A DNA stretch of 39,092 bases. Origin: Sulfurospirillum sp. (lineage in GTDB: Bacteria > Campylobacterota > Campylobacteria > Campylobacterales > Sulfurospirillaceae). The notes under the pieces were generated by a model. It worked only from the letters and a program-made list of their open reading frames with translations, was not told the DNA's origin and did no database searches. A program made the position numbers and the translations under genes. Where the stretch lies: contig JAGOZL010000007.1 of the NCBI GenBank assembly GCA_018058685.1, forward strand, positions 1 to 39,092, written 5' to 3'. Positions 1 through 39,092 of this stretch are shown one piece after another. The stretch's first letter is position 1. Every line of letters begins with the position of its first letter.

Positions 1-101
1 GAAGACTAGAAGTAGTTGATTTTCCACTCACCGTTATCAATGATACATTTGGAGCTGACCTTTATAAAATAGGTCGTGCGAAATTCGAAGTCTTTAGTTA
101 A
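1..101 (+). CDS. C-terminal end of an unrecognised protein (partial)
   Basis: An open frame enters from the left edge (first full codon at base 3) and ends at TAA 99-101, giving 32 residues that finish GRAKFEVFS. The tail has no motif I recognise, so I assign no function. A copy of the TTACATGTAA palindrome and a strong hairpin terminator follow directly, which supports this as the true end of a plus-strand gene. Confidence 0.6.
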   Translation, partial: RLEVVDFPLTVINDTFGADLYKIGRAKFEVFS

Positions 102-105
102 GCCT

Positions 106-115
106 TTACATGTAA
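106..115. repeat. TTACATGTAA palindrome, intergenic
   Basis: Exact copy inside the 12-mer TTTACATGTAAA, five bases after the stop codon of the left partial gene and just before its terminator stem. Confidence 0.9.
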
Positions 116-120
116 AACCC

Positions 121-164
121 AAAGAGGCTTATCTTTTTTAGATAATGCCTCTTTGAGTTTTTTT
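121..164 (+). terminator. Rho-independent terminator
   Basis: AAAGAGGC (121-128) pairs with GCCTCTTT (147-154), extended inward by TTATC with GATAA apart from one bulged base. The loop is T-rich and a T-run follows at 158-164. It ends the gene entering from the left. Confidence 0.85.
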
Positions 165-192
165 ATATAGATTGAGAGAATTTTAAGAGAAT

Positions 193-205
193 GTGTCCTT
201 ATAAT
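193..205 (+). promoter_or_regulatory. Putative -10 element for the response regulator
   Basis: TATAAT at 200-205 lies 29 bases upstream of the TTG start at 235. No convincing -35 is seen at normal spacing; housekeeping promoters in this phylum usually lack a conserved one. Confidence 0.5.
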
Positions 206-234
206 AAAAAAACTTCATAGGATAAAGGAAACGT

Positions 235-909
235 TTGATAGAACAACTCAAATCAAAACAGATGCTTTTTATCGAAGATGATGAAGAACTTTCACAGATG
301 ATGATTCCTATCTTTAAGGTTTTTGTTAAAGAGGTTTTTTACGCACCAAGCTTAGCGGATGCAAAAGAAATCTTAAATGAGCAACATATTGATTTGATTT
401 TTACAGATATTCACCTAAAAAATGAAAATGGCTTGGATTTTGTAAAAGAGATACGAAGTACTAATGAAGAAATCCCCATTATTGTTCTCAGTGGCTATAA
501 AGATGAACCTTTATTGTTAAAAGCGATTCCTCTGGGACTCACTGATTATTTGATTAAACCCGTTAATTACACACAACTTACGATTGCTTTTGAAAAATGT
601 ATCCAAAAAATTGGCAAAGTAAGCCAACAGCGCATACTTCTTAGCAATGGCTTTGAGTACAGTGTGGATGAAAAAAAGCTTGTCAAAGAAGGTGTTTGGT
701 ATGAGTTGAAGAAAAAAGAGCTTTTGTTTATGGAATTACTCAGTAAAAACAAAAATAGATTGATTACTAAAGAGATGATTCAAGATTGCGTTTGGGAGGC
801 TGAAGATATGAGTGACGCGGCACTGTATAATTTTATTATGCGTATACGCAATCGTTTTGGAAAAGATTTTATTCATATGATTTCAAATTTAGGGTATCGT
901 TTAGGTTGA
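235..909 (+). CDS. OmpR/PhoB-family response regulator
   Basis: DNA-binding response regulator of 224 residues. The N-terminal receiver (about 8-125) has the acidic pair D15/D16, phospho-acceptor D58 in FTDIH, S86 and K108 in LIKPV. A winged-helix effector domain (about 135-224) ends with LGYRLG, typical of Trans_reg_C. The start is TTG at 235 with AAAGGA 5 bases upstream; there is no better in-frame ATG before the receiver. It is convergent with the sensor kinase on the minus strand and their last 9 bases overlap, so the two are probably a cognate pair made from separate promoters. The target genes are unknown; the nearby TAXI protein gene is one candidate. Confidence 0.9.
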   Translation: MIEQLKSKQMLFIEDDEELSQMMIPIFKVFVKEVFYAPSLADAKEILNEQHIDLIFTDIHLKNENGLDFVKEIRSTNEEIPIIVLSGYKDEPLLLKAIPLGLTDYLIKPVNYTQLTIAFEKCIQKIGKVSQQRILLSNGFEYSVDEKKLVKEGVWYELKKKELLFMELLSKNKNRLITKEMIQDCVWEAEDMSDAALYNFIMRIRNRFGKDFIHMISNLGYRLG

Positions 910-2469
910 GAAGGTAATGATAACTTTGAGTCCATCATCAACATTTTGGTAAGTTATATCACCGCCATGTTTTTTGACTAGCTCCACACACATATAAATT
1001 CCAAGTCCCATCTCATTTTCATTGTGAATGTCTGTCTCCATTCCTCCTGCATTGTCGCAAATCACGATACGATTTTCTTCAAATACGATATGAAAATAGG
1101 GTGCTACAATATGTTTTTTGAGTGCTGCGTTGATGGTATTGTCGATGAAATTAAGCCAGATATGAACCCATTGATTTTTAATACCGATAAGTTTTTTTTC
1201 TAAATTACCGTTTATTTCAATGGTAAGGTGGCTTTTTGTTATTTTTGTTTCCAAAATACTTTTAGCGTGTTCCACGGTTTGCTTTAGTTCAAACTCTTCG
1301 ATATGTTTAGAGGGTTTATAAAACTCTAAAAAATCTTGCATCGTGTTTGACATAAAATCAAGCAATTTTCCAATTTCTTCGGATTGACTCATCATAAAAG
1401 ATTTATCGAGGGGTTGGTTGTTTTTAAGTTGCACGAGGGTTAAAAGATTAAGCGCACCAATTTTAGCCAGAGTGCCTCTCCATTGGTGTGAAATATTAGC
1501 GATGATACGACCAATTTCTGCCTCTTTAGAGGCTTGAAAAAGTTTCTTTTGTATAGCGTTGTTTTTTGCGACTTCAAGAGCTACTTTCTCACGTAAAAGA
1601 GCGTTCCATAAAACAACGGCAGTGAAGATGAGAGCTAGAAAAATTAAGCCAAAAGAGAGGTATTTAACAGAATCTTTATCCATTCCCTTTTCGATTTTAA
1701 TCGTGATATGCTTATTGACACTTAGCTCTTTTTCTTCTTGAGAGAGTGTTGCAATCGCTTTGTTTAAAAGAGTTAACAGCATAAGCTCATCGTGCATGAC
1801 AGAAAGACGAATAATATGTTCATATCCCACAGGTTCTCCTGAAATTTTTAGGTTGAAAAGTCCCTCTTTTTTGATGGAATAGGCTGCGGCTATCATGGAA
1901 CGTATGGTCATGTCAGCTTTTTGGGTTGAAACCATGTGTAAGGCTTCTTCTTTGGTTGCCACAGGAATGACGATCATGTTTTCAAATTCTTTACTGAAAC
2001 GACTAAAAAGATCAAAGACAATAGGAATTGCAATACTTTTACCTGAAAGTTTCGAGATATCTTCGATGTAGGGATGCTCTTCTCGTGTGATAAGGACATT
2101 GGGTTCAATAAAAAGAGGTTCGGAAAATAGAAGCCATTTGTGTGTTTCTTCTGAGGGTGCCATAAACGTTAAAATATCGCATTGTCCCGATTTTGCAAGT
2201 TTTAGACTATCATCCCATGTAAAAACGTGTTGAATCTCAAGCACAATTCCTATGCGACGTGCTACTTTTTCAACCAAATCAGCAGTAATTCCTCGGTAAA
2301 TACCCTCAGGAGTAATCTCCTCAAAAGGTGAAGATTGTGGATCGACACAAAGTTTATAGGTCTCTTTTTTTTGAAGGTAATGAATCTCTTCTAAACTCAG
2401 TGCCAAAGAAGGTGTATCTGCTTTTACATGTAAAACGATTATGAAAAAGCATATAAGAGTTTTTAACAT
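901..2469 (-). CDS. Sensor histidine kinase with periplasmic SBP_bac_3 sensor domain
   Basis: Membrane sensor kinase of about 522 residues. It has an N-terminal signal segment (about 3-18), a family-3 solute-binding domain (about 35-260), one membrane helix (about 271-292), a short coiled linker, an H-box with H329 in NISHQWRG, and an HATPase domain with N-box NFIDNT (about 441-446), DNAGG (473-477) and GLG (489-491). The H-box is the HQWR variant common in Campylobacterota. ATG 2467-2469 is preferred over the GTG directly before it. The sensor module closely resembles that of the diguanylate cyclase at 12299-13675 (shared WLLF, TREEHP and FNLKISG). The ligand is unknown; the fold suggests an amino acid or other small polar solute. 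It probably phosphorylates the convergent response regulator. Confidence 0.92.
   Translation of the reverse strand: MLKTLICFFIIVLHVKADTPSLALSLEEIHYLQKKETYKLCVDPQSSPFEEITPEGIYRGITADLVEKVARRIGIVLEIQHVFTWDDSLKLAKSGQCDILTFMAPSEETHKWLLFSEPLFIEPNVLITREEHPYIEDISKLSGKSIAIPIVFDLFSRFSKEFENMIVIPVATKEEALHMVSTQKADMTIRSMIAAAYSIKKEGLFNLKISGEPVGYEHIIRLSVMHDELMLLTLLNKAIATLSQEEKELSVNKHITIKIEKGMDKDSVKYLSFGLIFLALIFTAVVLWNALLREKVALEVAKNNAIQKKLFQASKEAEIGRIIANISHQWRGTLAKIGALNLLTLVQLKNNQPLDKSFMMSQSEEIGKLLDFMSNTMQDFLEFYKPSKHIEEFELKQTVEHAKSILETKITKSHLTIEINGNLEKKLIGIKNQWVHIWLNFIDNTINAALKKHIVAPYFHIVFEENRIVICDNAGGMETDIHNENEMGLGIYMCVELVKKHGGDITYQNVDDGLKVIITFST
2424..2433. repeat. TTACATGTAA palindrome in sensor-kinase gene
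   Basis: Exact copy read on the minus strand as LHVK, inside the signal-segment codons of the sensor kinase. Confidence 0.9.
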
Positions 2470-2505
2470 CACTGTTTATCCCAAAAAAAATTTAGAGCCA
2501 TTTTT

Positions 2506-2514
2506 ATTATAACA
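2506..2514 (-). promoter_or_regulatory. Extended -10 promoter of the sensor kinase
   Basis: On the minus strand the sequence reads TGTTATAAT, a perfect TG-N-TATAAT extended -10, 37 bases upstream of the ATG at 2469. Confidence 0.6.
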
Positions 2515-2551
2515 TGTTCATCTATCTGTTTAATACTGCTACATTCACACT

Positions 2552-2569
2552 AAAACTCTTTTGAGTTTT
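2552..2569. repeat. Small inverted repeat between divergent genes
   Basis: AAAACTC (2552-2558) and GAGTTTT (2563-2569) form a 7-bp stem with a TTTT loop. It sits between the kinase and TAXI promoters, about 36 bases before the TAXI -10. It could be an operator or a weak hairpin. Confidence 0.4.
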
Positions 2570-2604
2570 GAAGCACTTTTGGTTTAAAACAAGCATGTGC
2601 GTTT

Positions 2605-2610
2605 TATAAT
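2605..2610 (+). promoter_or_regulatory. -10 element of the TAXI-protein gene
   Basis: TATAAT in GTTTTATAATG, 26 bases before the GTG at 2636. Because it lies downstream of the earlier in-frame GTG at 2597, it argues for the later start. Confidence 0.5.
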
Positions 2611-2635
2611 GTATCACTATGTGTTGGAGAAAGAT

Positions 2636-3649
2636 GTGATTTTAAAGATTTGTTGCTCATTCATTGGTTTTTTGCTGATGCTTAATGTCACACTGCATGC
2701 TTCATCTGCAAAAGAAAAATTTATTATCGCAACAGCGAGTACGGGTGGAACATTTTACCCTGTAGGTGTTGGTATCGCCACGCTATTGTCCTTAAAATTG
2801 AGTGAAAAAGAAGGCATCACTTTTTCAGCAATTAGCAGTACAGGAAGTTTGAATAATATCAGTATGCTAGGAAAAAAAGAGGCACACTTTGCCATCATTC
2901 AAGGTTTGTTTGGAATGATGGCATGGGAAGGTACGCATGTGTATCATGAAAATGCGCAAAAAAATCTTCGTTCTATCTCTATGCTATGGCAAAATGTCGA
3001 GCATTTTACGGTCACAAAAGAGATAGCTACGACGGGTACGATTTATGACCTTAAAAATCTTTATGGTGAAAATTTTTCACTTGCGGAGAGTGATTCAGGG
3101 AGTCGTGTTTCTGCTGAGATTTTGATGGATACTTTGGGCATTGAATATTCAAAAATGAATTTACACTACCTTGGATATAATCAAAGTGCTGTTGCTTTAC
3201 AGCAAGGAAAAATCAAAGGCATGAATACCCCAGCAGGTGCTCCTGTTCCTGCGGTCTCAACGGTTTGTAGTACAATGGGACCCTTAAAAGTAACACTTCT
3301 TGAATTTAGTGATGAGGATTTAGCAAAGATTCAAAAGCGTTATCCGATTTGGACACGCTATCGGATTAAAGCACACACTTACCCTAGGCAAACAAAAGAG
3401 ATTCAAACCATCGCACAACCCAACCTTCTCATCACGCATCTTGATACGCCCGAAGAAGTTGTCTATCTTTTAACAAAAACAATGTATGAAAATTTACCCT
3501 TTCTCAACTCTGTAAATAAGGGAACAACGTCAATTTCTCTTCAAAATGCAGTGGATGGTCTAAGTATTCCTCTGCATAGAGGCGCTATTCGATACTATCA
3601 AGAGATGGGAATTAACATTCCTGCTCATCTTTTACATGTAAAGCCTTAA
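2636..3649 (+). CDS. TAXI-family TRAP transporter solute-binding protein
   Basis: Periplasmic binding protein of about 337 residues. A hydrophobic signal peptide (ILKICCSFIGFLLML) is followed by the family signature TASTGGTFYPVG near the mature N-terminus. The frame is open from GTG 2597, but I prefer GTG 2636: GGAG at 2626-2629 is 6 bases upstream, the signal peptide then starts properly, and a TATAAT lies at 2605-2610. TAXI proteins normally deliver carboxylates or amino acids to a fused TRAP permease, and no permease gene is present in the window. It stands next to a two-component system whose sensor is also a binding-protein fold, so it may supply or sense a related ligand. The substrate is unknown. 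Confidence 0.88.
   Translation: MILKICCSFIGFLLMLNVTLHASSAKEKFIIATASTGGTFYPVGVGIATLLSLKLSEKEGITFSAISSTGSLNNISMLGKKEAHFAIIQGLFGMMAWEGTHVYHENAQKNLRSISMLWQNVEHFTVTKEIATTGTIYDLKNLYGENFSLAESDSGSRVSAEILMDTLGIEYSKMNLHYLGYNQSAVALQQGKIKGMNTPAGAPVPAVSTVCSTMGPLKVTLLEFSDEDLAKIQKRYPIWTRYRIKAHTYPRQTKEIQTIAQPNLLITHLDTPEEVVYLLTKTMYENLPFLNSVNKGTTSISLQNAVDGLSIPLHRGAIRYYQEMGINIPAHLLHVKP
3632..3641. repeat. TTACATGTAA palindrome at the end of the TAXI gene
   Basis: Exact copy, read LHVK in the last codons of the TAXI gene (protein ends LLHVKP). Confidence 0.9.
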
Positions 3650-3795
3650 TCCTTCTTCTCACATCAAAGAAAATAATTCACACTATCGCAAAAAGAGTTT
3701 CATTCAAAATGCAGGTGTGAGATTTTTGGTAGATTTGCGTGATACACTCTGAACCTTAAATGAGTAACAAAAAAAAGATATAGTTAAGATTTTAA

Positions 3796-3825
3796 TTGAC
3801 TAAGGTGTTTAGTTCGCACTACAGT
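3796..3825 (+). promoter_or_regulatory. Candidate promoter of the suc-oor operon
   Basis: TTGACT (3796-3801) and TACAGT (3820-3825) are 18 bases apart, 33 bases before the sucC start. The -10 is only a partial match. The rest of the 208-base gap 3650-3857 shows nothing else I can name. Confidence 0.3.
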
Positions 3826-3857
3826 CATAGGATTAAAAACGCAACAGTGGAGGCTTT

Positions 3858-5033
3858 ATGAATATTCACGAGTATCAAGCAAAAGAGATTTTTCAAAAAT
3901 ACAGTGTACCGACACCTAGAGGCTATTTAGCTTTGAGTGTTGAAGAGGCTGTCGAAAATGCTCAAAAATTAGGGGGCGCTATTTGGGTGGTTAAAGCTCA
4001 AATCCATGCAGGTGGACGAGGTCTTGGGGGTGGTGTGAAATTGGCACGCTCTTTAGAAGAAGTACGTGAACACGCAACTCATATTTTAGGGATGACACTC
4101 ATTACGCACCAAACGGGAGCTGAGGGGAAATTGGTTCAAAAAGTCTACATAGAAGAGGGTATTGATATTGCCGATGAGCTTTATCTTGGCGTTGTATTAG
4201 ACCGTGCACGTGAAATGCCCGTGATTATGGCATCTCGCGAAGGGGGAATGGAAATTGAAAAAGTTGCCCATGAAAGCCCTGAGAAGATTATTAAAGTTCC
4301 TATTGATCCTTTTATTGGATTTCAAGCGTATCATGGACGTGAGCTTGCGTTTGGGCTAGGTTTAGAAAAAGAAGAAATCAGTAATTTCATCAAATTTGCG
4401 TCAGCTCTTTACACTGTTTACATGCAAAATGATGCAGAACTTATCGAAATCAACCCTTTGGTAAAAACAAAAAGTGGTAATTTTGTAGCACTTGATGGCA
4501 AAATGGGATTTGATGATAATGCATTATTTCGTCACCCAGAGATTGAGGCAATGCGTGATTTAAGTGAAGAAAATCCTATCGAGCGAGAAGCATCAGAATA
4601 CGGTTTGAGCTATGTCAAACTCGATGGCAATGTTGGATGTATGGTCAACGGTGCAGGACTTGCGATGGGAACGATGGATATCATTCATCACATGGGTGGG
4701 TTTCCTGCCAACTTTTTAGACGTGGGTGGCGGAGCCAATGCGCAAACCGTAGCAAGAGGTTTTGAAATCATCTTACGTGACCCTAATGTAAAATCCATTT
4801 TTGTTAATATTTTCGGGGGAATTGTGCGATGTGACCGCATTGCTAATGGTATTTTAGAAGCAACAAAGCTTGTCAATGTTCACGTGCCTGTCATCGTAAG
4901 ACTTGATGGCACCAACGCTCTTGAAGCCGCTGAAATTCTTAAAAATGCCAATATCAAAAATATTATTACAGCTTCCAACTTAGAAGATGGCGCTAAAAAA
5001 GCGGTTGCTGCTGCTAAAGGAGAGATAGCATGA
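3858..5033 (+). CDS. sucC: Succinyl-CoA synthetase (ADP-forming) beta subunit
   Basis: 391 residues, normal family length. The ATP-grasp domain begins [12 protein letters not shown], the classic SucC start, with [15 protein letters not shown] for nucleotide binding. The C-terminal CoA-ligase domain carries GGGANA and [12 protein letters not shown]. With SucD it interconverts succinyl-CoA and succinate with nucleotide phosphorylation in the cytoplasm. A good ribosome site (GGAGG) precedes the ATG. It is the first gene of a seven-gene unit, and its stop overlaps the sucD start by 4 bases. Confidence 0.97.
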
Positions 5034-5902
5034 GTATTTTAATCAACAAAGATACAAAAGTTATTGTTCAAGGCTTTACGGGTAAAGAGGGAAGTTTTCA
5101 CGCGGAACAATGTCTTGCATATGGCACTAAAATTGTTGGTGGTGTCACTCCAGGGAAAGGTGGTTCAACACATCTTGATAAGCCTATCTTTAATACCGTC
5201 AAAGAAGCAGTAGCGAATACAAGTGCAACAGTCTCTATGGTATTTGTTCCACCCGCTTTTGTAGCAGATGCTGTTTTGGAAGCGGCGGACGCGGGGATTG
5301 AACTAGCTGTCATTATCACAGAAGGGGCTCCTGTTCGTGATATGCAACGTGCAAAAGCATACGCTGTTAAAAAAGGGATGAAAACCATTGGACCAAATTG
5401 CCCAGGGATTATTACGGCGGAAGAGTGCAAAATAGGCATTATGCCAGGTGCAATTTTCAAAAAAGGAAATGTAGGTTTAATCAGTAAGTCTGGAACGCTC
5501 ACTTACGAAGGAGCTAATCAAGTATGTAAGGAAGGATTTGGTATCACAACGGCTGTTGGTATTGGAGGTGATCCTATCATAGGGCTTTCTTATAAAGAGC
5601 TTTTAGCGCTTTTTGAAGCCGATGCACAAACAGAAGCTATTGTGATGATTGGTGAGATTGGTGGGGATTTAGAGATACAAGCAGCGCATTTTATTAAAGA
5701 AAATATCACCAAACCTGTTGTTGCCTTTATTGCAGGACAGAGTGCTCCAAAAGGTAAGCGTATGGGACATGCGGGTGCGATTGTGAGTGGTAGTGCTGGA
5801 ACTGCGGCAGAAAAGATGGAAGCTCTTTCAAAAGCGGGTGTTCATGTGGTACAATCACCGCACCAAATTGGTAAAAAAGTAGCAGAGGTCTTGAAAAAAT
5901 GA
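5030..5902 (+). CDS. sucD: Succinyl-CoA synthetase alpha subunit
   Basis: 290 residues. The N-terminal CoA-binding Rossmann domain includes [12 protein letters not shown] and GGVTPGKGG. The catalytic phospho-histidine lies in GHAGAIVSG near residue 247, and GPNCPGII and SKSGTLTYE are conserved. It pairs with SucC. The start overlaps the sucC stop (ATGA) and its own stop overlaps the next start in the same way, which indicates translational coupling through to the HMA gene. Confidence 0.97.
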
Positions 5903-6192
5903 GAAAAAGTTATGAAGTTTTAAATATTAAGTGTGGTGGATGTGCTGGTACGGTAAAATCCAAGCTTAAAGATAGGTTCCCTGATATCGAAGTGAATTTA
6001 GAAAGCGAGCCTCGCGTGGTGAGTGCTACAATCAATTCGGATGAAGAAGAAATCTATCTTTTACAAACACTAAAATCGTTAGGTTACCCTTCTATTCATG
6101 AAGATTTGGGTGGATTAGAAGGAGCATTGCTTAAAGGAAAAAGTTTTGTTTCGTGTGCGATTGGAAAAATGAGTTCGGAAAAGGAGAATTAA
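5899..6192 (+). CDS. Small HMA-domain (heavy-metal-associated) protein
   Basis: 97 residues. Residues 1-70 look like a ferredoxin-like HMA fold with the metal-binding motif C12-G-G-C15 in [10 protein letters not shown], followed by a typical ATINSDEEE and LKSLGYP pattern. The last 25 residues leave the family and hold one further cysteine (FVSCAIG). HMA proteins bind Cu(I), Zn(II) or similar ions as chaperones. No metal ATPase is nearby: the gene is coupled by ATGA to sucD and followed 2 bases later by oorD. A role in metal or Fe-S supply to the Oor enzyme is only inference. Confidence 0.85.
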
Positions 6193-6194
6193 GT

Positions 6195-6512
6195 ATGAGT
6201 TTAATTACTGCACCAAGCAACACCCCTGTATGGGTTAATGTAACACGGTGTAAAGCATGTGATATTTGTGTCAGTATGTGCCCCGCTGGAGTACTTTCTA
6301 TGATTCCTGCCCCTAATTCTACGTTGGGGTCGATGATAGAAGTTTCTAACCCAGAGTCCTGTATTGGCTGTAAAGATTGTGAATTGCATTGTCCAGATTT
6401 TGCAATTTACGTAGCGGATAAAAGTGAATTCAAATTTTCAAAGCTAACCGACGCAGCTAAAGAAAGAGCCGAAGCTGTTAAAAACAACAAATTTAGAAAA
6501 CTAAGTGCGTAA
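6195..6512 (+). CDS. oorD: 2-oxoglutarate:acceptor oxidoreductase, delta (ferredoxin) subunit
   Basis: 105 residues with two 4Fe-4S binding patterns, CKACDICVSMCP and CIGCKDCELHCP, followed by a lysine-rich tail. The open frame extends upstream to 6153, but ATG 6195 has AAGGAG at 6181-6186 and gives the usual OorD length. It carries electrons between the TPP-containing catalytic subunit and a low-potential acceptor. Order D-A-B-C matches the oorDABC operons of Helicobacter and Campylobacter. Confidence 0.95.
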   Translation: MSLITAPSNTPVWVNVTRCKACDICVSMCPAGVLSMIPAPNSTLGSMIEVSNPESCIGCKDCELHCPDFAIYVADKSEFKFSKLTDAAKERAEAVKNNKFRKLSA

Positions 6513-6521
6513 GGACTCTAA

Positions 6522-7655
6522 ATGGCAAGAGAAGTAATATCAAGCGGAAACGCACTGGTTGCAAAAGCAGCTGTTGAATGTGGGTGTAAATTTTTTGGGG
6601 GATATCCTATTACGCCTTCAAGCGAAGTAGCAGAAGATTTAAGTATTTTACTTCCAAAAAATGGTGGTAAATTTATTCAGATGGAAGATGAAATCGGTGG
6701 TATTTGTGTCGCACTTGGTGCTTCTATGAGTGGTACTAAAGCCATGACCGCATCTTCAGGTCCTGGAATTTCGCTTAAAGCGGAGCAAATTGGTTATAGT
6801 TTTATCACCGAAGTGCCTTTGGTAATTGTCAATGTTATGCGTGGTGGTCCATCTACTGGTCTTCCAACACGTGTTTCACAAGCCGATATTGGACAAGCAA
6901 AATACCCAACACACGGTGACTTTGCTTCTATATCACTGTGCCCAGGAAGTCTTGAAGAGGCATATACAGAAACTGTGCGTGCGTTTAACATCGCTGAAAA
7001 GTATATGACCCCTGTCTTTGTTCTTTTGGACGAGACATTGGGACATATGCACGGAAAAGCGATTTTACCTGATTTGGAAGAGATTCAAAAAAGTGTTGTT
7101 AAACGTGCAGAGTTTACAGGTGACCCAAAAGATTATAAGCCTTATGCTGCAGGTCCAACAGAGTCAGCTGTGCTTAATCCTTTCTTCAAAGGGTATTATT
7201 ATCATGTAACAGGACTCCACCACAATGAGATGGGCTTTCCAACAGAAGATGGAAAAGCGTGTGAGTACAACATTGAGCGTTTAATGAATAAAATTCGTTC
7301 AAAAAGTGATGATTTAGTCAAGTATGAAGAGTTCATGTTAGATGATGCTGAAGTGTGTATTATTGCATATGGAAGTATCAGTAGAGGTGCTAAAGAAGCG
7401 GTGATGAAGCTTAGAAATGATGGCATCAAAGCAGGACTTTTTAGACCGATTACCCTTTGGCCAAGTCCTATCGCAAAACTTCAAGAGATTGGAAAGCGAT
7501 TTGAAAAAATCATGGTAACAGAGCTTAATAAAGGTCAATACCTTGAAGAAATTCAGCGTGTGATGAAACGAGATGATTTTGCAACACTTCATAAAGCCAA
7601 TGGTCGTCCTATCGCGCCACTGGAAATGGTTGCTAAAGTTAAGGAGATGATGTAA
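6522..7655 (+). CDS. oorA: 2-oxoglutarate:acceptor oxidoreductase, alpha subunit
   Basis: 377 residues. The pyrimidine-binding part of the TPP fold is seen in GGYPITPSSEVAED, TASSGPGISLK and RGGPSTGLPTR, and the transketolase C-terminal-like domain lies at about 265-375. With OorB, C and D it oxidises 2-oxoglutarate plus CoA to succinyl-CoA and CO2, replacing the 2-oxoglutarate dehydrogenase complex. The start is ATG at 6522, nine bases after oorD. The stop overlaps the oorB start by one base. Confidence 0.96.
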   Translation: MAREVISSGNALVAKAAVECGCKFFGGYPITPSSEVAEDLSILLPKNGGKFIQMEDEIGGICVALGASMSGTKAMTASSGPGISLKAEQIGYSFITEVPLVIVNVMRGGPSTGLPTRVSQADIGQAKYPTHGDFASISLCPGSLEEAYTETVRAFNIAEKYMTPVFVLLDETLGHMHGKAILPDLEEIQKSVVKRAEFTGDPKDYKPYAAGPTESAVLNPFFKGYYYHVTGLHHNEMGFPTEDGKACEYNIERLMNKIRSKSDDLVKYEEFMLDDAEVCIIAYGSISRGAKEAVMKLRNDGIKAGLFRPITLWPSPIAKLQEIGKRFEKIMVTELNKGQYLEEIQRVMKRDDFATLHKANGRPIAPLEMVAKVKEMM

Positions 7656-8488
7656 TGGCTTTTAATTACGATAAATATTTACGTGTGGATAAAATGCCAA
7701 CATTGTGGTGTTGGGGTTGTGGCGATGGTGTTATCTTAAAATCAGTTATTCGTGCCATTGATACCATGGGATGGGATATGAAAGATGTGTGCGTGGTCTC
7801 AGGAATTGGGTGTAGCGGACGCTTTAGTTCGTACATTAACTGTAACACTGTTCATACCACTCACGGTCGAGCGATTGCCTATGCAACGGGTATTAAACTA
7901 GCCAATCCAGACAAGCACGTTATTGTTGTGACGGGCGATGGCGATGGTTTAGCAATTGGTGGAAATCACACTATCCATGGATGCAGAAGAAATATCGATT
8001 TGAATCATATTTTGATTAATAACTTTATTTATGGTTTGACTAACTCCCAAACTAGTCCAACAACACCGCAAGAGATGTGGACTTCAACGGCACATTACGG
8101 CAACGTTGACCCTAGTTTTGATGCGGCACGTTTGGCTGATGCTGCGGGAGCAACATTTGTTGGACGTGAATCTGTGCTTGACCCACAAAAATTGGAAAAA
8201 ATCTTTGTTGCAGGGTTTTCACACAAAGGCTATTCATTCTTTGATATTTTTTCAAACTGCCATATCAACCTTGGTCGTAAAAACAAAATGGGTGAAGCGG
8301 TTCAAAACCTTAAATGGATTGAAAATAAAATCGTGGGTAAAAAGAAGTTTGACCTTTTAAGCGATGAAGAGCGTGCGGGTAAGTTTCCAACAGGTATCTT
8401 AAAACAAGAGACTGACAAGCTAGAGTATTGTGAAGCGTACGATAAAGTTATCTATGCCGCACAAAACAAAACCACTGTGAAGATGTAA
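7655..8488 (+). CDS. oorB: 2-oxoglutarate:acceptor oxidoreductase, beta subunit
   Basis: 277 residues. TPP pyrophosphate and Mg binding are shown by LWCWGCGDG near the start, GIGCSGR, and GDGDGLAIGGNH followed by NNFIYGLTNSQTSPTTP. These are the hallmarks of 2-oxoacid:ferredoxin oxidoreductase beta subunits. The conserved cysteines suit ligation of an additional Fe-S cluster in this family. It overlaps oorA by one base. Confidence 0.96.
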   Translation: MAFNYDKYLRVDKMPTLWCWGCGDGVILKSVIRAIDTMGWDMKDVCVVSGIGCSGRFSSYINCNTVHTTHGRAIAYATGIKLANPDKHVIVVTGDGDGLAIGGNHTIHGCRRNIDLNHILINNFIYGLTNSQTSPTTPQEMWTSTAHYGNVDPSFDAARLADAAGATFVGRESVLDPQKLEKIFVAGFSHKGYSFFDIFSNCHINLGRKNKMGEAVQNLKWIENKIVGKKKFDLLSDEERAGKFPTGILKQETDKLEYCEAYDKVIYAAQNKTTVKM

Positions 8489-8498
8489 GGAGCCCTTG

Positions 8499-9059
8499 AT
8501 GAGAAGACAATTACGTTTCGTTGGCGTTGGAGGGCAGGGGGTTATCTTAGCAGGTGAGATTTTGGCTGTTGCGAAGATTAAAGAAGGTGGGTATGGTGTC
8601 AAAGCTTCTACTTATACCTCCCAAGTGCGTGGAGGCCCAACCAAAGTTGATATCCTCTTAGATGAAACAGAGATTTTATTTCCTTATGCCAATGAGGGTG
8701 AAATCGAGTTTATGATAGCAACCGCTCAAGTGAGTTTTAACCAGTTTAAAGAAGGTGTTAAAGAAGGTGGCATCATCGTTGTTGAGCCAAACTTAGTGAA
8801 ACCTAGTGATGAGGATCGTGCGAAGTGGAAGATTATTGAGATTCCACTCATTACCATTGCTAAAGAAGAAGTGGGCAATGTTATCACCCAATCGGTTGTG
8901 GCACTTTCTATCACGGTTGAGATGACACAAGTGTTAGCCCATGATTTAGTTCAACAAGTCATGCTTTCAAAAGTACCTGAAAAAGTACATCCTGAGAATA
9001 AAAAAGCGTATGAACTCGGTGTCAAATACGCCAAAGAAGCACTCGCTAAACTCTCCTAA
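8499..9059 (+). CDS. oorC: 2-oxoglutarate:acceptor oxidoreductase, gamma subunit
   Basis: 186 residues with the gamma-domain glycine motif FVGVGGQGVILAGEIL at the N-terminus and the conserved TSQVRGGP. ATG 8499 is chosen over the TTG immediately before it because AAGGAG (8487-8492) is spaced 6 bases from it. Last gene of the operon; a strong hairpin terminator follows 5 bases after the stop. Confidence 0.95.
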   Translation: MRRQLRFVGVGGQGVILAGEILAVAKIKEGGYGVKASTYTSQVRGGPTKVDILLDETEILFPYANEGEIEFMIATAQVSFNQFKEGVKEGGIIVVEPNLVKPSDEDRAKWKIIEIPLITIAKEEVGNVITQSVVALSITVEMTQVLAHDLVQQVMLSKVPEKVHPENKKAYELGVKYAKEALAKLS

Positions 9060-9064
9060 TATCT

Positions 9065-9102
9065 AAACTCTTTGGGCTTTAAAAAGCTCAAAGAGTTTTT
9101 TA
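9065..9102 (+). terminator. Terminator of the suc-oor operon
   Basis: AAACTCTTTG (9065-9074) pairs with CAAAGAGTTT (9089-9098), with further pairing of GCTTT and AAAGC inside. A T-run follows and runs into a TTACATGTAA copy. Confidence 0.85.
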
Positions 9103-9109
9103 CATGTAA
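9100..9109. repeat. TTACATGTAA palindrome in a terminator tail
   Basis: Exact copy whose first bases belong to the T-run of the suc-oor terminator. It lies between convergent genes. Confidence 0.9.
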
Positions 9110-9117
9110 AAACCCTT

Positions 9118-9429
9118 TTAAAAAAACAACCACACTAATAAAGCCATTCCAATTCCAAGATTGAGCCAGCTTATTCCCTCTTCAAAGAGCATCACAAGTA
9201 TATCATAGAGATATTTTTCAGGCAATGCAGGATGTTCCAAAAGAGCATTTTTCGCAAATGTTGTAATCTCTTGTGCGTAAAAATATGCGATGATTTCAGG
9301 GAAAATAAAAAAGAGTAAAACACCCAAAATTCCCCAAAGTGATTTTTCAGGCTTCATATCGTTAAGCGCTTTTTTCGTAGCGGGGTGTTGAGCAATGGAT
9401 TTGGCTTTGCTTTTTAGAGTTTGTTTCAC
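9118..9429 (-). CDS. Small membrane protein of unknown function
   Basis: 103 residues. A basic, soluble N-terminus (about 1-30) is followed by two hydrophobic helices, about 31-52 (WGILGVLLFFIFPEIIAYFY) and about 85-103 at the extreme C-terminus (GIGMALLVWLFF), with an amphipathic stretch between. I do not recognise the family. It has its own extended -10 promoter at 9465-9473 on the minus strand, so it is a single-gene unit between oorC and the divergent fumC. Confidence 0.75.
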   Translation of the reverse strand: MKQTLKSKAKSIAQHPATKKALNDMKPEKSLWGILGVLLFFIFPEIIAYFYAQEITTFAKNALLEHPALPEKYLYDILVMLFEEGISWLNLGIGMALLVWLFF

Positions 9430-9464
9430 AACCTAGAACCTTTTGATGCAAAATAAAGGCGTGC

Positions 9465-9473
9465 ATTATAACA
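9465..9473 (-). promoter_or_regulatory. Extended -10 promoter of the small membrane protein gene
   Basis: The minus strand reads TGTTATAAT, a perfect extended -10, 35 bases upstream of the start codon at 9429. Confidence 0.6.
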
Positions 9474-9484
9474 CATCTACTTCT

Positions 9485-9494
9485 TTACATGTAA
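9485..9494. repeat. TTACATGTAA palindrome, first of a pair upstream of fumC
   Basis: Exact copy in the divergent intergenic region, 16 bases before a second copy at 9511-9520. Confidence 0.9.
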
Positions 9495-9510
9495 AAGTAA
9501 ACTTTAGCTT

Positions 9511-9520
9511 TTACATGTAA
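9511..9520. repeat. TTACATGTAA palindrome, second of a pair upstream of fumC
   Basis: Exact copy. Start-to-start distance from the first copy is 26 bases, so paired protein binding or hairpin formation between copies is possible. Confidence 0.9.
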
Positions 9521-9552
9521 TTTTTTGAATGCTTTTTTTTAAAATATTCCTA

Positions 9553-9561
9553 TGCCATAAT
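9553..9561 (+). promoter_or_regulatory. Extended -10 promoter of fumC
   Basis: TGCCATAAT fits TG-N-TATAAT with one mismatch and lies 25 bases before the ATG at 9587. Confidence 0.5.
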
Positions 9562-9586
9562 GAGACAAATTGATGAAGGAGTCTTT

Positions 9587-10978
9587 ATGGAATACAGAGT
9601 TGAAAAAGACACTATGGGAGAGATTAACGTTCCAAATACTCATTATTGGGGAGCACAAACACAGCGAAGTTTGGAGCATTTTGCGATTGGTGTTGAAAAG
9701 ATGCCCAAAGAACTCATTAAAGCATTTGCTCTGCTTAAACGCTCTCTTGCAACCACCAATCAAGGTCTAGGAAAATTGGAAGGCAAAAAAGCACAAGCTA
9801 TCATACAAGCATGCGATGAAATTTTAGCGGGTAAATTTGAGGACGAATTTCCACTCTCCATTTGGCAAACAGGAAGCGGCACACAAACCAATATGAATTT
9901 CAATGAAGTGATTGCCAACCGTGCTACGCAGATATTAGGAGGCGACTTTAGGATAGAAAAGCGTGTTCATCCAAATGATGATGTCAATATGTCTCAAAGC
10001 TCCAATGATACCTTTCCAACGGCGATGCATATTGCTAGTGTCATAGAGATAGAAGAGCAGCTTTTACCCTCCCTTGAAAAACTCAAAGAGGCTTTTGAAG
10101 TGAAAGAAAAAGCCTTTCATGCGATTATCAAAATAGGGCGAACACACCTTCAAGACGCGACTCCTTTGACACTCGGACAAGAGTTTAGCGGGTATCGTAG
10201 TATGTTAGAGCACTCTTCCACGCATATTCTTTTGGCGTTAGAGTCTTTACGAGAGCTTGCTATTGGTGGGACGGCTGTTGGAACGGGTATCAATGCCCAT
10301 CCTAAAATTGGCGAGCTTGTTAGTGCAGAACTTTCACGATTGAGTGGAAAAACGTTTCTTTCAGCACCCAATAAATTCCACGCACTTACGTCGCACGATG
10401 CACTTGTGTTCGCCAGCGGTGCGAACAAAGCTTTAAGTGCAAATTTGATGAAAATAGCCAATGACATCAGATGGCTCTCCTCAGGGCCTCGGTGTGGAAT
10501 AGGGGAGCTTAGTATCCCTGAAAATGAGCCTGGAAGCTCTATCATGCCAGGGAAAGTCAATCCAACACAAGCTGAAGCGGTCACGATGGTGGCGTGTCAA
10601 GTGTATGGTGCAGACGCGGCGATAGCTTTTGGCGCCAGTCAAGGCAATTTTGAGCTCAATGTCTTTAAACCGGTCATCATTTATAACTTTTTGCAACAAG
10701 TCAAACTTTTAAGCGATGTCATGGACTCTTTTCGGGTGCATTGTGTTGAGGGAATTGAAGCCAATAGCGAAAAGATTGCGCACAATCTTGAAAACTCTTT
10801 GATGTTAGTCACAGCGCTCAATCCTTATATTGGGTATGAAAATGCCGCAAAAGTGGCAAAGCTGGCGCATAAAGAAAATTTGAGTCTGAAAGAAGCGTGT
10901 TTGAAACTTTCGCTTTTAAGTGCTGAAGAATTTGACCGATATGTTATTCCCTCCGAGATGATACACCCAAAAGCATAA
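9587..10978 (+). CDS. fumC: Fumarate hydratase, class II
   Basis: 463 residues, normal for FumC. Conserved elements are SGTQTNMN (substrate loop), [21 protein letters not shown] with the catalytic-region histidine, and the superfamily signature [11 protein letters not shown]. It interconverts fumarate and malate. The frame is open from 9560, but ATG 9587 has AAGGAG at 9576-9581 and begins [11 protein letters not shown], as family members do. Single-gene unit with its own promoter and terminator. Confidence 0.96.
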
Positions 10979-10981
10979 TGC

Positions 10982-11013
10982 AAGGTAGCGCTCATTTGAG
11001 TGCTACCTTTTTA
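10982..11013 (+). terminator. Terminator of fumC
   Basis: AAGGTAGC (10982-10989) pairs with GCTACCTT (11002-11009); CTC and GAG extend the stem around an ATTT loop. The T-tail merges with a TTACATGTAA copy. It may also act on the convergent marC gene. Confidence 0.85.
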
Positions 11014-11020
11014 CATGTAA
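11011..11020. repeat. TTACATGTAA palindrome in the fumC terminator tail
   Basis: Exact copy between the convergent fumC and marC-like genes, sharing its first bases with the terminator T-run. Confidence 0.9.
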
Positions 11021-11023
11021 AGA

Positions 11024-11629
11024 TTATTGTAGAAAATTTTTAATGCCCGTAAAGATAATCTGAGCCGCAAGAGCAGACAGAATAAGCCCTGTAACCTTAC
11101 TTAAAACGATAAGTCCGCTCGTACCGATGAGTTTTTCGATTTTGCTCGAGAGATAGAGCATCACACCCACACTTGCAATCGCGCACAGCAGTGAAAGTGA
11201 ACCAAGACCAACATCTATCACACTTTTCATCTCAGCTCCCATAACCATCAACGCTCCAACTGTACCAGGTCCTACGGTGACAGGAATTGCCAAAGGGACA
11301 ACAGCGTGTTTGCTAATATCCGCATCGCAAGATGGTTTTTCATTGACATCTTTTTGCACCAAATCTACCGCTGTTAAAAATAAAAGAGCTCCAGCCCCTA
11401 TACGAAAAGCATCCAAGGTGATACCAAAAAGGTCAAAAATATATTTACCAAAATACAAAACAATCAAACACGAAACGGCAATCGCAAAAGTGACTTTGAG
11501 TGCGAGGCGTTTTTGGTCATTTTCACTGCTTCCTTTGGTCATCGACAAAAAAATCGTGGTGACAAAAAAAGGCGTCATAATGAAAAAAAACTTGATATAG
11601 ACAGAAAAGAAAAAAGAGGCGTGTGACAT
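11024..11629 (-). CDS. MarC-family integral membrane protein
   Basis: 201 residues with about six membrane helices. The N-terminal KFFFIMTPFFVTTIFL, the central RIGAGALLFLTAVDLV and VPLAIPVTVGPGTVGALMVMG are typical of the MarC/YchE (UPF0056) family. The biochemical function of this family is not established; it was once linked to multiple antibiotic resistance. AAGGAG precedes the ATG, and an extended -10 (TGATATAAT) lies at 11655-11663 on the minus strand. Confidence 0.88.
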   Translation of the reverse strand: MSHASFFFSVYIKFFFIMTPFFVTTIFLSMTKGSSENDQKRLALKVTFAIAVSCLIVLYFGKYIFDLFGITLDAFRIGAGALLFLTAVDLVQKDVNEKPSCDADISKHAVVPLAIPVTVGPGTVGALMVMGAEMKSVIDVGLGSLSLLCAIASVGVMLYLSSKIEKLIGTSGLIVLSKVTGLILSALAAQIIFTGIKNFLQ

Positions 11630-11654
11630 AACAAAATCTCCTTAAAAAGAGCGT

Positions 11655-11663
11655 ATTATATCA
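11655..11663 (-). promoter_or_regulatory. Extended -10 promoter of the marC-like gene
   Basis: The minus strand reads TGATATAAT, a perfect TG-N-TATAAT, 25 bases before the start codon at 11629. Confidence 0.6.
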
Positions 11664-11687
11664 CTTTTTCAGCTCCTCTTTGGCACA

Positions 11688-12302
11688 ATGGAACACATGA
11701 AAAAAGAAATCATTTATTTAATGGAATACCTTTCAAAAAGCGATAAAGATGATGAGGCAAAGCTCTACCAAGCGATTATTCATGCTTTGGAACGAACAGT
11801 GCTTTACACACCCTCACGCTACACACAAGAAAAATTGTGTATCTTGATGCGACATGCCACGTTTGAAACCCCTGAAAATTTCCAAGAAGCACTAAAACTC
11901 CTTGATGCTCGCTTTGAAGAGCTGATACCTTCTTCTTTAATACAGATGCGAAAAACGATTCTTAAAACACTGCTTATCTCTAATTTTCCTAAGAAGAAAA
12001 GTTTTTTAGAACACTCGCTTGCTTTATTTGAATCGCAACTTGAGCCTGTTGAAAAAAACATTTATCAAAGCATTATGGCATATGTTATGGGCTTAAATCG
12101 TGCCCTTTGTTTCTTTTTTCTATTGGGTGAAAAAAGTACTCCTGAAATGCTTTTGACATTTTCAAGTACGTTACATGTAACGCTTATGGAATCTATTTTC
12201 AATGAAGAAGAAAAAGTTCTTTTGGAAAAAGGTTTGAAGGAACTTATGGGTGTTTATGTGGGGATTTATGGAAAATATCTTTATGAGAAGCAACCAGTAT
12301 GA
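11688..12302 (+). CDS. Helical protein of unknown function, coupled to a diguanylate cyclase
   Basis: 204 residues, predicted almost wholly alpha-helical with no signal peptide. There is one hydrophobic patch around ALCFFFLLG (about 144-152), probably a buried helix rather than a membrane anchor. I do not recognise the family. The start could be ATG 11688 or ATG 11697; no strong ribosome site is seen for either. The stop codon overlaps the start of the following GGDEF gene (ATGA), so the two are translated together. A regulatory or partner role in c-di-GMP signalling is plausible but is inference from position only. Confidence 0.75.
   Translation: MEHMKKEIIYLMEYLSKSDKDDEAKLYQAIIHALERTVLYTPSRYTQEKLCILMRHATFETPENFQEALKLLDARFEELIPSSLIQMRKTILKTLLISNFPKKKSFLEHSLALFESQLEPVEKNIYQSIMAYVMGLNRALCFFFLLGEKSTPEMLLTFSSTLHVTLMESIFNEEEKVLLEKGLKELMGVYVGIYGKYLYEKQPV
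12171..12180. repeat. TTACATGTAA palindrome in the helical-protein gene
   Basis: Exact copy, read LHVT. The flanks extend it to the perfect 12-mer palindrome GTTACATGTAAC. Confidence 0.9.
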
Positions 12303-13675
12303 ATCATTTTTTAGGAGTTTTTGTCGCGCTGTGTTTTTTACCTTTTGTGCTTTGGAGTGTTGAGTTAAGTACGGAGGAGAGAGAATATTTACATAAATTA
12401 GGAACAATAAAAGCGTGTGTTGACCCTGATTGGGAACCGTTTGAGACCTTAAATCAAAAAGGCGAATATTCGGGAATCGGTGCGGATTTACTGGCATTGG
12501 TTGCTAAAAAGCTAGGTATTGCAATTGAAGTTTTGCCAACTAAAGATTGGGATGAGAGTATTGCTTTATCTAAAGAAGGCAAATGTCAGATTATTAGTTT
12601 TCTCAATCAAACACCAGCACGCTCAAAATGGCTACTTTTTACAGAACCTCATTTTAGCGATGTGAATGTCTTTATTACACGAGAAGAACATCCTTTCATT
12701 GCCAATCCCGCAGACTTAGTCGATAAAACCATTGTTTTTCCAAAAGGCACCGCGATGGAAGAGCTGATACGAAAAGACTACCCTAACTTAAAGATTATCA
12801 ATACAAACACAGAGATGGAAGCCTTTAAAATGGTTTCTGATAAAAAAGCTGATATGGCAATGCGCTCTTTAATCGTTGCGGCCTATACGATTAAAAAAGA
12901 GGGCTTTTTTAATCTAAAAATTTCAGGGCAACTTCCAAACTACACGAACCAGCTACGCATAGGTATTATTAAAAGTGAGCCAATACTACGGGATATATTG
13001 AACAAAGGTGTGATGAATATTTCGAATAAAGATAGAGAAAATATTGTCAATCAACATGTTATTATTAAAGCACAAACGGTGATTGATCATACGTTAATGA
13101 TACAGCTTAGTATCATTTTTATTTTTATCATTTTAGGATTCATCTACCGACAGTATGAGATGAACCGCTATGCTAAAAAACTGCTCTATCTTTCACAAAC
13201 AGACCTTTTAACAGGGCTTTACAATCGTACAAAAATAGACCAAGCGTTAAACGATGAGATGACACGTGCAAAGCGCAATGGTTATGAATTTTCTATTTTA
13301 CTTTTTGACGTGGATTTTTTTAAAAAAGTCAATGATACTTTTGGGCATCAAATGGGTGATAAAGTCTTGATTTCTTTAGCGAAGAGCGCTCAAGAGTCTT
13401 TAAGAACGTACGATATCATTGGACGATGGGGAGGGGAGGAGTTTTTAGTACTGTGCCCTGAGTGTGGCAATCAAGAAGCGATGATTGTTGCAGAGCGGTT
13501 GCGTAAAAGTGTTGAAGAAGCAGACTCTCCAACGCAGTGTGCGCACACGATAAGTATTGGTGTTGCGACAATGCAACAAGATGATACCCCTCATACCTTG
13601 GTTTCGCGAGCAGATGATGCGTTGTATCAAGCGAAGCATCAAGGACGAAATCAAGTATGTCGCATCTCTTTTTAA
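12299..13675 (+). CDS. Diguanylate cyclase with periplasmic SBP_bac_3 sensor
   Basis: 458 residues. It has a signal segment (about 3-20), a family-3 solute-binding domain (about 35-258), a single membrane helix (about 265-283) and a GGDEF domain (about 295-458). The active-site signature GGEEF is at 378-382, and an inhibitory I-site RTYD lies at 369-372, five residues upstream. LFDVDFFKKVNDTFGH matches metal and substrate binding. It should make cyclic-di-GMP in the cytoplasm in response to a periplasmic ligand. The sensor module is closely similar to that of the histidine kinase at 901-2469. Coupled by ATGA overlap to the helical protein before it. Confidence 0.93.
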   Translation: MNHFLGVFVALCFLPFVLWSVELSTEEREYLHKLGTIKACVDPDWEPFETLNQKGEYSGIGADLLALVAKKLGIAIEVLPTKDWDESIALSKEGKCQIISFLNQTPARSKWLLFTEPHFSDVNVFITREEHPFIANPADLVDKTIVFPKGTAMEELIRKDYPNLKIINTNTEMEAFKMVSDKKADMAMRSLIVAAYTIKKEGFFNLKISGQLPNYTNQLRIGIIKSEPILRDILNKGVMNISNKDRENIVNQHVIIKAQTVIDHTLMIQLSIIFIFIILGFIYRQYEMNRYAKKLLYLSQTDLLTGLYNRTKIDQALNDEMTRAKRNGYEFSILLFDVDFFKKVNDTFGHQMGDKVLISLAKSAQESLRTYDIIGRWGGEEFLVLCPECGNQEAMIVAERLRKSVEEADSPTQCAHTISIGVATMQQDDTPHTLVSRADDALYQAKHQGRNQVCRISF

Positions 13676-13693
13676 AAATTATGTTTTGTTTTA

Positions 13694-13702
13694 TGTTAGA
13701 AT
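13694..13702 (+). promoter_or_regulatory. Extended -10 promoter of the DHH gene
   Basis: TGTTAGAAT fits an extended -10 with one mismatch, 33 bases before the ATG at 13736. Confidence 0.5.
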
Positions 13703-13735
13703 AAATAAAAAAATCACTTGAAAAAGGTTTTATAA

Positions 13736-14662
13736 ATGTCAAAAAAATATAGACTTGTAACACGCAGTGATATGGATGGTTTGGTATGTGCTGTGCTTCT
13801 TAAACAATTAGATATGATTGATGAAATCAAATTTGTACATCCTAAAGATATGCAAGATGGAACGATTGTTATCACGCAAAATGATATCACGACCAACCTT
13901 CCTTATGTTGAGGGTGTTTATCTGGCTTTTGACCATCATGAGAGTGAAACCCTTCGTAATGAAAAAAAAGAAAACCATATCATCATAGCAGACGCACCTT
14001 CTGCCGCACGTGTGGTGTATGATTATTATGGTGGTAAAGAGAAGTTTCCAACCATCAGCGATGCGATGATGAAAGCGGTCGATAAAGCTGATGCTGCGCA
14101 GTTTTCCCGTGAAGATATTTTAAACCCAACAGGGTGGGAATTACTCAGCTTTTTAATGGATTCGCGAACGGGGTTAGGACGATTTAGAGATTTTAGAATT
14201 TCAAATTATCAATTAATGATGGATTTGATTGATTATTGTCATAACCACGACATTGACGATATTATGAAACTTGATGATGTTAAAGAGAGAGTTGAGCTTT
14301 ATTTTAAATATGCCCAAGAGTTTCAAGACCAACTCAAGCGTTGTTCAAAAGTGTATGGAAATTTGATTGTGCTTGATTTGCGAGATGAAGAGATTATTTA
14401 TCCAGGAAATCGCTTTATGATTTATGCCCTTTTCCCTGAAGTAAATATTTCCATTCATGTGCTTTGGGGTGTTCAAAAACAAAATACAGTGTTTGCAACG
14501 GGTAAATCAATCATCAATCGTAGCTCAAAAACGAATATTGGTGAATTGATGTTACGCTATGGTGGAGGTGGACATAATGCCGCAGGTACATGCCAAATTG
14601 AAAACGAAAAAGCAGAAGCTATTTTAGAAGAGTTAATTACGATTATTACCAACGAAGGATAA
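13736..14662 (+). CDS. DHH-family phosphoesterase
   Basis: 308 residues. The N-terminal DHH domain has metal-binding aspartates in RSDMDG (D12, D14) and the DHH triad in AFDHHES (about 65-67). The C-terminal DHHA1 domain has GGGGHNAAGTC near residues 280-290. Such proteins hydrolyse phosphodiester or pyrophosphate bonds (exopolyphosphatase, nanoRNase, cyclic dinucleotide phosphodiesterase). No N-terminal membrane or PAS domain is present, so it is not a GdpP type. It follows the diguanylate cyclase but has its own promoter; a link to c-di-GMP breakdown is unproven. AAAAAGG lies 8 bases before the ATG. Confidence 0.88.
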   Translation: MSKKYRLVTRSDMDGLVCAVLLKQLDMIDEIKFVHPKDMQDGTIVITQNDITTNLPYVEGVYLAFDHHESETLRNEKKENHIIIADAPSAARVVYDYYGGKEKFPTISDAMMKAVDKADAAQFSREDILNPTGWELLSFLMDSRTGLGRFRDFRISNYQLMMDLIDYCHNHDIDDIMKLDDVKERVELYFKYAQEFQDQLKRCSKVYGNLIVLDLRDEEIIYPGNRFMIYALFPEVNISIHVLWGVQKQNTVFATGKSIINRSSKTNIGELMLRYGGGGHNAAGTCQIENEKAEAILEELITIITNEG

Positions 14663-14690
14663 GTAAAGAGGGTTTTTCCCTCTTTACTTA
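14660..14690. terminator. Bidirectional terminator containing both stop codons
   Basis: TAAGTAAAGAGGG (14660-14672) and CCCTCTTTACTTA (14678-14690) form a 13-bp perfect stem with a TTTTT loop. The TAA of the DHH gene (14660-14662) and the TAA of yggS (14684-14686, minus) both lie in the stem. AT-rich tails flank both sides. Confidence 0.75.
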
Positions 14691-15352
14691 AATAAAATAC
14701 TTCCTAAACGCAACATATTTGAGCCACATTGAACGGCTAATTCATAATCTCCACTCATTCCCATAGAACAATATTTCGCACCTTTAGGTTGAAGGGTTTC
14801 AAAGAGACGGTAGGTTGTTTCAAAGCTTTTTTGAATCACGTGTGTATCGTCCGTATGCGCACCAATACTCATCACACCTTTGAGGTGTAGGTTTTTACAT
14901 GTAAGCGCGATTTGCTCATATGTCTCAAGCGCAGCTTCGGGCAAAACACCTGCTTTTTGCTCTTCATAAGCACTATTGATTTGAAGTAAGACAGACATCG
15001 TTTTACCTTTTACATGTAAACGCTTATCTATCTCACATGCTAGTTCAAGTGAGCTTAATGAGTGCATGAGAAAAGGGTTTAGTTCAATAAGTTGGTTGAT
15101 TTTATTGGTTTGTAAACGACCGATAAAATGCCATTCAAGCGGTAAATATTCTAAAGCATTTACTTTGTCGCCCATATCTTGAATACGATTTTCCCCAAAC
15201 GCACGTTGACCGATGTTGTACATCGCTTCAATCATGCTGACATCAGCACTTTTACTCGCAGCAACAATTTTAATAATCTGATGTTGATTAACGCGAACGC
15301 GAACATTTTCTATTGTGGTTAAAATATCATCGTATCGTGAAATGTAATCCAT
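14684..15352 (-). CDS. yggS: YggS/PROSC-family pyridoxal phosphate-binding protein
   Basis: 222 residues from ATG 15352. The PLP-binding lysine is in IVAASKS near the N-terminus. FGENRIQD, WHFIGRLQTNK and the C-terminal SMGMSGDYELAVQCGSNMLRLGS are signatures of the family. It maintains vitamin B6 homeostasis and has no known enzymatic reaction. A GTG lies just before the ATG; the ATG overlaps the rseP stop as TGATG, which indicates coupling. It is the last gene of the long minus-strand operon and ends in a bidirectional terminator. Confidence 0.95.
   Translation of the reverse strand: MDYISRYDDILTTIENVRVRVNQHQIIKIVAASKSADVSMIEAMYNIGQRAFGENRIQDMGDKVNALEYLPLEWHFIGRLQTNKINQLIELNPFLMHSLSSLELACEIDKRLHVKGKTMSVLLQINSAYEEQKAGVLPEAALETYEQIALTCKNLHLKGVMSIGAHTDDTHVIQKSFETTYRLFETLQPKGAKYCSMGMSGDYELAVQCGSNMLRLGSILFK
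14895..14904. repeat. TTACATGTAA palindrome in yggS (copy 1)
   Basis: Exact copy, read on the minus strand as LTCK. Confidence 0.9.
15010..15019. repeat. TTACATGTAA palindrome in yggS (copy 2)
   Basis: Exact copy 115 bases from the previous one, read in the other permitted frame as LHVK. Confidence 0.9.
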
Positions 15353-16410
15353 CACTGTCCGCCTGTAAGTCTGTAAATATCATTGAAAATGGTAAATACC
15401 ATCAGCGTCAACAACAACACCCAACCACTCAGTGTCATCACATAAACGATGCGCTCACTTGGAGCTCTTCGTGTGAGCATCTCATACGCATTAAACATGA
15501 TATGCCCACCATCAAGAGCAGGGATAGGTAAAAGATTGAGAACGCCAAGATTGACGGAGATAAGTGCTGTAAGCGCAAATAAAGCTATAAGTCCTGCTTC
15601 ACTGGCTTCTGAAGTTACTTGAACAATGGAGATAATACCACCTAACTCTTTAGGCGAGACAACACCTTCAACGAGCTTTTGAAGCCCTGTTAGAATCATC
15701 GTTGTTGCTTTAATGGTTTGAGCCCACGCAAAGCTTGGAAGTTCACTGAACTCATAAATCACTTCCATCGTTTTACCACTTGGTGCAATGCCTATCATCT
15801 TTTTATGCAAGGTTTCGCCAAACATATTTTGATACGGTAAAAGTTTTGGCGTGATAATAAACGTCTCAACACTGCCAGCTCGCTCAACTTTGACTTCAAG
15901 CGCATGAGGCGCTTTTTGAATCATATGACTGACATCATCCCATGCTTGAACAAATTCACCGTTAATCATCACAATACGGTCATTACTTTGTAAACCTACT
16001 TGTTGGGCAGGGGAGTCAGGGCTTAAATTTCCAATAATAGGAGAGAGTTTTGTAACACCCATCGAGCCGATGGCAATGTAGAGTAAAAATGCCAGCAAAA
16101 AATTGGCAAAAGGACCTGCAAATAAAATCACAATGCGTTGCCATGGTTTTTTCATAGTATAGCTGTCATTATCAAAACTTGTCTTTGTAGGGTCACGATC
16201 ATCTTGCCCTTTCATTTGAACGTATCCGCCCAAAGGAATAAGACTGAGGCAATACTGTGTATTGCCAATGACTTTTGAAAACACTTTTGTACCAAAACCA
16301 ATACTAAAGACTTCAACACGCACACCAAAAAAACGTGCGGCTAAAAAATGTCCTAGTTCATGAAAAAAAATCAAAAATGAAAGAACCAGTAAAGAGGTTA
16401 AAGTACCCAT
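15352..16410 (-). CDS. rseP: Site-2 membrane zinc metalloprotease (M50)
   Basis: 352 residues. The zinc motif H17-E-L-G-H21 lies in the first membrane helix. A PDZ domain (about 110-190, GLQSNDRIVMINGE) and the third-ligand motif NLLPIPALDGGHI near residue 300 follow, with further helices to the end. It cleaves substrates within the membrane; in E. coli RseP acts on anti-sigma factor RseA and on remnant signal peptides. No sigma-E or RseA homologue is in the window, so the substrate here is unknown. It abuts pgsA with no gap, in the envelope operon. Confidence 0.95.
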   Translation of the reverse strand: MGTLTSLLVLSFLIFFHELGHFLAARFFGVRVEVFSIGFGTKVFSKVIGNTQYCLSLIPLGGYVQMKGQDDRDPTKTSFDNDSYTMKKPWQRIVILFAGPFANFLLAFLLYIAIGSMGVTKLSPIIGNLSPDSPAQQVGLQSNDRIVMINGEFVQAWDDVSHMIQKAPHALEVKVERAGSVETFIITPKLLPYQNMFGETLHKKMIGIAPSGKTMEVIYEFSELPSFAWAQTIKATTMILTGLQKLVEGVVSPKELGGIISIVQVTSEASEAGLIALFALTALISVNLGVLNLLPIPALDGGHIMFNAYEMLTRRAPSERIVYVMTLSGWVLLLTLMVFTIFNDIYRLTGGQ

Positions 16411-16953
16411 TTACGCATTTCCTTTTTTCGTATAACCGATGATGTACTCATAACCGGAATAGAGTGTTAATGCCACAGAAACCCACAGTAAAAGCTCTCC
16501 AAAAGGCCAGTTCATCATCAAAAATCCAATCGCAATCATCTGCAATACAGTCTTCACTTTTCCAGCCATTGAAGCCGCGATATCTTTTCCCTCACTCACT
16601 GCCGCTACACGAAGCCCTGTGATAAAAAATTCCCGTGTGAGGATAAGATAAATCGCCCAAGGGTTCGCTCTATCAATAATCATTAATCCTAGAAATGCTG
16701 CTAGTGTGAGCATCTTATCAGCCAAAGGGTCTAAAATGGCTCCAAGGGTTGTTTTCTGATTCCAGTTGCGAGCGATATAGCCATCAAAAAAATCAGTTGC
16801 ACTGGCTATCACAAAAATAAGCGCGGCAAAATAGTCCAACCAGCTTACATGTAAACCTTCAAATAAAGGTAAATCACGGTTCACTAAAAGCACAAACATC
16901 AAAGGTGCGAGAGCGATACGTGTTGAGGCTAAGAGATTGGGTAAGTTCATCAT
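16411..16953 (-). CDS. pgsA: CDP-diacylglycerol--glycerol-3-phosphate 3-phosphatidyltransferase
   Basis: 180 residues with four to five membrane helices. The CDP-alcohol phosphatidyltransferase motif DG-x2-AR-x8-G-x3-D-x3-D is complete, from DGYIAR to DPLADKM. It makes phosphatidylglycerol phosphate, the first committed step to phosphatidylglycerol and cardiolipin. The first ATG overlaps the stop of the upstream reductase gene (ATGA); a second ATG follows directly. Confidence 0.95.
   Translation of the reverse strand: MMNLPNLLASTRIALAPLMFVLLVNRDLPLFEGLHVSWLDYFAALIFVIASATDFFDGYIARNWNQKTTLGAILDPLADKMLTLAAFLGLMIIDRANPWAIYLILTREFFITGLRVAAVSEGKDIAASMAGKVKTVLQMIAIGFLMMNWPFGELLLWVSVALTLYSGYEYIIGYTKKGNA
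16845..16854. repeat. TTACATGTAA palindrome in pgsA
   Basis: Exact copy, read on the minus strand as LHVS in the loop between the first two membrane segments. Confidence 0.9.
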
Positions 16954-17717
16954 TTAAAGGTCGTTCCACCATCAATGAGTAACGTATGCCCAGTAATCCA
17001 CGATGCTTTTTCAGAACACAAAAACAGACATGCTCCTGCTAAATCTTGTGGTTGTCCCATACGACCAAGCGGTGAAAGCTTTGCCGTGACATCACGCACT
17101 TCTTCATAATTAGTAAATGCACGAAGCGCATCGGTCTCAATAGGACCACCACTGACAGCATTCACTCGAATATTCATAGCCCCAAGTTCTGCCGCACCAT
17201 AACGTACCATCGTTTCAACGGCTGCTTTAGCAGTACCATGTCCTGCATAGTTTTCGATATAAACAAGATTCCCCGTCGATGAAAGAGAGATAATACTTCC
17301 GCCACCCACTTTTTCCATGCGTTTTGCAGATTCTTGAGCACCCACGACAAAAGCATTGACGGTTGCAGTAAAGATATTGTTAATTCCACGAGGTTTGAGT
17401 TTCATAAACTTGGTGTAACCACCCACAACCGCTCGCCCTGAAATAATCGCATTAGAGATAAAAAAGTCCACTCTATCAAAATCTTTATCAATTTCTAAAA
17501 AGAGCTCTTTGTACTTTTCTGGCTCTAAAATATTGAAAGGATACGCTTTAGCTTTGATGCCATAATTGGCTTCTAGATCTTTGACTTGCTCAAGTGCAAT
17601 TTCTTCATTGGAGTTGTAGGTAAACGCAACATTGACACCCTCACGTGCAAATTCATACACAATCGCTTGTCCAATACCCCGTGTTCCACCACTAATAACC
17701 AGTGTTTTACCTCTCAT
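16950..17717 (-). CDS. FabL-like enoyl-ACP reductase (SDR family)
   Basis: 255 residues, short-chain dehydrogenase fold. The cofactor motif SGGTRGIG is at 9-16. The catalytic pair is Y157-x6-K164 (NYAGHGTAK), not the Y-x3-K of ordinary SDRs such as FabG. Y-x6-K marks enoyl-ACP reductases of the FabI and FabL types. The segment IRVNAVSGGPIETDALRAF and the overall pattern resemble Bacillus subtilis FabL more than FabI. Predicted role: last reduction of the fatty acid elongation cycle with NAD(P)H. It lies between dapA and pgsA, all overlapping. The same gene order, with an oxidoreductase after dapA, is what I recall for C. jejuni. Confidence 0.82.
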   Translation of the reverse strand: MRGKTLVISGGTRGIGQAIVYEFAREGVNVAFTYNSNEEIALEQVKDLEANYGIKAKAYPFNILEPEKYKELFLEIDKDFDRVDFFISNAIISGRAVVGGYTKFMKLKPRGINNIFTATVNAFVVGAQESAKRMEKVGGGSIISLSSTGNLVYIENYAGHGTAKAAVETMVRYGAAELGAMNIRVNAVSGGPIETDALRAFTNYEEVRDVTAKLSPLGRMGQPQDLAGACLFLCSEKASWITGHTLLIDGGTTFK

Positions 17718-18610
17718 TAAAATCCTTTAATTGTATATTTTTTAAGTGTATTTTCAATACGTTTCATATTTTCATGACTTGGGGCACAAAGCGGTAAGCG
17801 GTATTCCAAAGTATCTAAAAGTCCCGCTAAATACATTGCCGCTTTAATAGGAATAGGATTACTCTCACAAAAGAGAATCTTATTGATTTCATAGAGTGAA
17901 TCATTAATCGCTTTAGCTCCATGATAATCTCCTGCCAATGCCAAGTGTGTCAACTCTGCAATTTGGTCTGGTAAGATGTTAGAAGTTACAGAGATAACAC
18001 CCGAACCTCCATTGGATAAAATAGGGTAGTTAATCGCATCGTCTCCACTAATCACAGAAAGTTTAGGACAATGCGCTAATAAATCCACACAACGCTCAAT
18101 CGAACCTGTTGCTTCTTTGACACCAAAAATATTAGAGCAATCATTAAAGAGCCTAAAAATAGTTTCTGGAAGCAAGTCGCAGCCTGTACGCCCTGGAACA
18201 TTGTATAAAAGCACAGGAATATCCACTGAATTTGCTATCGCTTTATAGTGTTGATACAATCCCTCTTGTGTTGGTTTGTTGTAATAAGGCGTTACCGAGA
18301 GAATACCATGTGCTCCATGTGCTTGCGCAAATTTAGCCAATCCAATGGCTTCATGCGTTGCATTGCTTCCTGCACCTGCTAAGACTTTAACATCTGTCTT
18401 TGCGCAAATATCCGCTGCGATTTCGATACAGCGACGGTGTTCTTCATGATCTAACGTTGCACTCTCTCCTGTCGTTCCCACAGGAACAACCACGTCAATA
18501 TTGTTTTTAATCTGTCTTTCTATCAGCTTTGCATACTGTACTTCGTCTAATTTTCCATTTTTAAAAGGGGTAATAAGAGCAGTCATTGCTCCGTGTAAAG
18601 ATTGGTTCAT
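17717..18610 (-). CDS. dapA: 4-hydroxy-tetrahydrodipicolinate synthase
   Basis: 297 residues, TIM barrel. The Schiff-base lysine is K165 in GVKEATGS, and Y136 in [10 protein letters not shown] with the pair in PVGTTGES completes the active site. It condenses pyruvate with aspartate semialdehyde at the start of the lysine and meso-diaminopimelate pathway, feeding peptidoglycan like murF, ddl and murJ nearby. The stop shares a base with the next start (TAATG). Confidence 0.96.
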
Positions 18611-18614
18611 TCGT

Positions 18615-19916
18615 CTAATCCTTTCGTAAAATTACGGTTGTTGATGTTTGTGGTACTAAATAGGTCTTAATAACGTTAGCGATATCTTCTTTTTTAAGCT
18701 GATTGATACGATCTTCATATTCGATAAGAGGTGTGATGTCCCCTTTGGCAAAGTAACTTCCATAAAGACTGGCAAGTTCACTTGAGCTTTCCAAGGAGTG
18801 AATAAAATCTGCTTTTGTATTGATTTTAATTTTTTCAAGTTCTCGTTCACTAATCCCAACTTTGTGAAGATTTTCAATAATAGCTAAAATCTCAGCTTCT
18901 ACCGTTTCTGCCTTAACACCTGGATTACACACCGCTAAGAAAAGAAAAACGGAAGGATCGCGCGATTGCATTGCATAACCGTAAATTTGATTGACCATCT
19001 TTTTTTCATCCACTAACACACGCTGCAAACGACTGCTTTTCCCGCTGCTAAGCAGTTCGCTAAGCGCAGAGAGTGCCACTTGGTCTTTATGTTTAAAATC
19101 AGGAATTTTGTAGGCAATGGCTACCATTTCAACCTCACTCTCTTTTTTAAGCATGACACGTTTTGCACCATCTTGGAGAGGCTCAACTTGATGATGAGGC
19201 TTTAGAACATCGTGTGTGTTTTTGATAGCGCCAAAGTGCTTTTCTACATTTACAAAAACATCTTCTGCTTTAATATCACCTGCGACAACAACAATAGCAT
19301 TGTTTGGTTGATAATACTTCGAGTGAAAACTTCTGATATCTTCAATTGTCCAGTTTTTAATATCATCTTTAAAACCAATGGGTGTCCAATGGTAGGGATG
19401 GTACATAAAAGCGTTATTAAACAATCTAAAATAGAGATAGCCGATAGGATTGTTATCGGTTCTCCATAAACGCTCTTCTAACACAACATTGCGTTCAGGT
19501 TGAAACTCTTCATCACTAAGGCGAAGATTTTGCATGAGTTCTGAAAACAGCTCTAACGATTTTGCTAAATTGCCTGATGAGCTTTTGATGTAATAGTGTG
19601 TATAATCAAATCCTGTTGAAGCGTTATTCACGCCACCAAAACCTTTGACAATTTCATCAAATTCACCTGCTTTAAGATTTTTTGTTGATTTGAAATTGAG
19701 GTGTTCAAGCATATGAGCAATCCCACTTTTCCCCATAATTTCATTACCACTGCCTACTTTGTAAAAAATATCGGTAGTGATAACATTGCTACCATTGTGC
19801 ATCGGTATCACAACAATTTGAAGGCCATTATTTAAGGTCTTTGTTTGATAAGAGGGAAGAGAACTAGCCATCAATGCTCCTAAAGTCAGTAAAAAAAATA
19901 CTAAATAACGTGTCAT
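18615..19916 (-). CDS. M16-family zinc peptidase, secreted
   Basis: 433 residues. The N-terminal signal peptide (about 1-18, [15 protein letters not shown]) directs export. The inverted zinc motif is H68-M-L-E-H72, with the distal glutamate in VVLEER (about 147-148). It is half the length of full insulinase-type enzymes, as bacterial periplasmic M16 proteins often are, so it probably acts as a dimer. The second inactive-type domain (about 180-350) follows. Substrate unknown. It lies 3 bases after pyrD and 4 bases before dapA. Confidence 0.92.
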
Positions 19917-19919
19917 TTT

Positions 19920-20981
19920 TCATCTCCTATCGCTTCCTATCACTTCGCTAATGTGGCTAAAACCATCTTTTTCCATAAGTTTCATTATGCCTTCATTGAT
20001 TTGTTTGTTCAGATATGGACCTTTAAAAATAAAGGCACTGTAAAGTTGTACTAAGCTAGCACCCGCTTTCAATCTTCGATACGCTTCCTCAGCAGAATCG
20101 ATGCCACCAACAGAAATCAAGGTTGTTTTTCCATAAAATGCTTTTGCCAGTGCTTCAAACATTGCAAAGCTTTTTTCTGTGAGCACTTTACCACTGAGTC
20201 CTCCAAAATCTTTTGCACCTTTTAAAAGCGTATAATCGATGGTCGTATTGGTTGCTACGATGCCATCGGCTCCGCTATCAAGTGCGCATTGGCATAAAGA
20301 GAGAGCATCATCTATGGTTAAATCAGGAGCGATTTTGAGCAAAACAGGTTTACATGTAAGACTTTTCGCCATGACAAAAAGCTCTTTAATAAAGGCTTCA
20401 TTTTGTAAATCTCTAAGACCTGGTGTGTTGGGTGAAGAGATATTAATCACTAAAAAGTCTGATAGACTCTCAAAACGACGAATCAGTTTTTCATAATCAC
20501 CCAGTGCATCTTCGGCTGAAGTTGTTTTATTTTTTCCAATATTTGCACCCAGTGGCGTGGCGTAAGGGTAAAGAGATTCAAGACGCTTTGCGATGACACG
20601 CATCCCTTCATTGTTAAAGCCCATGGCATTTTGGATACTCTCTTCTTTAACAAATCGAAATAACCTAGGCTTTGCGTTACCACTTTGAGGTTCAGGTGTC
20701 ATCGTACCATACTCAATATAGCCAAACCCAAGTGCAGTGAGCATCTTTATCATCGTCGCATTTTTATCAAATCCAGCACCCAGCCCAACGGGATTAAGAA
20801 ACGTTGTGCCTAAAAGATTTTGCTCTAAACGTTTATCCGCTACAAAATAGCGTTCTGCTAAAAATGAAAGAATAAAAGGTGCATAGGTTGTTGTATGCTT
20901 AAAGAAAAACTCTGCAACATTGTGCGCATTTTCAGGGCTAAGTTGAAAAAAAATCTTTTTAAGAGTGCCGTAATCAACCAT
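19920..20981 (-). CDS. pyrD: Dihydroorotate dehydrogenase (quinone), class 2
   Basis: 353 residues. The N-terminal helical extension (about 1-45) that associates class 2 enzymes with the membrane is present. Then come GLGAGFDKNA, MGFNNEGM and NISSPNTPGLRDLQ with the serine base of class 2 enzymes, and a C-terminal FMN phosphate site (SVGGIDSAEEAYRRLKAGAS). It oxidises dihydroorotate to orotate in pyrimidine synthesis, passing electrons to the quinone pool. A promoter in the 71-base gap before it suggests partly independent expression. Confidence 0.96.
   Translation of the reverse strand: MVDYGTLKKIFFQLSPENAHNVAEFFFKHTTTYAPFILSFLAERYFVADKRLEQNLLGTTFLNPVGLGAGFDKNATMIKMLTALGFGYIEYGTMTPEPQSGNAKPRLFRFVKEESIQNAMGFNNEGMRVIAKRLESLYPYATPLGANIGKNKTTSAEDALGDYEKLIRRFESLSDFLVINISSPNTPGLRDLQNEAFIKELFVMAKSLTCKPVLLKIAPDLTIDDALSLCQCALDSGADGIVATNTTIDYTLLKGAKDFGGLSGKVLTEKSFAMFEALAKAFYGKTTLISVGGIDSAEEAYRRLKAGASLVQLYSAFIFKGPYLNKQINEGIMKLMEKDGFSHISEVIGSDRR
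20350..20359. repeat. TTACATGTAA palindrome in pyrD
   Basis: Exact copy, read on the minus strand as LTCK. Confidence 0.9.
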
Positions 20982-21009
20982 TCGTTTTTATCCTTTGTAA
21001 AAGTACGCG

Positions 21010-21018
21010 ATTATACCA
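21010..21018 (-). promoter_or_regulatory. Internal promoter upstream of pyrD
   Basis: The minus strand reads TGGTATAAT, a perfect extended -10, 28 bases before the pyrD ATG. A ribosome site AAAGGA follows. It would drive pyrD and the genes down to yggS independently of msbA. Confidence 0.55.
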
Positions 21019-21052
21019 AAGTCAAGATAAAAAATGGTTGATTTAAGCGCTT

Positions 21053-22768
21053 CTAGGCTTGTAAGTCTTTGAGTTTTAGGTAATCCTCACTTGATGCACG
21101 TAAGCTTTCATCATCGCCCATGGCGATAATTGTTCCATGTTTGAGCAAAATAATTTTATCTGCTCTTTTGATGGTGCTAAGTCGGTGTGCAATGACAAAG
21201 GTAATTTTGTCTTTAACCAAATGCTCAATGGCTTCTGTGATTTTTTGCTCACTTCCAGAATCCAATGCAGATGTGGCTTCATCTAAAATCAGGATTTGAG
21301 GATTGGTATAAATCGCACGTGCGATGGCGATACGTTGACGTTGACCACCTGAAAGATTGGTACCAAATTCATCTAAAGAAGTGAAAATACCTTTGTCTAA
21401 TGTTTGAACAAATTCATACGCATTGGCTTTTTTAAGGGCATCGATGACTTTTTCTTCATCAATTTCTTTGCCATATGCCACATTGGCGGCAATGGTGTCG
21501 TTAAAGATGTAAACACGCTGAGTGACCATTCCGATATTTTGACGCAAATCGTGAAGACTGAAGGCTTTAATGGAGGTATTGTTGATGGTGATATCGCCAG
21601 AACTTGGGTCATAAAAGCGCATTAAAAGATTCATCAAAGAGCTTTTTCCGCCACCACTATCACCAATAAGTGCAATCATTTCACCACGTTTTGCTTCAAA
21701 CGAGATATCGTGCAAGGCACATTTTTCCCCGTAAAAAAGAGAAAGGGTATCAAAAGAAATCGTATTTACATGTAAAGGAAAAGGGGTTTCTCCACCGACA
21801 ACGCTTGGTTGTTTATCGAGAAGGAAAAAGATGCGCTCACTTGCAACAACGGCATCTTGCATTTGGTTGTACAGTCCTGAGATTTTTTTAATAGGGGTGT
21901 AGAGCATAAAAAGAGCGGTTAAAAAAGAGAAGAAGCTCCCCACACTCATCGTTCCATCAATTACTTCACGACCACCAACGATGATAACTACAGCAACACC
22001 AATAGACCCTAGTGTCTCCATAAGCGGACTTACCAGTTGAGCAATTTTAACGGATTTCATTGTGAGTTTAAAGTAACGTTCATTTTCACGTTGAAATAAA
22101 CCATGTTCATAAGCAGAAGCATTATTCGCTTGGATGATTTCAATGTTATTAAAGATTTCACTCAGTTTTGCGGTAATATCAGAGATTTTTTCTTGAGAAG
22201 CACGTGAAATTTTTTTCATTCTTTTGGCTAAAGTACTCAGCGGATAAACGGCTAAAGGCATAATGATTAAGGCAAAAAAGGCTAGTTTTGGACTTTGATA
22301 AATAACAACTGCCATAAGACCAAAAATAGTTAAAGTCTCACGAATGAGTTCAGGAACAAGGTTAGAGACCACACTTCGTACACGCTCAACATCGTTGGTA
22401 TTTCGGCTAATCAGCTCTCCTGTTCGATATTCATGGAAAAAAGAGATATCAAGACGAAGCATATTGCCTAAAATATTTTCACGAAATCGTCTGATGATAT
22501 CTTGGCCAATGTAGGCTGTAAAATAGCTCTGCATATAGCGCCCAAGCTCTTTTGCAACGTAGACGGCGATGATGGCATAAGGAAGGAGCATCAGCATGTC
22601 ACGATCTTTTGCAATAAAAATCTCATCTAAAAGCGGTTTAACCAAGTAGGCTGAAAAAGCTGTTCCTCCACTTGCCAGTGCCATACCAACAATAGCTAAG
22701 ATAAAATAGGGAATATAATCTTTAAAAAAAGGAACGAAACGGGACAAAATAGCACCTAAATGACGCAT
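21053..22768 (-). CDS. msbA: MsbA-like lipid A/lipid ABC exporter
   Basis: 571 residues, half-transporter with fused membrane and ATPase domains. Six membrane helices span about 15-300. The ATPase has Walker A GDSGGGKSS (about 366-374), signature LSGGQRQR, Walker B ILILDEATSALD and switch histidine in VIAHRLS. By length, architecture and the lipid/peptidoglycan context it is assigned as the lipid A-core flippase MsbA; multidrug exporters of the same fold cannot be excluded from sequence alone. It abuts cysS with no gap. Confidence 0.9.
   Translation of the reverse strand: MRHLGAILSRFVPFFKDYIPYFILAIVGMALASGGTAFSAYLVKPLLDEIFIAKDRDMLMLLPYAIIAVYVAKELGRYMQSYFTAYIGQDIIRRFRENILGNMLRLDISFFHEYRTGELISRNTNDVERVRSVVSNLVPELIRETLTIFGLMAVVIYQSPKLAFFALIIMPLAVYPLSTLAKRMKKISRASQEKISDITAKLSEIFNNIEIIQANNASAYEHGLFQRENERYFKLTMKSVKIAQLVSPLMETLGSIGVAVVIIVGGREVIDGTMSVGSFFSFLTALFMLYTPIKKISGLYNQMQDAVVASERIFFLLDKQPSVVGGETPFPLHVNTISFDTLSLFYGEKCALHDISFEAKRGEMIALIGDSGGGKSSLMNLLMRFYDPSSGDITINNTSIKAFSLHDLRQNIGMVTQRVYIFNDTIAANVAYGKEIDEEKVIDALKKANAYEFVQTLDKGIFTSLDEFGTNLSGGQRQRIAIARAIYTNPQILILDEATSALDSGSEQKITEAIEHLVKDKITFVIAHRLSTIKRADKIILLKHGTIIAMGDDESLRASSEDYLKLKDLQA
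21766..21775. repeat. TTACATGTAA palindrome in msbA
   Basis: Exact copy, read on the minus strand as LHVN in the linker before the ATPase domain. Confidence 0.9.
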
Positions 22769-24175
22769 TTAGTTCACCTTTTCCCATTGTGTGCCATTGG
22801 ACGTATCCATGAGTTGAATCTGCTTAGCTTCTAACTCTTTTCGAATAAGATCAGCGGTTGTAAAATCTTTGGCTTTTTTTGCATCCGCACGTTTTGCAAT
22901 CAGCTCTTCAATATATGCTTTTTCTTCTTCACTTACACCCATTTGAAAATAAGAAAGCGGTGTATGAAACCCTATACCAAGTACGCTTTGTATCCATATG
23001 AGATTGGCAGAGAAAATCCCTTTCATCATTTTATCTTTTGGGTTAGCATCCAAAAATTCGTTAGCAGAACCAATCATCTCATCTAAAAGAGCTAAGGCTT
23101 TAGAGATATTCAAATCATCGCTTAAAGCTTCAAGCATCGATGTTTTAAAAGCTTCATCTATCTGAGTGGAAGGTATATCAAAAACACGTTTTTTAAGGCG
23201 ATAAAGTTTGTCTAAGCGTTTTTTACTCATAAGCAAATCAACTTCTGAGAAGTTAAAATTAGCCCGATAATGTGAGGAAAGAAGATAAAAACGCAGTACT
23301 TCGCCATCATAATGTTTCAAGGCATCTTTTAAGAAAAAGCTATTGCCTAAAGATTTACTCATTTTCTCACCGTTAATCGTGACAAAACCATTGTGCATCC
23401 AGTACTTTGCTAGTTCTTGATGATGTCCTTTACAACGTGTTTGTGCGGCTTCGTTTTCATGGTGTGGGAAAAGTAAATCTGCTCCACCTGCGTGAATGTC
23501 GATTTGATATGCTGTTTGGCTTGAAGCAAGGTATTTTTCGATCATCGCAGAACACTCGATGTGCCATCCAGGTCGTCCTTGTCCAAAAGGAGCTGGGTAG
23601 CTTGGCTCACTAGGCTCTTTGGAGAACTTCCAGAGTGCAAAATCTTTTTGGTCACGCTTTGATTCTTTTTGCTCAACACGTGACATGGAAGAGTCTTCTT
23701 CGACCAAGCGACCTGAGAGAGACAAATATTTATTATCTTTTGAAGTATCAAAATAGATGCCATCTTCTGCAACATAGCCTACGTCTGAGTGCATCAGTGA
23801 TTCTATAAATGAGATGATTTCAGTGACACATTCGGTTGCTTTAGGTTCTATGTCAGCATCATTTACATGTAAAGCATGCATATCTTGTTTATAACGGTCA
23901 ATATAAAAAGAGGTAATCTCTTCTAAAGACTTTCCGCTCTCTTTCATTTTGTGGATGATTTTATCATCAATGTCTGTAAAATTTTTCACAAACGTCACAT
24001 GATAGCCAAGTGTTGTAAACACTCGTCGAAGCAAATCAAAAGCGATGGCACTGCGCGCATGTCCTAAATGGGCATCATCATACACCGTAGGACCACAGAC
24101 ATAAATTGTCACATGACCCTCTTTTAAGGGTTCAAACATCAGACGTTTTTTTTGAACAGAATCATAAATAACCAT
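22769..24175 (-). CDS. cysS: Cysteinyl-tRNA synthetase
   Basis: 468 residues, class I synthetase. The zinc ligand C27 is in YVCGPTVYDD, the HIGH motif appears as H36-L-G-H39, and the KMSKS loop is present as EKMSKSLGN. WHIECSAM and the GGADLLFPHHENE box are also conserved. It charges tRNA-Cys. The start overlaps the end of murJ by 14 bases. Confidence 0.97.
   Translation of the reverse strand: MVIYDSVQKKRLMFEPLKEGHVTIYVCGPTVYDDAHLGHARSAIAFDLLRRVFTTLGYHVTFVKNFTDIDDKIIHKMKESGKSLEEITSFYIDRYKQDMHALHVNDADIEPKATECVTEIISFIESLMHSDVGYVAEDGIYFDTSKDNKYLSLSGRLVEEDSSMSRVEQKESKRDQKDFALWKFSKEPSEPSYPAPFGQGRPGWHIECSAMIEKYLASSQTAYQIDIHAGGADLLFPHHENEAAQTRCKGHHQELAKYWMHNGFVTINGEKMSKSLGNSFFLKDALKHYDGEVLRFYLLSSHYRANFNFSEVDLLMSKKRLDKLYRLKKRVFDIPSTQIDEAFKTSMLEALSDDLNISKALALLDEMIGSANEFLDANPKDKMMKGIFSANLIWIQSVLGIGFHTPLSYFQMGVSEEEKAYIEELIAKRADAKKAKDFTTADLIRKELEAKQIQLMDTSNGTQWEKVN
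23863..23872. repeat. TTACATGTAA palindrome in cysS
   Basis: Exact copy, read on the minus strand as LHVN. Confidence 0.9.
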
Positions 24176-25571
24176 GTAAAAGTTCCTTCAACCAGATAAG
24201 CACACCCGCTTCAATGAGTAAAACGATGGCCAAAATAATCAATTTTTTATTAAATAGTATAGCTAAAAAGCGCTTGAAGCCAAAAGAGCGTAGCGTGAAA
24301 ATGAAAAGCACGCACCCTGAGAGTGAGCCTGCAAGTGCAAGTCCTGCTGCTCCCATCGGGGAAATAAGTGCAAATGAAAAAACAAGATTACATGTAAGCG
24401 CAACCATCGCAATTTTTGCGGCTTCTTTTTGGCGCATTTGTGCGTAAAGCCAAAGCGAAAAAAGTTTGGATAGACCAAAAGGGAGTAAGCCTATCATATA
24501 CATCGCAAGGACAAAGCCTGTATTAAAAGTATCTTCTGCAGTAAAAGCACCGCGTTCAAATAAAAGCTTAATAATTTCTTCGCTTAAAAGATATCCTCCA
24601 AGTGTTGAAGTACTAAGTAAAAAAGCCAAGATCCAAAAGCCTCTATCGACTAAAGCTAAAGCTTTAGTTTCATCGTTATTTTTTAACAGCCGTGTTATTT
24701 GAGGAAAAATCCCTGTCGTGAGTGCAATGGCAAACAAAGCAAGCGGAAGTTGGAAGATGCGGTTCCCATAGTAGAGATAACTTATACTTCCACTGACTAA
24801 AAAGCTTGCTAATGTTGTATCGACAAAAGAGACAATTTGAGGTGTTGAATTTCCAATAATGGAGTGAAAAAAGGATCGGTTAAAAGCTTTGTTTGTTTCT
24901 TCAATTTTTTTTTCTTTTTTCCCATAAGCTTTGTATCCCACAACAAAGAGTTTAAAAAGTCGGTATTTACCGATGGTGATAAGATGGGAAAGCACTTGCA
25001 AAACGCCACCGACTAACACACCATAACTCAGTGCATAAACGATTGTTTTTTTATCCCAATTTTGGAACAAAAGAAGAGCACCTATCATGCCAATATTGAG
25101 AAGTGCCGTTGAAAATGCTGTGGTTGCAAAGTGATGTTTGTATTGAAGCAAGGAGCCTAGTAAAGTGACGATAAAAATAAGAGGTAAATAGTAAAAATTG
25201 ATGGCAACCAAAGGTGCAGCAAGTGCAATAGTTTCTGAATCAAAACCAAGTGCAATAACTTTTGCAAAAAACTCACTAAAAAGTGTAACAATGAGTGAAA
25301 AAGCAATAAGAAATGAGAAAAACTGAACACCAACACGGAACGTGAAAAGTCCTTTAAGTGGCGTTTTAATGAAGCTAGGAATAAAACTTTGGGTAAAAGC
25401 ACCTTCTGCAAAAATACGTCGAAAGAGATTAGGAAATTTGAAGGCGACAAAAAAGATATCACTATAGACATTAGCTCCTAAAATTGAGGCACTAAGTAAG
25501 TCTCGAATAAAACCAAAAATTCGTGAGACTAATGTCCCAACACTGTTTGTGAAAAATGATCGTATAAGCAT
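24162..25571 (-). CDS. murJ: Lipid II flippase MurJ (MviN family)
   Basis: 469 residues from ATG 25571, with about 14 membrane helices. The N-terminus has the conserved pattern SRIFGFIRDLLSASILG, then FKFPNLFRRIFAEGAFTQSFIP, the MviN hallmark. It flips lipid-linked peptidoglycan precursor across the inner membrane. An upstream TTG (25586) would add five residues; ATG 25571 starts closer to the usual family start. No clear ribosome site is visible. First gene of the minus-strand operon, divergent from the fapA-like gene. Confidence 0.94.
   Translation of the reverse strand: MLIRSFFTNSVGTLVSRIFGFIRDLLSASILGANVYSDIFFVAFKFPNLFRRIFAEGAFTQSFIPSFIKTPLKGLFTFRVGVQFFSFLIAFSLIVTLFSEFFAKVIALGFDSETIALAAPLVAINFYYLPLIFIVTLLGSLLQYKHHFATTAFSTALLNIGMIGALLLFQNWDKKTIVYALSYGVLVGGVLQVLSHLITIGKYRLFKLFVVGYKAYGKKEKKIEETNKAFNRSFFHSIIGNSTPQIVSFVDTTLASFLVSGSISYLYYGNRIFQLPLALFAIALTTGIFPQITRLLKNNDETKALALVDRGFWILAFLLSTSTLGGYLLSEEIIKLLFERGAFTAEDTFNTGFVLAMYMIGLLPFGLSKLFSLWLYAQMRQKEAAKIAMVALTCNLVFSFALISPMGAAGLALAGSLSGCVLFIFTLRSFGFKRFLAILFNKKLIILAIVLLIEAGVLIWLKELLHGYL
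24388..24397. repeat. TTACATGTAA palindrome in murJ
   Basis: Exact copy, read on the minus strand as LTCN inside a membrane helix. Confidence 0.9.
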
Positions 25572-25622
25572 ACGAAAGTGTATCAAAAAATCGTTTAAAC
25601 CAAATTTTTATGAACTTTAGGC

Positions 25623-25650
25623 TAATATTATTCTCTTGGTTTGCCGATAT
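25623..25650 (+). promoter_or_regulatory. Sigma-28-like promoter of the fapA-like gene
   Basis: GCCGATAT (25643-25650) matches the flagellar sigma-28 -10 form (GCCGATAA; CGATWT in Campylobacter). A TAAT at 25623-25626 stands 16 bases upstream as a partial -35. It lies 38 bases before the chosen GTG start. Only one strong half, so tentative. Confidence 0.35.
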
Positions 25651-25687
25651 TAGCTATGAGAGAATTTTATATATAAAGGTATTCACA

Positions 25688-27604
25688 GTGGGACTATTAG
25701 ATTCAATAAAGGGTAGTGACACGCCAAAAAGTGTCAAAGAACCTGAATTTAAATCAATTATTGTTGACACGACAAATATCATTAAAGAATTAAAAAATGT
25801 TGCTATTGCAAATCATCTTAAACCCAGTGATTTATCATTCAAACTGCTTAAAGTAACAACATTTTATAGTGATGAAAAAAGTGAGAATAATACCGTTGGC
25901 GAAGAAGAACAAAAACTTTTTTTAGATGATGCTTTTTTACTCAATCCCAATTTGAAAATCACACAACACTATCGTGTTGAAATCTATAAAATTGATGAAC
26001 AAGAAGAAGAGGAAGAGTTACCCGAAATCAACCTAAGCGCAAATAAAAATCTCACTAAAATTGTTGCAACAATTTTGAAAAATCATGATGTCAAATACAG
26101 CTCTAAACTTGAACAAAGAATCATTGATGATATTGTCATGAAAAAGATACGCGCAGGTGTTCTCATTGGTATACGAGACCAAAATATGTATAAAGAAGTT
26201 AAAAAATTGGTCGCTAATATTCGTGTGAATGGTATTATTGATCAAAACCATACATTTGTTGTGTGTCAAGGAATTGACGATGTGGCTCCTATAAATGACG
26301 ATTTAATTTTTCATTATAAGAAAAAAGTTGACACAAAAAATGGTGAAGGTAAAGTAGATTATTCTAAGAGAGGGTTTGTTTTGGCAGTCGAGCAAGACGA
26401 ATGTATTATTGAATACATTAAACCCCAATCTGGAACTCCTGGTCGTAATTGTCGAGGTGTTTTTATCGCAGTCAAAGAGCCACGAAAGACAAACGACACG
26501 CCAATCGTTACGACGGCAAACATTACTAAAAAAGAGAGTGAAATCAGTACAAAGTATATTGCTAATCGCGGTGGTTATGTGAATGTTGACAAAGGAGCCT
26601 ACGACATTCAAGAGCAGATGGAAATTAATGAAATTAGTTTTCGATCTACTGGTTCAATTGATGCCAATGTCAATTCTAACATTAAAATTAATATTAAAGA
26701 AAAAGACATCCTTAAAGATGCTATTGGTGCAGGGATGAGTGTTGAAATCTCTGAACTTGTTGTCCAAGGCAATGTCGGCAGTGGTGCTAGAATAAAAGCA
26801 AAACTCGTTGATATTGGTGGACAAACGCATCAGAGTGCCTACATTGAGTCTGACCAGATCCACATTGCGGTGCATCGTGGTGAAGCGAATGGTCAAGATG
26901 TGACCATCGATAGACTTGAAGGTGGCAAAGTTATTGGTGATAAGGTGTACGTCAAGCAAATGATTGGTGGAGAAATTATTGGTAAAATTGTTAAAGTGGA
27001 TAGCTTAATGTCCAATGCTAAAATTACTGCTTCTGAAATTATTGAGATTACTGAACTCAAAGGTAATAATAACAAGCTTATTATTGACCCAAGTGTGACA
27101 AAAGAGTTTAATGAACAAATTGAAGAAATTTCTGAGAAAATTCAAAAACTTGAAGAAGAGTTAAAAGCATATCCAAGACAGTTAAGTGCGAAAAAAGAGT
27201 TGATAGAAAAAAATAAACCCATGGCTGAGATGGTGAAAGAAAAAATCTTGGAACTTAAAGAAAACAATGTTGAACCTCCAGTGACTTTGTATGCAAAAAT
27301 TAAAGATTTTCAAGAAAAAGTTGTTGAATACAATGCTCTTTTACAGACATTTAAAGACAAAAAAGAGTATTTGCATGAACTCTATAATGAGCTTAGTGTG
27401 GTACAACGAAAAGTATTTTCAGCCAAAATCATCAACCACTCTGCATGGAAAGAGTTTAATGAAGTTAAATTTCATCTTATCTCTCCTCCTAAAGACATCA
27501 CCTATAATCCAAAAGAGCGAGAAATTACTCGTGAAATTATGCTAAAAGACTTAGGTGATGGTGAATATAAAATTACCCGCTCAAGTGAGTACAGTGCTCA
27601 ATGA
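25688..27604 (+). CDS. FapA-like DUF342 polymer-type protein
   Basis: About 638 residues. A variable N-terminal domain (about 1-170) is followed by the DUF342/FapA region: an N-terminal part with TPGRNCRGVF and a glycine-rich repeated beta-solenoid (about 340-480, short repeats such as VVQGNVGSGARIKAK and GGKVIGDKVYVKQMIGGEIIG). A charged coiled coil (about 480-590) follows. The open frame reaches back to 25610, but GTG 25688 with AAAGG 8 bases before it gives MGLLDSIKG and lies after the candidate promoter. FapA of Vibrio affects flagellar assembly and pole placement; a role here is inference from family. The stop overlaps the ruvA ATG (ATGA). Confidence 0.85.
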   Translation: MGLLDSIKGSDTPKSVKEPEFKSIIVDTTNIIKELKNVAIANHLKPSDLSFKLLKVTTFYSDEKSENNTVGEEEQKLFLDDAFLLNPNLKITQHYRVEIYKIDEQEEEEELPEINLSANKNLTKIVATILKNHDVKYSSKLEQRIIDDIVMKKIRAGVLIGIRDQNMYKEVKKLVANIRVNGIIDQNHTFVVCQGIDDVAPINDDLIFHYKKKVDTKNGEGKVDYSKRGFVLAVEQDECIIEYIKPQSGTPGRNCRGVFIAVKEPRKTNDTPIVTTANITKKESEISTKYIANRGGYVNVDKGAYDIQEQMEINEISFRSTGSIDANVNSNIKINIKEKDILKDAIGAGMSVEISELVVQGNVGSGARIKAKLVDIGGQTHQSAYIESDQIHIAVHRGEANGQDVTIDRLEGGKVIGDKVYVKQMIGGEIIGKIVKVDSLMSNAKITASEIIEITELKGNNNKLIIDPSVTKEFNEQIEEISEKIQKLEEELKAYPRQLSAKKELIEKNKPMAEMVKEKILELKENNVEPPVTLYAKIKDFQEKVVEYNALLQTFKDKKEYLHELYNELSVVQRKVFSAKIINHSAWKEFNEVKFHLISPPKDITYNPKEREITREIMLKDLGDGEYKITRSSEYSAQ

Positions 27605-28158
27605 TAGTAGGAATTGAAGGTAAAGTTGTTAAAAAAGAGGTGACAGCGGTTCATTTAAAACTCAGCGGTGGTTTAACGTATAAAGTTTTTATTTCACTTT
27701 TTACTCTTGGTAAAATCGTGGAAGAAACTATTTCTTTACATGTAACGCATATTATTAGAGAAGACCAACAGAGTCTGTATGGTTTTTGGGATGAACGCGA
27801 AAAAAAAGTGTTTGATACCTTAATCAAACTCAGCGGTATAGGTCCATCCACTGCGCTTGCTGTTTGCTCTACCTTAACGCCTGATGATTTTGCGCAGGCT
27901 TTAGTGAGCCAAAATATAGATGCCTTTAAAATGGTTCCAGGTATTGGACCTAAGAGCGCTAAACGTATTTTGGTAGAATTAGGTGATTTTTCATTGCAAC
28001 TGCACCACGAAGCATCACCGCAAGGAAGTATGTTAGAAGCAAGTATGGCGTTGGAGAGCTTAGGATTTAAAAAAGAAAGTGTTAAAAAAGTTCTCTCTAC
28101 ATGTAAAATGAGTGATACTCAGTCTTTAATCAAAGAAGCCCTACAAAAACTTAGTTAA
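27601..28158 (+). CDS. ruvA: Holliday junction DNA helicase subunit RuvA
   Basis: 185 residues. The N-terminal OB-fold (about 1-64) begins MIVGIEGKVV. Two helix-hairpin-helix motifs follow, LSGIGPSTALAV and VPGIGPKSAKRIL, and a C-terminal RuvB-contacting domain (about 140-185). It binds four-way junctions and loads RuvB for branch migration. The start is coupled by 4-base overlap to the DUF342 gene. Confidence 0.96.
   Translation: MIVGIEGKVVKKEVTAVHLKLSGGLTYKVFISLFTLGKIVEETISLHVTHIIREDQQSLYGFWDEREKKVFDTLIKLSGIGPSTALAVCSTLTPDDFAQALVSQNIDAFKMVPGIGPKSAKRILVELGDFSLQLHHEASPQGSMLEASMALESLGFKKESVKKVLSTCKMSDTQSLIKEALQKLS
27736..27745. repeat. TTACATGTAA palindrome in ruvA
   Basis: Exact copy, read LHVT. 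Confidence 0.9.
28097..28106. repeat. Variant palindrome CTACATGTAA in ruvA
   Basis: Core TACATGTA with one terminal substitution (C for T), read STCK, 361 bases after the exact copy in the same gene. Confidence 0.7.
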
Positions 28159-28177
28159 TAACGAAGGAATCAACAGT

Positions 28178-29218
28178 ATGAAATTGGCCATAGTATTCGG
28201 TGCGAGAAGTTTTGAACATGAAATTAGCATTGTAAGTGCTATTGCGTTAAAAAAAGTCTTAACGTGTGAATTAATTTATATTTTTTGTGACCATGAACGC
28301 AACTTTTATCTTATCCCGACAGATGAGATTAACTCAAAACGTTTTAGCAGTGGTGCATATAAAAAAGATAAACTTTTGTCCCTAAAGCACGGCGGTTTTT
28401 ATTATAAAAAACTTATGAGTGAAGTGAAAGTAGAATCTGATATGGTTTTAAATCTTATCCACGGTGCAGATGGTGAAGATGGGAAAATCAGTGCTTTATT
28501 TGATTTTTTTGCTATTCCTTATATTGGTCCTCGTTTAGAAGCGAGTTGTATTAGTTATAACAAACTTTTCACTAAATTATTTGCTAAAGAAGTTGGTGTT
28601 GATGTTTTGAAATATCAACTGCTTTTAAAAGAGAATCCTGAACCAATCACCATTCCTTTTCCTCTGATTATAAAGCCTTTACGACTTGGAAGTTCTATTG
28701 GTATCAGTATTGTTAAAGAAGCGAGTGAACTCTCCTATGCACTCGATGTAGCATTTGAATTTGACAATGCTGTGCTTGTTGAGCCTTTCATAAACGGTAT
28801 CAAAGAGTATAATTTAGCAGGAGCATTGAGTAAAACAGGATTTAATTTTTCGATTATAGAAGAGCCTCAAAAAGAAGAGTTTTTAGATTTTGATAAAAAA
28901 TATCTTGATTTTTCACGTACAAAACGTGTCAATGAAGCCAATCTATCTTTAGAAACACAAGAAGCAATTAAAACAGCCTTTGCGAAGCTTTATAGCCCAC
29001 TGTTTCAAGGGGCACTTATACGCTGTGATTTTTTTGTTCTTGATAATCACGTCTATCTCAATGAAATCAATCCCATCCCTGGAAGTATGGCAAATTACCT
29101 ATTTGATGACTTTGAAGCTGTTATTAAAGCACTCTTTGAAGTTTTGCCATCAGAGGTTGCCATGCCGCCACAAACGTATCGTTACATCAACTCTATACAG
29201 TCTGCAAAAGGGAAGTAA
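28178..29218 (+). CDS. ddl: D-alanine--D-alanine ligase
   Basis: 346 residues, ATP-grasp enzyme. EHEISIVSAIAL at the N-terminus, LIHGADGEDGKI, the ATP-binding IKPLRLGSSIGISIVK and the C-terminal metal-binding LNEINPIPGSM are all present. It makes the D-Ala-D-Ala dipeptide that MurF, encoded three genes later, adds to the peptidoglycan precursor. Start ATG 28178, about 20 bases after ruvA. Confidence 0.96.
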   Translation: MKLAIVFGARSFEHEISIVSAIALKKVLTCELIYIFCDHERNFYLIPTDEINSKRFSSGAYKKDKLLSLKHGGFYYKKLMSEVKVESDMVLNLIHGADGEDGKISALFDFFAIPYIGPRLEASCISYNKLFTKLFAKEVGVDVLKYQLLLKENPEPITIPFPLIIKPLRLGSSIGISIVKEASELSYALDVAFEFDNAVLVEPFINGIKEYNLAGALSKTGFNFSIIEEPQKEEFLDFDKKYLDFSRTKRVNEANLSLETQEAIKTAFAKLYSPLFQGALIRCDFFVLDNHVYLNEINPIPGSMANYLFDDFEAVIKALFEVLPSEVAMPPQTYRYINSIQSAKGK

Positions 29219-29224
29219 AAGAGA

Positions 29225-29250
29225 AATTTATGTAAAATTTTACATAAATT
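29225..29250. promoter_or_regulatory. 26-bp perfect palindrome, candidate operator of the Phd-like gene
   Basis: Half-site AATTTATGTAAAA (29225-29237) is followed immediately by its exact reverse complement (29238-29250). It lies between the ddl stop (29218) and the Phd-like start (29271). Phd/YefM antitoxins bind palindromes just upstream of their own genes, so an autoregulatory operator is likely. The 14-base palindrome AAAAAGGCCTTTTT (29254-29267) follows and overlaps the ribosome site. Confidence 0.65.
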
Positions 29251-29270
29251 CATAAAAAGGCCTTTTTGTG

Positions 29271-29492
29271 ATGACGTACAATACAGATGAAATTATGACA
29301 GCCACAGATATGGTAAGAAACTTTAGTGCCGTCTTGAATAGTGTCAGTAAAGAAAAAAAGAGAGTGGTTGTTGTCAAAAATAACCGTTTTGAAGCAGTGA
29401 TGATCCCCATGGAAGCGTATGAAAAAATGAGCGAAGCCGTGACGATTTTGGAAAAAATATACGCAAGTACAAAAAAGAAGAGTGATGGCTAA
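29271..29492 (+). CDS. Phd/YefM-family antitoxin-like protein, no adjacent toxin
   Basis: 73 residues from ATG 29271 (a GTG lies just before). The N-terminal DNA-binding fold of Phd/YefM is seen in MTATDMVRNFSAVLNSVSKEKKR-like order: a short beta strand, the ATDMVRNFS helix, VVVVKNNRFEAVMIP strands and YEKM. The protein ends soon after, so the toxin-binding tail is short. The next gene is an alpha/beta hydrolase that overlaps it by 8 bases, not a RelE or Doc toxin. It may be a DNA-binding regulator retained without a toxin. Confidence 0.82.
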   Translation: MTYNTDEIMTATDMVRNFSAVLNSVSKEKKRVVVVKNNRFEAVMIPMEAYEKMSEAVTILEKIYASTKKKSDG

Positions 29493-30204
29493 AAAAGAGA
29501 TTGTTTATCAAGGTGCTTCCTATGCACTGAGTTATGAAATGCTCAATCTCTCTTCTTCTAAAACCATTCTTTTTTTACATGGATGGGGAAGCAATAAAGA
29601 GATTATGAAGCAAGCTTTTGGTGCTTGTTTTAAAGGGTATCGTCATCTTTATCTTGATTTACCAGGCTTTGGTGCATCTTCAGTGCATAGCGTTATTGAT
29701 ACGTTAGCGTACGCCCAAATCGTTTCACATTTTTTACGTGTTCTTGAAATAGAGCCTGATATTATATTCGGTCACTCTTTTGGAGGAAAAGTAGCAACAT
29801 TGCTTCAACCCAAACAACTTGTTTTACTCTCATCTGCTGGGATTGTTGCCCCAAAATCTTTCAAAGTCAAAGCAAAAATAGCACTGTTTAAACTGCTAAA
29901 ACCCTTTGCTCCTAAAAAATTTTATAGATTTTTTGCAACAAAAGATGTTGAAGGTATGAGCCAAACGATGTATGAAATCTTAAAAAAAGTGGTCAATGAA
30001 GATTGGTCTGAGTATTTTTTGACATGTCAATCCCAAACATTCATCTTTTGGGGAAAAGAAGACAATGCTACGCCATTTCAGAGCGGTAAAAAGATGCATC
30101 AGCTTATAAAAAATAGTACTTTTGTTCCACTCGATGGAGACCATTTCTTTTTTGTACGTCGTGCCAAAGAAATCGAAAAATTGCTTTTGGAGTCAGGGTT
30201 TTGA
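29485..30204 (+). CDS. Alpha/beta hydrolase
   Basis: 239 residues from ATG 29485. The oxyanion loop is LHGWGSNKE (about 32-40) and the nucleophile elbow GHSFGGK (about 98-104, catalytic serine). The acid is probably in WGKEDNATP and the histidine in LDGDHFFF near the end, a complete triad. Substrate unknown; it could be an esterase or thioesterase. It overlaps the Phd-like gene by 8 bases and the next gene by 4, in an operon of peptidoglycan genes. Confidence 0.88.
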   Translation: MAKKEIVYQGASYALSYEMLNLSSSKTILFLHGWGSNKEIMKQAFGACFKGYRHLYLDLPGFGASSVHSVIDTLAYAQIVSHFLRVLEIEPDIIFGHSFGGKVATLLQPKQLVLLSSAGIVAPKSFKVKAKIALFKLLKPFAPKKFYRFFATKDVEGMSQTMYEILKKVVNEDWSEYFLTCQSQTFIFWGKEDNATPFQSGKKMHQLIKNSTFVPLDGDHFFFVRRAKEIEKLLLESGF

Positions 30205-30470
30205 AAACGTATCGGTTAATTGTGAGTGGACGTGTACAAGGTGTCAATTATCGTAAATTTGTGCACGAAGTTGCTCTTGCGCTTCAATATAAAGGATGTG
30301 TAAGAAATCTTATGGATAAAACGGTGGAAGTCATTGTGAATGCGGAGTTTGAAGAGGATTTAGAGTTTTTTATCAGCAAGCTTTATGAGGGTTCATTGTT
30401 CTCAGATGTTCGCGATATTCAGTGTGTTCGCATCGATACGATGCTGTTTGAAACATTTAAGGTTGTGTAG
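30201..30470 (+). CDS. acyP: Acylphosphatase
   Basis: 89 residues, the usual length. GRVQGVNYRKFV (about 11-22) is the phosphate-binding loop with the catalytic arginine; typical members read GVGFR, so NY replaces GF here. The conserved asparagine is in CVRNLMDKTVEV. It hydrolyses acyl phosphates such as 1,3-bisphosphoglycerate or acetyl phosphate. Start TTG 30201 overlaps the hydrolase stop (TTGA). The stop TAG abuts the murF ATG. Confidence 0.92.
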   Translation: MKTYRLIVSGRVQGVNYRKFVHEVALALQYKGCVRNLMDKTVEVIVNAEFEEDLEFFISKLYEGSLFSDVRDIQCVRIDTMLFETFKVV

Positions 30471-31907
30471 ATGATGCTTATTGTTGAACATGTAATGCAT
30501 CTTCTATTTGTATTAAGTATAAGTTACTATTTTATGAGTGCAATGCAGTGGTATTCTTATCGCTTAGAGCGTGTTGCTTTTCATTTTCACCGTTACGATT
30601 GGCATTGTTATTTTTTTCTAATACCTTTATCTTTATATTACATTTTGCCTTCGTTGTTTGTTTATGGACTTTACCTTTTGTATCCGATTGCTCTTTTTGT
30701 ATGGTCACGTAAATTGGATAAAAAACTTGTTTTCACCGCACGTGTAAAACGATTTTTTCTATTTCTCTTTTTTGTGATTATCTTTCAATCCATCCTTTGT
30801 TTATATGCTCAAATTTGCTCAAAACTAGGTGTTATTCTTCCTCTTTTGATAGCCCATTTTGCCTCTGTGATTTTTGAAAAAATGGCTTTTGAAGGCTTTA
30901 AAAAAGAAGCACGCACTAAACTTCAAAGTATTCCACAGCTTAAAGTGGTTGCTATTACGGCAAGTTATGGTAAGACCAGTATCAAAAATTTTTTAGCACA
31001 CATCTTATCTTCCTCTTTTGACGTCTATGCTACACCACGCAGTGTTAACACGCTTGGAGGCATTGTTAAAGATATTAATGAGTCTCTTCCTACCCGTGCG
31101 CAGATTTATATTGTAGAAGCAGGAGCACGAGAACGTGGTGATATCGATGAAATAGCACAGCTAGTCAATCCTCATATTGCTATTGTTGGTCGTATTGGGG
31201 AACAACACATTGAGTATTTTAAAACATTGGAAAATATTCGCAATACCAAAATGGAACTTTTACACTCCTCTCGTTTAGAAAAAGCGTTTGTCCATGAAAG
31301 TGCTCATGTTAAGTCCGATGATAAAACAGTTATTTTTGGCTCTGATATACGAAATATCAATGCAACGCTTGATGGAACATCGTTTGAACTGCTTCTTGAT
31401 GGAGAATGGATTGGCTTTACATGTAAACTTCTAGGTGATTTTAATGCGATTAATCTTGCAGCAGCCATTCATGTTGCAAAATCACTTGGTGTTAAAATTG
31501 AGACGATTCAAGCGTCTCTTTTGGGACTTAAAAGTGTGGAGCATCGGTTACAAAAAATTGAAGCAGGTGGGAAGCTCATCATCGATGATAGTTTTAATGG
31601 CAATTTAGAAGGAATGCTAAGTTCATACGAACTCATCGCAACGTATGTCGGACGTAAAGTGATTATCACCCCAGGCATCATTGAAAGCACAGAAGAGGCA
31701 AATAGAACATTGGCTCAAAAGATAGATAGCGTTTTTGATGTGGTTATTTTAACAGGAAAAAGCAATGTAGCCCTGTTAGACTCACACATACAACGACCTG
31801 AAAAAATCATTTTAGCCGATAAGTCAGAATTACAATCTCTTTTAGCTCAAAAAACAATTCCAGGCGATGTGATACTTTTCTCCAACGACGCACCAAGTTT
31901 TATTTAA
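30471..31907 (+). CDS. murF: MurF ligase with N-terminal membrane domain
   Basis: 478 residues. Residues 1-140 hold about four hydrophobic helices (about 8-27, 46-79, 95-115, 119-136) in place of the usual soluble UDP-binding domain. From 158 on it is a Mur ligase: P-loop TASYGKTS (163-170), VEAGARERGDI, GEQHIEYF, LGDFNAINLAAAI and DDSFNGN. MurF adds D-Ala-D-Ala to UDP-MurNAc-tripeptide. The membrane anchor would place this last cytoplasmic step next to MraY and MurJ. I recall the Campylobacter homologue having a similar form. Ends the plus-strand operon. Confidence 0.9.
   Translation: MMLIVEHVMHLLFVLSISYYFMSAMQWYSYRLERVAFHFHRYDWHCYFFLIPLSLYYILPSLFVYGLYLLYPIALFVWSRKLDKKLVFTARVKRFFLFLFFVIIFQSILCLYAQICSKLGVILPLLIAHFASVIFEKMAFEGFKKEARTKLQSIPQLKVVAITASYGKTSIKNFLAHILSSSFDVYATPRSVNTLGGIVKDINESLPTRAQIYIVEAGARERGDIDEIAQLVNPHIAIVGRIGEQHIEYFKTLENIRNTKMELLHSSRLEKAFVHESAHVKSDDKTVIFGSDIRNINATLDGTSFELLLDGEWIGFTCKLLGDFNAINLAAAIHVAKSLGVKIETIQASLLGLKSVEHRLQKIEAGGKLIIDDSFNGNLEGMLSSYELIATYVGRKVIITPGIIESTEEANRTLAQKIDSVFDVVILTGKSNVALLDSHIQRPEKIILADKSELQSLLAQKTIPGDVILFSNDAPSFI
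31417..31426. repeat. TTACATGTAA palindrome in murF
   Basis: Exact copy, read FTCK. Confidence 0.9.
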
Positions 31908-31932
31908 AAAGTGATACATAACGCCCTTTTTG

Positions 31933-31953
31933 TTATATGATTATTATATGATT
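31933..31953. repeat. Tandem direct repeat upstream of pta
   Basis: TTATATGATT occurs at 31933-31942 and again at 31944-31953, 11 bases apart, in the 117-base gap between murF and pta. An 11-base step puts both on the same face of the helix, as expected for a regulator site, though AT-rich coincidence is possible. A weak -10 (TATTAT, 31958-31963) follows. Confidence 0.35.
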
Positions 31954-32024
31954 GTACTATTATTAAAAAAAACTTTTAGGGCTGTCATACAAAAAGCTTT
32001 TTAAGATAAAACAGGGGGCAACAG

Positions 32025-34133
32025 ATGAAAACAAAGAGTCTGTACATCTCATCGCTTGAACCATCAGCGGGTAGTCTGATTGTAGCAATGGGAATTATGG
32101 AGCTATTAAAAGGGCGTCTTGGTAAAGTAGCCTTTTTTAGACCCGTTATAGGTGATGGTAAAGAAATCGATAAAGATATTGATTTTATGCTTGAGCATTA
32201 TGCGCTAGGCATGGATTATAAAGAGACATACGGATACACCGTAAGCGAGGTAGAGAGTTTAATCGCTGATAATAAATTCCATGAAGTTTTAGAACATCTC
32301 ATTGAAAAGTTTAAAACCTTAGAAAGTCAATATGACTTTGTCCTCATCGAAGGACTCAATCAATCAAATTTTTCCAATACACTTGATTTTGATATCAATC
32401 TTGCTATCGCTAAAAACCTTAGTAGCCCCTTTATTAGTATCTTAAAAGGTAAATCAAAAGGGGTTAAAGAGGTTGTTGATGAAATTCATATCGAAGCAGA
32501 AGCGATTAAAGGTGCTGGGTGTCAACACTTTGCAACGTTTGTCAATCGTTTAGGTGAATATGAAGCAGAAGAGCTCAAAGAATTACATGTAAAAGAGCCC
32601 ATTCAAAATGCTCCTGTTTATTTTTTACCAGAAGTTCCTGAACTTGATACACCAACGGTAGCTGAAATAAAGAAGAAACTTGGCTGTATGCATATTTTTG
32701 GAGAAGAAAAAGACTTAAGACGTGTTGTCAAGCAAAGTCGAATCGCTGCTATGAAATTAGAAAACTTTTTAGAGTATATCCAAGATGGTGATTTGGTCAT
32801 TACGCCAGGAGATCGTTCTGATATTATCGTAGGGTGTCTAAGTACTGTCTTTTCAAAAAACTATCCAAATATTTCAGGTATTTTACTCACGGGTGGTATT
32901 TTGCCACATAAATCCATTAACAAAATGTTCGCTGGCTTTAGTGATTTTTCTGTACCTATTTTAAGCGTGGATGCTGATACGTATACAACGGCAGTGAATG
33001 TTGCAAGTGTTCCTGCAACGATTACAGCACAAAGTGTTCGAAAAATTGCACTTGCGATGGGGCTTTTTTCGTCCAATGTCAATATTAAAGAGATTGAAAC
33101 ACGCATCAGTACAGAATCATCCTCAAGTGCGGTTACACCTATCATGTTTGAATATGCGCTGTTTGAGCGTGCAAGAAGCAATCGTAAAAAGATTGTTTTA
33201 CCTGAAAGTAACGATGAGCGCATTTTACGTGCTACAGAGATACTTTTACGAAGAGATGTTGCGGATATTATTTTATTGGGCGTTAAAGAAGAAGTCCTTC
33301 ATAAAAGTGCGACACTCGGTCTTGATATCTCGAAAGCGACGATTATTGATCCGATGAACTCTTCTTTGATGGAAGAGTATATTGAAGCATTTTATGAGAT
33401 GCGTAAGGCTAAAGGGCTTTCATTAGATGTAGCACGTGACAGTATGATGATGAAAAACTATTTTGCAACGATGATGGTACAACAAGGTCATGCAGATGGT
33501 ATGGTCTCAGGTGCTATTCACACCACACAAGAGACGATTCGTCCTGCCCTTCAAATTATTAAAACAAAACCAGGCATTTCTATCGTTTCAAGCCTTTTCT
33601 TTATGTGTTTAGACACAAGAGTACTTGTTTATGGAGATTGTGCCGTTAACCAAGACCCAAATGCTGAAGAATTAGCACAAATTGCCATTTCTTCAGCCGA
33701 TACGGCGATGATGTTTGGCATAGAACCAAAAATTGCTATGCTTTCTTACTCAACAGGTGATTCTGGTAAGGGCGAAGAGGTTGAAAAAGTACGCTTGGCA
33801 ACTAAGATTGTTAAAGAAAAACGTCCTGATTTACTGGTGGAAGGGCCTATTCAATACGATGCTGCAATTGACCCTGATGTGGCAAAGACAAAACTACCAA
33901 ATTCTAAAGTAGCAGGACAAGCAACAATTTTCATTTTCCCTGATTTAAATACGGGAAATAACACCTATAAAGCTGTACAAAGAAGTTCAGGTGCTGTTGC
34001 GATAGGTCCCGTTTTACAAGGCTTACGAAAACCAGTCAATGATTTAAGTCGAGGCTGTTTGGTTCCAGATATCGTGAATACCGTAGCCATTACCGCCATT
34101 CAAGCACAAACTAACAACGGAGAAAATCAGTGA
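32025..34133 (+). CDS. pta: Phosphate acetyltransferase, long form
   Basis: 702 residues, three domains. An N-terminal AAA_26 (BioD-like) domain (about 1-200) has the degenerate loop SSLEPSAGSL, which lacks the P-loop lysine. A DRTGG domain (about 215-325) includes DLVITPGDRSDII, and the catalytic PTA_PTB domain (about 375-695) includes KKIVLPESNDERILRA and a conserved NTGNNTYKAVQR. It interconverts acetyl-CoA and acetyl phosphate. The ATG has AGGGGG upstream. The stop overlaps the ackA GTG. Confidence 0.96.
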   Translation: MKTKSLYISSLEPSAGSLIVAMGIMELLKGRLGKVAFFRPVIGDGKEIDKDIDFMLEHYALGMDYKETYGYTVSEVESLIADNKFHEVLEHLIEKFKTLESQYDFVLIEGLNQSNFSNTLDFDINLAIAKNLSSPFISILKGKSKGVKEVVDEIHIEAEAIKGAGCQHFATFVNRLGEYEAEELKELHVKEPIQNAPVYFLPEVPELDTPTVAEIKKKLGCMHIFGEEKDLRRVVKQSRIAAMKLENFLEYIQDGDLVITPGDRSDIIVGCLSTVFSKNYPNISGILLTGGILPHKSINKMFAGFSDFSVPILSVDADTYTTAVNVASVPATITAQSVRKIALAMGLFSSNVNIKEIETRISTESSSSAVTPIMFEYALFERARSNRKKIVLPESNDERILRATEILLRRDVADIILLGVKEEVLHKSATLGLDISKATIIDPMNSSLMEEYIEAFYEMRKAKGLSLDVARDSMMMKNYFATMMVQQGHADGMVSGAIHTTQETIRPALQIIKTKPGISIVSSLFFMCLDTRVLVYGDCAVNQDPNAEELAQIAISSADTAMMFGIEPKIAMLSYSTGDSGKGEEVEKVRLATKIVKEKRPDLLVEGPIQYDAAIDPDVAKTKLPNSKVAGQATIFIFPDLNTGNNTYKAVQRSSGAVAIGPVLQGLRKPVNDLSRGCLVPDIVNTVAITAIQAQTNNGENQ
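32583..32592. repeat. TTACATGTAA palindrome in pta
   Basis: Exact copy, read LHVK. Confidence 0.9.
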
Positions 34134-35335
34134 AGATTTTAGTTTTAAATGCAGGAAGCTCTTCTATAAAATACCAACTCTTCGAAATGAATGACAATCG
34201 TGTTCTTGCCAGTGGTTTAATTGAAAAAATTGGCGAAAGCGATTCTCTTGCGAAGATAAAATATACAAATGATGCAGGAAGTGAACAAAAAATCGAGCGA
34301 GAAGGTAGCATCAAAAATCATGATGTTGCTTTGGGAATTATCAGTGCTTTGCTTATTGAATCAAGTGTTATTCATGATTTAAATGAACTAGGAGGCATAG
34401 GGCATCGTGTTGTCCAAGGGGGTTCACTCTTTCGCAAACCCACCCTTGTAACGCCTGAAGTCATTGAAGGGATAGAAAAATTAATCCCCTTAGCTCCTTT
34501 ACATAACCCTGGTCATTTAGCGGGTATGAAAGTCTCTTTGGAGCAAAGCCCAAGTGTTCCTCAAGTGGCAGTGTTTGATACTGCTTTTCACGCAACACTG
34601 CCTGAATATGCTTATTTGTACGCGCTTCCTTATAAACTTTATACAGATGCCAATGTACGTAGATATGGATTTCATGGCACATCGCACCATTTTATTGTGA
34701 AAGAAGCGGCAAAATATTTAAATAAGCCTTTAAATGAACTCAATGCTATTACCCTGCATTTAGGCAATGGTGCAAGTATGTGTGCGGTCAAAAATGGTCA
34801 AAGTGTTGATACAACGATGGGATTAACACCACTTGAAGGTCTCATCATGGGAACGCGCAGTGGCGATATTGACCCAGCGATTATGTTCTACCTCGCACGA
34901 ACACAAGGCTACACTATTGATGATTTAGATAAACTCTTAAACAAAGAGAGCGGGCTAAAGGGTATCTGTGGCAATAACGATATGCGAGAAATTGGTAAAA
35001 TGGCGGAAGAGGGCAATGCACAAGCCAAGTTAGCACTTGAGATGTTTAATTACCGTATTAAAAAATACATCGGCTCTTACAGCGCTGTTTTAGGGCGAGT
35101 AGATTGTATTATTTTTACGGGTGGTATCGGTGAAAATGATGCTGATGTAAGGCTAAATAGCTGTAGTGAACTCCAAAACTTAGGCGTTGAAATTGACGCA
35201 GTTGTCAATAATCAACGCTGTTCAAAAATCACCAAAATTAGTACAGAAAATTCCCCTGTGAAAGTTTTAGTTATTCCTACCAATGAAGAGTTAGAAATCG
35301 CACTTCAAACACAAGACGTGATTCAAGCTCGTTAA
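34130..35335 (+). CDS. ackA: Acetate kinase
   Basis: 401 residues. VLNAGSSSIKY at the N-terminus, GHRVVQGG, VFDTAFH, GFHGTSHHFI and the C-terminal GGIGEND are the standard acetate kinase motifs. It converts acetyl phosphate and ADP to acetate and ATP, or the reverse for acetate use. Start GTG 34130 overlaps the pta stop (GTGA), with GGAG about 8 bases upstream, so synthesis is coupled. The local acylphosphatase could also draw on acetyl phosphate. Confidence 0.97.
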   Translation: MKILVLNAGSSSIKYQLFEMNDNRVLASGLIEKIGESDSLAKIKYTNDAGSEQKIEREGSIKNHDVALGIISALLIESSVIHDLNELGGIGHRVVQGGSLFRKPTLVTPEVIEGIEKLIPLAPLHNPGHLAGMKVSLEQSPSVPQVAVFDTAFHATLPEYAYLYALPYKLYTDANVRRYGFHGTSHHFIVKEAAKYLNKPLNELNAITLHLGNGASMCAVKNGQSVDTTMGLTPLEGLIMGTRSGDIDPAIMFYLARTQGYTIDDLDKLLNKESGLKGICGNNDMREIGKMAEEGNAQAKLALEMFNYRIKKYIGSYSAVLGRVDCIIFTGGIGENDADVRLNSCSELQNLGVEIDAVVNNQRCSKITKISTENSPVKVLVIPTNEELEIALQTQDVIQAR

Positions 35336-35344
35336 ATTTTAGTT

Positions 35345-35375
35345 TTACATGTAGAGATAACTTCTCTACATGTAA
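35345..35375. repeat. Hairpin built from two variant palindromes
   Basis: TTACATGTAGAGA (35345-35357) and its exact complement TCTCTACATGTAA (35363-35375) flank a 5-base loop. The stem holds two one-substitution variants of the iterated palindrome, TTACATGTAG and CTACATGTAA, in mirror image. It lies between convergent ackA and yqeY. No good T-run follows on either strand, so a terminator role is only possible. Confidence 0.8.
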
Positions 35376-35382
35376 TCAATCT

Positions 35383-35832
35383 TTATGCTTCTAAAATCTC
35401 TTTTGCAATGCTGTTTATTCGCTTTCCATCCGCAACACCCGCACATTCTGCGAGTACTAAAGGCATAATTTTACCAATCTCTTTAAGACTCGTTGCACCA
35501 ACTGCTTGAATGTGTTTAGCAATGATGACACGTAGTGCTTCATCGCTAAGTTGTGCAGGAAGATACGTTTTTAAGATAGCCGCTTCTGCCATCTCTTTTT
35601 CATACAAATCATCTCTTTGTGCCTCTTTAAAAGCTGTTGCAGCATCTTCGCGTTGCTTGAGTGACTTTTGAATAATTTTGATGATATCCGCATCACTTAG
35701 CTCTTTGCGCTCATCGACTTCGATTTGCTTTAAGGCACTCATTAAAAAACGAATGGCATCACGTTTGAAATTGTCTTTTTGTTTCATAGCATCTTTGAGG
35801 TCGTTTTGAAGTTGATCTTTTAGTCCAGACAT
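35383..35832 (-). CDS. yqeY: GatB/YqeY-domain protein
   Basis: 149 residues, the usual size. It begins with an amphipathic helix LKDQLQNDLKDAMKQKD, then RFLMSALKQIEVDERKELSD and the GatB/YqeY tail (LPAQLSDEALRVIIAKHI, EIGKIMPLVLAECAGVADG). This matches the tRNA-binding C-terminal domain of the GatB amidotransferase as a stand-alone protein. Its cellular role is not established; tRNA-dependent amidotransfer has been suggested from the domain. Divergent from flgH. Confidence 0.92.
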   Translation of the reverse strand: MSGLKDQLQNDLKDAMKQKDNFKRDAIRFLMSALKQIEVDERKELSDADIIKIIQKSLKQREDAATAFKEAQRDDLYEKEMAEAAILKTYLPAQLSDEALRVIIAKHIQAVGATSLKEIGKIMPLVLAECAGVADGKRINSIAKEILEA

Positions 35833-35841
35833 CTTTTTCCC

Positions 35842-35858
35842 TTGGAATAAATTTTGCT
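35842..35858 (+). promoter_or_regulatory. Sigma-54 promoter of flgH
   Basis: TTGGAATAAATTTTGCT has GG (35844-35845) and GC (35856-35857) separated by exactly 10 bases, with TTGG and TTGCT matching the -24/-12 consensus. It is 47 bases upstream of the flgH ATG. RpoN drives rod, hook and ring genes in Campylobacterota, which fits. Confidence 0.55.
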
Positions 35859-35867
35859 GTCTATTTT

Positions 35868-35877
35868 ATTGTATAAT
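35868..35877. promoter_or_regulatory. Overlapping divergent -10 elements
   Basis: TATAAT at 35872-35877 faces flgH, while the minus strand reads TACAAT across 35873-35868, suitably placed for yqeY starting at 35832. A housekeeping start for flgH may coexist with the sigma-54 site. Confidence 0.35.
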
Positions 35878-35905
35878 AATAAAAAATCGAATTAAATGGA
35901 GTGAG

Positions 35906-36613
35906 ATGAAAAGCTTTACATGTAGCGTTGTCGCGACATTTTTTCTGCTAGGGTGTGCATCCCATCCTGTTGACCCAAAAATAACTATGAAACCTCCTGC
36001 GTATGTTGAAGAGATGCCTTCTCGTGTCAATGACAATATGGGAACACGTCCAGGAAGCCTTTTTGGACAAGGAGAAAATCCACTTTTTGCAGATTTAAAA
36101 GCAATGCATGTGAATGATGTTGTCACCGTGACGATTACCGAAAAAACAGCACAATCTTCTTCTGGTAAGAAATCTTTAGAGAAAGAGAGCTCAAGCAACC
36201 TAGGGGCTGGTATCACAACAGCTACAGGAGGAGGAGTCTTGGGAAGCGTTTCAAAACAACTCAATAAAGTAGGTAATATTGGTTTTGAAGCAGGTTCTAA
36301 TAACGCATTTGAGGGGACTGGAACCAATACCCGAAATGAAAGTTTTACGACAACCATCTCAGCACGCATTATAAAAGTACTCAATAATGGCAACTATTTT
36401 ATTGAAGGAAGTAGAGAGCTTTTAATCAATGGTGAGAAACAGCTTGTTCAAATCAGCGGTGTAATTAGACCTTATGATATCGACCAACATAACAATGTTG
36501 ACTCTAAATATATTGCCGATGCAAAAATATTGTATAAAACAGAAGGCGATATCGACCAATCAACAACACGACCATGGGGTTCCAAATTTATGGAATCTGT
36601 TTGGCCATTTTAA
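35906..36613 (+). CDS. flgH: Flagellar L-ring lipoprotein FlgH
   Basis: 235 residues. The lipoprotein signal peptide ends in lipobox LLGC (cysteine 17), so the mature protein is acylated in the outer membrane. GSLFGQGENPLFADLKA, NDVVTVTITEKTAQSS and the C-terminal ISGVIRPYDID are typical FlgH sequences. It forms the L-ring around the flagellar rod. GGAG precedes the ATG. The other basal-body genes are not in the window. Confidence 0.95.
   Translation: MKSFTCSVVATFFLLGCASHPVDPKITMKPPAYVEEMPSRVNDNMGTRPGSLFGQGENPLFADLKAMHVNDVVTVTITEKTAQSSSGKKSLEKESSSNLGAGITTATGGGVLGSVSKQLNKVGNIGFEAGSNNAFEGTGTNTRNESFTTTISARIIKVLNNGNYFIEGSRELLINGEKQLVQISGVIRPYDIDQHNNVDSKYIADAKILYKTEGDIDQSTTRPWGSKFMESVWPF
35916..35925. 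repeat. Variant palindrome TTACATGTAG in flgH
   Basis: Core TACATGTA with one terminal substitution, read FTCS in the signal-peptide codons of flgH. Confidence 0.7.
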
Positions 36614-36624
36614 AGGAAAAAAAC

Positions 36625-37065
36625 GTGCAAATACAACCACCTGAGTATCTTTTGCGAGATAAAATATTTAAATCTAAAGATGTAATCGTAGGACTTAAAT
36701 ATTTTGGTGCAAGCTTTGATAAAATAAAAACAAACACACCCGAGCGTGCTAGAGCCATTGTTATCGGTTATAAAGCATGGAAGCTGGGTCTTAATGAAGC
36801 GCAACTACGCTCTGTGTGCGCAAAAAAGATTGATGATAAAGAAATCATTGAACTTTTAGAGTATAAAGAAAAAAAGAGCATTCGTAGTTGGAGTATTTCG
36901 ACAAAGATTAAAGAAGCTGATTATGCCGTTAAAATAGGGCGTATGTGGTCTAAAAAATTGGGAGCTATTTGTTTAATCGCTGGGTTAGGGCAAAAAGAGC
37001 TGATTGAACTTGCTAAAACTCAATTTAAAGATGAACTTGACTGTACGATTCCCGAAGAATTTTAA
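36625..37065 (+). CDS. Unrecognised small soluble protein downstream of flgH
   Basis: About 146 residues. The frame is open back to 36574, inside flgH, but GTG 36625 has AAAGGA 7 bases before it and starts cleanly after the flgH stop, giving a protein beginning MQIQPPEYLLRDKIF. It is rich in lysine and helix formers, with no membrane segment or cysteine pair. The repeated pattern ARAIVIGYKAWKLGL and YAVKIGRMWSKKLG suggests two related helical units of about 40 residues. I do not know the family. The 11-base gap suggests co-transcription with flgH. Confidence 0.7.
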   Translation: MQIQPPEYLLRDKIFKSKDVIVGLKYFGASFDKIKTNTPERARAIVIGYKAWKLGLNEAQLRSVCAKKIDDKEIIELLEYKEKKSIRSWSISTKIKEADYAVKIGRMWSKKLGAICLIAGLGQKELIELAKTQFKDELDCTIPEEF

Positions 37066-37067
37066 CA

Positions 37068-37077
37068 TTACATGTAA
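37068..37077. repeat. TTACATGTAA palindrome between convergent genes
   Basis: Exact copy 3 bases after the stop codon at 37065; its last bases join the hairpin at 37076-37102. Confidence 0.9.
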
Positions 37078-37102
37078 GAGTGTTTTTTAAAAAAGCACTC
37101 TT
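37076..37102. terminator. Bidirectional hairpin terminator
   Basis: AAGAGTG (37076-37082) pairs with CACTCTT (37096-37102), with T-rich and A-rich runs facing each other inside the stem. It lies between the small gene and the convergent GspF-like gene and overlaps the last bases of the latter. Confidence 0.6.
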
Positions 37103-38342
37103 ATGTTTTAACCGCTTTTGCCATATCCCACATAGGCATAAAAATCCCCAAAGCCATTAACAGAACCATTCCTGCAATAAATCCAAGCAAAATAGGCTCA
37201 ATATAACTTGCGATATTATCAATGATTTGGTTGAAACGCGATTTAAGGTACTGTGTCACTTTTTCAAGCATCTTATCCAGTGTTCCACTTTGTTCACCCG
37301 CTTGAATCATCTGAAGTAACATTCCTTCTAAAAGTCCTGTATCTCTAAAGGCTTCCGTGAGTGAAACGCCACGTTGCACAGAAATTTTAATCGCTGAAAG
37401 TCTTTTTTTAAGATGGGTATTATCCAAGGTTAAAAGCGACGTATCCAACGCATCAGCGATGGGAATACCTGCTCGTATTAACTCTGTAAAAACTAAGGTG
37501 AAGCGACTGAGCGTTGCGTAAAAAATAATATCACCAATGAGATAGACTTTTAAAATGTATTTATCAAACCCTTTTTTAAACTCTTCATTGTTGTTAAGAA
37601 GGTATTTTGTAAGAATGATAGAACCAATAATCGCACCAAGCAAATAAAATCCATAATTATTAATAAGGTTTTCCATAAAAAGAAGGATTTTAGTAGGAAG
37701 AGGAAGCTCTGCTTTTAATTTCGAAAAAATATCTTTAAACTTAGGAACAACATAGACCATTAAAATAGTAAAAGCAATAGCAATGGCTGTAACAACCGTT
37801 ATAGGATAACGAAGTGCTTTTTTAAATTTTTGGCGATTTTCCTCAATTTCTTCTAAAATTTCAGCAAGTTTTTCTAAGGATTCAGCCATATTTCCAGTAC
37901 TCTCTCCTAACTCCACAAGAGCGATGGTTACATCGCCTACTTCATCCCGATATGCCATCAGTGCTTGTGTAAAACTTAGCCCAGAGTTTAGGTCATCATT
38001 TACACTATCAAAAATCTCTTTAAGTGTTTTATCAACAGTAGCATTTGCTACTTCTTTAATGCTATCATGAATGGAAATACCTGCATTGGTCATAACACTA
38101 AGTTGTCTAATGGCTGCAATAAGACTTGGCATTTTAATTTTTCTATTGGTGATTGCACCAAAGAGTTTTGACTTAAACTCTGAAAACTGCTCTTCAATCG
38201 GTGCTGAAATCTCTTTTACCGTTAAAACAATACCTGGTATTTTAATTTTTGCGATAGCAATAGCATCATTTTTATTAGGCGCTTTAAGGATGTTTTTGAG
38301 TTTTTTACCTTTCGATAAGTAATTGACTTCAAAATATTTCAT
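37101..38342 (-). CDS. Type II secretion/type IV pilus inner-membrane protein (GspF/PilC family)
   Basis: 413 residues with two GspF domains (about 72-198 and 275-405) and three hydrophobic segments (about 181-199, 231-247, 383-405). [26 protein letters not shown] and the second-repeat [12 protein letters not shown] and [15 protein letters not shown] are family hallmarks. It is the platform protein that couples the cytoplasmic ATPase to pseudopilus assembly. In C. jejuni the equivalent (CtsF) serves natural transformation. The start overlaps the ATPase stop by 4 bases. Confidence 0.92.
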
Positions 38343-39092
38343 CCTTTAGCAACCCTTAAAATTTCATCTAATGTCGTGATGCCTTTAGCGGCACGAGTAA
38401 TACCATCTTTATACATATCAACAAATCCTTCATGAAGTGCTCTCTCTTTAATAGCTGCTTTACTAGCCCCTTGAGCAATCATACTTGATATGGTTTCGCT
38501 AATCACTAAAATTTCAGAAATCATCTCACGACCCAAATAACCTGTTTGCGAACATTTTTCACATCCAATATTTTTATAAAATTGGTACTCTTCTGGAAGT
38601 AAATGTTGAATTTCATCATGTGCCGTTTTGGGTAGAATATATTTTGTTTTACAATGTGGACAGAGTTTCCTCACCAAACGTTGTGCTTCAATTGCGATAA
38701 GTGAACCGCTAATCAAATAAGGTTCTATACCCATGTCGACAACACGTGTAACAGCGCTGATAGCATCATTAGTGTGCAGTGTTGAAAAAACTAAGTGACC
38801 TGTAAGTGCCGCTTGAACAGCAATGCGTAGCGTTTCCGTATCACGAACCTCACCAATCATAATAATATCAGGGTCTTGTCGTAAGATCGATCGAAGAGCT
38901 GAAGAAAAGGTTAAATTGGCTTTTTCATTGACTTGAACTTGTTGTGTCAAATTTAGTTGATATTCAACAGGATCTTCAACGGTGATAATTTTTGTTTGAA
39001 CACTTTTAATCGCATTGAGTGCGGCGTAGAGTGTTGTTGTTTTTCCGCTTCCTGTTGGGCCTGTCACAAAGATAATCCCATAAGGTGTATGC
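38339..39092 (-). CDS. GspE/PilB-family secretion ATPase (partial, 5' end outside the window)
   Basis: The C-terminal 250 residues or so are present. The frame stays open to the right edge, reading HTPYGIIFV before Walker [11 protein letters not shown], so the start lies outside. Asp box [10 protein letters not shown], Walker [14 protein letters not shown], His-box region [12 protein letters not shown] and the zinc tetracysteine (CPHC and CEKC) mark an assembly ATPase rather than a PilT retraction ATPase. It powers pilus or pseudopilus assembly, possibly for competence (CtsE-like). Followed directly by the GspF-like gene. Confidence 0.93.

Follow-up and report, generated by a model that had tools for sequence, protein, structure and literature searches.

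A solo Phd/YefM-type protein in the ddl-murF operon of Sulfurospirillum and a putative link to a terminus-proximal cluster of operator-like sites

Introduction

Antitoxins of the PF02604 family are best described from the YefM-YoeB and Axe-Txe systems, where the operator lies over the promoter and has a pair of TGTACA cores whose centres are 12 bp apart (PMC7730913, PMC4803016). A short palindromic motif of another kind, matS, is repeated across one terminus-proximal domain of the chromosome in enterobacteria, with 23 copies in 800 kb, and is the site on which MatP acts. Caulobacter crescentus has a protein that couples the terminus to the divisome, ZapT. Outside the enterics, a protein other than MatP thus links the terminus (PMC7188993).

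Here we analyse a stretch of 39,092 nt from Sulfurospirillum sp. (GenBank assembly GCA_018058685.1, contig JAGOZL010000007.1, forward strand), referred to throughout as the window. It carries a gene for a Phd/YefM-type protein whose predicted operator resembles that of YefM-YoeB in its spacing, and sites of the same type are found clustered in the terminus-proximal part of Sulfurospirillum chromosomes.

Results

The Phd-like gene and the palindrome ahead of it

The Phd-like gene (29271..29492, forward strand) encodes a protein of 73 residues that matches PF02604 with an E-value of 3.5e-9 (36.8 bits, cut-off 29.8) and TIGR01552 with 29.6 bits (cut-off 20.8). The frame is also open from GTG 29268; ATG 29271 is the best start, because the aligned methionine is conserved and the GTG is not. 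The C-terminal helix is conserved in an alignment of homologues. A model of the protein, with a pLDDT of 85.6, has the Phd/YefM fold and its top Foldseek matches are Phd and YefM entries, with a probability of 1.00 and E-values of only 0.009-0.1; YefM-YoeB bound to 26-bp DNA is among the matches. A search of PDB sequences with the family profile gave nothing significant, the top YefM entry having an E-value of 0.075. By both domain and fold, the protein belongs with PF02604 and not with the MatP family.

The gene is part of an operon with all members on the same strand. The first gene upstream is ddl, encoding D-alanine--D-alanine ligase (28178..29218), and downstream lie genes for a lipase of the EstV family, an alpha/beta hydrolase whose gene overlaps the end of the Phd-like gene (29485..30204; NF058580), an acylphosphatase (30201..30470) and a Mur ligase in the murF position (30471..31907). 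No toxin gene was found within the ddl-murF stretch, and the gene at the 3' side of phd, where a cognate toxin might be looked for, is that of the EstV-family hydrolase.

Between ddl and phd, AATTTATGTAAAATTTTACATAAATT forms a perfect 26-bp palindrome (29225-29250) of two 13-nt arms without a loop. It is the longest palindrome in the window, the runner-up having arms of 10 nt; in 60 windows simulated by a Markov-1 model with matching dinucleotide content, arms never exceeded 10 nt. When its 22-bp core was searched for with up to three mismatches, 29225-29250 was the sole match in the source genome. With the start at ATG 29271, the distance from the palindrome to the gene is therefore 20 nt. 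The locus is in these respects as an earlier sequence-only reading of the window had portrayed it: a perfect 26-bp palindrome, ending 20 nt ahead of a Phd/YefM-type gene that sits inside a ddl-murF operon and has no toxin partner beside it. The ribosome-binding site AAAAAGG (29254..29260, forward strand) makes up most of another inverted repeat, an imperfect one, at 29250-29271; conservation of this repeat was looked for in relatives and none was seen, and it was dropped as incidental to the ribosome-binding site.

Conservation of the gene and its context

Some match to the Phd-like protein was found in 67 of the 100 genomes searched, the distant matches being other Phd families. An orthologue between ddl and estV is present in 47 relatives as well as in the window's own genome, a count that takes only loci with both neighbours found. 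The same ddl-phd-estV order, again without a toxin, occurs in most of 76 named Sulfurospirillum and Campylobacter loci, a set that overlaps in part with the 100 genomes; the named genomes with the gene belong to these two genera and include C. concisus, C. coli and C. jejuni. Judged by gene order, this position is shared by Sulfurospirillum, by further genera of the same family and by Campylobacter, and the gene is not a stray module.

EstV occurs in 98 of the 100 genomes examined across the order, also in families that lack phd, and in several genomes that have no phd the ddl gene abuts estV with 0-2 nt between them. The Phd gene therefore gives the appearance of an addition to a pre-existing ddl-estV operon, and on the same observations EstV was rejected as a toxin partner. 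In one genome of family f22 (L216) an ORF on the opposite strand separates ddl from estV, and no Phd homologue was detected in this 380-nt gap.

From its domain and the C. jejuni gene order, Cj0797c is most likely the C. jejuni counterpart of the Phd-like gene. Cj0797c, described as a hypothetical protein with a Phd/YefM domain, is reported from transposon sequencing to be essential in both C. jejuni and C. coli (PMC10077673).

The predicted operator

Comparison of the ddl-phd gaps showed that the dyad is not the conserved feature, since some relatives carry the half-sites in the same orientation. Conserved instead is a hexamer, TRYRYA (mostly TACATA or TATGTA), in two or three copies exactly 12 bp apart. 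A pair at exactly this distance occurs in 57 of 74 unique ddl-phd intergenic regions, compared with a mean of 0.36 and a maximum of 2 in simulation, and 15 of the 74 have three boxes in a row. The candidate consensus is TAYRTA-AAATTT-TAYRTA. In the window the 26-bp palindrome includes both boxes, located through the alignment of operators: box 1, TATGTA, at 29229..29234 (forward strand), which the matrix score also supports, and box 2, TACATA, in the opposite orientation at 29241..29246 (read on the forward strand), with the spacer AAATTT (29235..29240) setting the 12-bp centre-to-centre distance known from YefM-YoeB. The operator 18-mer has a matrix score of 24.9, the second-best match in the window scoring 10.0. 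The locus therefore shares with the YefM subgroup the core hexamers 12 bp apart, and the core itself is not TGTACA.

As the box spacing is that published for YefM, the protein likely regulates its own gene together with those downstream, and the earlier suggestion that the protein regulates the hydrolase, acyP and murF gains in likelihood from the spacing of the predicted operator. An extended -10 element, TGNTANAAT, starts 8 nt ahead of box 1 in six relatives. A consensus scan found no sigma-70 promoter in the window; we infer an internal promoter of the operon from the relatives, and autorepression there would seem likely from the geometry. The predicted operator and autoregulation are well supported by the comparison of genomes. 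In genera g2 and g5 and in part of g4, the gene is kept, there is no ddl-phd gap, no boxes are present there and the cluster is missing, with sites mostly numbering 0-2; the protein in these genera must therefore also act otherwise or read another sequence. What the sequence-only reading had missed is that, across relatives, the conserved unit is the boxes at 12-bp spacing and not the palindrome, and that similar sites cluster close to the terminus.

Dispersed sites and their clustering

A strict two-box pattern, TRYRYAWAATTWTRYRYA, was counted with the reversed pattern as control. It occurs 3-10 times per Sulfurospirillum genome (7 in the window's own), with 0-2 for the control in the genus; in families that do not have the gene its count is mostly 0-1. 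Nine complete Sulfurospirillum genomes have 64 sites between them. Of these, 60 fall between 0.38 and 0.66 of the chromosome length, and 53 of 57 when the seven phd operators are left out, so that the motif, as is the case for matS, occupies one terminus-proximal domain, which in G015 is off-centre. The circular p-values per genome range from 0.006 to <1e-5, and they are not independent, given that the nine genomes are related by descent and have syntenic sites in common. Position 1 was confirmed as dnaA-dnaN in G008 and G013 by reading the first 3 kb, and was taken from record convention in the other seven.

All eight strict sites of G008 lie within 1215001-1507601 of its 2606563 positions, a region that takes in both the switch in GC skew (~1.40 Mb) and, at 1459330, a difH-like sequence found by comparison with the dif sequence from PMC3325230. 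The GC content of this region is not lower than elsewhere. In G015 the cluster (1.04-1.36 Mb) is displaced to one side of the point where the skew changes sign, and a search of 1.0-1.4 Mb of that genome for a dif-like sequence gave none. With a matrix trained on the phd operators of other genomes only, 400 kb of the G008 terminus was compared with 400 kb of control: at 16 bits or more there were 12 sites in the terminus and 1 in the control (p 0.002), at 14 bits or more 14 and 3 (p 0.006), and at 12 bits or more the contrast was weak, with 16 and 9 (p 0.11).

Of the 14 distinct sites in G008, 10 fall within ORFs, as do 5 of 9 in G015; as most of the dispersed sites examined are within genes, they would not be operators. 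Sites between genes are enriched in G008 (4/14 vs 7% non-coding sequence). A dense terminus cluster was not found in C. jejuni or C. coli, which have the operator and only one or two further sites, and the reported essentiality of Cj0797c therefore cannot be credited to a terminus role. Outside the genus, the strict pattern occurs 7 times in G053, from family f11, which has the gene, and five of the seven are on the contig that carries it (binomial p 0.003). One site in this genome (G053:C3:133458; L104 2047-2076) has three boxes in a row and lies just past a thiE-like gene and before a convergent one.

Constraint at individual sites

For a site within proS, the sample of genomes was picked by neighbourhood and not by the motif. 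Of 20 genomes, 18 share the codons TGT GTA AAA TTT TAC ATA without any change, and in windows of seven codons the synonymous conservation is 0.97 compared with a mean of 0.71 for the gene, among the highest of 539 windows. The S. cavolei lineage (L342, L360; G001, G021) has lost the site, along with changes in the amino acids. For the sites in a bioV-like and a GGDEF-type gene the identity of 100% is biased, because the sample was chosen by the motif. The bioV-like ORF has a third box, which was unused for selection, and here a switch between TGTGTA and TACATA goes with an amino-acid change and keeps the hexamer class.

A further box pair, 170-225 nt upstream of a gene for a 93-residue protein, is kept in 24 of 24 genomes of the genus tested and also in G026; it is absent in G027 and G039. 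The 93-residue protein is DUF2018-like and its gene is followed by those for an exported protein and a polyprenyl synthase (site G000:C103:26480-26497; L105, L107, L111). It is possible that this gene is a second target.

The iterated palindrome

The window also contains 19 copies of TTACATGTAA, a highly iterated palindrome with 840 copies in the source genome. Copy numbers range from 49 to 1496 within the genus and from 6 to 733 among the remaining members of family f1, and are 0-6 in the other families of the order; no paper was found in the literature that names TTACATGTAA together with Sulfurospirillum. Like the palindrome ahead of phd it is AT-rich and belongs to the same genomes, but it differs from the operator in its hundreds of copies, its lack of a TRYRYA box and its phylogenetic range. 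The sequence-only reading had thought it conceivable that the Phd-like protein cross-recognises this word, and that idea is not supported: all 19 copies in the window score below zero with the operator matrix, and the word is abundant only in family f1, being absent or rare in families that also have the gene and operator.

Discussion

The best reading of the locus, which on sequence comparison we hold with slightly better than even confidence, is that a domesticated Phd/YefM protein represses its own promoter and binds terminus-proximal sites in the manner of MatP. A solo DNA-binding protein of this family would have become fixed in the chromosome of Sulfurospirillum, its family and Campylobacter, and would recognise TRYRYA hexamers 12 bp apart centre to centre. 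The two or three boxes between ddl and phd would be the operator for self-repression, through which the protein probably also tunes estV, acyP and murF. In Sulfurospirillum the same type of site, numbering 3-10 by the strict pattern or about 14 by the matrix in one genome, lies in a single domain of ~0.3-0.5 Mb opposite oriC that includes the phd-like gene, and the protein probably marks or compacts this domain, as MatP does on matS. We infer the binding of the protein to its sites, the repression and the role of the dispersed sites alike; clustered and largely intragenic sites are best accounted for by a MatP-like role of the protein in the terminus-proximal domain of Sulfurospirillum, which we put at roughly an even chance.

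The protein could instead be a purely local autoregulator, acting on its own promoter and on estV-acyP-murF only, with the dispersed sites unrelated to it. The geometry of the operator and its conservation directly ahead of the gene would be expected of such a protein, as would the extended -10 element eight nucleotides before box 1 in six relatives, and C. jejuni and C. coli have essentially the operator only. A matrix built from operators alone nevertheless predicts the terminus cluster in another genome, and there is constraint at the DNA level on the sites within proS and ahead of the DUF2018-like gene, so that we regard this explanation as unlikely. A protein repressing a number of promoters that lie by coincidence in one part of the chromosome would fit with the box pair retained upstream of the 93-residue gene throughout the genus genomes tested and in G026, and with the intergenic enrichment in G008, but the sites inside ORFs in both G008 and G015 and the frozen codons in the middle of proS make such a regional regulon rather improbable.

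That the protein is still an antitoxin, with its partner encoded elsewhere in the genome, seems less probable again. It is a PF02604 member, the C-terminal helix, with which proteins of the Phd/YefM type hold their toxins, is conserved in it, and essentiality of Cj0797c is reported for both Campylobacter species, C. jejuni and C. coli (PMC10077673). However, no adjacent toxin is present wherever the neighbours could be read, its fixed inheritance in a cell-wall operon is unlike that of a mobile toxin-antitoxin module, and the essentiality may come from polarity on murF or from the small size of the gene. Lastly, the dispersed sites might be bound by a different protein with similar recognition, be it a Phd-type antitoxin paralogue or a terminus factor unrelated to it. 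Many of these genomes do have more distant Phd homologues, and genera with the orthologue but without the sites indicate that the two can uncouple; yet the phd-like gene is within the site cluster and has a high-scoring site ahead of it, and in G053, from another family, the sites concentrate on the gene's own contig, which makes this a very remote prospect.

A MatP-like role for the domesticated protein would provide a candidate, together with a testable list of sites in a genus that is not pathogenic, for terminus handling in bacteria that have no MatP. The locus also brings into view an orphan antitoxin that is conserved and has Cj0797c, reported as essential but hypothetical, as its apparent orthologue in C. 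jejuni, and it suggests how the operator code of a toxin-antitoxin system may have come to extend over a domain of the chromosome.

Compared with the known systems, the locus is like YefM-YoeB and Axe-Txe in the PF02604 domain, the predicted fold, the operator placed ahead of the gene and the two hexamer cores 12 bp apart. It differs from them in that there is no toxin gene alongside, the core is TAYRTA and not TGTACA, the gene is fixed in a cell-wall operon, and dispersed sites are clustered in one chromosomal domain. To ZapT the proposed likeness is one of role, as a terminus-linking protein other than MatP. From MatP/matS of enterobacteria the system is set apart by its protein family and fold, and binding, compaction and a link to the divisome are putative here; the matS-like cluster is a property of Sulfurospirillum and not of C. 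jejuni or C. coli. It is conceivable, at somewhat below an even chance, that an antitoxin was domesticated into an organiser of the terminus domain and, with its ~7-16 dispersed two-box sites, forms a MatP/matS-like system that arose independently of MatP. The likeness lies in a short palindromic motif repeated across a single terminus-proximal domain and in a candidate protein whose gene is inside that domain, with a site density of about 14 in 330 kb in G008 against the 23 matS in 800 kb.
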